The notes beneath the pieces were generated by a model that saw only the letters and a program-made list of their open reading frames with translations, did no database searches and had not been told where the DNA came from. Made by a program: the position numbers and the translations under genes. DNA of 49,098 bases from Chloroflexota bacterium (GTDB lineage: Bacteria > Chloroflexota > Dehalococcoidia > UBA2979), in the NCBI GenBank assembly GCA_003228125.1, contig QGNP01000003.1, forward strand, positions 78,475 to 127,572. Reading direction: 5' to 3'. Each line of letters opens with the position of its first letter. Position 1 is the stretch's first letter. Positions 1-49,098 of this stretch are shown here, piece after piece.

Positions 1-125
1 AATACGGTTTAGGAAATGAATTTGGTATTTCCACACAAAAGCTACACGCAAGAGGACCAATGGGACTCCGAGAACTCACATCATATAAATGGATAATATC
101 TGGCAATGGCCAGATAAGAAAATAA
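1..125 (+). CDS. proA: Glutamate-5-semialdehyde dehydrogenase, C-terminal fragment (gene runs off the left edge)
   Basis: The first complete codon is at position 3 and the frame stops at 123-125. The 40 visible residues contain [13 protein letters not shown] followed by LTSYKW and GQIR, which is the conserved C-terminal end of ProA (gamma-glutamyl phosphate reductase). ProA makes glutamate-5-semialdehyde with NADPH in proline biosynthesis. The catalytic and cofactor-binding parts lie outside the window. The next gene begins 33 bases downstream on the same strand, so the two may share a transcript. The family call rests on a short but very characteristic tail. Confidence 0.85.
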
Positions 126-158
126 ATATTTAACAGAAGGACACATTAAAGGCAAAAT

Positions 159-887
159 ATGAATTACAATATTGAAGGGATTACTTTAGATCTTGATGAC
201 ACTTTAGTAGATTCTCGTTCAGCTTGGAAAAATGGTTTTAAAAAAACTTTTTCAGATTTAATATGTTTAAATAAACAAACTACTTCACAATTTAACTTAG
301 ATACTATTTATATAGAATATACACAAATAGTATCTACTAGTCATGAAACAGCAAAAAGTAGCGAGTGGAGTGAAGACATCGCTAAAATTAGCTACAAAGA
401 AATTTCAAAAAAATATCTCAATATTGAAATAAACATAAATGAAATTTGGAATAATTTTGAAAAAGAATGGCAAGCAAGCATAGATTTATTTCCTGAAAGT
501 TTAGAAATAATTAAAAACTTATCTACAAAATATAAATTAGGAATGATAACCAACGGTTTATCTGCTCATCAAAGATTTAAAATTGAAAAATTTTCCTTAG
601 AAAAATTTTTCAATTGCATTTTAATTTCTGAGGAATTCGGGAATCAAAAACCAGATAAATCAATTTTTAATAAGGCTACCGAACTCATGAAAATTAAACC
701 TCAAGAAATAATTCATATTGGTGACAACCCAGCCCATGATGTAATTGGAGCAAATAATTCAGAAATAATTTCTTGCTGGATTAAAAGAAAAAACAATTGG
801 TATAAAGAAAATATAAATATTAGACCAGATTATACAATTAAAAATCTTAAAGAAATAATTCAAATTATAGACCTGCATAATGATTAA
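159..887 (+). CDS. HAD-superfamily hydrolase (phosphatase, YjjG/phosphoglycolate-phosphatase-like)
   Basis: This 242-residue protein has all four haloacid-dehalogenase motifs in order. Motif I is DLDDT with nucleophile D11 and acid D13. Motif II is ITNG near residues 130-133. The motif III lysine is K164 in NQKPDKS. Motif IV is GDNPAHD at 188-194. A helical cap of roughly residues 20-110 lies between motifs I and II, as in C1-cap HAD phosphatases that remove phosphate from small metabolites or nucleotides. The substrate cannot be told from sequence. The protein is probably cytoplasmic, with no signal or membrane segment. Its last codons overlap the start of the next small gene by eight bases, suggesting translational coupling. 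Superfamily assignment is firm; the specific function is unknown. Confidence 0.85.
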   Translation: MNYNIEGITLDLDDTLVDSRSAWKNGFKKTFSDLICLNKQTTSQFNLDTIYIEYTQIVSTSHETAKSSEWSEDIAKISYKEISKKYLNIEININEIWNNFEKEWQASIDLFPESLEIIKNLSTKYKLGMITNGLSAHQRFKIEKFSLEKFFNCILISEEFGNQKPDKSIFNKATELMKIKPQEIIHIGDNPAHDVIGANNSEIISCWIKRKNNWYKENINIRPDYTIKNLKEIIQIIDLHND

Positions 888-1035
888 AATAATATTACTA
901 ATCGTCCTTGTTGTAATTATTATTTGGAGGTACAGATATAAAAATTTGACAAAAATGAAAAAAAAAATTGAAACAGTTCTTTATGCATACGTATTGGCAA
1001 TAATTATTTCTAGTATATTTAGGACAATTTTTTAA
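880..1035 (+). CDS. Small two-segment membrane protein, 51 residues, unknown function
   Basis: An ATG at 880 overlaps the end of the HAD gene by eight bases. It opens a 51-codon frame that ends with TAA at 1033-1035, directly against the TTG start of the next gene. The product is mostly hydrophobic: a strongly hydrophobic stretch at residues 4-16, a basic middle (roughly 17-29, with many Lys and Arg), and a second hydrophobic stretch at about 33-47. That fits a two-pass inner-membrane hairpin or an anchored small protein. I do not recognise a family. Support comes from the exact fit between two neighbours with no spare bases, plus a sensible membrane-protein composition. Confidence 0.6.
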   Translation: MIKIILLIVLVVIIIWRYRYKNLTKMKKKIETVLYAYVLAIIISSIFRTIF

Positions 1036-2160
1036 TTGATAACTATAAAAAATCTAATACTTATTACACTTCTATGGTCACTAGTAATTTTTATAGTTAT
1101 CAATTTTCTTAATACACAAAAATCAAATGTATATCAACCAATTGACGAACTTCATAAAAATAACAAAGTGGATATTTATCGAGATTTTTATATGGGATTC
1201 AACCTAGTATCAACTAGTAATTTACAAAAAAGATCTGCTGATTTAAAGAAAATTCTTACTCATGGTGATATAGCAATGATTATCAAAAATCCAAATTGGG
1301 AATTATTAATTAATCAAAACAAGAATTTTTATGAATCAAAAGCAATGGAGCAAATGTCCTTAGAAAGAAATCTAATCAAAAAAAATGAAAAGAAATTATT
1401 ATTGGCATTAAATATTTTTGATTACAAAAATAAAGAAAAATTAGCTAATCTTCCAAATGTATTTTACAATTTAACAAAAGAAGAGCAACGCCTTAAAAAA
1501 GGAACTGTCATTTATAAAAGTCTCATTGAAGAAATTATTTTTCTAGCTGATATCTATGAACCAGAATATTTTGCACTAGGATTTGAAATTAATTCTACAT
1601 ATGAAAAAAATCCTGTCTATTTCAAAGATTTTCTCTTATTATATTTTGATGCTTATGATCAATTGAAAGACAAACATAGCAATATTAAAATTTTTCCTAC
1701 ATTTCAATATGAAGAACTATTAGGCACTATGCCAAACCAGCCTACGCATGCACCTAGATGGGAAATTGTTAATGATTTTGCAAATAAAATAGACTTATTT
1801 GCAATTTCTTCATCTCCATCAAAGTTTACAAAAATTCAAAGAAAAATACCTCTAAATTATTATTCGCAACTATCGAAAATAACTTCATTGCCAATAATTT
1901 TTACAGGCATAGGTTTTGAAGGAGCCGCTAATAACATTCCTAATGTGGCAACAATGGAAGAACAGTATAAATTTATCAGTTGGCTTTTTAATTCTATAGT
2001 AGAAATAAAAGTTGAAGCACTCGTTTGGATGCTATTAGAAGATTATATAAATCAAGACTCAAGAAACACAAACTATTATGGCTTAATACAAGAAGAGAAT
2101 AAATCAAATAAAAAATCTTGGGATATTTGGCAATCACATTTAAACTACAAAAAAAAATAA
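1036..2160 (+). CDS. Membrane-anchored protein of unknown function, possibly TIM-barrel glycosidase-like
   Basis: This is a 374-residue protein with a TTG start that directly abuts the stop of the preceding small gene. Residues 4-24 form a hydrophobic segment suitable for a signal anchor, so the rest probably faces outside the cytoplasmic membrane. The body alternates hydrophobic strands and helices. It has ALGFEINSTYEK near residues 180-190, FPTFQYEELLG near 225-235, and a late stretch ending in WMLLEDY. The pattern resembles (beta/alpha)8-barrel extracellular glycosidases such as GH53-type proteins, where an E-I-N strand end carries an acidic residue. That resemblance is weak and by eye only. 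No lipobox cysteine is visible. Function unknown. Confidence 0.55.
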   Translation: MITIKNLILITLLWSLVIFIVINFLNTQKSNVYQPIDELHKNNKVDIYRDFYMGFNLVSTSNLQKRSADLKKILTHGDIAMIIKNPNWELLINQNKNFYESKAMEQMSLERNLIKKNEKKLLLALNIFDYKNKEKLANLPNVFYNLTKEEQRLKKGTVIYKSLIEEIIFLADIYEPEYFALGFEINSTYEKNPVYFKDFLLLYFDAYDQLKDKHSNIKIFPTFQYEELLGTMPNQPTHAPRWEIVNDFANKIDLFAISSSPSKFTKIQRKIPLNYYSQLSKITSLPIIFTGIGFEGAANNIPNVATMEEQYKFISWLFNSIVEIKVEALVWMLLEDYINQDSRNTNYYGLIQEENKSNKKSWDIWQSHLNYKKK

Positions 2161-2275
2161 AAAATTAATTTTCTTTGCTTTACAGAAGCAATATTTGGAA
2201 GTATCATAATCATTCTGATTCATAGACTGAACCTGTTAAACATATGTCTTTATAGTACGAATAGGAGTAAAAATT

Positions 2276-2304
2276 GTTCGCAATAATTAAAGCGGACTTT
2301 TTTT
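2276..2304 (+). terminator. Hairpin plus T run in the rpoB leader (terminator or attenuator)
   Basis: GTTCGC at 2276-2281 pairs with GCGGAC at 2292-2297 (six pairs, one of them G-U) across a ten-base AT loop, and seven T residues follow at 2298-2304. This has the form of an intrinsic terminator. It lies about 30 bases before the rpoB start, so it could end the upstream transcript or attenuate rpoBC. A weak -10-like TATAGT at 2251-2256 precedes it; I see no good -35. The rest of the 174-base gap shows no gene. Confidence 0.5.
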
Positions 2305-2334
2305 ATGACCTCTACTATTTAGAAAGGAACCCAC

Positions 2335-5300
2335 GTGACAATAAACAACTATAACGCTCCAAAATTAATAAGAGATTTTGGTTCATCTAAGCATGTCCAA
2401 GACATGCCAAATTTAATTGATATTGTAACTAATTCATATGAATCGTTTCTTCAATCTGATTTGAGAGAACTATTTGATGAAATTTCACCTATTGCTGATT
2501 TTACTGGAAATCACATGGAATTAGCTTTTAAAGATTACAGGTTAGAGCCTTCAAAATATACTGAAGATGAGGCAAGAATTCATGATGCTACATACGCATA
2601 TAGAATTTTTGCAAATTTAGAATTGTTAATTAAGCAAACTGGAGAAATTAAAGAACAAGAAATTTTTGTTGGTGAAATACCAATGATGACCGGACAAGGT
2701 ACGTTTATAGTAAATGGAGCTGAAAGAGTTGTTGTTTCGCAGTTAGTTAGATCTCCTGGAGTATATTTTACTAACACAACTGATGCAGTCACTGGAAAAA
2801 GATTAGCAGCAGGAAAATTAATTCCTAACAGAGGTGCTTGGCTAGAATTCGAAACTTCTGCTAGGGACTGGATATCTGTAAAAATAGATAGAAAAAGAAA
2901 AATTCCTGTCACAATTTTTTTAAAAGCATTAGATAATGATCCTTCATTGCCACAAGAAGAACTTGGTACAAATGAAAGAATTAGGGATATGTTCAAAAGC
3001 ATAGACACCGATGATGATGGTATTGATTTTATTGAACAAACCTTAGCAAGAGATGGAGCAATAAATAAAGAAGAGGCTCTGATAGATTTTTATAAAAGAA
3101 TGAGGCCAGGAGATCCTGCGTCAGTAGAAAATGCCATCCAACTTATTGAAACTTCCTTTTTCAGTGAAAGAAGATATGATCTTGGTAGAGTGGGTCGATA
3201 CAAATTAAATCAGAAACTAGACAATCCAGAAACTGACGCATCCACAGTGCTTAATAGATCTGATATTGTATCAATAATTAAAGCGGTCATTTTGATTAAT
3301 CAATCAAAAAGAGAAGCAGATGATATTGATCATTTAAGCAATAGAAGAGTTAGATCAGTTGGTGAATTACTGAGAAATCAAATTAGAATTGGATTGCTCA
3401 GACTTGAAAGGGTAATTAAAGAAAGAATGACCATCACGGATGTAGAAGAAGCAACTCCGTCTTCGTTGATCAATATCAGGCCAGTAGTAGCATCCATTAA
3501 AGAGTTTTTTGGAAGCTCTCAGCTTTCTCAATTTATGGATCAAGTTAACCCACTTGCAGAAATTGCACACAAGAGAAGGCTTTCAGCACTTGGACCTGGC
3601 GGTTTGTCTAGGGACAGAGCGGGCTTTGATGTAAGAGATGTTCATCATAGTCATTATGGTAGAATTTGCCCAATAGAAACCCCTGAAGGGCCGAACATTG
3701 GATTAATTGGAAATCTAGCAACATATGGTGAAATAAATAATTATGGTTTTATTGAGACTCCATATAGGCCAATTAAATCTTCAATTCATATTAATAGCAA
3801 AGAGTTGATAGGAAGAATCATTGATGCTGATGTTAAAAATAAAACAAAGCTCATAGCTAAAAAAGGAGAAAAAATTAATCCTGAACTAGCCACTGCAATA
3901 AAAAACGGATCCCTAGAAAAAGAAATTAAAGTTAAGCCTTTTGCTTCTGTAGAATCAATACTTTTAGATGCATATAACGAAGATGCCTTCTATATTGCTC
4001 CGGCAAGTACTAAATTAGATGACAACGGCAATATTACTCAAGAAAAAATAGAAGTAAGGCATGGACCTGAATTACTACTAGTAGAACCACATCAAATTGA
4101 TTATTTAGATGTTTCACCGAAACAAATAGTATCAGTAGCTGCAGCATTAATTCCTTTTTTAGAACATGACGATGCAAACAGAGCATTAATGGGAGCAAAT
4201 ATGCAGAGGCAAGCAGTCCCATTAATCAAAGCTGAGCCTCCACTTGTAGGTACCGGAATGGAAACTCAGGCTGCAAGAGATTCAGGACAAGTAATTGTTG
4301 CAAAAGAAGCTGGAACAATACTATTAGCTAGCGGCAATAGTATAACAGTAAAATATAAAACAGGAAAAGAAGAGCAATTTCCATTAATGAAATTTGTTAG
4401 AACTAATCAAGGAACTTGTATCAATCAAAGGCCGATATTAATGCAAGGTGATGAATTTTCTAAAGGAGATCTATTAGCTGACTCAAGCTCAACTAGAGAT
4501 GGTGAACTTGCATTAGGGCAATCTGCATTAGTTGCATACATGTCTTGGGAGGGATATAACTACGAAGATGCTATTATTCTTTCACAAAGTATTATTCGTG
4601 AAGATAAATTTTCTTCCATTCATATTGAAAAATATGAAATTGAAGCAAGGGACACGAAGCTTGGTCCAGAAGAAATTACTAATGACATACCAAATATTAG
4701 TGAAGAGTCCTTGTCTAGCTTAGATGAAAATGGAGTTATTCGAATAGGTGCAGAAGTAAAAGAAAATGACATTCTCGTTGGTAAGATTACTCCAAGAGGA
4801 GAGACTGAACTAACCCCTGAAGAAAAATTATTAAGAGCAATATTTGGCGAAAAAGCACGAGAAGTTAAAGATACTTCATTAAGAGTTCCTCATGGTGAAA
4901 AAGGCACTGTTATAGATGTAAAAGTTTTTAATAGAATAGACAACGATGACTTACCTAATGATGTTAATGAAATGGTAAAAGTTATCGTTGCTCATAAAAG
5001 AAAAATTACTGCTGGAGACAAAATGGCAGGAAGGCATGGCAACAAAGGAGTAGTGTCAATAATTGTTCCGCTAGAGGATATGCCATATCAAGAAGATGGT
5101 TCAACTTTAGAAATAATTTTAAACCCTATTGGCGTTCCTTCAAGAATGAACATTGGCCAAATATACGAAACTCATCTTGGCCTTGCAGCAAATACACTTG
5201 GTTACAGAGCAATCACTCCAGTATTTGATGGAGCAGAGGATTTAGATATCCAAGATCAATTAGGTTTAACTTGGTTAATGATTCAAAGTGAATCCTTATT

Positions 5301-6054
5301 AACAACTAAAAAATTAAACAATGATCTTGGTGAAAATATAAATTGGGATAAATTTAAACATTATTTAACTGAACTTAATTTTGATTCTGAAAAAATTATT
5401 AAAAATACAACTAAAGGAAACTATAAAAGAATTGCTCAACAAATTTGGTTAGAGCAACGTGGTAAAAAAGCAATTCGAGATTTGCCTGATGAAGAATTAA
5501 ATATAAAAACAATTCAAATTTCCAAAGAAATAAATGAACCTGCCCCAGTTATGGGAAAAGTCAAACTATTTGATGGAAAAACAGGAGAGGCTTTTGATCA
5601 ACCAGTGACAGTTGGTTTTACTTATATGATGAAATTGATTCACCTTGTAGACGATAAAATACATGCAAGATCAACTGGTCCTTATTCATTAATCACTCAA
5701 CAGCCATTAGGTGGAAAAGCACAATTTGGAGGACAAAGATTTGGAGAAATGGAAGTGTGGGCTCTAGAAGCCTACGGTGCAGCAAATGTTTTACAAGAAA
5801 TGCTGACAGTAAAATCAGATGACATTGTAGGTCGTGTTAAAACATATGAAGCAATCGTAAAAGGCGAGACTTTATTTGAACCAGGAATTCCAGAATCATT
5901 TAAGGTGCTCGTTAAAGAACTGCAATCATTAGGCTTGGCAGTTGAAGTATTAAATGAAGAACAAGAAAAGCATGAATTTGATGATCATGGATTAGTTGAA
6001 ACAGTGCCAAAGCTAGGTATTAATCTTAAAGGAAGAGAATTAGGAGATAGATAA
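2335..6054 (+). CDS. rpoB: DNA-directed RNA polymerase subunit beta
   Basis: This 1239-residue protein has a GTG start and an AAAGGA ribosome site eight bases upstream. It forms the beta side of the RNA polymerase active centre. The rifampicin pocket runs from about residue 391. Residues equivalent to E. coli D516, H526 and S531 are the sensitive types (D402, H412, S417), while the position of E. coli N518 is V404. Further hallmarks are [31 protein letters not shown] in the [10 protein letters not shown] loop, and the C-terminal stretch with [18 protein letters not shown]. The stop overlaps the rpoC start as TAATG, so the two subunits are translated together. The usual rplKAJL genes are not upstream; they lie about 7 kb downstream. 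Confidence 0.98.
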
Positions 6055-9000
6055 TGGATGAATCAGGAAGATTTTCAGCAATTAAATTATTATTAGCTTC
6101 AACAGAACAAGTCAAATCTTGGTCTCATGGTGAAGTCTTACGTCCAGAAACTATTAATTATCGAACATTGAAACCTGAAAAGGATGGCTTGTTCTGTGAA
6201 AAAATTTTTGGTCCAGTTAAAGACTTTGATTGTGGATGCGGTAAGTACAAAGGAGTCAGATACAAAGGAATTAAGTGTGACAAATGCGGAGTAGAAGTTA
6301 CAAGAAGTAAAGTCAGACGGGAAAGAATGGGTCATCTCCAATTGGCTGCTCCAGTAGCCCATATTTGGTTTTCAAAAGGAGTACCTAGTAGATTAAGTCT
6401 CATTCTAGACATTCCTCCAAAAAGTTTAGATAAAATATTATATTTTTCACATTATTTAGTGACTGAAGTTAATCAAGAAGCAAAAAAACAAGCAATTGCT
6501 GCATTAAATGATGACATTGATAAAGAATTAAAAGTATTTTCTTCTGACGATCTAATATTAATTGATATTAGAGAAAAGGTATTAGAAGAGGAGATTGAAA
6601 AAGAGAAAAAAATATTTGCAGAAGAATTAAGCGTGCTTGAGCAAGAAAAAAACACATTAATTGATGAACATATTTCTAACGCAAAAGAAATGAAAAGCAA
6701 TCTTCAAGCTAATATTGATAGCAAATTAAAAAAACAGCTTAAAATTGGGAAAAATGTTGTTGGAAAAAGAAGTGACATTATTACAGTTGAATTGATAGAA
6801 CAACTAAAAAAAGCCACTGAAAAAACAATTGAGGATGTTGAAAAACACATAGAAAAAAATCATCTTAAAATTCAAAAAATCTCAGAAAGAAAACAACTTA
6901 AACTAACAAATGCTGCAAATAAAGAATTAGTTCCTGTTAAAAAAAGAGTTGCTAATTCAAGAGTGAGACTTTCAGATGAATACTCTAGGTATCAAAAATG
7001 GTTAAACGAATTAGAAGATCCAGTTATTGCTGATAAATTGCTTATTTTAAGTGAGACAGAATTTAGAGACTATGAAGAAAAATTTGGCCTTGTTTTTAAA
7101 TGTGAGATGGGTGCAGAAGCTGTAAAATCAATTTTAGATCGAATTGATCTCGATTCTTTAAGTCTTAAATTATCAAGTGAAATAACTCATGCTTCTTTCC
7201 AAAAACTTCAAAAATCTGCTAAGAGGCTAAGATTAATCGAATCTATGCGTAAATCAAATAATAAGCCATCATGGATGATTATGAATGTTTTACCGATACT
7301 TCCCCCAGATTTAAGACCAATGGTTCAGTTAGATGGAGGAAGATTTGCCACATCAGATCTAAACGATCTTTATAGAAGAGTTATTAATAGAAACAATAGA
7401 CTTAAAAGATTAATAGGCCTTGGTGCACCAGACATTATTATAAAAAATGAAAAAAGAATGCTTCAAGAATCTGTAGATTCATTAATTGATAATGGCAGAA
7501 GAGGCAAGCCTATTTCAGGAACTGGCAGCCACAAATTAAAATCTTTATCTGATTTAATAAAGGGAAAGCAAGGACGATTTAGGCAAAATCTATTGGGAAA
7601 AAGAGTAGACTACTCTGGAAGATCTGTCATTATTGTTGGCCCTAGTTTAAGATTAGACCAATGTGGCATACCTAAAAAAATGGCACTCGAATTATTCAAG
7701 CCATTTGTAATGCATAATTTGTTTAAATTAGGATTTGCCCAAAATATAAAGAGTGCAAAGAGAATAGTAGAAAGAGGAGACAAAGAAGTTTGGGATGTCT
7801 TAGAAGAAGTAATTAAAGAAAGGCCTGTTTTATTAAACAGAGCACCTACTTTGCATAGATTAGGTATTCAGGCTTTCGAGCCAATACTTGTTGAAGGCAA
7901 CGCTATTCAATTGCACCCACTTGTATGTTTTGCTTATAATGCAGATTTTGATGGCGATCAAATGGCTGTTCATGTACCTCTTTCATATCCTGCAGTTGCT
8001 GAAGCAAGACAAATAATGCTTTCAACAAAAAATCTTCTTGCGCCATCAGATGGAAGCCCAGTAGTAGCCCCTACTTTAGACATGGTCCTAGGTTGTTACT
8101 ACATGACATATAAAGAACAAAAATTAATTGATGCAGCTGATGTAAAGAAGCTACATGTTTTTGGTAATCTAGAAGATGTATTAACATATTATGAATTAAA
8201 AAAATTAACCTTGCATGATATAATTATTTTTAGATACAACAACAAAATGCTCACAACGACTGTTGGAAGAGTTATTTTTAATGATGTTGTGCCAGACGAA
8301 ATAGATTTCCAAAATAGAGCAATGGATAAAATAGCACTTAAAGATATTGTTTTTGAAGCATACACTAGGTTTGGTAATGAACGAACAGCTCTTTTTGTTG
8401 ACGACATCAAAGATATTGGATTCAAGTATGCTACAAAATCAGGATTAACAATATCAAGCTCTGATATTAATGTTCCAGGTGGCAAAAAAGCATTAATGCT
8501 CGAAGCAGATAAAAAAGTTGATGCAATGGAAGAGCAATTCCAACTTGGTCTTGTGACTAAAGAAGAAAAATATGCCTTTGCAATAGAACTATGGTCGAAA
8601 GTTTCTGATGATATGGGGATTATGTTAAATGATTCATTGGATCCTCATGGACCACTTGCAATGATGTCTCATTCAGGCGCAAAAGGTAACATTGCTCAGA
8701 TAAGACAAATGGCTGGACTAAGAGGGTTAATGTCTGGACCAACAGGTAAAATTATAGATTTACCTATCCGATCTTCATTTAAAGAAGGCTTAAGTGTTCT
8801 AGAATATTTTATTTCTACTCATGGAGCAAGAAAAGGTCTTGCAGATACCGCTCTAAGAACAGCAGATTCAGGTTATTTAACTAGAAGAATGATCGATGTA
8901 GCACAAGACATAATTATTACTTCAGAAGATTGCATCTTGGATGATAATTCAGTTATTCCTGGTATTGTAAAAATGGATACTAGCGATTCTGACGATGGAT

Positions 9001-10421
9001 TGGGTTCCCCGCTTACGGAAAAGATTACAGGTAGATTTACTGCTCAAGAAATTTTAGATCCAGAAAATAGTGATAAATTGCTAAAAAAGAATGGTGAAAT
9101 TACAAAAGAAATTGTAAAAAAATTAGCTTCTAAGTTAATTAAAAAAGTTAAAGTTCGCTCTCCATTAACATGCACAACAAAAAAGGGTCTCTGTAGAAAA
9201 TGTTATGGAATTTCATTGGCTACAGGTAATTTAGTTGAATTTGCTGTAGCAGTTGGAATTATTGCTGCGCAATCAATTGGAGAACCAGGTACTCAATTAA
9301 CAATGCGAACTTTTCATACTGGTGGAGTTGCTGGTGGCTTTGACATAACATCTGGTTTACCAAGAGTAGAGGAAATATTTGAAGCAAGAAAGCCAAAAGG
9401 TCAAGCATTAATCGCAGGCATACATGGAACTGTTGAATTATTAAAAGAAGATAATCAAAGAAGTATCAAAATTGTTAGTAACGATGAATTTACATATCAA
9501 TATCAACTTCCAAAACATTTTTCATCATTGGTTAGCAATAATGATGAAGTTGATACGGACGAACTTATTGCTGAATTTAACACTAAAGAATCTGGTGACT
9601 CCAATGCCATAACTGCACCTATAACTGCAAAATATCCGGGCAAAGTTAAGATTGTTAATGGTTCAAATGGATTAAAAAATATAGTTATATCTACAAATAA
9701 AACATTTGAGGATGAGTATAAAATTCCTGCAAATGCAAGAGTACAGATAGACACTGGTGATTTCGTTAGAGCAGGTACTCAGCTTACGGAAGGAGCAATA
9801 GATCCTCAAGAAATTTTAAAAATTAATGGTCCTGAAGCTGTACAAGTATACCTTGTTGATGAAGTACAAAGAGTTTATAAATCTCAAGGAGTCAACATAA
9901 ATGATATTCATATAGAAGTAATCGTAAGGCAAATGATGCGTAAAGTAAAAATACAAGATCCAGGTGATAGTAATTTGTTACCAAATGAACTTTCGGACAA
10001 ATGGAGTTTTGAAAAAATGAATACAGATATTGTTGTTGCTGGAGGCAAGCCTGCGACTGCTATACCAGTGTTAATGGGTGTTACCAAAGCATCATTATCA
10101 ACTGAATCTTTTTTGGCTGCTGCATCATTTCAAGAGACAACAAGGGTGCTTACAGAAGCTGCTATTTCAGGCAAAGTAGATCCTTTATATGGATTAAAGG
10201 AAAATGTAATTATTGGAAAATTAATCCCTGCAAGAGCAGAGGTTACAGTGGAAATTCCCGAACGTATTCCAGAAATGCAGCTTCCTGAATCAATTATTTT
10301 ACCATTTATGTTTGATTTTGAAAGAGAAGAAGTTGAAAAATTGAATATAGAAGCCGTTGATCAAATCAAGCAAGAACCAACTAAAACAGTGCCTGAAAGA
10401 TTCGTTGCAAGTCCAGAATAA
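6054..10421 (+). CDS. rpoC: DNA-directed RNA polymerase subunit beta'
   Basis: This is a 1455-residue protein. The first zinc site uses C60, C62, C75 and C78. The catalytic loop NADFDGDQM is at about residues 629-637, with its three magnesium-binding aspartates. The bridge-helix and trigger-loop region follows, with [21 protein letters not shown] second zinc cluster ([13 protein letters not shown]) and the late [16 protein letters not shown] motif are also present. Between roughly residues 140 and 310 there is a highly charged, Lys/Glu-rich insertion predicted to be coiled coil, longer than in E. coli and like those of Chloroflexota and some other phyla. It starts one base inside the end of rpoB. 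The next gene, ispD, starts 27 bases after its stop. Confidence 0.98.
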
Positions 10422-10448
10422 AAAATTAATTGAAGAAAGATATCAAGT

Positions 10449-11120
10449 TTGCCAAACAATATAGTTGCAATTATTCTTGGTGCAGGCAGATCAAAAAGAA
10501 TGCATGGTGTTGATAAACTTTGGTATGAAGTAAATAAAACACCTCTAATAATTAAAACAATGGCGCAGTTTCTTGATATTTCAGATATTAATAAAATTAT
10601 AATTGTAGTGAATAAAAACAAAATAGGTAAATTAAGACAGAAAATTGACAACTCTAATTTAATAAATAATAAAAACATTGATAAAATACAAATAATATCA
10701 GGTGGGGACAAAAGACAAGATTCAGTGAAGAATGCATTAGCCATTGCTCAAGATGCAGGCTTTTATCTTGTACATGACGCAGCAAGGCCATTCGTTTCAA
10801 AAAAAATTATCAATAAAGTAATTAAAAATTTAGAAGTACATAAGGCCGTTGTGCCAACAATAAAAATTTACGATGCAATAAAAAAAATTAAAGGGAAGAG
10901 CATTATAAAAAATATAGAAAAAGAAAATATAGTACTAGCTCAGACACCTCAAGGTTTTGAAGGAAAAACTTTAAGAAAAGCTTACAAAGTACATAGTAAA
11001 AATGAAGCTACAGATTGCTCATCGTTAGTTTTGTTACTAGGTGAAAAAATAAAAATTATTAGTGGCGAACATAAAAATCAGAAAATAACAGTACAGGAAC
11101 ATTTAAAATATTTTAAATAA
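10449..11120 (+). CDS. ispD: 2-C-methyl-D-erythritol 4-phosphate cytidylyltransferase
   Basis: This 223-residue cytoplasmic enzyme joins CTP and MEP in the non-mevalonate isoprenoid pathway. The N-terminal nucleotide-binding loop reads ILGAGRSKRM and is followed by DK. Other family marks are GGDKRQDSV, HDAARPFV, QTPQGF and TDCSSLV; the last is usually TDDASLV, so the second acidic residue is Cys here. The start is TTG at 10449, with GAAAGA about nine bases upstream; no in-frame ATG precedes the conserved N-terminus. It is followed 15 bases later by ispF, the usual pairing of successive or near-successive pathway steps. IspE, which acts between the two, is not in the window. Confidence 0.93.
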   Translation: MPNNIVAIILGAGRSKRMHGVDKLWYEVNKTPLIIKTMAQFLDISDINKIIIVVNKNKIGKLRQKIDNSNLINNKNIDKIQIISGGDKRQDSVKNALAIAQDAGFYLVHDAARPFVSKKIINKVIKNLEVHKAVVPTIKIYDAIKKIKGKSIIKNIEKENIVLAQTPQGFEGKTLRKAYKVHSKNEATDCSSLVLLLGEKIKIISGEHKNQKITVQEHLKYFK

Positions 11121-11135
11121 TTGAGGAAATGACAG

Positions 11136-11621
11136 ATGACTATAGGCATTGGATATGACGCACATAAAATTAGTAAAAAGGGTAAAATGGCTTTAGGTGG
11201 GATAACAATAGATGAAATGAAAGCCTTTGATGCGCATAGTGATGGAGATGTCGTTATACATTCACTTATTGATGCGATTTTAGGTGCAGCTAGTAGTTCA
11301 ACTGACAAATTGCATAGTAACATTGGAGAGTATTTTAATAGCAATAATACTGAAAAAAATATTGATAGCAAAATTTTGTTAGACAAAATTATTACAAATG
11401 TTTATGCATATTCTGAATTATCAATAGTAAACATCGACATCACTGTAATAGGTAAAAAGCCATTCATACAAAATTATAAGGACATAATGTTGAAAGTACT
11501 TTCAACATTATTAAAAATTCGTAAAAAACAAATCAATATCAAAGGCAAATCAAACAACGGAATTGATAGCAACGGAAAAGGACACTCTTTATCATGCATT
11601 ACAGTTATTCAAATGCAATAA
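11136..11621 (+). CDS. ispF: 2-C-methyl-D-erythritol 2,4-cyclodiphosphate synthase, divergent C-terminal motif
   Basis: This is a 161-residue protein of normal family length, starting with GIGYDAH, where D8 and H10 are metal ligands. The segment AHSDGDVVIHSLIDAILGAA supplies the third metal-binding histidine and the conserved DAILGAA helix. DSKILL is also present. The usual C-terminal signature (like KATTTEKLGFTGRGEG) is strongly changed here to K-G-K-S-N-N-G-I-D-S-N-G-K-G-H-S, so the glutamate that helps bind the second metal is replaced by Asn. The ribosome site TGAGGA lies just before the ATG. Given ispD immediately upstream, the role as IspF is likely, but activity of this version cannot be assumed. 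Confidence 0.88.
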   Translation: MTIGIGYDAHKISKKGKMALGGITIDEMKAFDAHSDGDVVIHSLIDAILGAASSSTDKLHSNIGEYFNSNNTEKNIDSKILLDKIITNVYAYSELSIVNIDITVIGKKPFIQNYKDIMLKVLSTLLKIRKKQINIKGKSNNGIDSNGKGHSLSCITVIQMQ

Positions 11622-11646
11622 ATAACAATGTTGAAGTAGGTGTAAA

Positions 11647-12321
11647 ATGTTTTATTTATTAGGTTTTTTAATAATAATTCTTTTATTATTTAGATATACC
11701 AATTCAACTATAAAAGAACAAATCAAAACAGTTAAGAGATACGATCCAGCTGCTAAAAGTTCTTTAGAAATTTTACTTACTTATTCAGGTGTTCATGCAA
11801 TTATATTGCATGATATAGCACATTTTTTATCAAATAAATCTAGTTTAATAGCAAAAATAATTGCATATTTTAATAGATGGCTGACTGGCATAGAAATTCA
11901 TCCTAATGCAAAAATAGGTAAAAGATTATTCATTGATCATGGAATGGGAATAGTGATAGGTGAAACAGCAATCATTGGAGATGACTGCCATCTCTATCAA
12001 GGCGTAACTCTAGGAGGCACTTCTACAAAAAAAGAAAAAAGACATCCTACTCTGAAAAACAATGTAACTATTGGTGCAGGAGCAAAATTAATTGGTAATA
12101 TCATTATTGAAAATAACGCAAAGATAGGAGCTGGAGCCGTTGTAATATCTCACGTACCAAAAAATGCAACAGTCGTAGGTGTTCCAGCTCATATAGTAGC
12201 ATTCTTTGAAAACACTAATGAAACAATAGAAAAACTCCCTGATCCTGGATGGGAAAGAATTAATGAATTAGAAAAAAAAATTAAAGACTTAGAAGACAAG
12301 ATAAACAAAAATCAATCATAA
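11647..12321 (+). CDS. cysE: Serine O-acetyltransferase with an N-terminal membrane anchor
   Basis: This 224-residue protein transfers acetyl from acetyl-CoA to L-serine, the first step of cysteine synthesis. From about residue 33 the sequence follows the short CysE form: YDPAAKSS, SGVHAI, the left-handed beta-helix hexapeptide repeats, IEIHPNAKIG, FIDHGMGIVIGETA and YQGVTLGGTS. The catalytic histidines and the serine-binding region are intact. Unusually, residues 2-16 are almost entirely hydrophobic, where family members normally carry a soluble helix. No alternative start lies between this segment and the conserved part, and AGTAGGTG precedes the ATG, so the anchor seems real. A charged helix closes the C-terminus. 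cysS follows directly. Confidence 0.93.
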   Translation: MFYLLGFLIIILLLFRYTNSTIKEQIKTVKRYDPAAKSSLEILLTYSGVHAIILHDIAHFLSNKSSLIAKIIAYFNRWLTGIEIHPNAKIGKRLFIDHGMGIVIGETAIIGDDCHLYQGVTLGGTSTKKEKRHPTLKNNVTIGAGAKLIGNIIIENNAKIGAGAVVISHVPKNATVVGVPAHIVAFFENTNETIEKLPDPGWERINELEKKIKDLEDKINKNQS

Positions 12322-12358
12322 TAAAAACAAATTAATCTTTAAGTGAGTATTATGCACA

Positions 12359-13792
12359 ATGAAAATCTATAATACGCTAAAAAATAAAACAGAAAAAATT
12401 AACCACGCACAAAAAATTGGAATTTACGTTTGTGGTATAACTCCATACACAGAATGTCATTTGGGTCATGCAATGTCTGCACTAATATATGATGTTTTGA
12501 TTAGATACTTACGTTGGCGAGGCAAAGAAGTAACTTATGTATCAAATTATACAGATATCGATGACAAAATTATTAGTATGGCTGCAAAATTAAAAGTAGA
12601 TCCTTTACAATTGGCAGAAAAAAACATATCTATCTGGGAAGAACAGCAAAAAGCATTAGGATTAATTAAACCAACTGTGCGACCCCGAGTTACAAAAGAA
12701 ATCCCAGCTATTATTTCTTCAATAATAAAAATTATTAAGAATGGAAATGCATACGAAACAGAAGATGGGGCTGTTTATTATCGAGTCAAATCATATGAAA
12801 AATATGGCAATTTATCAGGTAGAAAATTAGAAGAAATGAACCAGAATGACGAGCAAGGCACTGGCAAGAAACATCCCTTTGATTTTGCTTTATGGAAACC
12901 ATTAAAACATGGAGAACCTTTTTGGAATTCTCCGTGGGGAAATGGTAGGCCTGGTTGGCATATTGAATGCTCTGCAATGTCACAAAAATATCTAGGTGAT
13001 TCCTTTGAAATTCATGGCGGCGGTACAGATTTAATATTTCCACATCATGAAAATGAAATTGCTCAAGCATACTCAAGCGGAGCAAAAGAATTTGCAAAAA
13101 TATGGATGCATAATGGGATGCTGTTAGTAAATAATAAAAAAATGTCAAAGTCTTTAGGCAACTACATTTCCGTAGAGATCGCACTTAAAAAATGGGATGT
13201 AAATAGTTTAAGGTTTTTTGTCTTGTCAGCTGGATATAGACAACCAACTAATTTTTCTGAAGAAGCAATTTTAAACGCAGATAACTCAATACAAAAAATT
13301 AAGAAAATAATTGCTAACAACATGGTGTTTCTAGAACAAAAAGCACTAGATACAAATATAGACATTGAAGATAGCTACATTCAGGAATTTATAGAAGTCA
13401 TGAATGATGACTTTAATACACCTAAGGCTCTGGCAATTATATTCAAATTAGTTAATAAGATAAATAATGGACAACTGACAATATTGCATAAACAACAATT
13501 GCTAAAAACAGCATTAGTACTGTTGAATTGCATGGGTTTTAATTTAGATAATATGACAAAAGAAACAACAATTAATATTAAAAAACTTAATAAACTAGCC
13601 AAAAATTTTAATTTAGAACCTGCAGATAATCATGCATCAATTATCAATCAATTGATTTTATTAAGAAATCATAAAAGAATATCTAAAGATTTTCAAATTG
13701 CTGATAAAATAAGAGACGATTTGATGAAGATTGGTGTTATTTTAGAAGATAATGAATCAGAGACAACTTGGATGATTAATAGAAAATACTAA
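12359..13792 (+). CDS. cysS: Cysteinyl-tRNA synthetase
   Basis: This is a 477-residue class I aminoacyl-tRNA synthetase. The HIGH box appears as HLGH in CGITPYTECHLGHAM, whose first cysteine is a zinc ligand. The zinc-binding middle contains GWHIECSAMS and HGGGTDLIFPHHENE, and the KMSKS loop reads KMSKSLGN. The C-terminal DALR-like helical domain closes the protein. The CGITPY variant occurs in several phyla and also in the paralogue MshC, but the full length and C-terminal tRNA-binding domain favour true CysRS. It sits behind cysE, linking cysteine supply with its charging. A 13-bp inverted repeat overlaps its stop codon. Confidence 0.95.
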   Translation: MKIYNTLKNKTEKINHAQKIGIYVCGITPYTECHLGHAMSALIYDVLIRYLRWRGKEVTYVSNYTDIDDKIISMAAKLKVDPLQLAEKNISIWEEQQKALGLIKPTVRPRVTKEIPAIISSIIKIIKNGNAYETEDGAVYYRVKSYEKYGNLSGRKLEEMNQNDEQGTGKKHPFDFALWKPLKHGEPFWNSPWGNGRPGWHIECSAMSQKYLGDSFEIHGGGTDLIFPHHENEIAQAYSSGAKEFAKIWMHNGMLLVNNKKMSKSLGNYISVEIALKKWDVNSLRFFVLSAGYRQPTNFSEEAILNADNSIQKIKKIIANNMVFLEQKALDTNIDIEDSYIQEFIEVMNDDFNTPKALAIIFKLVNKINNGQLTILHKQQLLKTALVLLNCMGFNLDNMTKETTINIKKLNKLAKNFNLEPADNHASIINQLILLRNHKRISKDFQIADKIRDDLMKIGVILEDNESETTWMINRKY

Positions 13793-13807
13793 TTTTTTCT
13801 ATTAATC
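13774..13807 (+). repeat. Perfect inverted repeat straddling the cysS stop codon
   Basis: GATTAATAGAAAA at 13774-13786 and TTTTCTATTAATC at 13795-13807 are exact reverse complements, separated by eight bases that contain the TAA stop (13790-13792). The left arm encodes the last residues of CysRS. The structure is AT-rich with no T run after it, so it is not a classic intrinsic terminator. It may end or protect the cysS mRNA just ahead of the tRNA-tuf promoter. Confidence 0.6.
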
Positions 13808-13810
13808 TAG

Positions 13811-13839
13811 TAGACGCATGCATTTACTACCAATATACT
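13811..13839 (+). promoter_or_regulatory. Probable sigma-70-type promoter of the tRNA-tuf operon
   Basis: TAGACG at 13811-13816 (four of six matches to TTGACA) is followed, after a 17-base spacer, by TATACT at 13834-13839 (five of six matches to TATAAT). Transcription would start about 15 bases before the first tRNA. It lies directly after the cysS inverted repeat, where a new transcript would be expected. Confidence 0.55.
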
Positions 13840-13861
13840 CGAACTGATTTTTTTATTCTTA

Positions 13862-13937
13862 GCCCGAGTGGCGCAATGGTAGCGCAATCGATTTGTAATC
13901 GATAGGTTAGTGGGTTCGAATCCCCTCTCGGGCTCCA
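13862..13937 (+). tRNA. tRNA-Thr (anticodon TGT)
   Basis: The acceptor stem GCCCGAG pairs with CTCGGGC. The D arm is GCGC/GCGC and the anticodon stem is ATCGA/TCGAT around the loop TTTGTAA, giving anticodon TGT. The T loop is TTCGAAT. CCA is encoded at 13935-13937 after discriminator T. The T stem (GTGGG against CCCCT) has one T-C mismatch and one G-T pair, so it is weaker than usual. It decodes ACA and, by wobble, other Thr codons. Confidence 0.9.
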
Positions 13938-13954
13938 AAAAGTATTATTATCTC

Positions 13955-14040
13955 GCAGGGGTGGGAGAGTGGTTAAATCCAGCGGTCTGTAAAATCGCCG
14001 ACTTCGGTCTACGCAGGTTCGAATCCTGCCCCCTGCACCA
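13955..14040 (+). tRNA. tRNA-Tyr (anticodon GTA)
   Basis: This is an 86-base class II tRNA. The acceptor is GCAGGGG with CCCCTGC, followed by discriminator A and encoded CCA. The anticodon loop CTGTAAA gives GTA. A long variable arm around ACTTCGGT is typical of bacterial tRNA-Tyr. The T loop is TTCGAAT. It lies between two tRNA-Thr genes and upstream of tuf, recalling the thr-tyr-gly-thr-tufB order of E. coli but without tRNA-Gly. Confidence 0.95.
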
Positions 14041-14050
14041 TTAAAATAAA

Positions 14051-14076
14051 CTAATATTTGTTTTAATAAATATTAG
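14051..14076 (+). repeat. AT-rich inverted repeat between tRNA-Tyr and tRNA-Thr
   Basis: CTAATATTT at 14051-14059 and AAATATTAG at 14068-14076 form a perfect nine-base-pair stem with an eight-base loop. It lies ten bases after the CCA end of tRNA-Tyr. It may help processing of the tRNA precursor, but no T run follows it. Functional meaning is uncertain. Confidence 0.4.
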
Positions 14077-14096
14077 CAACAAGGAAAGAATTTAAT

Positions 14097-14172
14097 GCCC
14101 TCATAGCTCAGGTGGTAGAGCGCATTCTTGGTAAGAATGAGGTCAGCAGTTCGACTCTGCTTGAGGGCTCCA
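14097..14172 (+). tRNA. tRNA-Thr (anticodon GGT)
   Basis: The acceptor stem GCCCTCA pairs with TGAGGGC. The anticodon stem CATTC/GAATG encloses the loop TTGGTAA, giving anticodon GGT. The variable loop is AGGTC, the T arm is AGCAG/CTGCT with loop TTCGACT, and CCA is encoded at 14170-14172. Together with the TGT isoacceptor it covers most Thr codons. The tuf gene begins 84 bases downstream, so the tRNAs and EF-Tu probably share a transcript. Confidence 0.95.
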
Positions 14173-14256
14173 TAAAAAAAATAAGTTCTGTATTGCTTTT
14201 AACAAAGAAAAAGTTATCCTAATATCTCTGAACAAAATTTAATAAAGGAATTGAAT

Positions 14257-15453
14257 ATGTCTAAAGAAAAATTTGATAGATCTAAACCTCATGCTAACGT
14301 TGGTACAATCGGCCACGTTGACCATGGAAAAACAACTTTAACAGCAGCAATTACAAAAGCAATGTCATTAAAAGGCATGGCTGATTTTAGCGCCTTTGAT
14401 GCAATTGATAACGCACCTGAAGAAAAAGAACGTGGCATAACAATTGCTATTTCGCACGTGGAATACGAAACAGAAGCTCGCCACTATGCACACGTTGATT
14501 GCCCAGGACATGCTGACTATATTAAAAACATGATTACTGGTGCAGCACAAATGGACGGAGCTATACTTGTTGTAGCAGCTCCTGATGGTCCAATGCCACA
14601 AACTAGAGAACACTTACTTCTTGCAAGACAAGTTGAAGTTCCAAATATTGTCGTCTTTTTGAATAAGTGCGATATGATGGACGATGAAGAACTACTTGAA
14701 TTAGTAGAAATGGAATTAAGAGAACTGCTATCTAAATATGACTTTGATGGAGACAACGTCACAATAATAAGAGGATCGGCTTTAAAGGCATTAGAAGCTC
14801 CTGATGATGCGAACGATGCTGCATACGCTCCAATTTATGAACTTATGGCTGCAGTTGATAAAGATTTTCCTCAACCAGTTAGACCAATTGACAAACCTTT
14901 CTTAATGCCTATAGAAGACGTTTTTAGTATTGAAGGCAGAGGCACAGTTGTAACTGGCAGAATTGAAAGAGGAGTTGTTAAGACTGGTGAAAAAGTTGAT
15001 ATTGTAGGAATACGTGAAACAACAAGCACAACAGTAACAGGCGTTGAAATGTTTAGAAAACTTCTTGATTCTGGACAAGCCGGAGACAATGTAGGTTGTC
15101 TTTTAAGAGGACTTGAAAGAGAAGACGTAGAAAGAGGTCAAGTGCTTTGTATACCTGGATCAATAACGCCTCATACTAAATTCAAAGGTGAAGTTTATGT
15201 GCTTTCAAAAGAAGAAGGCGGAAGACATACTCCATTTATGAATGGATATAGGCCGCAATTCTTTGTAAGAACAACAGATGTGACTGGTATTATAAATCTT
15301 CCTGCTGGAACAGAAATGATGTTGCCTGGAGATAGTCAAACAGTTGAAGTTGAATTAATAACACCTGTTGCTATTGAGCAGGGACTAAAGTTCGCAATTA
15401 GAGAAGGCGGAAGAACAGTTGGAGCTGGAGTAGTGACTGAAATTATTGAATAA
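14257..15453 (+). CDS. tuf: Elongation factor Tu
   Basis: This 398-residue GTPase carries aminoacyl-tRNA to the ribosome. Motifs include GHVDHGKT (P loop), DCPGH (G3), NKCD (G4), the switch I region with ERGITI, and the C-terminal [15 protein letters not shown] of domain 2. The ATG at 14257 is preferred over an in-frame TTG six bases earlier, because AAAGGA sits seven bases before the ATG and family proteins start with MSKEKF or similar. The gene follows three tRNA genes and precedes rpmG-secE-nusG, a common bacterial arrangement. The last codons lie inside a 32-base perfect palindrome. Confidence 0.98.
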
Positions 15454-15469
15454 TTATTCAATAATTTCA
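15438..15469 (+). repeat. 32-base perfect palindrome straddling the tuf stop codon
   Basis: The 16-base arm TGAAATTATTGAATAA (15438-15453) is followed directly by its exact reverse complement (15454-15469). The stop codon TAA forms the last three bases of the left arm. No T run follows, and rpmG starts 23 bases later, so read-through into the operon is needed. Possible roles are RNase processing, mRNA protection or partial termination between the abundant EF-Tu message and its neighbours. Confidence 0.6.
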
Positions 15470-15492
15470 TATCCTAAATTAAGGGGCTTAGT

Positions 15493-15654
15493 GTGGCAAA
15501 AGACGATCGTGAACATGTAACTTTAGCTTGCGGAAATTGTGAAGATCGTTCATATCATACTAAAAAAAACAAGCGTAATACTACAAGCAGACTTGAACTA
15601 AAAAAATATTGTCCGAAATGTAGATCGCATAAAGTTTATCGAGAAACACGTTAA
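15493..15654 (+). CDS. rpmG: 50S ribosomal protein L33 (bL33), zinc-binding form
   Basis: The protein has 53 residues, with a GTG start at 15493 and AAGGGG six bases upstream. Residues C13-x-x-C16 and C40-x-x-C43 form the zinc ribbon of the C+ type. The sequence carries the usual [22 protein letters not shown] pattern of bL33, seen here as [13 protein letters not shown] then KKYCPKC. L33 sits near the exit site of the large ribosomal subunit. It lies between tuf and secE, the common position for this gene. A zinc-independent paralogue, if any, is not in this window. Confidence 0.95.
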
Positions 15655-15711
15655 ATTTTATAAATATATTATAATCAAAAATGAAATCTAAAATTTAGAA
15701 AGACTGACAAA

Positions 15712-16035
15712 TTGAGTCGTGAACTAAGAAGAGCACAAGAAAGAGCTGAAAAAAAACAAAAAAAATCAGCAAATAAGCCTCAGTCTACTGGAGCAAGTAT
15801 TCCTAATAATACAGGAGTCTTGAATAAAAATTCAGAAAAAGGAAAAAAGGGTTCAATACTAAAACCTAGATGGATTATAGAAACATGGAACGAATTAAGA
15901 AAGGTTACTTGGCCACCAAAGAAAGAAATCGGTCACTTAACATATGTAGTAGTTCTAGTTTCATTGTTATTTGGTGCTATTTTAGGACTTGCAGATCTTG
16001 TTTTTAGTTGGGTTGTAGAAAAAGTAATTTTATAG
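15712..16035 (+). CDS. secE: Preprotein translocase subunit SecE
   Basis: This 107-residue protein has a TTG start. The conserved amphipathic and transmembrane part begins near residue 60: WNELRKVTWPPKKE, then a hydrophobic segment at about 77-100. SecE clamps the SecY channel of the protein-export translocon in the inner membrane. The first 50 residues are a Lys/Gln/Ser-rich, basic, low-complexity extension, longer than in minimal SecE. The position directly before nusG matches the near-universal secE-nusG pair. A TATAAT at 15670-15675 lies upstream, but it lacks a convincing -35. Confidence 0.95.
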   Translation: MSRELRRAQERAEKKQKKSANKPQSTGASIPNNTGVLNKNSEKGKKGSILKPRWIIETWNELRKVTWPPKKEIGHLTYVVVLVSLLFGAILGLADLVFSWVVEKVIL

Positions 16036-16049
16036 ACATTAGGAATACT

Positions 16050-16673
16050 ATGAATGAAGAAATAGCTCTAAGCAACGAAAATAATCAGTCTGCAGAAATA
16101 GACGATTTACAAGAAGAAAGTGAAAAAATAGATACATCAAATGCTGATTGGTATATTGTGCAAACATATTCTGGTCATGAAAAAAAGGTAAAAGCTAACC
16201 TTGAACAAAGAATTAAATCCATGGACATGACTGATAGAATATTTCAAGTAGTTATCCCAACTCAAAATGAAATTGAAATAAGAGATGGTCAAAAAAAAAC
16301 GATTACAAAAAATTTATTTCCTGGATACGTGCTTGTACACATGGAAATGAGTGACGATTCTTGGTACGTTGTAAGAAATACACCGGCAGTAACTGGTTTT
16401 GCAGCTGAAAACCCAGATAAAAAAGCACAACCAACCCCATTAGACCCTACCGAAATTGATAAAATTCTAAACCAAATGGAACATAAGCCTACGCAAATAA
16501 AAGTAGGCTTCGAAGTTGGAAATGCAGTAAGAGTTACAAGTGGGCCTTTCAGTGACTTTATTGGTAATGTAGAATCAATTAATACCGATAAGGGTTTAGT
16601 AAGAGTTATGATCTCAATGTTTGGAAGAGAAACACCTATAGAATTAGATTTTTTACAAGTTGAAAAACAATAA
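16050..16673 (+). CDS. nusG: Transcription termination/antitermination protein NusG
   Basis: From the ATG at 16050 the protein has 207 residues. An in-frame TTG at 16008 would overlap secE and add 14 residues unlike the family; the ATG has AGGA just upstream and is preferred. An acidic leader of about 30 residues precedes the NGN domain (WYIVQTYSGHEKKVKANLEQ), which binds RNA polymerase beta'. FPGYVLVHMEM and WYVVRNTPAVTGF follow. A KOW domain ends the protein (VRVTSGPFSDFIGNVESIN). NusG couples polymerase to Rho, which is encoded in this window, and to the ribosome. Confidence 0.96.
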   Translation: MNEEIALSNENNQSAEIDDLQEESEKIDTSNADWYIVQTYSGHEKKVKANLEQRIKSMDMTDRIFQVVIPTQNEIEIRDGQKKTITKNLFPGYVLVHMEMSDDSWYVVRNTPAVTGFAAENPDKKAQPTPLDPTEIDKILNQMEHKPTQIKVGFEVGNAVRVTSGPFSDFIGNVESINTDKGLVRVMISMFGRETPIELDFLQVEKQ

Positions 16674-16687
16674 ATTTGGAGTAAATA

Positions 16688-17110
16688 ATGGCAGAAATAA
16701 CTACAAAAATAAACTTGCATATTCAAGCAGGTGCAGCAAACCCGGCTCCACCTATCGGTACTGCATTAGGGCCTCATGGAATTAATATCGTTGATTTTTG
16801 TAAAGAATACAATGAAAAAACATCTGATAAAAAAGGACAAATAATTCCTGCAGAAATAACTATTTATGCTGATAGAACTTTTTCTTTTATTTTAAAAACA
16901 CCTCCAGTTTCTGCTTTAATAAAAGAGGCAGCAAAAATAAAAAAGGGATCAGCTACTCCTAAACGTTTAGTAGCCGGAACTATATCTAAAAAAGATATTG
17001 AATCAATAGCAACAATTAAAATGCCAGATTTAAATGCACACAGTATAGATGCTGCAATTAAAATTGTTGAAGGCACAGTTAGGTCAATGGGTATAGAGGT
17101 AGCAAAATGA
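16688..17110 (+). CDS. rplK: 50S ribosomal protein L11 (uL11)
   Basis: The protein has 140 residues, with an ATG start and GGAG upstream. The N-terminal domain has AGAANPAPPIGTALGPHGINI, the proline-rich segment that moves against 23S rRNA in the GTPase centre. The C-terminal rRNA-binding domain has SVRSMGIEV-like residues at its end. The next gene, rplA, starts within its stop codon (ATGA overlap), so translation of the two is coupled. It follows nusG by 14 bases, in the classic secE-nusG-rplK-rplA order. Confidence 0.97.
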   Translation: MAEITTKINLHIQAGAANPAPPIGTALGPHGINIVDFCKEYNEKTSDKKGQIIPAEITIYADRTFSFILKTPPVSALIKEAAKIKKGSATPKRLVAGTISKKDIESIATIKMPDLNAHSIDAAIKIVEGTVRSMGIEVAK

Positions 17111-17808
17111 ACAAAATCAGTAAAAGATACTCACAAATTCTTGAAAAAATAGATCAAGAAAAAATTTATAACCCAATTGAAGCAATTAAAATTGTTAAAG
17201 AAAATGCAAATACAAAATTTGATGAGACCGTTGAATTACACATAAATACTAGTCTCGACAACAGGCACGCAGACCAACAATTAAGAACTTCTGTTGCGCT
17301 TCCAAATGGTCTTGGCAAAACTATAAAAATTGCCGTTGTTGTTGAAGGAGAGGCTGCTGCTAAAGCAAAAGAAGCAGGAGCAGATGCTGTTGGAGGAGAA
17401 GATTTGATAAAGGAACTTAAGACAAAAGCATCTGACTTTGATGTAATAATTGCAGAAAGAGGAATGATGGGCAAGCTTGCGCAAATAGGAAAAATATTAG
17501 GACCAAAAGGACTCATGCCTAATCCAAAAAACAACACCGTCCTTGCTGAAAATGATATAGCAAATGGCATCAAAGAAGCAAAATCTGGACGAGTGGAAAT
17601 TAAGTTAGATAAAGCTAATATTATTCATTGCACTTTAGGAAAAGCTTCTTTTTCTAATGAACAATTGTTAGAAAATTTCTCAAGTATAATGGATACCATT
17701 AGTAAAAATAAGCCGTCAGGTGCAAAAGGTGGCAGTTTTATTAAGTCAAGTACAATCTGTTCTAGTATGGGACCAGGTATAAAATTAAATCAGAATAAAG
17801 CAGAATAA
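17107..17808 (+). CDS. rplA: 50S ribosomal protein L1 (uL1)
   Basis: The protein has 233 residues and overlaps rplK by four bases. Typical uL1 features are the N-terminal KRYSQILEKID, GLGKTIKIAVV, the loop with GKLAQIGKILGPKGLMPNPK, and GRVEIKLDKANIIHCTLGKASF near the C-terminal part of domain I. L1 forms the stalk that helps release deacylated tRNA and, in many bacteria, represses its own rplK-rplA operon. The coding region stops at 17808. A gap of about 170 bases holding an L10 leader precedes rplJ. Confidence 0.97.
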   Translation: MNKISKRYSQILEKIDQEKIYNPIEAIKIVKENANTKFDETVELHINTSLDNRHADQQLRTSVALPNGLGKTIKIAVVVEGEAAAKAKEAGADAVGGEDLIKELKTKASDFDVIIAERGMMGKLAQIGKILGPKGLMPNPKNNTVLAENDIANGIKEAKSGRVEIKLDKANIIHCTLGKASFSNEQLLENFSSIMDTISKNKPSGAKGGSFIKSSTICSSMGPGIKLNQNKAE

Positions 17809-17849
17809 ATTTTTTAATAGTAGAAACTAAAGAAAGAAAAGTATAAATT

Positions 17850-17960
17850 GTAAAAACGCCAAAGACTATAGGTATCTACAAAGATTTAATTTCCTATACA
17901 GGTAAATTAATAAATTAATTTCCTTTTGTTATGCAAGTCGCTAGTTTCTTTGGCAAAGAA
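17850..17960 (+). ncRNA. Ribosomal protein L10 leader (autoregulatory mRNA structure)
   Basis: An outer stem pairs GCCAAAGA at 17858-17865 with TCTTTGGC at 17947-17954, a perfect eight-base-pair match. Just inside, TATAGG at 17867-17872 pairs with CCTATA at 17893-17898. The AAAGAC...AGG core next to the outer stem resembles the conserved L10 leader, where the L10-L12 complex binds and represses rplJ-rplL. Location between rplA and rplJ, 22 bases before the chosen rplJ start, fits. The class call is by motif and position, without a covariance search. Confidence 0.75.
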
Positions 17961-17976
17961 AGAATGTGAAAGTATA

Positions 17977-18630
17977 ATGACTTCAGATAAAAAAAAGAAC
18001 CAAGTAACAAAATTAGTTAGCATCATTAATGAAGCTGAGGCTGCTATCTCTATAAATTATGAAGGATTGAAAGTATTTCAAGTAGAAGAGTTAAGAGATA
18101 ATTTAAGAGAAGTAGATGGGCAATTTAATGTTATAAAAAATACTCTTTTTAGAATTGCGACTTCAAATTCTAAAAGAGACGAACTAAACGAATTAATTGA
18201 TGGACCAACAGCAATAATTACTACAAAAAAAGATGTAGTCGCTCCAACAAAAGTTTTATTTGACTTTTTAAAAGCTAATGAAGGCGCACTTAAAATAAAT
18301 AAAGGATTCTATTTTGGCAATATAGTTGACGCAACCTACATAAAAGAAATTTCAAAAATTCCTGCAAAAGAAACACTACTTGCAAAATTTTGCGCACAGC
18401 TAGTCATGCCATTAATGAAATTTATGAATTTAAGTACTAGTACGACAAGCAAATTTCAATTACTACTCAAGTCAAGAATTGAGCAAGTAGCCAACAACCC
18501 AGAAACAGCAGTTGCTGATAAAGCAGTTGCTGATAAAGCAGTTGCTGATAAAGCAGTTGCTGATAAAGCAGTTGCTGATAAAGCAGTTGCTGATAAAGCA
18601 GTTGCTGATAAAGATGATGCAAGTGTTTAA
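17977..18630 (+). CDS. rplJ: 50S ribosomal protein L10 (uL10) with a repeated C-terminal tail
   Basis: From ATG 17977 the protein has 217 residues. An upstream in-frame TTG at 17926 would place the start inside the L10 leader, so it is rejected. Family features include NQVTKLVSIINEAEAAISINYEGL, the FNVIKNTLFRIA RNA-binding helix and LIDGPTAI. The C-terminal helical part normally binds L12 dimers. Here the protein ends in seven perfect copies of AVADK (residues 178-212) followed by DDASV. L10 anchors the L12 stalk that recruits translation GTPases, and its level is probably set by the leader just upstream. The repeated tail is unusual. Confidence 0.95.
   Translation: MTSDKKKNQVTKLVSIINEAEAAISINYEGLKVFQVEELRDNLREVDGQFNVIKNTLFRIATSNSKRDELNELIDGPTAIITTKKDVVAPTKVLFDFLKANEGALKINKGFYFGNIVDATYIKEISKIPAKETLLAKFCAQLVMPLMKFMNLSTSTTSKFQLLLKSRIEQVANNPETAVADKAVADKAVADKAVADKAVADKAVADKAVADKDDASV
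18508..18612 (+). repeat. Seven perfect 15-bp tandem repeats inside rplJ
   Basis: The unit GCAGTTGCTGATAAA is repeated seven times with no base difference and encodes AVADK each time. The length is a multiple of three, so gain or loss of units would change only the tail length. Complete identity at the DNA level, including third codon positions, points to recent expansion by slippage or recombination. Confidence 0.97.
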
Positions 18631-18663
18631 AATGGTTAATTAAAATATATGAAAGGTAATATA

Positions 18664-19041
18664 ATGGCAGACAAAGTTAATGATGTTTTAAGTATTATAA
18701 AAGAAATGACAATTATAGAACTAAATGATCTAAACAAAGCAATGGAAGAAGAATTTGGCGTAGTCGCTATTGCTCCTGTTGCTGCAGGTGCAGGTGGAGC
18801 ATCAACAGATGCAGATGCTGTAACTGCAAAAGACTCATTCACAGTAATACTAAAAGAAATTGGTGCGAATAAAATCAATGTTATTAAAGCAGTAAGATCG
18901 CTCACGACCCTTGGTCTTAAAGAAGCAAAAGATCTTGTAGAAAGTGCTCCTAAGGCAGTAAAAGAAAATATTGGACAAAAGGATGCTGATGAAGCTAAGG
19001 CAGCATTAGAAGAGGCTGGAGCAACAGTAGAGTTGCAATAA
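18664..19041 (+). CDS. rplL: 50S ribosomal protein L7/L12 (bL12)
   Basis: This 125-residue protein starts at ATG 18664, with GAAAGG seven bases upstream; an earlier in-frame ATG at 18649 would place that ribosome site inside the gene. The N-terminal dimerisation domain ([27 protein letters not shown]) is joined by an Ala/Gly-rich hinge to the globular C-terminal domain. The latter has [41 protein letters not shown] and ends in [10 protein letters not shown]. Multiple L12 dimers bind the L10 tail and stimulate elongation-factor GTPases. It is probably co-controlled with rplJ through the leader. Confidence 0.97.
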
Positions 19042-19111
19042 AATCAGTCATTTATTACTATATTATCACTGCTAATAAAAATACAGTAAGAAATTATGAA
19101 TAATAAATATC

Positions 19112-19693
19112 ATGATATGTTCATTTTGTAACCAAGAAGCAAGAAATAACTGCGCATCATGCAATAGATCCTTTTGCAGTGATTGCGGCGACGTTATATG
19201 CAAGGAATGCTCTAGTCCCAAAATAAATAATAACGAAATACTGCTATACAAAGGATCGTTAATTTCATTACTAGTTGGATCTGTATTTTTTATATGGTTC
19301 GTAATTGGGGGACAAAATTCCATCAAAGATATGAATGAAATCAAGCAACAAATTATTATACAAAATACTAGTCAAGATACATTGGCAAAAGAGGAAGTCA
19401 CTGTTCCTGTTATTATTCCTGTAATTATACCGATACAAAAAAAAATAGAAGAAGAAAAGATAGAAGAGGAAAAGATAGAAGAGCCATCTGAAAAAAAAGA
19501 TACTCTAGTAGAAAAAGAATTATATGAATTTTATAAAGTTCAAGATGGTGACTCATTGTATGCAATTGCAATAAAATTTATAGTTTTAGGTTACGACATA
19601 GAAGTATTTTTAGAAGAAATTATTAAATTAAATGAATTAAACAATCCAAACGACCTGCAAATTGGCCAACTAATTAGATTGCCAAACAACTAA
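19112..19693 (+). CDS. Cysteine-cluster, single-pass membrane protein with a C-terminal LysM domain
   Basis: This is a 193-residue protein. Residues 3-33 hold eight cysteines in CxxC pairs (C3/C6, C14/C17, C22/C25, C30/C33), like a B-box or double zinc-binding cluster. A membrane segment spans about 47-66. A flexible Val/Pro/Ile stretch and a Lys/Glu-rich linker with repeated KIEEE follow. From about residue 143 a LysM fold begins (YKVQDGDSLYAIAIKF, then LNNPNDLQIGQLIRLP), which binds peptidoglycan-type glycans. The likely topology is a cytoplasmic zinc cluster and an extracytoplasmic LysM. No clear ribosome site is visible. Role unknown, perhaps linking an intracellular process to the cell wall. 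Confidence 0.75.
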   Translation: MICSFCNQEARNNCASCNRSFCSDCGDVICKECSSPKINNNEILLYKGSLISLLVGSVFFIWFVIGGQNSIKDMNEIKQQIIIQNTSQDTLAKEEVTVPVIIPVIIPIQKKIEEEKIEEEKIEEPSEKKDTLVEKELYEFYKVQDGDSLYAIAIKFIVLGYDIEVFLEEIIKLNELNNPNDLQIGQLIRLPNN

Positions 19694-19721
19694 CATCATA
19701 AATATTTTACATGGAAAATCA

Positions 19722-20159
19722 ATGGATCGCCAAAAAATTAATCTATTAAAAGATCCTGAAATTATTTTTTATACTACAGCAGCAATAGCTTCGTTATTTA
19801 TATCAATTTTTTTTCTACTGGAAGTATTAAAAGGCAACAATGGTTCAATTTTAGGTTTATTATTTTTTATAATTATTACTATATCTTGCTTTTATCAATC
19901 TTACATTAATATTAACGATCAACTATTAGGACCACAAATAATAGAAGGTGAATTAATGCACAGCTGGAAAAGTCAAGGTATTTTTTCAATGGGCAGAAGC
20001 ACCTATATTAAAATCAATGACAAAATATTTCTTATTTCAAATACATTATTTAAGAAGATTCCAATTGATTCGAATCTTTCAATTACTTATTGGCCATATT
20101 CAAAGACAATTATCAGTATCAAATTGCTGGAAGAAACAAAAAAAGAGGAAAAAAATTGA
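19722..20159 (+). CDS. Small membrane protein of unknown function
   Basis: The protein has 145 residues. Two hydrophobic segments lie at about residues 15-36 and 43-61, separated by a short KGNNGS turn, suggesting two membrane passes. A C-terminal domain of about 75 residues has mixed beta character (IIEGELMHSWKSQG, YIKINDKIFLIS, LSITYWPYSKTIISI), recalling a small OB- or PH-like fold, though no family is recognised. The gene ends with TGA overlapping the TTG start of the CvpA-like gene, so the two are coupled. It is the second of three consecutive membrane-protein genes. Confidence 0.65.
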   Translation: MDRQKINLLKDPEIIFYTTAAIASLFISIFFLLEVLKGNNGSILGLLFFIIITISCFYQSYININDQLLGPQIIEGELMHSWKSQGIFSMGRSTYIKINDKIFLISNTLFKKIPIDSNLSITYWPYSKTIISIKLLEETKKEEKN

Positions 20160-20659
20160 ATATTATTGACTATATTGTATTGTCTACTCTTTTATGGTTT
20201 GCGTATAAAGGATTCCGTAATGGCATTATTCTCGAGCTTGCAACAAGCGCTGGAATTGTAATAGGAATAATTTTAGCAAAAACATACTATCTAACTTTAT
20301 CAAAAAATATTGATTTTTTACTTAACAATGATAGTCTCGGGATGGTAGTGTCGTTCATTTGTTTGTTTATATCGACAATTATTCTTGCAAATATAGCTGG
20401 AATACTCCTGAAGAAAATCATCAATTTAATTTTTCTTGGTATTTTTGACAAATTATTAGGCTCAATATTTGGAGTTGTTAAAGCAGTAATTATTATAAAA
20501 ATTTCTTTTATTCTTTTACTTGCACTACCTGGCAATAATACTATTTATGATTCTGTATATAATAGTTGGACAAATATCAATGTTGGCTCATCAAAAATTC
20601 AATATCTTAAAAAGATTACTGACTACCTGCCAAAAGAGTTTATAAATAAATTAAATTAA
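20156..20659 (+). CDS. cvpA: CvpA family membrane protein
   Basis: From TTG 20156 the protein has 167 residues. The frame stays open upstream to 20090, but AGAGGAA sits six bases before this TTG, the start overlaps the previous stop as TTGA, and the family starts with NxxDxxV, here NIIDYIV. The N-terminal KGFRNGIILELATSAGIVIGIILA and four hydrophobic segments match the CvpA (colicin V production) family, inner-membrane proteins tied to envelope homeostasis with no settled biochemical role. The gene converges on a minus-strand gene and overlaps its end by four bases. Confidence 0.8.
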   Translation: MNIIDYIVLSTLLWFAYKGFRNGIILELATSAGIVIGIILAKTYYLTLSKNIDFLLNNDSLGMVVSFICLFISTIILANIAGILLKKIINLIFLGIFDKLLGSIFGVVKAVIIIKISFILLLALPGNNTIYDSVYNSWTNINVGSSKIQYLKKITDYLPKEFINKLN

Positions 20660-21411
20660 TAAAATGATTGGTCTTTTTTATCAGTAATTAATGTATATGG
20701 CCTCATATTTAATTCATCACGGATAGAGATGAGTGTTTTTAAGCAAGAAATCTCATCATCATAGCCAGTGTCTTTAATGATTGCTACCACATTTTCTCCG
20801 CTTTCAAGAAATTCTGGAAAATCATTATTAATGTCCTTGCGTAACCCCTTCCACATACTAGCTGGATGCTGCAAAGAATATTTTGCATAAATCATTGCAA
20901 AGAATTGATGTACTGGACTACCTTTTGAAATAAAACTATCATCTGATCCTCTGTCTAGCATTGATAACAAATCTTTAAAACCTTGGTGCCTATTGGAATT
21001 TTCCCATTTCATATTAAATTTAATATCTTTCATTAAATTTTCTGCATTTAAACTCAAAACAAGTTCTTTTAAAGTTGTTCTAGCCAACAGAGATCCTTCC
21101 AAGTCCTTTTCGGATTCATTACGTACTACATCAGGATAGTTATCAATTCTTTGATGTACGTGACAAAGCGCAGTGCCAAATATATGAGGTAACGCATGAG
21201 TAGGTACATCAGATCTAATATAAATATATGGATTGCCGTCCATCCATTTTATTCTAGACAGCAAACCATCCTTTTGTGGCAATACTGTTAATTTTTTCTC
21301 GGCATCACTTTTGTTTGTTTTATTTTTAGCATAAGAATTGGCCAACTTAAGTAAGACAGTCTCAAAAAGAGAATCTACTTGATTGCCAATTTCTCTCTCT
21401 AATATTTTCAT
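20656..21411 (-). CDS. Conserved-looking protein of unknown function, 251 residues
   Basis: The ATG at 21411 has AGGA five bases upstream and is preferred over an in-frame ATG at 21438 that lacks a ribosome site. There is no signal peptide or membrane segment. The protein is mixed helical, with a central stretch THALPHIFGTALCHVHQR that has several histidines around a helix; this could be a metal site, but it does not match HExxH. A C-terminal part with ISIRDELNMRPYTLITDKK looks globular. I recognise no family. It converges on the CvpA gene and lies downstream of pheA, 62-90 bases away on the same strand, possibly in one transcript. Confidence 0.65.
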   Translation of the reverse strand: MKILEREIGNQVDSLFETVLLKLANSYAKNKTNKSDAEKKLTVLPQKDGLLSRIKWMDGNPYIYIRSDVPTHALPHIFGTALCHVHQRIDNYPDVVRNESEKDLEGSLLARTTLKELVLSLNAENLMKDIKFNMKWENSNRHQGFKDLLSMLDRGSDDSFISKGSPVHQFFAMIYAKYSLQHPASMWKGLRKDINNDFPEFLESGENVVAIIKDTGYDDEISCLKTLISIRDELNMRPYTLITDKKDQSFY

Positions 21412-21500
21412 TTTTTTCCTGACTACAAAAACCATCATAAAAAATTATTAGATTTATTCTACCTACTTATGCTGATAAAAGCCTCTAAATTAAAAAAAAA

Positions 21501-22331
21501 TCAAACTACAAATTTTGGATAGGAACCAATAATTTTAACCCAATCTGCAATTTTTTTTATTTCTAATATTACTTCATTCAAATGCATATCTTGATAATGA
21601 GCATCAACATCTATTAAAAAAACATATGTTCCTAGCATAGATTTCGTTGGCCTTGATTCAATTTTTGTCAAATTAAGATTATTATTAGAAAATAATTGTA
21701 AAATTTCAACTAAAGAACCAGGTCTATCGTGTTGAGCGGTAAATGCAATTGATGTTTTGTCATTACCTGAAGGTTCATTGTCATTCTTTCCAATTATTAC
21801 AAATCTAGTAAAATTATCTTGACTGTCAGCAAAGTCATCTTTAATTACCTTTGCATGATAAAGATCAGCAGCATACTTTGTAGCAATTGCAGCAGATTGA
21901 TTTTCTTTCATTGCTGACTCTACAGCTGTTGCTGTAGAAGAAGATGATATTAATTTCATATTCTTAGATAAAGATGCTATTGAATTTCTACATTGAGCAA
22001 GGGCCTGTGGATGTGAAAAAATAAATCTAACTTGATCAATTTTAAGATTAATTGGCCCTACTAAAAGATGATTAATTCGTAAGACTAGTTCATCAAAAAT
22101 TTTAAGATCGTTATTGGGGTCGATCAAAATATCTAAAACTTCATTAATAGGACCTTCTAGTGAATTTTCTATGGCACAGATAGCAAAATCAGACAAATCA
22201 TTTTTTATATTTAAAATAGCTTCAGTCATTGTAGATGTTGCAATAAGTTCTGCGACTGGATCATATTGAAATGCAGCAAATTCAGAATTAGTACCCTCTG
22301 GACCTAAATAACTAATACTTTTTCTATTCAT
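21501..22331 (-). CDS. pheA: Prephenate dehydratase
   Basis: This 276-residue cytoplasmic enzyme converts prephenate to phenylpyruvate for phenylalanine synthesis. The N-terminus YLGPEGTNSEFAA, the CAIENSLEGPINEVLD segment, and the catalytic Thr-Arg-Phe in DNFTRFVIIG match monofunctional PheA. A C-terminal ACT domain (AFTAQHDRPGSLVEILQLFSNNNLNLTKIESRPTK) is intact, including the ESRP element that binds phenylalanine for feedback inhibition. Chorismate mutase is not fused. The start overlaps the end of the upstream phosphoesterase gene by eight bases, suggesting a shared transcript. Nine T residues follow its stop codon, but only an imperfect stem precedes them. Confidence 0.95.
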   Translation of the reverse strand: MNRKSISYLGPEGTNSEFAAFQYDPVAELIATSTMTEAILNIKNDLSDFAICAIENSLEGPINEVLDILIDPNNDLKIFDELVLRINHLLVGPINLKIDQVRFIFSHPQALAQCRNSIASLSKNMKLISSSSTATAVESAMKENQSAAIATKYAADLYHAKVIKDDFADSQDNFTRFVIIGKNDNEPSGNDKTSIAFTAQHDRPGSLVEILQLFSNNNLNLTKIESRPTKSMLGTYVFLIDVDAHYQDMHLNEVILEIKKIADWVKIIGSYPKFVV

Positions 22332-22902
22332 GAAGTGCCTCTATCCACATATCAACTGGTTGTGAGTTAAATAATTGTATAAAACCAACAGTACCCAGTT
22401 GAGTATTAAAATTATATGGCAAAATAGGCGAGCCTGAATTAATTACTACAGAAGAATTAAAAATATTTTTTATAATTGGTACATGAGTATCGCCTGCTAC
22501 AACTATATCAACAACTTGATTAAATTTTTCAATCATTTGTTGATGAGCACTAATTCCTAACTTAGGATCATGCAGAAAAGAATGAGTAAGTCCAATAGAC
22601 AGAGAGTCAATAAAAATAATTTGATTCTCTGAAATATAACGATCCTCGACAAGCAATGGCCTTCCGCTACTACCATCGTCACCATTGCCACGACAAGCAA
22701 CTGTCGTAGCAATGGTTTCTAGTTCTTTCAAAACAGAAATATTGTGCATATCACCAGCATGCAAGATTAAATCTACATCCTTAAAAATATTATAAACTTC
22801 TGGCCATAAAGAATCTTTTGCTTCAGGAATATGAGTATCAGATATTAAGCCTATAAGACTTATTTCATTAAAAACATGCTTGCCTAGTATATTTTTTTTC
22901 AT
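22324..22902 (-). CDS. Metallophosphoesterase, YfcE/MJ0936 family
   Basis: The protein has 192 residues, with the calcineurin-like motifs in order: ISDTHIP (D and H), LILHAGDMHNI (GD), RGNGDDG in place of the usual GNCD, then GLTHSF, VVAGDTHVP (GHTH variant) and INSGSP. This fits small YfcE-type phosphodiesterases with two metals. Such enzymes act on phosphodiesters such as bis-p-nitrophenyl phosphate in vitro; natural substrates are mostly unknown. It leads a minus-strand unit with pheA and the 251-residue unknown, and is divergent from pdxS. Confidence 0.85.
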   Translation of the reverse strand: MKKNILGKHVFNEISLIGLISDTHIPEAKDSLWPEVYNIFKDVDLILHAGDMHNISVLKELETIATTVACRGNGDDGSSGRPLLVEDRYISENQIIFIDSLSIGLTHSFLHDPKLGISAHQQMIEKFNQVVDIVVAGDTHVPIIKNIFNSSVVINSGSPILPYNFNTQLGTVGFIQLFNSQPVDMWIEALHE

Positions 22903-22939
22903 AAGACTAACTTTTTAATATTCATTCACATATTTTAAC

Positions 22940-22967
22940 ATACGAACATATATAATTATCTTCGTAT
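22940..22967. promoter_or_regulatory. Inverted repeat in the divergent promoter region before pdxS (possible operator)
   Basis: ATACGAA at 22940-22946 and TTCGTAT at 22961-22967 are exact reverse complements spaced by 14 bases. They sit in the 144-base gap between the divergent phosphoesterase and pdxS genes, where promoters for both directions must lie. A -10-like TATACT for pdxS is at 23009-23014, with only a weak -35. A dimeric regulator site is conceivable, but nothing identifies the protein. Confidence 0.3.
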
Positions 22968-23046
22968 TTAGACGCCTATTAGATATTTTTATAAAGCAAC
23001 TTAATTAGTATACTAAAGAAAACAAGAATTTAATCAAAGGAAAACT

Positions 23047-23991
23047 ATGCCTACAAAAAATTCAAGACAAAAAAAAAGCAGTAAGTCCCATCAGATAAAC
23101 AACGTAGACAAAATTCACTTAAACAGGGGCTTAGCTCAGATGTTAAAAGGTGGCGTAATAATGGACGTTGTAACACCCCAACAAGCAATTTTAGCAGAAA
23201 AAGCAGGAGCATGTGCTGTAATGGCTCTAGAAAGAGTTCCATCGGACATTCGTGCAGATGGCGGAGTAGCACGAATGAGTCACGTTAAACTTGTTGAATC
23301 TATATGCAAGTCAGTATCAATCCCTGTAATGGCAAAAGCTCGTATAGGTCATTTTGTAGAAGCTCAGATTCTGGAATCAATTGGAGTAGATTATATTGAT
23401 GAATCAGAAGTTTTAAGTCCTGCAGATAATGACTTTCATATTATAAAAAATGATTTTAGTACTCCATTTGTATGCGGTGCAAAAAATCTAGGTGAGGCAT
23501 GTAGAAGAATTGAAGAAGGTGCGTCGATGATTAGGACAAAAGGCGAAGCAGGGACAGGGGACATAATAGAAGCAGTTAGGCACATGAGAACCATTAATAG
23601 AGAGATTGACTCTTTGTCTCGAATTAACTCAAACAAACTTAAAGAAACAGCTAAAGAGATGAGAGTTTCTATTGAACTTTTAAAAGAGATCCAAAAAATT
23701 AAAAAATTACCAGTTGTAAATTTTGCTGCCGGTGGAGTTGCAACGCCTGCGGACGCAGCCCTAATGATGCAGTTAGGAGCAGAGGGAGTTTTTGTTGGTT
23801 CAGGAATCTTTAAATCATCAAAAAATAAAACCGATCAATTGTTAATGGCAAAAAGTATTGTTTTAGCTGTTACTAACTATGACAACCCAAAAATTTTACA
23901 AGAAGCATCTCGCAAAACAATGGGATCAATGCGAGGCAACTCAGTAATGAGTCTTAATGAAAAAGAAAAATTTGCTAATCGTGGAAAATAA
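23047..23991 (+). CDS. pdxS: Pyridoxal 5'-phosphate synthase subunit PdxS
   Basis: This 314-residue barrel enzyme makes PLP from ribose 5-phosphate, glyceraldehyde 3-phosphate and ammonia. Catalytic Asp in GGVIMDVV, Lys in [10 protein letters not shown] and Lys in [11 protein letters not shown] are present, along with [18 protein letters not shown] and FVGSGIFKS. It begins with an extra basic stretch of about 20 residues before the conserved [13 protein letters not shown]. Ribosome site CAAAGGA lies six bases before the ATG. The partner glutaminase pdxT follows 15 bases later; the pair forms a 12+12 complex. The deoxyxylulose-independent B6 route is therefore used here. Confidence 0.97.
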
Positions 23992-24006
23992 CAAACAAAT
24001 TAATTT

Positions 24007-24603
24007 ATGAAAAAAAAATTGAATAAAAAAATCATTATCGGTGTTCTGGCTCTTCAAGGAAGTTTTACTGAGCACGTAACCGCGCTCAAAAAATTAAAAA
24101 TTGAAACTCTGTTAATTAAAGAAGCCCAACACATAGATAGCGTCGATGGTTTAATTATTCCAGGAGGAGAAAGTACTGCAATATTAAAATTAATGAACGA
24201 AAATAAAATTACACATATTCTAAAAAAATATATTTTGAATGGACTTCCTGTTTGGGGAACATGCGCAGGAGCCATATTGTTGGCAAAAAAAGTTACAGGT
24301 TTAAATAAAGCCACCCTAGGAGTAATAGACATAGAAATCATTAGAAATGCTTATGGACGTCAGAATGATTCATTTAAAGAAAGTGTGAGAATACCTAAAA
24401 TTCAAGAAAACCAATTCCCTGGAATCTTTATAAGATCTCCTAAAATTATAAAGATAGCTAAAGACATAGCCATTTTTGGAAAAATTAGAAATAAAGAAAT
24501 TGTTGGAGTAGAGCATGGCAATATTTTAGCAACAACCTTTCATCCAGAACTAAGCAATAACTTAAGAATTCATCAATACTTCATAGATAAAATAAAATCA
24601 TAA
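24007..24603 (+). CDS. pdxT: Pyridoxal 5'-phosphate synthase glutaminase subunit PdxT
   Basis: This 198-residue class I glutamine amidotransferase supplies ammonia to PdxS. The N-terminal GVLALQGSFTEH, the oxyanion segment IIPGGES, the nucleophile Cys in WGTCAGAILL, and the His and Glu of the triad in FHPELS are all present, as is the FIRSPKI-type segment of the family. The first eight residues are Lys/Asn-rich with no clear ribosome site, so the exact start is less certain than the product. It is followed 36 bases later by the Ycf45-like ATPase gene. Confidence 0.95.
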   Translation: MKKKLNKKIIIGVLALQGSFTEHVTALKKLKIETLLIKEAQHIDSVDGLIIPGGESTAILKLMNENKITHILKKYILNGLPVWGTCAGAILLAKKVTGLNKATLGVIDIEIIRNAYGRQNDSFKESVRIPKIQENQFPGIFIRSPKIIKIAKDIAIFGKIRNKEIVGVEHGNILATTFHPELSNNLRIHQYFIDKIKS

Positions 24604-24639
24604 GCATCAAAATCAATAATAAAGTAAAATATTTATAAT

Positions 24640-26025
24640 ATGAAAAATGAAAAAGAATTAGCTAAAGAAATTAATCAATTGATTAAAATTCTTCCTCTAA
24701 CTATTCAAAAAAAATTAAAAAAATTAAACGAAGATGAACTTATTGAAGTGATCGTAGATCTAGGTAGGCCAATAATAGCACGGCTCAAGGACGAAGAAAT
24801 TTTTTTAACTGACAAACCTGCAACTGCTAGAAACATACTCGAAATTACTAAAAATTTATCACCTTTTGGAGATGATAATCGAGCAGGGATAGAAAAAACT
24901 CTTCATAGGATTTCTGCCATACGAAACAGAAAACAAAAAATAATAGGTATCACAGCACGCATTGGTAGAAGCGTAGAAGGTTCAGCAGAGTTTATACAAG
25001 ATTATGCAAAACAAGGACAAAGTATTTTATTATTAGGTAAACCAGGAATTGGTAAAACCACGATGCTGAGAGAACTTGCAAGAATTTCTGCAGATGATTT
25101 ACTAAAAAGAGTTATAATTGTAGATACTTCTAATGAAATTGCAGGAGACGGTGACATTCCTCACTACGGCATAGGGAATGCTCGACGAATGCAAGTAGAA
25201 AAAACAAACATGCAACATAAAGTTATGATAGAGGCAGTAGAAAACCATAACCCAGAAGTCATAGTCATTGATGAAATCAGTACAAAAGAAGAAGCAGAGG
25301 CAGCAAGAACTATCGCTGAAAGGGGTGTTCAATTAATAGCAACAGCTCATGGTAACAAGCTTACAAATTTAATGCAAAATCCAACATTATGTGATTTAGT
25401 AGGAGGCATTGAGCCGGTGACATTAGGAGACGAAGAAGCAAAAAGAAGAGGAACGCAAAAAATCGTTTTAGAAAGAAGAAGTCCACCAACATTCAATACG
25501 TTAGTTGAAATACAATCATTTACAAGCGTTGCTGTATATCAAGATATTGGAACAACCATAGACAAAATATTAAGAGGTGTAGAAATTGAACCAGAACACA
25601 GAGGCATTAGTCCCATAATTGAAAAATCTATAAAAATTAATAGAACAGAAACATTTATTGATTATCCAGAAAAGATAGAAAATTTAAAAAAAATTCATCC
25701 CTATGCAATTGATAAAAATAGAATAGAAGAAGTAATATCAACGGCAATGTTACCATACACAATTACAGATAAAATAAAGAATGCAGATTTAGTACTAACG
25801 TTAAGGCCATATTATAGAAGAAAAAAAGGACCATTAAAAGAAGCAGAGGCGAACAATATACCTATACACGTTTTAAGAAATAACACAAAAAATCAAATTC
25901 TACAGGTTCTTTCAAAACTAACAATAGAAAATAATGAAAAACAAAAAAAGAGCAAAGAACTCAATTTGAACAAAAAAACAGAAGAACAAACCCTCCAACA
26001 GAAACTTGAGCAACAGTATGGCTAA
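24640..26025 (+). CDS. Ycf45-like AAA ATPase (SpoIIIAA/R3H-type P-loop protein)
   Basis: This is a 461-residue protein. Residues about 20-110 form an N-terminal helical domain. A Walker A loop GKPGIGKTT lies near residues 131-140 and is followed by IIVDTSNEIAGDGDIPH. A Walker B-like VIVIDEIS comes next, then the arginine-rich ERGVQLIATAHGN region. These match the family that includes plastid/cyanobacterial Ycf45 and Chloroflexota single-strand nucleic-acid-binding R3H ATPases. No R3H motif is evident in the C-terminal tail, which is Lys/Asn/Gln-rich. The precise role is not established; nucleic-acid work is likely. The stop overlaps the tmk start by eight bases. Confidence 0.8.
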   Translation: MKNEKELAKEINQLIKILPLTIQKKLKKLNEDELIEVIVDLGRPIIARLKDEEIFLTDKPATARNILEITKNLSPFGDDNRAGIEKTLHRISAIRNRKQKIIGITARIGRSVEGSAEFIQDYAKQGQSILLLGKPGIGKTTMLRELARISADDLLKRVIIVDTSNEIAGDGDIPHYGIGNARRMQVEKTNMQHKVMIEAVENHNPEVIVIDEISTKEEAEAARTIAERGVQLIATAHGNKLTNLMQNPTLCDLVGGIEPVTLGDEEAKRRGTQKIVLERRSPPTFNTLVEIQSFTSVAVYQDIGTTIDKILRGVEIEPEHRGISPIIEKSIKINRTETFIDYPEKIENLKKIHPYAIDKNRIEEVISTAMLPYTITDKIKNADLVLTLRPYYRRKKGPLKEAEANNIPIHVLRNNTKNQILQVLSKLTIENNEKQKKSKELNLNKKTEEQTLQQKLEQQYG

Positions 26026-26644
26026 TAAAGGTATTTTTATAACACTAGAAGGAGGTGAAGGGGTTGGTAAAACTACTCAAGCGCAAAGAATAGAATCTTA
26101 TTTTACCAAAATGAACAAAAAAGTAATTCTCTTAAGAGAACCAGGGGGAACGAAGACAGGAGAAAAAGTTCGAGAAATTATTAGAGAAACAAAAGAGCCT
26201 ATCGCTCCAATTACAGAATTATTGCTTTTTTCTGCAGCAAGAAAAGAGCACATAGAAAAAATAATTACTCCTCATCTTCATAAAAACTACATAGTTATTT
26301 GTGATAGATTTATAGATTCAACAGTAGCCTATCAACATTATGGAAGAAAAATTCCAATACGTATTGTGAAAGAAATTACACAACTAGCAACTGATGGACT
26401 TCAGCCTGACATATCTATATTGCTAGAAATGAAATTTCAAGATGCAATTAAAAGAAAAAAAGAGGAACTTGATTATCTGGAAAAAACAGCAATGCAATTT
26501 CATGAAGATGTTTTAAAAGGGTACAATACAATAATAAAAAAAGAACCGAAAAGATGGATAAAAGTAGATGCAAATTTGCCAAAAGATTTAATAACAACAA
26601 TTATTATTAATAAATTAGAAGAAATGATAAAAAAAATACAATGA
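26018..26644 (+). CDS. tmk: Thymidylate kinase
   Basis: From ATG 26018 the protein has 208 residues; an in-frame TTG four codons earlier lacks added support. The P loop is GGEGVGKTT, the DR motif is CDRFIDSTVAYQHYGR, and LREPGGTKTGEKVRE and LLFSAARKEH are typical of dTMP kinase. It phosphorylates dTMP to dTDP for DNA synthesis, in the cytoplasm. The start overlaps the preceding ATPase gene by eight bases and its stop overlaps thrB as ATGA, indicating an operon with coupled translation. Confidence 0.95.
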   Translation: MANKGIFITLEGGEGVGKTTQAQRIESYFTKMNKKVILLREPGGTKTGEKVREIIRETKEPIAPITELLLFSAARKEHIEKIITPHLHKNYIVICDRFIDSTVAYQHYGRKIPIRIVKEITQLATDGLQPDISILLEMKFQDAIKRKKEELDYLEKTAMQFHEDVLKGYNTIIKKEPKRWIKVDANLPKDLITTIIINKLEEMIKKIQ

Positions 26645-27519
26645 AAATAACTATAGCGGCCCCAGCAACAAGTGCGAATATAGGACCAGGATTTGACACG
26701 TTAGGCATGGCCTTAAACTGGACATACAAATTTAAAGTAAGTCAAGGAAAAAGAAAAACTAATGCAGGGCCAATAATTGATATGATAAAAAAAGGCTTCC
26801 GCTCGGTTTATCAACAATTTGAAGAAACTAATATTCCAAATATCAATATAGAATACTCAAAAAATGTATTAGTTGGAAAAGGCCTAGGGACTTCAGCTGC
26901 ATGCTATTTAACTGGCATTACGGCTGCTAATGAATTTTTAAATCAACCAATGAACAAAAATCAAATTTTAGATCTAGCAATTCAAATTGAAGGGCATGCC
27001 GACAATGTCATCCCGGCTTTTTTTGGTGGATTGCGAGCCATAGTAAAAAAAGATAGCGCAATATCTCAAAAAGATGAATATTTAAGCACAAAAATAAAAA
27101 CTGCAACTGATTTACAAGTAGCTTTATTAGTGCCTAGTTTTTCAATGCCGACTAAAGCTACCAGAAAAACATTACCAAAAACAATTCCACTTGAAGCAGC
27201 AATCTATAATATTAGTAGAGCAGCAATGCTGGTTAACGCAATAAGCCAAAAACAATATAGCCTCTTAGAAGAAGCCACAAAAGATAAATTGCACCAAGAA
27301 CCAAGAAGCCAATACTTCCCTGAAATGAAAGATATATTTCAAGCTGCACTAAATAATGGAGCACACGGAGTGTTTTTATCAGGAGGAGGCCCAACCATAG
27401 GTGCCTTTGTTACCAAAAATCCACATAAAGTAGTTAAATCAATGGAAGTAGCCTTAAAAAAATCAACAAGCTTAAAAAAAATATGCACTATAGCAGAAAA
27501 GGGTTTAGAAATTTGTTAA
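26641..27519 (+). CDS. thrB: Homoserine kinase (GHMP family)
   Basis: This 292-residue protein phosphorylates homoserine with ATP on the threonine branch. The N-terminal APATSANIGPGFDTLGMAL, the GHMP motif VGKGLGTSAACYLTG with its Gly-rich phosphate loop, the substrate region EGHADNVIPAFFGG, and the late FLSGGGPTIGAF are all ThrB-like. The ATPase loop reads GLGTSAA where many homologues have GLGSSAA. ATGA overlap with tmk and a seven-base overlap with lysC place it in a tight operon, joining the first and a later step of the aspartate family. Confidence 0.92.
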   Translation: MKITIAAPATSANIGPGFDTLGMALNWTYKFKVSQGKRKTNAGPIIDMIKKGFRSVYQQFEETNIPNINIEYSKNVLVGKGLGTSAACYLTGITAANEFLNQPMNKNQILDLAIQIEGHADNVIPAFFGGLRAIVKKDSAISQKDEYLSTKIKTATDLQVALLVPSFSMPTKATRKTLPKTIPLEAAIYNISRAAMLVNAISQKQYSLLEEATKDKLHQEPRSQYFPEMKDIFQAALNNGAHGVFLSGGGPTIGAFVTKNPHKVVKSMEVALKKSTSLKKICTIAEKGLEIC

Positions 27520-28754
27520 ATAAAAATATTAATTTTCCAATAACTGTAATAAAATTCGGTGGCTCCTCTGTAGCAGATGCAGACAAAATTAAAAATATTG
27601 CAAAAATTATTAAAATAAAAACTGAAGCTCGATTAAAAGCAGTTGTTATAGTTTCAGCAATGGGAAGATCCACAAATAAATTAATAGAATTATCTAAAGA
27701 AATGAGTGAAGATCCTAATGCAAGAGAACTGGACGTTCTGTTATCTACTGGAGAACTTGTCACGTCGACGTTGTTAAGTATGCACTTAAATCATTTAAAT
27801 ATAAAAACTATAAGCTTAAATGGCATTCAGGCTGGCATTAGAACGGACGATAAATATGGCAGAGCAAAAATAGCTGACATAGACACAACAAGAATAAATA
27901 GAGAATTGAAAAATAATGACGTGGTAGTAGTGGCCGGTTTTCAAGGTTTTTCTGATCGAAATGATGTAACGACGCTTGGAAGAGGAGGAAGTGATACCAC
28001 TGCCGTAGCAATGGCAGCTGCATTAAAATTAAAAAACTGTGAAATTTATACGGACGTATCAGGTGTATATACTGCTGATCCACGTCTATGTGAAAGAGCC
28101 AAACCCATTGAACGGATTGGCTATGAGGAAATGCTCGAGCTGGCAATAACTGGCGCGAAAGTTTTGCACCCCCGATCAATAGAAGTTGCTTCCTTTAATA
28201 ATATTGACATTTTAGTAAAAAATACTTTTGATCCAAAAGCCAAGGGAACTATAATACAATCGGAGTCAAAAATGGAAAATATTAACAAAGTTAGAGGCAT
28301 AGCTCATCAAGAAAAAATTGGAAAAATTACTATTAAAGGAATACCAGACAAACCTGGTATAGCATCCTCGGTATTTAAACCTTTATCCAAAGAAAACATA
28401 CCCGTAGACACGATTGTTCAGAATTCATCATCTAACAACCTTACAGATGTAACCTTTACGGTAACAACTGAAGACTACCAAAAGGCAAAAATTGTTGCAG
28501 GATCTATGATAAAAAAGATTGGAGCAAGCGAAGTCACGGGCACAGATGACATTGGGTCAGTTTCTGTAATAGGTACGGGCATGACATCAACCCCAGGTTA
28601 TGCTGCAACAATGTTTGAAGCACTATCGAAAGAAAACATTAATATAGAAATAATATCAACTTCTGAAATAAGAATAACTTGCGTAATAAAAAAAATAAGA
28701 GTTAATGATGCAGTTAATGCCCTGCATAATGCTTTTAAATTAGATATTGAATAA
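27513..28754 (+). CDS. lysC: Aspartokinase
   Basis: TTG 27513 is chosen; it overlaps thrB by seven bases and gives 413 residues. The frame is open further upstream only inside thrB. The kinase part has VIKFGGSSVADADKI, LSTGELVTSTLL, GRGGSDTTAVAMAAAL, TDVSGVYTADPRL and YEEMLELAITGAKVLHPRSIE. Two ACT domains follow (KITIKGIPDKPGIASSVFKPLSKENIPVD, then SVSVIGTGMTSTPGYAATMFEALSKENINIEIISTSEIRI), so feedback by lysine and/or threonine is likely. It makes aspartyl phosphate for Lys, Thr and Met synthesis. It ends a run of genes from pdxS. Confidence 0.95.
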   Translation: MLNKNINFPITVIKFGGSSVADADKIKNIAKIIKIKTEARLKAVVIVSAMGRSTNKLIELSKEMSEDPNARELDVLLSTGELVTSTLLSMHLNHLNIKTISLNGIQAGIRTDDKYGRAKIADIDTTRINRELKNNDVVVVAGFQGFSDRNDVTTLGRGGSDTTAVAMAAALKLKNCEIYTDVSGVYTADPRLCERAKPIERIGYEEMLELAITGAKVLHPRSIEVASFNNIDILVKNTFDPKAKGTIIQSESKMENINKVRGIAHQEKIGKITIKGIPDKPGIASSVFKPLSKENIPVDTIVQNSSSNNLTDVTFTVTTEDYQKAKIVAGSMIKKIGASEVTGTDDIGSVSVIGTGMTSTPGYAATMFEALSKENINIEIISTSEIRITCVIKKIRVNDAVNALHNAFKLDIE

Positions 28755-28863
28755 AGAATAAAACTACTAGAAATTTCATAAAAGATAGTTTAGTATCTTA
28801 ATCCCACATATAAAATATGATATAGCGCTTAAGCATATGTGCTATTTATAGATAGAGAAAAAA

Positions 28864-31800
28864 TTGTTTGTTCATCTTCATACACATACAGAATATTCAC
28901 TTTTAGACGGAATGTCTAAAATTAAAGACCTTATAGCTACTGCCAAAAAAGATGGCCAGACTGCACTAGCTATTACTGACCACGGCGTAATGTATGGCGC
29001 ATTAGAATTTTATTTAGAAGCAAAGAAACAAAATATAAATCCTATTATTGGAATGGAAGCCTACGTAGCACACACGACTCGTCACAACAAATTAGCCAGC
29101 GAAAGATCCCCTTATCATTTAACATTGTTAGCAAAAAACAACGCTGGATATGCAAATCTATTAAGCATATCATCTAAAGCTCACCTAGAAGGATTCTACT
29201 ACAAACCACGAATAGACAGAGAGATCCTTGAAGAACACAGCGAAGGAATTATTGTATTGTCAGGGTGTCCGTCAGGAGAGTTAATGAGAAGCCTGCTTGA
29301 TGGTGACATTGAAAATGCTACAGAAACAATACAGTGGTATAAAAGTGTTTTTAAATCTAATTACTACATTGAAATACAGGAACATGGCCAAGATAAATTC
29401 TCCCGCATTACCCCCGATCTAATAAAAATAGCAAAAAAAAATAACATTGAATTAGTAGCAACAAATGATTCACACTATACACACAAAGACCAGCATGATT
29501 TTCATGACCTGCTTCTTTGTATAGGCACAAATACAACAATAGACGATCCTAAGCGATTCAAATTAGAAGGCGATACTTTTTATTTAAAAAGTCAAAAAGA
29601 AATGCAAGAAACATTTAAAGATATACCAGAAGCTATAAAAAACACACAAAAAATCGCCGATCAGATAAACTTAGATCTAACATTTAATAGAACGCTTTTA
29701 CCTCAAACTAACATTGAAGAAGGATTGTCCCCAACCCAGCATCTAAAAAAATTATGTCAAGCAGGTCTCAAAAATAGATATCCAGACCTCAATTCAAATC
29801 ATGAAAAAAGATTGGAATATGAATTAAAAATTATTGAAGATACTGGATTTATCGAATACATACTGATAGTAAATGACATAGCTCAATATGCTAAAAATAA
29901 AAAAATTAGAATAGGCGTAAGAGGGTCAGCTGCGGCATCAATAGTTCTTTATTGTCTTGGCGTTACAAACATTGAACCGACTCAATATAATTTAGTTTTT
30001 GAAAGATTTTTAAATCCCGAAAGAAAAGAAATGCCAGATGTCGACTTTGATTTTCCTGATAATAAAAGGGACGAAATTATACAATATACAGCTGAAAAAT
30101 ATGGGCACGATCGCGTAGCTCAAATTATCACTTTTGGTAGAATGGGAACAAGGGCGTCTATCAGAGATGCTGGCAGGGCACTTGGTATGGCATATGACAT
30201 AGTCGATAAGATAGCAAAGCTTATTCCTGATACACTTAACATAACAATCAATGAATCATTAAACATTGTACCAGAGCTAAACAAACTCTACAAAGAAGAT
30301 CAAGTAATTAAAAATTTAATTAATAATGCCTTAGGCATAGAAGGCACAGCTCGTCACGCCAGTACACATGCAGCAGGCATTATCATTTCTGCTGAACCAT
30401 TAAAAAATATTGTGCCTTTACAAAGACCAACATCTAATAAGCAAAAAGACATCAGTGAAATTGTTCCTACTACTCAATTTGCTATGGCTGAAATAGCGCA
30501 TATAGGATTATTAAAAATGGATTATTTAGGTTTAGCTAACCTGACTATTCTAGAAAAAGCTCTCGAATTTATAAAAGAAAACCAAGGGCTAGATCTTGAT
30601 ATTGACAATCTTAAAGACGCAGATCCAAAAACAATTAAGCTGTTTTCTGATGCTCAAACATTTGGAGTGTTTCAAATGGAAAGCAATGGAATGAGGAGCT
30701 ATGTTAAAGAACTTAAGCCCCGAAACATAGTTGAAATAGCTGCTATGGTTGCCTTGTATAGGCCTGGTCCAATGGAACAAATTCCTCATTATATTGATGT
30801 AAAGCATAATAAATCTCAAGCAAATTACCTTCATAGCGACTTAGCTCCTATTTTAGATGAGACATATGGAGTAATAACATATCAAGACCAAGTACTTCAA
30901 ATTGTGAAAGTATTTGCAGGTTATTCTCTGGGACAAGCTGATGTTATGAGAAAAGCAATGGGGAAAAAAATACCGGCTGTCATGGCATCAGAAAAAGAAA
31001 GATTTATAAGTGGTTCGTTAAAAAATGGTTACGACAAAAATCTTGCCGAAGATATTTTTAATCTTATTGAACCTTTTGCTGGCTATGCTTTTAATAAAGC
31101 CCATGCTTTTTCATATGCCACTATAGCGTATCAAACAGCGTTTTTGAAAGCACACTATCCAGTAGAATTTATGACTGCAGTGCTGTCTGTATCTAAGGGC
31201 AGCTTAGGCAACAACCAAGATAAAATAACGCCCACATTAACTGAATGCACAAAACTAGGCATAGCAATATTACCTCCTGATATTAATAAATCTCAGAGCA
31301 ATTTTTCCATAGAAAGCAACAACGAAGACAAATTGTGTATTCGGTTCGGATTAAGTCGCATTAAAAACATAGGTTCTTCAACTGCTGAATCTATCATTAC
31401 AGATCGCAACAATAACAATTTATATACATCCTTAGAAGATTTTTCTCGTCGTTCTTCGACTAAAGTAGTAAATAAGCGTGTTTTAGAATCTTTAATCAAA
31501 AGCGGATCCTTGGACTCTCTTGAAAAGAGAGGAAATATAGTTGATAGCATTGACCAAATTATCAACTTAAGCAATAGCGAAAGAAAATTAAGAGACAGTG
31601 GTCAAACTTCTATGTTTGATTTATTTGGAGACAAGCAATCTATGCCTTTGCCAATATTAGAATTGACTAAAAATAATTATAGCAAAGATCAATTTGGTGC
31701 CTGGGAAAAAGAACTTACCGGACATTACTTTACTAGCCATCCTTATTTAAAGGCATCCGCTATTATGGCTAATTATATTTCATCAGATATTGCTAATTTA

Positions 31801-32481
31801 ATGACTGAAAATTCAAATGTGACACAAAAAATTGGCGGCGTTCTTAAAACTATAGATTTTAGAATGACTAAATATAATAAAAAATTTGCTCTTTTAGTTT
31901 TGGAAGATTTAACAGACAGTATAGAAGTAGTTATATGGCCTGAAAAATTACAAATTTTTGAAAGCTTACTTGTTCCAGGCAATATTGTTCTATTAGAACT
32001 GCTCATCCAAAATCGTTCACGGGGCTTGTCGAAACAAGTAAATTCTGTTTCTGTTTATGATAGAGACAGCCAAACCATTGTAGATATTAATAAAAAAACT
32101 ATAAATAAAAATTTTAGTTCTCCAAAAAAAAATTCTTTAATTAATGTTAATAATCCTTCAAAAAACAATATTAGTAGCTTGAATCAATTAGACAAATCGA
32201 ACATCAATAAAGAAGCTCTCAATATTTACATGGACGAAACAAAAGATTCAATCGCTGATAAAAGAAGAATGAACAGATTAATTGATATGATCAATTTAAA
32301 CAAAGGTTCTACTGCTGTTTATTTGCACATAAATCTTTTAAATGGGAGAAATAACAAACTTTTTATTTCTCCTTCGCTTGTTAACGAAGCCCTTGTTCGT
32401 GATATTAAAATTCTTCTTGGCGTTCTAGGGGAGGTTATCTATGAAAAAGGTATAATCGACTCTTCGCTTTCTGCAATATAA
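28864..32481 (+). CDS. dnaE: DNA polymerase III subunit alpha
   Basis: This is a 1205-residue DnaE-type replicative polymerase. The N-terminal PHP domain keeps HLHTHTEYSLLDG, and GVRGSAAASIVLY follows. Two catalytic aspartates lie in PDVDFDFPDN near residues 392-396. AFNKAHAFSYATIAYQTAFLKAHYPVEFM marks the fingers/C-terminal part, and an OB-fold lies near residue 1000. The start is TTG at 28864 with AGAGAAA upstream. The 109-base gap after lysC holds short hairpins (AAGATA/TATCTT at 28782-28799; ATAGCGC/GTGCTAT at 28822-28845) but no clear terminator. The last 120 residues are Asn/Lys/Ser-rich and poorly conserved in feel. Confidence 0.97.
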   Translation: MFVHLHTHTEYSLLDGMSKIKDLIATAKKDGQTALAITDHGVMYGALEFYLEAKKQNINPIIGMEAYVAHTTRHNKLASERSPYHLTLLAKNNAGYANLLSISSKAHLEGFYYKPRIDREILEEHSEGIIVLSGCPSGELMRSLLDGDIENATETIQWYKSVFKSNYYIEIQEHGQDKFSRITPDLIKIAKKNNIELVATNDSHYTHKDQHDFHDLLLCIGTNTTIDDPKRFKLEGDTFYLKSQKEMQETFKDIPEAIKNTQKIADQINLDLTFNRTLLPQTNIEEGLSPTQHLKKLCQAGLKNRYPDLNSNHEKRLEYELKIIEDTGFIEYILIVNDIAQYAKNKKIRIGVRGSAAASIVLYCLGVTNIEPTQYNLVFERFLNPERKEMPDVDFDFPDNKRDEIIQYTAEKYGHDRVAQIITFGRMGTRASIRDAGRALGMAYDIVDKIAKLIPDTLNITINESLNIVPELNKLYKEDQVIKNLINNALGIEGTARHASTHAAGIIISAEPLKNIVPLQRPTSNKQKDISEIVPTTQFAMAEIAHIGLLKMDYLGLANLTILEKALEFIKENQGLDLDIDNLKDADPKTIKLFSDAQTFGVFQMESNGMRSYVKELKPRNIVEIAAMVALYRPGPMEQIPHYIDVKHNKSQANYLHSDLAPILDETYGVITYQDQVLQIVKVFAGYSLGQADVMRKAMGKKIPAVMASEKERFISGSLKNGYDKNLAEDIFNLIEPFAGYAFNKAHAFSYATIAYQTAFLKAHYPVEFMTAVLSVSKGSLGNNQDKITPTLTECTKLGIAILPPDINKSQSNFSIESNNEDKLCIRFGLSRIKNIGSSTAESIITDRNNNNLYTSLEDFSRRSSTKVVNKRVLESLIKSGSLDSLEKRGNIVDSIDQIINLSNSERKLRDSGQTSMFDLFGDKQSMPLPILELTKNNYSKDQFGAWEKELTGHYFTSHPYLKASAIMANYISSDIANLMTENSNVTQKIGGVLKTIDFRMTKYNKKFALLVLEDLTDSIEVVIWPEKLQIFESLLVPGNIVLLELLIQNRSRGLSKQVNSVSVYDRDSQTIVDINKKTINKNFSSPKKNSLINVNNPSKNNISSLNQLDKSNINKEALNIYMDETKDSIADKRRMNRLIDMINLNKGSTAVYLHINLLNGRNNKLFISPSLVNEALVRDIKILLGVLGEVIYEKGIIDSSLSAI

Positions 32482-32555
32482 TTTTTCATAGGGCATTTAA
32501 TCAAACTTCGCGATAAAATATACTTATTGTAATACAAACTAACTTTTAGGATATC

Positions 32556-33572
32556 GTGTTAACAAGATTCATTTTTATAATTTTTATACTTTCCTCAGTC
32601 TTTTGGCTACTTTTTCAGAATGCTGATTTATTTAATATTCGTTTAAATAAAACTGTACCATCACCAATAAAAATAAAATCACAAATTATTACAGAACAAA
32701 AACCTCAAACAATAAGTCATCAATCGAAGATTCCGATTACCACTAAAACATCTGAACAAAACACAGCATCCCAAATTTTTAAAATTGAACCAAGTATCGT
32801 GCAAACTGGTGAATTTATCAAAGTCTCGGTCATAGGCAACATTGACAATAAAGCTTCTATAAGAATTTTTAGTAAAAATTTTCCTTTATTTGAGGAAAGC
32901 TTACATGTTTTTTCTACTTATATTGCTATTCCTTTGTCCGCTAAACCAGGTGATCATGAATTATTTTTTATAAATCAACTGCCCTCTAATCAATCTAAAA
33001 AATTAGTAAAAAAAATTCTAGTTCTTAAAAAAGACCGTGGTTTTGATTATATCAAATTGTCAAATACAATCATTAGCTCTTCTTTTTCAGAAAATGCAGT
33101 ACAAAAAGACTCTTTAATCAGATCTCAGACCGGTACGAGTTTTTCAGTAGGTCAGTATTGGATAAATAAATTTAACATGCCTGCGAAAGGAGATATTTCT
33201 ACAATGTTTGGAGTGGGAAGATCTTATAACAATCAACCAGTTAACTCTTTTCATCTAGGATTGGATTTGGCAGCAGGAGCCGGAGCTGACGTTACTGCAC
33301 CCGCTCCTGGTATTATTAAATGGGTTGGCAATTCTCCTATTCGTGGTCTAACTGTTTACATTGATCATGGGTCTGGTGTTGTTTCAAGTTTGTCTCATTT
33401 AAATGATGCATATGTTCAAGCTGGCGAAGCAATTAAACAAAACCACCTCATTGGGGCCGTTGGTTCTTCTGGTGCATCTACTGGGCCACACTTACACTGG
33501 GAAGTAACAGTTTGGGGAACGCATACCGATCCTTTAATGTGGACAAAAAATGTCTTCTCCCATTCTTATTAA
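32556..33572 (+). CDS. M23 family (LytM-type) metallopeptidase, membrane anchored
   Basis: This 338-residue protein has a GTG start and TTAGGA six bases upstream. Residues 2-20 form a hydrophobic signal anchor. A linker and a beta-rich domain precede the C-terminal LytM domain. The domain keeps the zinc ligands H233 and D237 in FHLGLDLA and H314 in GPHLHWE, with H281 also present. Such enzymes cut cross-links in peptidoglycan, or act as LytM factors that switch on other hydrolases. It converges on rsmE and overlaps it by four bases. A second M23 protein lies at 40649-41803. Confidence 0.9.
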   Translation: MLTRFIFIIFILSSVFWLLFQNADLFNIRLNKTVPSPIKIKSQIITEQKPQTISHQSKIPITTKTSEQNTASQIFKIEPSIVQTGEFIKVSVIGNIDNKASIRIFSKNFPLFEESLHVFSTYIAIPLSAKPGDHELFFINQLPSNQSKKLVKKILVLKKDRGFDYIKLSNTIISSSFSENAVQKDSLIRSQTGTSFSVGQYWINKFNMPAKGDISTMFGVGRSYNNQPVNSFHLGLDLAAGAGADVTAPAPGIIKWVGNSPIRGLTVYIDHGSGVVSSLSHLNDAYVQAGEAIKQNHLIGAVGSSGASTGPHLHWEVTVWGTHTDPLMWTKNVFSHSY

Positions 33573-34297
33573 TTTTCAGAGTTAATCCATAAAGAAATTA
33601 TACTCATCCCAACTATAGCAGCTGTTTCTACTCTTAAGATTCGTTTACCTAAAGAAACTGGAATAGCACCATCATGAATTAATTTTTTTTCTTCTTCTTT
33701 GCTCCAATCACCTTCTGGACCAACCAAAAAGTTAAGAGTTAGGTCTTTTTTTTGAACGTCAATTTTAATTAAGCTTTCCTCAATATTAATGCCACCTTTA
33801 GTAACAGCAATCATAATAATTCCATTTAAATCTTCCAGTTTGCCACTTTCTATTTTTGGAATATCAGTCCTGCCGCATTGTTCACTTGCTTGTATGGCAA
33901 TTTTCTGCCATTTTTCAATTCTGCCTTGACCAGGATTCATAATAGATCTGTCTGTCCTTAAAACAATAATTTTATTTACACCTAATTCAGTAGCTTTTTC
34001 TACCAACCAGTCACCTCTTTTCCCTTTAGGAAATGCAACTGCTAATATTACATTAGTATTACTTATGCTCATGCTATTTGATTCATTGATGATTTTTATT
34101 TTAATAGAGCCATGATTGTGGTCAATTATTTCAACTATATACTGTTGTTTATTATCATTAAAAACAATAAATAAAGCACCTTTTGTTAATCTGAGAACAT
34201 TTAATAGTTTATGGACAATTTTAAGATCTGTTATTAAGAATATTTTTTCTTCTATTGAAAAATTTGCAACATAAATTTTATTCAAACTTAATGCCAA
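33569..34297 (-). CDS. rsmE: 16S rRNA (uracil1498-N3)-methyltransferase
   Basis: This 242-residue protein starts with TTG and overlaps the end of dnaJ by 20 bases. The N-terminal PUA-like part is followed by a SPOUT domain with [19 protein letters not shown], the [10 protein letters not shown] segment, [23 protein letters not shown] and the C-terminal [11 protein letters not shown] knot that binds S-adenosylmethionine. It methylates U1498 of 16S rRNA. Position directly behind dnaJ is common in many phyla. The gene converges with the M23 peptidase gene. Confidence 0.95.
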
Positions 34298-35402
34298 ATT
34301 TTTTTAATACAGAGATCTCTTCAGGAATTTCTTTAGTTTTAATTTTAAGAGTTTGCCCTAATTGCTCCACTAACTTTTTTTCTTCTTTACTAATTTTTTT
34401 AGGTATAATGATGTTTGTAATTATTAATAAATCTCCATAGTGCTTACTGTTTAATGTTGGCATTCCTTTATTTTTCAATCTAAAAATTTCTCCGTGTTGT
34501 ACTCCTGGTTTAAATTTTAATGAATATGTTTCTTTTTCATTAATCAAAGGTATCTCATCTTGATAACCTAAAAGAGCATTTGCGATACTAACAGGCAATT
34601 CATATATCAAATTGTCTTCGACTCTTTTAAAAACATTGTGCTCGCTGACTATAAAATTTAAATATAAATCTCCGGATCCTCCTCCTCTAATACCAGAATT
34701 ACCATAACTAGAAATGCGCATTCTCTGTCCAGTTCTAACTCCCTGGGGGATATCAATTTCTTTATTTGTTTCGTCTTGTCTTATCCCAAATCCACTGCAT
34801 TCTGTGCACGGATCTGTTACTATTTGGCCTTGTCCTTGACATGGGCCACAGCTCATGACATTAACAAATTGCCCAAACAATTGTCTTTCAACTCTCCTTA
34901 TTTCTCCTGTCCCGTTGCAATCTTGGCATGTTCCTAGATTCGTTCCTTTTTTTTGTCCTGAATTACCACAGGCTGAGCAAGCTATATTTCTGTTGTACGC
35001 AACTATTTTTTTAATTCCAGTGTGTACTTCTTCTAGAGTAATATCTAATTCAATTTCAATATCTGTCCCTTGAGAACTAGATTGCTGTTGTTGACCTGTT
35101 CCTTGAAAAAAAGCATCAAAAATATCTCCAAGACCTCCAAAATTACTAAAATCAGAATAATTTGAAGAATCTCCTTCTACTCCATTAATGCCATGGGCAT
35201 CATATCTTTTTCTTTTTTCTGCATCAGAAAGAATATTATATGCAAAAGACACTTCTTTAAATTTTTCTTCTGCGCCATCTTCTTTATTTTTATCTGGATG
35301 ATAAAGCATAGCCAATCTACGAAAAGATTTTTTTATCTCTTCTGAAGAGGCATTTTTGTCTACTTCTAAAACAGAATATAATTCTTTATCGGTTACAGAC
35401 AT
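34278..35402 (-). CDS. dnaJ: Chaperone protein DnaJ (class A Hsp40)
   Basis: From ATG 35402 the protein has 374 residues. AAAGGA sits seven bases upstream, so this start is preferred over one 11 codons earlier inside dnaK. The J domain has HPD with [16 protein letters not shown] Gly/Phe/Ser/Gln-rich linker ([15 protein letters not shown]) follows. Four zinc-binding CxxCxGxG-type repeats are clear ([32 protein letters not shown]), then the substrate-binding C-terminal domains. DnaJ stimulates DnaK ATPase and hands it unfolded clients. It belongs to the CIRCE-controlled hrcA-grpE-dnaK-dnaJ unit. Confidence 0.97.
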
Positions 35403-35412
35403 TTTTTTTCCT

Positions 35413-37350
35413 TTAAACTTCCCTAAATTCTCCATCTACCGTGTCTTTGTCTTGTGATTCCTCATCAGTAGACTCCTCAGTAGACTCCTCAGTAGACTCC
35501 TCAGTAGACTCATCAGTAGACTCATCAGTAGACTCAGCCTGGTTTTCCTGACTACCATAAACTTCTTGCCCAACCTCCTGCATTGCTGACATTAGTTTTT
35601 CAAGGGACGACTGAATGTTCCCCGCATCCTCTGTGGCTAACTCAGTTTTTAAATCTGCAATGGAGTCTTCTATTTTCTTTATTAAATCATTGTCTATTTT
35701 GTCTTTGTTTTCAGCTATAGTTTTCTCTGCTTGGTACATGGATGATTCAGCCTGATTACGAACCTCGACTAAGTCCTTTTTTTTATCATCTTCATCAGCA
35801 AATTTCTCAGCATCTGATCTCATTTTTTCTACTTCTTTGTCAGAAAGACCTGAAGATGATTGTACAGTAACATTTTGCTCTTTACCAGATCCTTTGTCCT
35901 TAGCAGAAACCTTTAAAATACCATTGGCATCAATATTAAATTCGACTTCAATTTGTGGAACACCTCTAGGTGCTGGTATAATTCCATCGAGAATAAATCT
36001 GGCAAGTGATTTATTGTCTCCTGCCATAGATCTTTCCCCTTGCAATACATGTATTTCAACAGATGGCTGATTGTCGGCAGCAGTTGAAAATACTTGACTG
36101 GCTGAAGTTGGAATAGTTGTATTTCTTTCAATAAGAGACGTTGACACGCCTCCTAATGTTTCTATTCCTAATGAAAGTGGTGTAACATCTAAAAGTAATA
36201 CGTCTTTAACGTCTCCCTTTAAAACACCTGCTTGAATAGCGGCTCCTGCTGCAACTACTTCGTCTGGATTAACTCCTCTGTTAGGTTCTTTATCAAAAAA
36301 TTCTGATACTTTTGCTTGTACTAAAGGCATACGAGTCATGCCTCCAACCAAAACTATCTCATTAATTTCCTCTTTTTTTAATCCTGAATCATCTAATGCT
36401 TTTTTCATAGGAATAAGAGTTCTTTCAACAAGTTCACTAACAAGTTGCTCTAATTTAGCTCTTGTAATATTAATGACCATGTGTTTTGGTCCAGCCGCAT
36501 CAGCTGTAATAAATGGCAAGTTAACTTCTGTTTGTTGAGCTGAAGAAAGTTCTATTTTTGCTTTTTCTGCTCCTTCTTTTAGTCTTTGTAGTGCCATTTT
36601 GTCCGCTGATAAATCTATTCCTTGCTCTTTTTTAAACTCATCAACAAGAAAATCAATAATGATATTGTCAAAATCATCCCCGCCCAAAAAGGTATCTCCA
36701 TTGGTAGCTTTAACTTGGAATGTTCCATCGCCAATTTCTAATATTGAAACATCAAAAGTTCCTCCGCCTAAATCATATACGGCAATATTTTGATCGTCTT
36801 TTTTATCCAATCCATATGCTAAAGACGCTGCTGTTGGTTCATTAATTATTCTCAAAACTTCTAGCCCTGCTATTTGACCAGCGTCTTTTGTTGCTTGTCT
36901 CTGTGCATCATTAAAATAAGCAGGAACAGTTATAACTGCTTCAGTAACTTCACCATTTAGGTAGGCTTCAGCGTCGGCTTTTAGTTTTTGTAAAATCATT
37001 GCACTAACTTCTGGTGGAGAGTAATTTTTTTCCCCCATTGTAACTGCAGCATCACCATTTTTTTGCTCGACAATATCAAAGGGTGCAATTTCAGTAAAAG
37101 ACTTAATGTCGCTATCATCGAATTTTCTCCCCATTAATCTCTTAATAGAATAAATAGTTCCGTCTGGATTGGTTACCGCTTGTCTTTTAGCTAATGTTCC
37201 TACTAATCTTTCTCCATTTTTTCCAAGAGCCACTATTGAAGGAATAGTTCTTCCTCCTTCTATACTACTAATAATATTAGGTTCTCCTCCTTCCATTACT
37301 GCTACAACAGAGTTTGTTGTCCCTAAATCAATGCCTATCACGTGTCCCAT
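35413..37350 (-). CDS. dnaK: Chaperone protein DnaK (Hsp70)
   Basis: This 645-residue protein has an ATG start and AGAAAGGA upstream. The ATPase domain keeps [13 protein letters not shown], the [21 protein letters not shown] segment, [25 protein letters not shown], the VGGMTRMP stretch and the [10 protein letters not shown] linker. The substrate-binding domain has [23 protein letters not shown]. The C-terminal tail is Glu/Ser/Thr/Asp-rich and carries six 12-bp repeats, giving STDE/STEE units before a short acidic end. The tail is long compared with the short acidic tail of E. coli DnaK. It folds and protects proteins with DnaJ and GrpE. Confidence 0.98.
35462..35533. repeat. Six 12-bp tandem repeats in the DnaK C-terminal tail
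   Basis: Read on the plus strand, the unit is TC(A/C)TCAGTAGAC, six times in a row, differing only at the third position. On the coding strand this gives E-S-T-D/E units. Length is a multiple of three, so copy-number change keeps the frame. Together with the rplJ repeat it is the second clean tandem expansion in an essential gene here. Confidence 0.95.
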
Positions 37351-37377
37351 TTTATTATCCTTTCTACAATAATACTA

Positions 37378-37884
37378 TTATTTCTCTTTTTGACCTATAA
37401 CAACTCTCGCAGGCCTAATCACCACCTCTTCATAACAAAAACCTTTTTCTACAACTTCTATAATTTCTCCTTCTTTGCCTTTTGCATATCCTATGGCTTC
37501 GTGTAAGTTTGGATCAAATTCTATCTTTGTGTCGACTTCGTCTATTCCTTCCTCGCTTAAGGTATATAAAAATTTTTCTTTTATTAACTGTATTCCTTCT
37601 GTTAGTTGATTTTGCGCATTGTTTTCTACCTTTTTTTTACTAATTTTATCAATACTTGACAAGGCCCTATCAATATCATCAAATATTGGTAAAAACTTTC
37701 CAATGACATCGTTAGTAATTTGTCTATGCCTCTCTTTTCTTTCTTCATCAACTCTGCGTTTTAAATTATGATAGTCCGCAACTGCTCTCATTTTTTGATT
37801 ATTACAATCTTCTAATTCGCTTTCTATAGATGGTTCTTGGTTATCATCATCTATTTCTATGTCATCGTTTTGATTTTCTTCCAT
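37378..37884 (-). CDS. grpE: Nucleotide exchange factor GrpE
   Basis: This 168-residue protein has AGGAG before its ATG. An acidic, disordered N-terminal stretch precedes a long coiled-coil (LEDCNNQKMRAVADYHNLKRRVDEERKERH, then LPIFDDIDRAL). The C-terminal beta domain has GIDEVDTKIEFDPNLHEAIGY and VVEKGFCYEEVVIRPARVVIG. GrpE releases ADP from DnaK. It lies between hrcA and dnaK on the minus strand, with 14 and 27 bases to the neighbours, so it is part of the heat-shock operon. Confidence 0.95.
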   Translation of the reverse strand: MEENQNDDIEIDDDNQEPSIESELEDCNNQKMRAVADYHNLKRRVDEERKERHRQITNDVIGKFLPIFDDIDRALSSIDKISKKKVENNAQNQLTEGIQLIKEKFLYTLSEEGIDEVDTKIEFDPNLHEAIGYAKGKEGEIIEVVEKGFCYEEVVIRPARVVIGQKEK

Positions 37885-37898
37885 AACAATTACTCCTG

Positions 37899-38885
37899 CT
37901 AATTTGACAATAAGTTAGATACGTATCTAACTAAAGGAATGACCTTTTGGTAACTTATTCGTTTTGGTCCTATAACCATAATTTTCCCAGACGCTGCATC
38001 TCTAATTTTATAATCAGTAGAAACAACGCTCAAGTTTTTAAATTGATTTTTTGGTATTTCTTCACCAATTGAAACACTTACCCTTTGTTTTTTATGTGTT
38101 TTTTGTATAGTAAATGGTTCATATTTTAGTGAAGCTAAAGCATCATAAGTAGTTAACATAGATTCTTTTGTTTCAAATTCTGGCTGGGCCATTAAATGGG
38201 TTGCTCCTTCTATGATAATTTCTTCATTGATAATACCTTCTTCTTCTCCAGAAATAACAGACTGAATAGTCATAATTAAACTATCATTCACAAATTCCAT
38301 TTTTTTGTTAGCTTCTCTATTGAAAAAATAATTTTTAATTAATTTATTTAGGCTTTCTATGCTTGGAGTCATTCTGATAATAAAAGATGTTCTTTTGTCT
38401 ACTAATTGTTTTTTTACTACCCCGTCTACAAAAACAACTAAAATTAATATTCGGCCAGGAAGAATGTCAAATAATTTAATATCGTCAAGCGCAGACGGTT
38501 GATATTTTTTAGTTATAACAACAGCGTTTTTTATTAGTCCAGCTAACACTGATGCAGTAATTGCTATTCTCCTGTCTATGTTTCCTTGTACTTGATGCAT
38601 TTGATGTTCAATAGTAAATCTTTCCTTAAAATTAGGAGGCTCCTCTCTCATAATGTCTTTAACATAATGACGATAGCCTAAATCACAAGGAATTCTTCCT
38701 GAAGATGTGTGTTTGTGTGTAATAAATCCGCCATCTTCCAATCTTGCTAATTCTCCTCTAATTGTTGCCGAGGAAACAGACAATGTTTTTGACTGAAAAA
38801 TAGAATTTGAACTTACTGGACTAGCAGTAGTTAAATACTGATCAATGACTAATCCTAATAAAACATTACTTCTATGTGACAACAA
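37899..38885 (-). CDS. hrcA: Heat-inducible transcription repressor HrcA
   Basis: This 328-residue protein has a TTG start with AGGA six bases upstream. The N-terminal winged helix (ATIRGELARLEDGGFITHKHTSSGRIPCDLGYRHYV) matches the DNA-binding part of HrcA. The rest resembles the HrcA GAF-like and dimerisation domains, with IVVFVDGVVKKQLVD and the C-terminal GKIMVIGPKRISYQKVIPLVRYVS. It represses grpE-dnaK-dnaJ by binding CIRCE, which lies just upstream at 38901-38927. It is the first gene of that operon, so it is likely autoregulated. Confidence 0.96.
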   Translation of the reverse strand: MLSHRSNVLLGLVIDQYLTTASPVSSNSIFQSKTLSVSSATIRGELARLEDGGFITHKHTSSGRIPCDLGYRHYVKDIMREEPPNFKERFTIEHQMHQVQGNIDRRIAITASVLAGLIKNAVVITKKYQPSALDDIKLFDILPGRILILVVFVDGVVKKQLVDKRTSFIIRMTPSIESLNKLIKNYFFNREANKKMEFVNDSLIMTIQSVISGEEEGIINEEIIIEGATHLMAQPEFETKESMLTTYDALASLKYEPFTIQKTHKKQRVSVSIGEEIPKNQFKNLSVVSTDYKIRDAASGKIMVIGPKRISYQKVIPLVRYVSNLLSN

Positions 38886-38900
38886 ATCCTGATCCTTTAT

Positions 38901-38927
38901 TTAGCACTCTCTACCTTTGAGTGCTAA
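38901..38927 (-). promoter_or_regulatory. CIRCE operator for HrcA
   Basis: TTAGCACTC, nine bases, then GAGTGCTAA is an exact match to the CIRCE consensus. The symmetry extends four more bases on each side. It sits 16 bases upstream of the hrcA start and overlaps the expected transcription start of the promoter at 38935-38962, the expected place for HrcA to block initiation. Confidence 0.97.
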
Positions 38928-38934
38928 ATAATAA

Positions 38935-38962
38935 TTTATAATAAAATACCCACTAGGGTCAA
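38935..38962 (-). promoter_or_regulatory. Promoter of the hrcA-grpE-dnaK-dnaJ operon
   Basis: On the minus strand, TTGACC (38962-38957) and TATAAA (38940-38935) are separated by 16 bases. Each matches the housekeeping consensus at five of six positions. The start site would fall at the edge of the CIRCE element, a typical layout. On the plus strand a -10-like TATACT at 38981-38986 could serve fabH, but it lacks a clear -35. Confidence 0.65.
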
Positions 38963-39037
38963 TCCTAATAATAAAATCTATATACTATTTTATTTTTTTA
39001 AGATAAGATATTTTTACTCAATTTATTGGAGCAAACA

Positions 39038-40027
39038 ATGGGATCTATCACAATAAGCGGCATAGGTGCTTATGTTCCTGAAAAAAAAATAACTAATTTT
39101 GATTTAGAGAAAACTGTAGACACTTCTAATGAATGGATATTAGAAAGAACTGGAATTGCTGAAAGAAGACAAGTTGCAGACAACGAGTCCTCCAGTACAA
39201 TGGGTGCTGCTGCTGCTAATGAAGCCCTAATATCCGCCAACCTTTTGGCGGAAAATATTGATTTAATTATTACCGCTACGTGTTCACCTGATGGCATGTT
39301 TCCATCAACAGCAAATAGAATTCAGTCGATTATTGGGGCAAAAAAAGCAGTTTGCTTTGATGTTAATTCAGCTTGCAATGGTTTTCTCACAGCATTAGCA
39401 ATAGCTAATGGTTTATTAGATAACAAAAATTATAAAAAAGCCCTTATTATAGGCTCAGAAACCTTAACAAGGCTCGTTGATTGGCAAGACAGAAACACTT
39501 GTATATTGTTTGGTGACGGAGCAGGAGCAGTGGTTATAGAACATAGCGATAATAAAAGTGACTTATTGGGGGTCCTTTTTGGTTCAGATGGCACACAGGG
39601 AGATTTGTTGTTTGCAACCGGACCTGCTTCCATAAAAAATTCGCTTATTGAAGATGCTAAGATTATTATGGATGGTCCAAATGTTTTTAAAAATGCAGTT
39701 AATTTTATGACATCAATTGCAAAAGAACTTTTAATTAAGACGGGTAAATCTATTGATGATATTAGTTTGTGTATTCCGCATCAAGCAAACGAACGTATTT
39801 TAAATGCTGTAGCAAGCAATTTATCTTTAGATAAAAATAGAGTTTTTAATAATATTAAAAACCTTGGAAATACTTCAGCTGCAAGCATTCCCATAGCACT
39901 GCATGCAGCATATTATTCTAACAGATTAAAAAAAGGAGACACTTTATTGTTCACTGCTTTTGGTGCAGGCCTTAATTGGGGATCAGCATTAATTAATTGG
40001 AATGAAATCAAAAACCCGAAGGAATAA
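39038..40027 (+). CDS. fabH: 3-oxoacyl-[acyl-carrier-protein] synthase III
   Basis: From ATG 39038 the protein has 329 residues, with TTGGAG six bases upstream; an in-frame TTG at 39026 is inside that ribosome site. The active-site Cys is C113 in NSACNGF, with His 248 in PHQANERI and Asn 278 in NLGNTSAASIP, the complete FabH triad. The N-terminal GIGAYVPE and ERTGIAERR are also typical. FabH starts fatty-acid synthesis by condensing acetyl-CoA with malonyl-ACP. The MBL-like gene follows after one base, so they are likely cotranscribed. Confidence 0.95.
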   Translation: MGSITISGIGAYVPEKKITNFDLEKTVDTSNEWILERTGIAERRQVADNESSSTMGAAAANEALISANLLAENIDLIITATCSPDGMFPSTANRIQSIIGAKKAVCFDVNSACNGFLTALAIANGLLDNKNYKKALIIGSETLTRLVDWQDRNTCILFGDGAGAVVIEHSDNKSDLLGVLFGSDGTQGDLLFATGPASIKNSLIEDAKIIMDGPNVFKNAVNFMTSIAKELLIKTGKSIDDISLCIPHQANERILNAVASNLSLDKNRVFNNIKNLGNTSAASIPIALHAAYYSNRLKKGDTLLFTAFGAGLNWGSALINWNEIKNPKE

Positions 40028-40028
40028 A

Positions 40029-40646
40029 ATGGATGTCACTTGGTTTGGTAAATCTGCGATTAGAATAAAAACCAACAAGGCAATAGTAATATGCGATCCT
40101 TGTCCCAAAACTACAGATGAAGACATGAAGAGGCCCTTGGCTGACATAGTCACAATTACCTCCTATGAACCAACTCATTCTTTTCTTAAAGGCATTAAAG
40201 GAGACCCATTAATCATTGATGCGCCAGGCGAATTTGAAAAACTCGGTGTACACATACAAGGCTTCCCTTTTCTTACAAATGAAGGATCTCTTATAAACGC
40301 ATATATATATGAAGCTGAGTCAATAAAAATGATCCATATCGGTAATATAACTTCATTAGAACAATTAACAAAAACTGAACAGTTAAGCAATATTGATATT
40401 GCTTTTGTTTCCTTAAATAATCCTAAAAAAGACGATCCAGCCGAAGCAAGTAAATTTGCAAGAGCCTTGGATTCAAAAATCATCATTCCTTTAAATTACA
40501 ACATTAACGATACGACTGATAAATCTTTTCTCTCTGTTTTTAACAAAAATCTTGCTCTTCCAGTTGAAGAAAATATTGATAAATTTTCTATTAAAAAAAA
40601 TGAACTCATTGAAACATCTAAAATAATTATATTAAATAAAAAATAA
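40029..40646 (+). CDS. Metallo-beta-lactamase-fold protein lacking the HxHxDH motif
   Basis: From ATG 40029 (AAGGA upstream) the protein has 205 residues. The start MDVTWFGKSAIRIKTNKAIVICDPCP and the later LIIDAPGEFEKLGVHIQGFPF follow UlaG/YtnP-like MBL-fold proteins seen in Chloroflexota. Where active members have HxHxDH after VxIT, this one reads S-Y-E-P-T-H at residues 45-50, so only the last histidine remains. It may be a non-catalytic relative or use another metal arrangement. It follows fabH closely and converges on the LysM/M23 peptidase gene. Confidence 0.7.
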   Translation: MDVTWFGKSAIRIKTNKAIVICDPCPKTTDEDMKRPLADIVTITSYEPTHSFLKGIKGDPLIIDAPGEFEKLGVHIQGFPFLTNEGSLINAYIYEAESIKMIHIGNITSLEQLTKTEQLSNIDIAFVSLNNPKKDDPAEASKFARALDSKIIIPLNYNINDTTDKSFLSVFNKNLALPVEENIDKFSIKKNELIETSKIIILNKK

Positions 40647-40648
40647 AA

Positions 40649-41803
40649 CTAACAAAAGTCACAAAAAGTTAGATTTGTTCTTGGAATATAATTTAGTGGA
40701 TTTTGTAATTGACCATTACGCCTTAATTCAAAATGCACATGTGGTCCTGTGGAACGACCAGTTGATCCAGTAAGGCCAACTATTTCACCTCTTTGTACTG
40801 CTTGTCCAACATTAACCCAAATCTTATTTAAGTGTCCCACTCTAGAAACATAGCCACCAGGATGTCTGATGTCTACATATAATCCGTAAGAACAACAAGG
40901 ATCTCCACCAGCAAAAATAACAGTTCCTCCGTTTGTTGCTACAACAGGAGAATTATATGGGGACCCTATGTCTATGCCAGTTGCATGCCACCAAGTCATT
41001 AGTGATGTTATTGGCCCGTCTGATGGCCACACAAAGCCTGCTATTGATGATTCTTTTTTTACAATATTATTTGCTGCAATTTCAAAAACATCAACTTTTT
41101 CTTTAATTTGTTTTCCACCTACTATTAATATAGTCACGTTTTCTTCAATAAAATTAGGATCATTTATATTGTTTGCTGCAAAATCTACAATATCATCAGG
41201 TTTAGCATTGTATTTATTAGAAATTTCTGACAGTGTTTCCCCAAAACTAACATCATGTAACACGCCTTCTGTTGATGGCACCCTAATCATTTCACCGACT
41301 TGAATTAAGTCAGCTTGATTTGTTAAATGTATATTATTCCAAAAAATATAATTTGCATCAATGCTAAATTTATTTGCAATAAGATTGATTGAATCACCGG
41401 ATTGTACTTCATATCTAAAATATTTAGGTATCTGATTTGGTTGATTAAACTTGATGTTTTTACTTAAAAGATTTACATCTCTTTGATCCGATAAAATATT
41501 ATCATATATTTTTTGAGTCTCATCAGTTCCAGTTAAAATTATTGACTGTTTAATTGTTCCACTAATTGTTGTATTGGTAGTAGTTACTGCTTCCAAATTG
41601 CTATTTTGAATATAGTCAGGCATTGCATAGGATCGAAACTGTAGTGAATCTTGTTGCTCTAGATTAACCACAGCATCAGCAATTTTAATATCAATTTTGT
41701 AAAAAACTAAAACCGATAAAATAAAAAATAAAGCTATGGCTACATGATTGATTGCGCGTAGGTTAACTTGTTTTTTTTTAAGTACATTAATTAATTTAAT
41801 CAC
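40649..41803 (-). CDS. M23 metallopeptidase with two LysM domains, membrane anchored
   Basis: This 384-residue protein starts with GTG and has a weak ribosome site. A membrane segment lies near residues 18-36. LysM domains are at about 130-176 (VQSGDSINLIANKF ... IQVGEMIRVP) and 180-228. The LytM peptidase domain, from about 258, keeps H273 and D278 (WHATGIDIG), H324, and H355/H357 in GPHVHFE. The LysM domains would hold it on peptidoglycan while the peptidase cuts peptide cross-links. The protein ends with CDFC. It lies 17 bases downstream of rho on the same strand. Confidence 0.92.
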   Translation of the reverse strand: MIKLINVLKKKQVNLRAINHVAIALFFILSVLVFYKIDIKIADAVVNLEQQDSLQFRSYAMPDYIQNSNLEAVTTTNTTISGTIKQSIILTGTDETQKIYDNILSDQRDVNLLSKNIKFNQPNQIPKYFRYEVQSGDSINLIANKFSIDANYIFWNNIHLTNQADLIQVGEMIRVPSTEGVLHDVSFGETLSEISNKYNAKPDDIVDFAANNINDPNFIEENVTILIVGGKQIKEKVDVFEIAANNIVKKESSIAGFVWPSDGPITSLMTWWHATGIDIGSPYNSPVVATNGGTVIFAGGDPCCSYGLYVDIRHPGGYVSRVGHLNKIWVNVGQAVQRGEIVGLTGSTGRSTGPHVHFELRRNGQLQNPLNYIPRTNLTFCDFC

Positions 41804-41820
41804 TACTATACCAAATCAAT

Positions 41821-43188
41821 TTATACTTTTTGTTCTTTTAAAGTTAACAAGAACTCGTCGTTGTTTTCAGTCTTACTCATTCTATCTAACACTCTTTCGG
41901 TTGCATCACCAGAAGCTTCTTCAAGCATAGATGCCATTCTTCTTAATAACCAAACAGATTTTAATTCTTCTTCTGAAAATAACAAATCTTCTCGTCTTGT
42001 TGAAGAAGCAAGAACATCAATTGCTGGATATATTCTCTTTTCAGCTAATTTTCTCATTAATCTGACTTCCATATTGCCAGTGCCTTTAAACTCTTCAAAA
42101 ATAACATCGTCCATTCTTGAACCAGTCTCTATAAGGCAAGTAGCAACAATTGTTAAAGAGCCTCCCTCTTCTGTGTTTCTTGCTGCACCAAAAAATTTCT
42201 TAGGTGGAAATAAAGCTATAGGATCCATTCCACCTGACAAGGTTCGCCCACTTGTTGGCATTGCTAAATTATATGCTCGAGCCAACCTAGTAATGGAGTC
42301 CATTAAAATAACAACATCTACACCAGACTCTACAAGTCTTTTTGCTCTTGATAATGCAACTTCTGAGACCCTAGTATGATCTTCTACTGGTTCATCAAAA
42401 GTAGATGCAATTACTTCACCTTGTACAGATCTCTTCATGTCTGTAACTTCCTCAGGGCGTTCTCCAATTAATAGAACCATTAAATGAATGTCCTTATTGT
42501 TAGTCGTTATGCCATTAGCAATAGATTTTAAAAGCATTGTTTTTCCAGCCTTTGGTGGAGAAACAATTATGGCTCTTTGGCCCTTGCCAATAGGTGAAAA
42601 AATATCAACAATTCTTTGTGATAGACTATCTTGCAAAACAGTTGTTTCTAATTTAATCCTTTTATTAGGAAAAATAGGCGTTAAGTCTTCAAAGTTTGGC
42701 CTTCTTCTTGCTAGTTCTGGGCTTATATTATTTACAGTATCAACTTTTAAAAGACCATAGTATTTCTCTTGTTCTTTTGGTGCTCTGACTAATCCAACAA
42801 CAAAGTCTCCGCTTCTTAATCCCAATCTTCTAATTTGTGACTGCGAAACATAAACATCACTTGGTCCAGGGATTAATTTATCACTTCTTAAAAAACCAAA
42901 ACCATCGTCAACTATTGTTAAAATTCCACCTGCAATTATTCCTCCCTTTTTGTTGCTTTGTTCTTTAAGAATACTGTATATCAGTTCTTGTTTTGAAAAA
43001 CTATCAGCATTTTCAATCTTGCTTCGTTCTGCAAAAGCAATTAATTCAGTACGTTGTATTTTTTGTAAATCGGAAACATTAATAGTAGGAATATCAGGAT
43101 TAATCTCTAGGTCAGAATCATTTTTATGACGCTGATTTTTTCTCGTCATTGTCTTGGTTCTTAAATTGTTTGGTTTTACATCTGTCAT
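41821..43188 (-). CDS. rho: Transcription termination factor Rho
   Basis: This is a 455-residue protein. The N-terminal helical region is followed by the cold-shock-like RNA-binding domain with GGILTIVDDGFGFLRS. The ATPase core has IVSPPKAGKTMLLKSIA (Walker A), VVILMDSITRLARAYN (Walker B), TSGRTLSGGMDP (Q loop region) and FFGAARNTEEGGSLTI (R loop). The stretch before the RNA-binding domain is basic but short. Rho is a ring helicase that ends transcription; NusG, its partner, is at 16050. Start at ATG 43188 has AAAGG 12 bases upstream; a second ATG 13 codons later is possible. Confidence 0.97.
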   Translation of the reverse strand: MTDVKPNNLRTKTMTRKNQRHKNDSDLEINPDIPTINVSDLQKIQRTELIAFAERSKIENADSFSKQELIYSILKEQSNKKGGIIAGGILTIVDDGFGFLRSDKLIPGPSDVYVSQSQIRRLGLRSGDFVVGLVRAPKEQEKYYGLLKVDTVNNISPELARRRPNFEDLTPIFPNKRIKLETTVLQDSLSQRIVDIFSPIGKGQRAIIVSPPKAGKTMLLKSIANGITTNNKDIHLMVLLIGERPEEVTDMKRSVQGEVIASTFDEPVEDHTRVSEVALSRAKRLVESGVDVVILMDSITRLARAYNLAMPTSGRTLSGGMDPIALFPPKKFFGAARNTEEGGSLTIVATCLIETGSRMDDVIFEEFKGTGNMEVRLMRKLAEKRIYPAIDVLASSTRREDLLFSEEELKSVWLLRRMASMLEEASGDATERVLDRMSKTENNDEFLLTLKEQKV

Positions 43189-43340
43189 AAATATATATTG
43201 CCTTTCTAAAAAATCTATCCAATTTTACTATTTACTTAATGTCATTTATGGGGAAAATATAACATACACTCGTAAAAATTTAATTCGCGTACATTTAGGA
43301 TAGGTTGATTTTACAAATCATTTTATTAATAAACAAGTTG

Positions 43341-43369
43341 ATATTATTAAATAACATCACTAATAATAT
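43341..43369 (-). repeat. AT-rich inverted repeat downstream of pyrG
   Basis: ATATTATTA at 43341-43349 and TAATAATAT at 43361-43369 form a perfect nine-base-pair stem around 11 bases, ten bases past the pyrG stop. No T run follows on the minus strand. It may end or stabilise the pyrG transcript. The rest of the 190-base gap before rho shows no gene. Confidence 0.4.
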
Positions 43370-43378
43370 TTCACTAAA

Positions 43379-45022
43379 TTAGTTATTTGATTCTACTTTA
43401 TTAACATCCTGATTTTTTGTAGTTAATTTATAATTTAGGGCTGCTTTAATAAAGCTCTTAAACAAAGGATTAGGTTTGCTTGGCCTAGAAGTAAATTCAG
43501 GATGAAATTGGGCACCAATCATAAAAGGATGATTTTTTAATTCAACAACCTCAACTAAATTTCCTTCTATACTTCTGCCGGATACAATAAGTCCATTAGA
43601 TTCTAAGGCATCAATATAAGTATTATTAAATTCATATCGGTGGCGATGTCGTTCTCGAATTACATCCTTGCCATATGCAGCAAAAGTTTTTGTGTTTGCA
43701 ACAAGTTGACAATCATAACCTCCAAGTCGCATTGTTCCTCCCATATTTTTTAATTCTTCTTGTTCTGATAACAAAGAAATAACAGGAAAAGGAGTACTAG
43801 GATCAAGTTCTGTAGTGTTTGCTCCAATCATTCCGGCAACATTGCGCGCAAATTCACACACTAACACTTGCATACCTAAGCAATCACCAAGATAAGGTAT
43901 TTTGTTAATTCTAGCATACTCAGCTGCTTTAATTTTTCCTTCTATACCACGGTTGCCAAAACCAGGGCACAGAAGAATACCATCGACTTTACCAATAATA
44001 TTTATTGCTTCGTCATTTTCTAAGCTCTCAGAATTAATCCATAAAATATTTATATCAGATTCGTAATAAACCCCAGCGTGTATTAATGCTTCTTTGATAG
44101 ATAAATAAGCATCTTCAAGTTCTGTATATTTTCCTACAAGAGCTATATCAACGCTGTGTTTTAAATTTATAAGCTTTGCAACAAAATTTCTCCATAATTC
44201 AAGGTCTGCTTTTTTTGTTGACAAAATCATCGTTTTAAAAACCACATCAAGCAATCCTGCCGAATTTAAAATAATTGGGACCTCATAAATCGAATCAGCT
44301 GTTTTTAATGGAATTACAGAATCTTTGTTTAAATTGCAAAATAGTGCTATTTTTTCTCGTAAAGCTTCACTAACATGACTATCTGCTCTAGTAATGATGA
44401 TATCTGGCTGAACACCAAAAGCACGTAACTCCCTGACTGAATGTTGTGTTGGCTTAGTTTTTAATTCTTTAGTCGATTGAATATAAGGAAGTAAAGTTAC
44501 ATGGATTGAAAGTGTGTCTGCTGGATCTAAAACATGACGCATCCTACTTATGGCTTCTAAAAAAGGTTGTCCTTCCATGTCACCAACAGTACCTCCAACT
44601 TCCACAAGAACAAAATCAGCATCATTTTTTTCACCGGCTGCTTTTATAATTTTTCTTATCTCACTAGTGACATGAGGAATGGCCTGAATTGTCCCTCCTA
44701 AATAATCACCTCTTCGCTCTTTTCGAATTACTTCCTCATAAACTTGACCAGAAGAAGCTGAATTCATTGAGCCTAGTTCAATGTCTAAAAATCTCTCATA
44801 ATGACCAAGATCTAAATCAGTTTCTGCTCCATCGTCTGTAACAAAAACCTCACCGTGTTGATATGGAGACATAGTCCCTGGATCTACATTAATATATGGG
44901 TCTAATTTTAAAACAGATACCTGAAAACCAGATGATTTTAGCAATGTACCCAAAGATGCACTAACTATTCCTTTGCCGACGGAACTCACTACGCCTCCAG
45001 TTATAAAAATATATTTTCTCAT
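43379..45022 (-). CDS. pyrG: CTP synthase
   Basis: This 547-residue protein has two domains. The N-terminal synthetase domain has KYIFITGGVVSSVGKG, the LDPYINVDPGTMSPYQHGEVFVTDDGAETDLDLGHYERF segment split across nucleotide and Mg sites, and GGTVGDMEGQPFLEAIRQ-like GQPFLEAISR. The C-terminal glutaminase domain has the oxyanion GFGNRG, the nucleophile C381 in YLGDCLGMQ (usually GICLGMQ), and the His/Glu pair in QFHPEF. It makes CTP from UTP, ATP and glutamine. It is divergent from the methyltransferase-like gene, 92 bases apart. Confidence 0.97.
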   Translation of the reverse strand: MRKYIFITGGVVSSVGKGIVSASLGTLLKSSGFQVSVLKLDPYINVDPGTMSPYQHGEVFVTDDGAETDLDLGHYERFLDIELGSMNSASSGQVYEEVIRKERRGDYLGGTIQAIPHVTSEIRKIIKAAGEKNDADFVLVEVGGTVGDMEGQPFLEAISRMRHVLDPADTLSIHVTLLPYIQSTKELKTKPTQHSVRELRAFGVQPDIIITRADSHVSEALREKIALFCNLNKDSVIPLKTADSIYEVPIILNSAGLLDVVFKTMILSTKKADLELWRNFVAKLINLKHSVDIALVGKYTELEDAYLSIKEALIHAGVYYESDINILWINSESLENDEAINIIGKVDGILLCPGFGNRGIEGKIKAAEYARINKIPYLGDCLGMQVLVCEFARNVAGMIGANTTELDPSTPFPVISLLSEQEELKNMGGTMRLGGYDCQLVANTKTFAAYGKDVIRERHRHRYEFNNTYIDALESNGLIVSGRSIEGNLVEVVELKNHPFMIGAQFHPEFTSRPSKPNPLFKSFIKAALNYKLTTKNQDVNKVESNN

Positions 45023-45114
45023 AAAGCGCTTTCTTAAAGAATATAATCTACATTATCACTTCGCTTTTACTATTTCTAGGACTAGGCTAGCAATAGTAAA
45101 AAAATCTCTGTTAA

Positions 45115-45696
45115 GTGAACAAAAACATGCAAGTTGATCAAGTGGTTTTGAAATTATTGCGTTCAAAGTTAGGTAACTTTTTTTTCAACGGTGCTATTCT
45201 CAGAATATCAAAAGAAATGAGAATTGATAAGCAATCACGTATAGCAATAATACATAATCAAAACCAAAATCTTGTCGCTCTTTTTAAGCAAACAATTAAT
45301 AAAGAAAATAAAATCGAAGAATTCAACTTTTTTCCCACAAAAACAAAGCTTCTCCCTTTTAAAGACAATCTCTTTGATTTAATTCTTTGTGAGCATGTCA
45401 TCAACAACCTAAATGAAAAAGATTTAGAGTTTTTATTAACAGAAATATACAGAATAATGAAACCGTCAGGAGTGGCCCTACTTTGGGACTTTAACTGGCC
45501 CAAAAGAAAAGTAAGTTTTTTAAGGAGGTATCCGTTTAAACAAAAAATAAATTATCGAGACCATGTTAATGACATTTTTAAAGTAACTAAGAAAAAAAAC
45601 ATTAGCTTTTTTACTGAGGTTCATATCAGGCCTTTTCTTTTTCCTTTAATAAAAAGATATACTGTTCTAATAGGAAAGCCACCTGAAAAAGAGTAG
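45115..45696 (+). CDS. Methyltransferase-like protein with a degenerate SAM-binding motif
   Basis: This is a 193-residue protein with a GTG start at 45115; an ATG four codons later is an alternative, and neither has a good ribosome site. The segment LLPFKDNLFDLILCEHVINNL followed by LTEIYRIMKPSGVALLWDFNWP is typical of the middle and late motifs of class I SAM-dependent methyltransferases (Methyltransf_11 type). Motif I, normally an E/DxGxGxG loop, is replaced here by IAIIHNQNQNLVALF, so SAM binding is doubtful. It converges on nadD and is divergent from pyrG. Substrate unknown. Confidence 0.6.
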   Translation: MNKNMQVDQVVLKLLRSKLGNFFFNGAILRISKEMRIDKQSRIAIIHNQNQNLVALFKQTINKENKIEEFNFFPTKTKLLPFKDNLFDLILCEHVINNLNEKDLEFLLTEIYRIMKPSGVALLWDFNWPKRKVSFLRRYPFKQKINYRDHVNDIFKVTKKKNISFFTEVHIRPFLFPLIKRYTVLIGKPPEKE

Positions 45697-45705
45697 GTTT
45701 TTTTA

Positions 45706-46287
45706 CTAAGATAATAAAATTTTTACTACTGCAGTGGGCACATAAAGATCAACGGGCTCACCATGAGCTAACATAGTTCTTATTTCAGTAGACGACACTT
45801 GAGGGATATTATCAGAAAAAAAAATCACATTTTTGGGTATGTCAAAATCAAAATTATTTAAATTTTTATTATTTAACTTATTTCTTTGAAAAACAACAAT
45901 TTGTGCAATTTCAAACAGATTTTTGTAGTTTTTCCAATTAATAATTTTTTCAAAAGCGTCACTTCCCATAATAAGAAACATTTCAGTAATCCCTTTATTT
46001 TCCGACAACAACTTACTTAAAGTGTTAAAAGTATAAGAATGCTTATCCAGCATCTCTGTTTCAATAACTTTTATTTTGGGGTTGTTATTGAAAGCCAATT
46101 GAGCCATTTTAAGCCTCGTACTACGTGGATTAGCAAGTTTTTTTTTGACACCTAAAGGAGCACCCGTTGGACAAACATACAACAAGTCTAGACTAAGTTT
46201 TTTTATTGCTAAACTTGCCATTTGAATGTGACCATAGTGAGGGGGATCAAAGGAGCCCCCAAAATAACCTACCTTCACAATTGCCAT
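45706..46287 (-). CDS. nadD: Nicotinate-nucleotide adenylyltransferase
   Basis: This is a 193-residue protein. The nucleotidyl-transferase motif GGSFDPPHYGH at residues 9-19 and the late VSSTEIRTML (ISSTxIR) are both intact, as is the CPTGAPLGVKKKLA region. It makes nicotinate adenine dinucleotide from NaMN and ATP in NAD synthesis. The start overlaps the obg stop by 13 bases, and the obg-nadD order is common in many bacteria, so it is co-transcribed with obg. Confidence 0.95.
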   Translation of the reverse strand: MAIVKVGYFGGSFDPPHYGHIQMASLAIKKLSLDLLYVCPTGAPLGVKKKLANPRSTRLKMAQLAFNNNPKIKVIETEMLDKHSYTFNTLSKLLSENKGITEMFLIMGSDAFEKIINWKNYKNLFEIAQIVVFQRNKLNNKNLNNFDFDIPKNVIFFSDNIPQVSSTEIRTMLAHGEPVDLYVPTAVVKILLS

Positions 46288-47453
46288 CTTATTTTTTTAT
46301 TAGCAACATAAACTATTTCATGATTACGCACATTGAGTCGTGACACATCCCTGTTTACGCCCAACAACTTCATTCGCCTAAAAAACTCTGATCTTGATTC
46401 ACTGTTATTAAAATCAAATGTTTCTGCTAAAAGCTCTGGAGTAGATCCAGAAAGCACTGCCTGTCCTTCAGGGTTTCTTTCTAGAACATATTTTTTTTTC
46501 TGTACGTGTGGTTTTTTAACAACCAATGGTTCTTCTTTATTATTGTTTTGGGTGTCAGGTTTAGTTTTTTTAATTCTTGCTTCCAATAAAGAAATTATTT
46601 TAAAAACAACGTCAGGGTTGCTTGTTTTTCCTTGAATAAAGTCAGAACTATTGTTGTTTGTAATTGTATTAACAACAGATATACAAGGAATCTTTTGATT
46701 CAAAGGAGTAGTAAAAAAACTATAGTCAAAATCACTGGTTTTTTCTTCATTCAAAATCAATAAAACAAGCTTGGCATTTTTAAAATAATTCTCGTCAATA
46801 TTTTTATTAGGTAAATCAATAAAAGTCAAAAAAACCTTCCCTTTTTCATAAGAACCTCTGTTAGGTGACGTGGTTGTATAAGGATAACTGGCCGTTAAAC
46901 CATTAGAACCTGTTATGGCGTTAATTAGCGTTGTTTTACCAGAATTAACATCGCCAATAATCAGCACGTCAGCATCCGTGGCTGGTTCTATTTCTATATT
47001 TTTTATCTCTCCTTGTTGGCCTAATTGAGAAAATCTCGGTGCCTGTCTGTTGGGTAAAACAAAACTACTGTTTCCCCAACCGCCTTTTCCCCCTTTAGCT
47101 ATTTTAATATAAGTGTCTTTGGTTTTTGATAAAATTTTTGTTTTGTTACCAACTTTATCAACTTCCCATAAATTATAATTACTTGGAATAGAGATAATTA
47201 TATCTTCACCAGAATGACCGTTCTTGTTGTTTGGTTCTCCGTCATTGCCGTTTTTTGCTTGAAAGGTATCGTTGTTTTGTAGGGATAGTACGTTGTCGTT
47301 CTTTTTTGCCACAAACTTTATCAGGATGTCCCCACCTTTCCCCCCTGTTCCTCCGTCTGGTCCTCCTCTTGGGACTTTCCGTTCTCTTTTAAAGGAAACC
47401 TTTCCGTTCCCTCCTTTACCTGCTTTAATGAAAATGTTAATTTTTTTGTTCAT
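46275..47453 (-). CDS. obg: Obg/CgtA-family protein with a degenerate GTPase domain
   Basis: This is a 392-residue protein. Residues 1-160 form the Gly-rich Obg fold, with KAGKGGNGKVSFKRE, GGPDGGTGGKGGD and KGGKGGWGN. A P loop, GDVNSGKTT, is at 167-175 and a switch I-like YPYTTTSPNRG at 190-200. The G3 position, normally DIPG, reads F-I-D-L-P-N-K-N at 211-218. The usual NKxD (G4) is absent where VVNTITNN stands, and the domain is about 20 residues short. The C-terminal Obg domain (from KYVLERNPEG, 321) is intact. Obg normally assists 50S assembly; whether this one binds or cleaves GTP is unclear. Confidence 0.92.
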   Translation of the reverse strand: MNKKINIFIKAGKGGNGKVSFKRERKVPRGGPDGGTGGKGGDILIKFVAKKNDNVLSLQNNDTFQAKNGNDGEPNNKNGHSGEDIIISIPSNYNLWEVDKVGNKTKILSKTKDTYIKIAKGGKGGWGNSSFVLPNRQAPRFSQLGQQGEIKNIEIEPATDADVLIIGDVNSGKTTLINAITGSNGLTASYPYTTTSPNRGSYEKGKVFLTFIDLPNKNIDENYFKNAKLVLLILNEEKTSDFDYSFFTTPLNQKIPCISVVNTITNNNSSDFIQGKTSNPDVVFKIISLLEARIKKTKPDTQNNNKEEPLVVKKPHVQKKKYVLERNPEGQAVLSGSTPELLAETFDFNNSESRSEFFRRMKLLGVNRDVSRLNVRNHEIVYVANKKIRWQL

Positions 47454-47454
47454 A

Positions 47455-47671
47455 TCTTCTTCTTTTAATAATCTATATATATTTTATTATTTATATAGTA
47501 GTAGTAGTAGGGGTGTTTAGTACGTTGATAACTACCATATAACAGTTTAGGTCTATTGGGGAATGTTTGTGTATATCTCTTTATAATTTTGTTTGTTTTT
47601 TTGTTAAAAAAAATTAATATTGTTTTATTAACAGTGTATACACTGTTAATTTTTAAGTATGTTTATAACTT
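47455..47671. other. oriC: Probable chromosomal replication origin (oriC) between dnaA and obg
   Basis: Read from dnaA toward obg, this 217-base gap holds a 24-nt palindrome (47627-47650) and the DnaA-box-like TGTGTATAT (47568-47576, eight of nine to TGTGTATAA). Next come CGTTGATAA (47523-47531, seven of nine to TGTGGATAA), a G tract (GGGG at 47510-47513), five TAG units (47496-47510) and a nearly pure AT stretch (about 47463-47495). In minus-strand sense this is box, C-rich tract, 3'-GAT-5' trios on the opposite strand, then AT-rich DNA. That is the order of the basal unwinding system in the B. subtilis dnaA-dnaN gap. No coding frame is convincing here. Confidence 0.65.
47627..47650. repeat. 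24-base perfect palindrome downstream of dnaA
   Basis: ATTAACAGTGTA at 47627-47638 is followed directly by its exact reverse complement at 47639-47650. The centre GTGTATACAC places a DnaA-box-like TATACAC on both strands (seven of nine matches to TTATACACA each way). It lies 21 bases after the dnaA stop. It could be a DnaA or other regulator site, or a transcript end structure; on the minus strand no T run follows. Confidence 0.6.
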
Positions 47672-49075
47672 TTAAGCTATGTTTCGTTTTCTTTCAATAA
47701 GTTCTTTTAGGTTAGATATGTCTCGACCAATTTCTTTGTCTATAGACATTCCTTTGTCCATTTTTCTCCAGCCATGGTGTATGGTAGAGTGGTCTCTATT
47801 GCCAAGAGATCTTCCTATTTGCACTAAAGATATATTTCCTATTTCTCTTAAAAGATACATGGCAATTTGGCGAGGGTATGCGAACCTTTTCTCTCGGTTT
47901 GTAGAAAAAAGATCTATATTTTTTAAATTATAATATTCGCATATTACATCAATAATTAAATCAATAGATGGCGGTGAAAAAAGAGTGGTTTTTTGTAAGT
48001 GCCTAAGTGTGCTCTCAACGAGTTGTTCGCTTATGTCTTCGCCGGTTAATTTTGAAACAGCCACAAGCCTTGTCAAAGAACCTTCTAGTTCGCGAACATT
48101 GTTAATACACATATGGGCAATTTTATATAAAATATTGTTGTCTAGGTGAATTTGATGCTCTTTAGCTTTTTCTTGTAAAATTGCAGTTCTAGTTTCTACG
48201 TCGGGCACTTGTAGGTCGGCAATCATTCCCCATTCAAACCTTGTTCTCAGTCTCTCTTCTAAATGATTAATTTGACTTGGGTTTTTATCTGAAGAAATAA
48301 CAATTTGTTTGCCTGCTTCGTATAGTTCATTAAACGTATGAAAAAATTCTTCTTGGGTTTGTTCTTTTCCAGCAATAAACTGAACGTCATCAATTAATAA
48401 AATATCTGTTTTTCTGTAGATGTTTCTAAACTTGTTCTGTGTTCTTTTTTGGATGGATGATATTAATTGGTTTGTGAATTGTTCAGCTGAAAGGTAGGCG
48501 ATATTAAGGCCTTTAGTTGTTGCGGCATGACCAATTGCATGCAAAAGGTGTGTTTTTCCTAGGCCTGGTCCTCCGTATAAAAACAAAGGATTGAACTCGT
48601 TTCCTGGTTGCGCAGAAACTGATTGAGAGGCAGCAAAGGCGAGCCTGTTGGCAGCACCAACAACAAATCGTTCAAATGTATAATTTTTGTGTAGTGGCAT
48701 TTTTTCTTTTTTTAATTCGTGTTCCCTTTTCTCTTTTTCTAATGAGCGAGCGCTATTTTTTGCATGAATGTTGGTTGTGTCTACGGGCTTTAGGGCGACA
48801 GCCTCTAGTTTGTTTTCGTTTTCTTGAGGAATGGTTTTAAAAACGATATCAAGTGATTCACCAGAAATTTCTGCGATTGTTTTTAAAATAAGTGGTTTTA
48901 ATCTTCTTTCTAGCCATTCGTTTACAAACTCTGATCTTGTACCTACTATTAACGATGATTTTTGAAAAGAAAGTCCGATAGTTCCCTTAAGCCAGGTATC
49001 ATAGTTGGGACTAGAAATTGCTTCAGATAAAGACTTTAGAGAGTCTTCCCAAAGCTGAGATGCATCAATTTTCAC
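47672..49075 (-). CDS. dnaA: Chromosomal replication initiator protein DnaA
   Basis: This is a 467-residue protein with a GTG start at 49075 and GGAG seven bases upstream. Domain I is residues 1-85. A charged Lys/Glu linker lies at about 85-125. Domain III has NYTFERFVVGAANRLAFAA, Walker A GGPGLGKT at 168-175, Walker B LLIDDVQF near 226-233, and RTRFEWGMIADLQVPD. Domain IV ends with the DnaA-box helix, here GNRDHSTIHHGWRKM. The RDHST core is kept, but the following residues differ from the usual TVLHACRKI-type helix. It initiates replication; the probable origin is immediately downstream. Confidence 0.98.
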   Translation of the reverse strand: MKIDASQLWEDSLKSLSEAISSPNYDTWLKGTIGLSFQKSSLIVGTRSEFVNEWLERRLKPLILKTIAEISGESLDIVFKTIPQENENKLEAVALKPVDTTNIHAKNSARSLEKEKREHELKKEKMPLHKNYTFERFVVGAANRLAFAASQSVSAQPGNEFNPLFLYGGPGLGKTHLLHAIGHAATTKGLNIAYLSAEQFTNQLISSIQKRTQNKFRNIYRKTDILLIDDVQFIAGKEQTQEEFFHTFNELYEAGKQIVISSDKNPSQINHLEERLRTRFEWGMIADLQVPDVETRTAILQEKAKEHQIHLDNNILYKIAHMCINNVRELEGSLTRLVAVSKLTGEDISEQLVESTLRHLQKTTLFSPPSIDLIIDVICEYYNLKNIDLFSTNREKRFAYPRQIAMYLLREIGNISLVQIGRSLGNRDHSTIHHGWRKMDKGMSIDKEIGRDISNLKELIERKRNIA

Positions 49076-49098
49076 GGTTTCTCCAGATAATTTTTAGG

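Follow-up and report, generated by a model that had tools for sequence, protein, structure and literature searches.

The 218-bp gap between dnaA and obg in this uncultured Chloroflexota bacterium raises the question of whether chromosome replication starts there and, if so, how the two strands would be opened. The gap lies near the end of the window, i.e. the whole 49,098-nucleotide stretch that was analysed, and this end is also the end of the contig (G000:C3:78475-127572). The initial annotation had read the gap as an oriC with DnaA-trios. Its sequence details for the five trios, the boxes, the palindrome, the AT-rich tract and the genes were all correct upon re-checking, and a weak second box abutting the first had been missed. 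Based on the sequence, its conservation and the GC skew, the gap is almost certainly the chromosome replication origin. The features of the region, in minus-strand order from dnaA, are:

47672-49075, minus strand: dnaA, with the candidate origin gap downstream of it
47454-47671: the dnaA-obg gap (218 bp), candidate oriC (downstream half, oriC2/incC-like), placed by the GC-skew switch
47627-47650: perfect 24-bp palindrome
47568-47576, minus strand: box-like site ATATACACA
47523-47531, minus strand: distal DnaA-box-like 9-mer TTATCAACG, 7/9 to TTATCCACA, 12 bp from the trios
47514-47522, minus strand: proximal weak DnaA-box-like 9-mer TACTAAACA, 5/9, abutting the distal box; position kept in the family alignment
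47511-47513, minus strand: CCC spacer from the proximal box to the trios
47496-47510, minus strand: candidate DnaA-trio array, five CTA units on the box-sense strand (plus strand: five 3'-GAT-5', or five TAG)
47463-47495: AT-rich stretch beyond the trios and next to obg, one G or C in 33 bp
46275-47453, minus strand: obg, the gene that the trio array accompanies when dnaA moves

This order recalls the basal unwinding system (BUS) of B. subtilis (incC/oriC2, DnaA-box#6/#7 and DnaA-trios; PMC6669920, PMC8287927, PMC10721633), which likewise lies downstream of dnaA and consists of co-oriented boxes, a short spacer, 3'-GAT-5' trios on the opposite strand and AT-rich DNA beyond. Published distances of the trios from the DnaA box peak at 10-13 bp with a limit of 16 bp (PMC8287927), and the same-sense TTATCAACG falls within the peak. 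The BUS criterion of Pelliciari et al. 2021 is at least three trios of the form 3'-NAN-5' (PMC8287927), and the window has five, each of them canonical. The capturing residues are conserved as well, as E183, N187, I190, I193, R202 and E228 of B. subtilis each have an identical counterpart in the DnaA of the window (alignment to 8btg). Both in relatives and in a 182-kb piece of the window genome, the skew switches at the array, which places the element at a chromosome origin. The match in geometry and strand proposed in the initial annotation is thus borne out for the features that sequence can test, with the tandem box as its weak point: the proximal box agrees in just five of nine positions, and better doublets occur in relatives, e.g. 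GTCCACAgCATCCACA in G002. Tandem boxes with the outer one nearer to consensus are the commonest BUS arrangement, not an obligatory one. Unlike in B. subtilis, the boxes of the window are weak, the adjoining gene is obg rather than dnaN, many trios of the relatives have a C for the middle A, and GC-rich relatives have no AT-rich stretch; a stretch similar to that of the window is found in the same-genus G001. A sigma-70 promoter search of the gap returned none.

By analogy with B. subtilis, DnaA would bind the box-like pair in the minus-strand sense and then polymerise 3'-to-5' along the plus strand, with each protomer capturing G and A of one 3'-GAT-5' trio. The AT-rich 33 bp beside obg, the probable site of first strand opening, would then melt and allow helicase loading, and any looping of the DNA would likewise follow the B. 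subtilis model.

The array itself stands out from its background. With at most one mismatch, CTACTACTACTACTA has a single match in the whole assembly (1,106,751 bp), namely the array, and the gap match to TAGTAGTAG is the sole one in the window, where 0.31 are expected. Box-like sites alone do not exceed chance (the window has 64 near-boxes vs 77 expected), and 47523-47531 is credited as a box for one reason, its conserved position beside the trios. The site at 47568-47576, listed as DnaA-box-like in the initial annotation, found no support, single near-boxes being at chance level. The palindrome, also listed there, likewise lacks support as a part of the origin. It is present in a single copy in the genome and was not seen in a by-eye comparison with a same-genus relative. 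It was also considered as a dnaA terminator and rejected, because it is terminator-like on the plus strand only.

Box-like sites, short spacer and trios were found just upstream of obg, in the same sense, in all 38 family genomes that are readable here, the window's included; the DnaA proteins of this set are ~50-57% identical to that of the window outside its genus and genus g9. Genomes with a contig break at this place or in which the genes were not found were left out (G018, G066, G031, G033, G062, G063). Most arrays were located by the regular expression [CT]NA with a free middle base, and those of G002, G017, G024, G025 and G030, where the expression failed or dnaA had moved, were found by eye. 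The conservation in relatives called for in the initial annotation is therefore present for the block; the gap outside it is too divergent to align by eye, and class-level relatives are mostly without a recognisable array in the dnaA-obg gap. In relatives the units are a mix of CTA, CGA and TGA. In principle, repeated TAG units in AT-rich DNA could be a microsatellite, as trinucleotide repeats do arise by slippage and near-boxes are common in the window, but its uniqueness in the genome argues against chance, and slippage is disfavoured because the mixed units are kept in phase at one place in the family alignment. Such an explanation has next to no probability left, and the origin reading gains from the same observations.

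Conservation also separates the array from dnaA. In G024, G030 and genus g9 (G009, G023, G065), dnaA is no longer directly upstream of obg and the array stays in place. Alternatively, the array could regulate obg from its 5' side, as a protein-binding site or within an mRNA leader, and lie near the origin by coincidence. Such a role would suit an array that remains upstream of obg when dnaA moves and that, in the window, spans the bases 43-57 nt ahead of the obg start. However, in three genomes with dnaA inverted and moved, the skew minimum stays upstream of obg together with the array. The array is preceded by a box-like pair and a short spacer, an Rfam search returned no family at or near threshold, and like arrays occur near a DnaA box downstream of dnaA in unrelated phyla (compared relative to dnaA only). 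Regulation of obg is thus a very improbable explanation for the block, and a role in replication is preferred.

The skew was one of the checks proposed in the initial annotation, and at the level of contigs the larger part of that expectation held. In contigs of five relatives, the cumulative-skew minimum lies 12-67 bp from the array start:

G001: minimum 145188, array 145176-145190, 174-kb contig
G021: minimum 413704, array from 413657, 543-kb contig
G009: minimum 156646, array from 156695, 165-kb contig
G065: minimum 27546, array from 27596
G023: minimum 4468, array from 4401

Because local composition (a C-rich gap and a G-rich obg start) helps to fix the exact base of the minimum, the array neighbourhood was masked and the best single skew step was sought in 1-kb windows. 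This step fell at the array in G021, G009, G065, G023 and the joined contigs of the window genome (182 kb), where the skew rises from -0.036 to +0.139. Its distance from the array was 5 kb in G001 and 8 kb in G030, a genome with weak skew. The switch at the block therefore holds in relatives and in the joined contigs, but the cumulative curve of the 182-kb piece reaches a lower value at 72.5 kb than it does at the array, perhaps due to a rearrangement. At fourfold-degenerate sites, the coding-strand skew of obg exceeds that of dnaA in 28 of 28 related genomes, gene-specific codon use being uncorrected; as both genes are co-directional, transcription alone should not separate them. Over whole contigs, the transcription strand dominates the raw fourfold-site skew in the window genome and G001, and fourfold skew was therefore used just for the dnaA-obg pair and G021. 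Together, the block and the skew narrow the position of the origin to ~100 bp for an uncultured family of Chloroflexota.

On the other side of dnaA, contig C7 continues C3 with an exact 123-bp overlap inside the 5' end of dnaA, and two further features lie between dnaA and the divergent next gene, 23 bp apart:

C7:153-161, plus strand: perfect DnaA box TTATCCACA
C7:176-184, minus strand: perfect DnaA box TTATCCACA, inverted relative to the first

DnaA boxes thus occur on both sides of dnaA, a feature of bipartite origins, with the upstream pair perfect and the downstream ones weak. With this perfect inverted pair on the upstream side of dnaA, a bipartite origin like that of B. subtilis is probable, and the window's DnaA probably reads the standard box. 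The initial annotation had tied the imperfect boxes to an unusual domain IV helix. The HSTV/IHHGW motif is found in all family DnaAs examined except those of genus g9 and coexists with perfect TTATCCACA boxes, and the helix was therefore rejected as the cause of the weak boxes.

Could replication rather start upstream of dnaA, in the gap to the divergent gene, with the downstream block as an accessory? The genome has just five perfect DnaA boxes, two of which lie there, and an inverted pair with 22-23 bp spacing recurs in some genera (G001, G011, G010, G026; one mismatch off in two cases). Against this, the downstream block occurs in every readable genome, whereas the 450 bp preceding dnaA gave no box, even with one mismatch allowed, in about ten of the examined relatives. 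The skew also switches between the two genes rather than upstream of dnaA, including at the fourfold sites of G021. An origin confined to the upstream side is accordingly most unlikely. It is highly probable instead that the dnaA-obg gap carries a BUS and serves as the half of the origin where unwinding occurs; the upstream inverted boxes probably form the second half and/or a site of dnaA autoregulation. This would resemble the oriC1 and oriC2 of B. subtilis (PMC13220808), where DnaA boxes flank dnaA and the unwinding elements lie downstream, with the difference that the window genome has just two upstream boxes, inverted and 23 bp apart. A literature search returned no paper dealing with replication origins in this group, though such work may exist, and the BUS would thus extend to a lineage without published origin work that we could find.

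The element is otherwise of the known BUS type, and what is novel is a variant trio code at the level of the family. Over units 1-5 of the 38 genomes, the middle base on the box-sense strand is T in 107, G in 79, C in 3 and A in 1, which on the captured strand corresponds to A 107, C 79, G 3 and T 1 (A or C in 186 of 190). The third base is A in 179 of 190 units, and the first is C or T throughout, as set by the search pattern for most arrays. Parsimony on the DnaA tree, which gives an estimate and assumes unit homology across the tree, yields T>G 24, G>T 9, T>C 2 and T>A 1 on the box-sense strand, so that ~33 of 36 inferred middle-base changes are exchanges between A and C on the captured strand and the transition to G is almost absent. 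Gap composition would favour the reverse on the box-sense strand (C 0.320 vs G 0.248), yet the middle base shifts to G and rarely to C.

In the cryo-EM structure, Asn187 of B. subtilis DnaA makes contact with the middle A at its amino group, and C can replace this A in vitro, with growth in vivo being faster with C than with G or T (all PMC10721633). The A/C variation in the family fits such recognition of an amino group, and this would represent natural support for the base-capture model, the family serving as a natural mutagenesis experiment on the trio. It therefore seems likely that the family code is 3'-(G/A)(A/C)T-5', with C repeatedly replacing the captured A, and that genus g9, without the capturing Asn, reads canonical trios differently. 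Searches that demand 3'-NAN-5' would miss or undercount such trios. Outside the family, many Patescibacteria and one Negativicutes record (among the records L103, L122, L123, L135, L150 and L151) show sense-strand trio arrays, mostly CTA/TTA, beside a DnaA-like box downstream of dnaA; C is rare at their captured middle position.

In g9, the sole DnaA found is 25-30% identical to that of the window, has Ala (G009, G065) or Ser (G023) at the Asn187 position, LIDG instead of LIDD as Walker B, and a domain IV without the RDHST motif; that of G009 still matches Bac_DnaA and Bac_DnaA_C. Its gene is inverted beside nadD (L216:5382-6698 in G009, also L217 and L218). The origins of g9 retain CTACTACTACTA arrays, with trio array and skew switch upstream of obg. 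As trios are kept although DnaA has lost the capturing Asn, their reading in g9 would have to differ. Alternatively, g9 may possess a second dnaA, as its genomes are 72-92% complete.

A separate observation concerns Obg of the window genus (G000, G001; 46275-47453 in the window). Compared with other family members its GTPase domain looks degenerate, with no NKxD, DLPN or DIPN in place of DMPG, and a shortened switch region.
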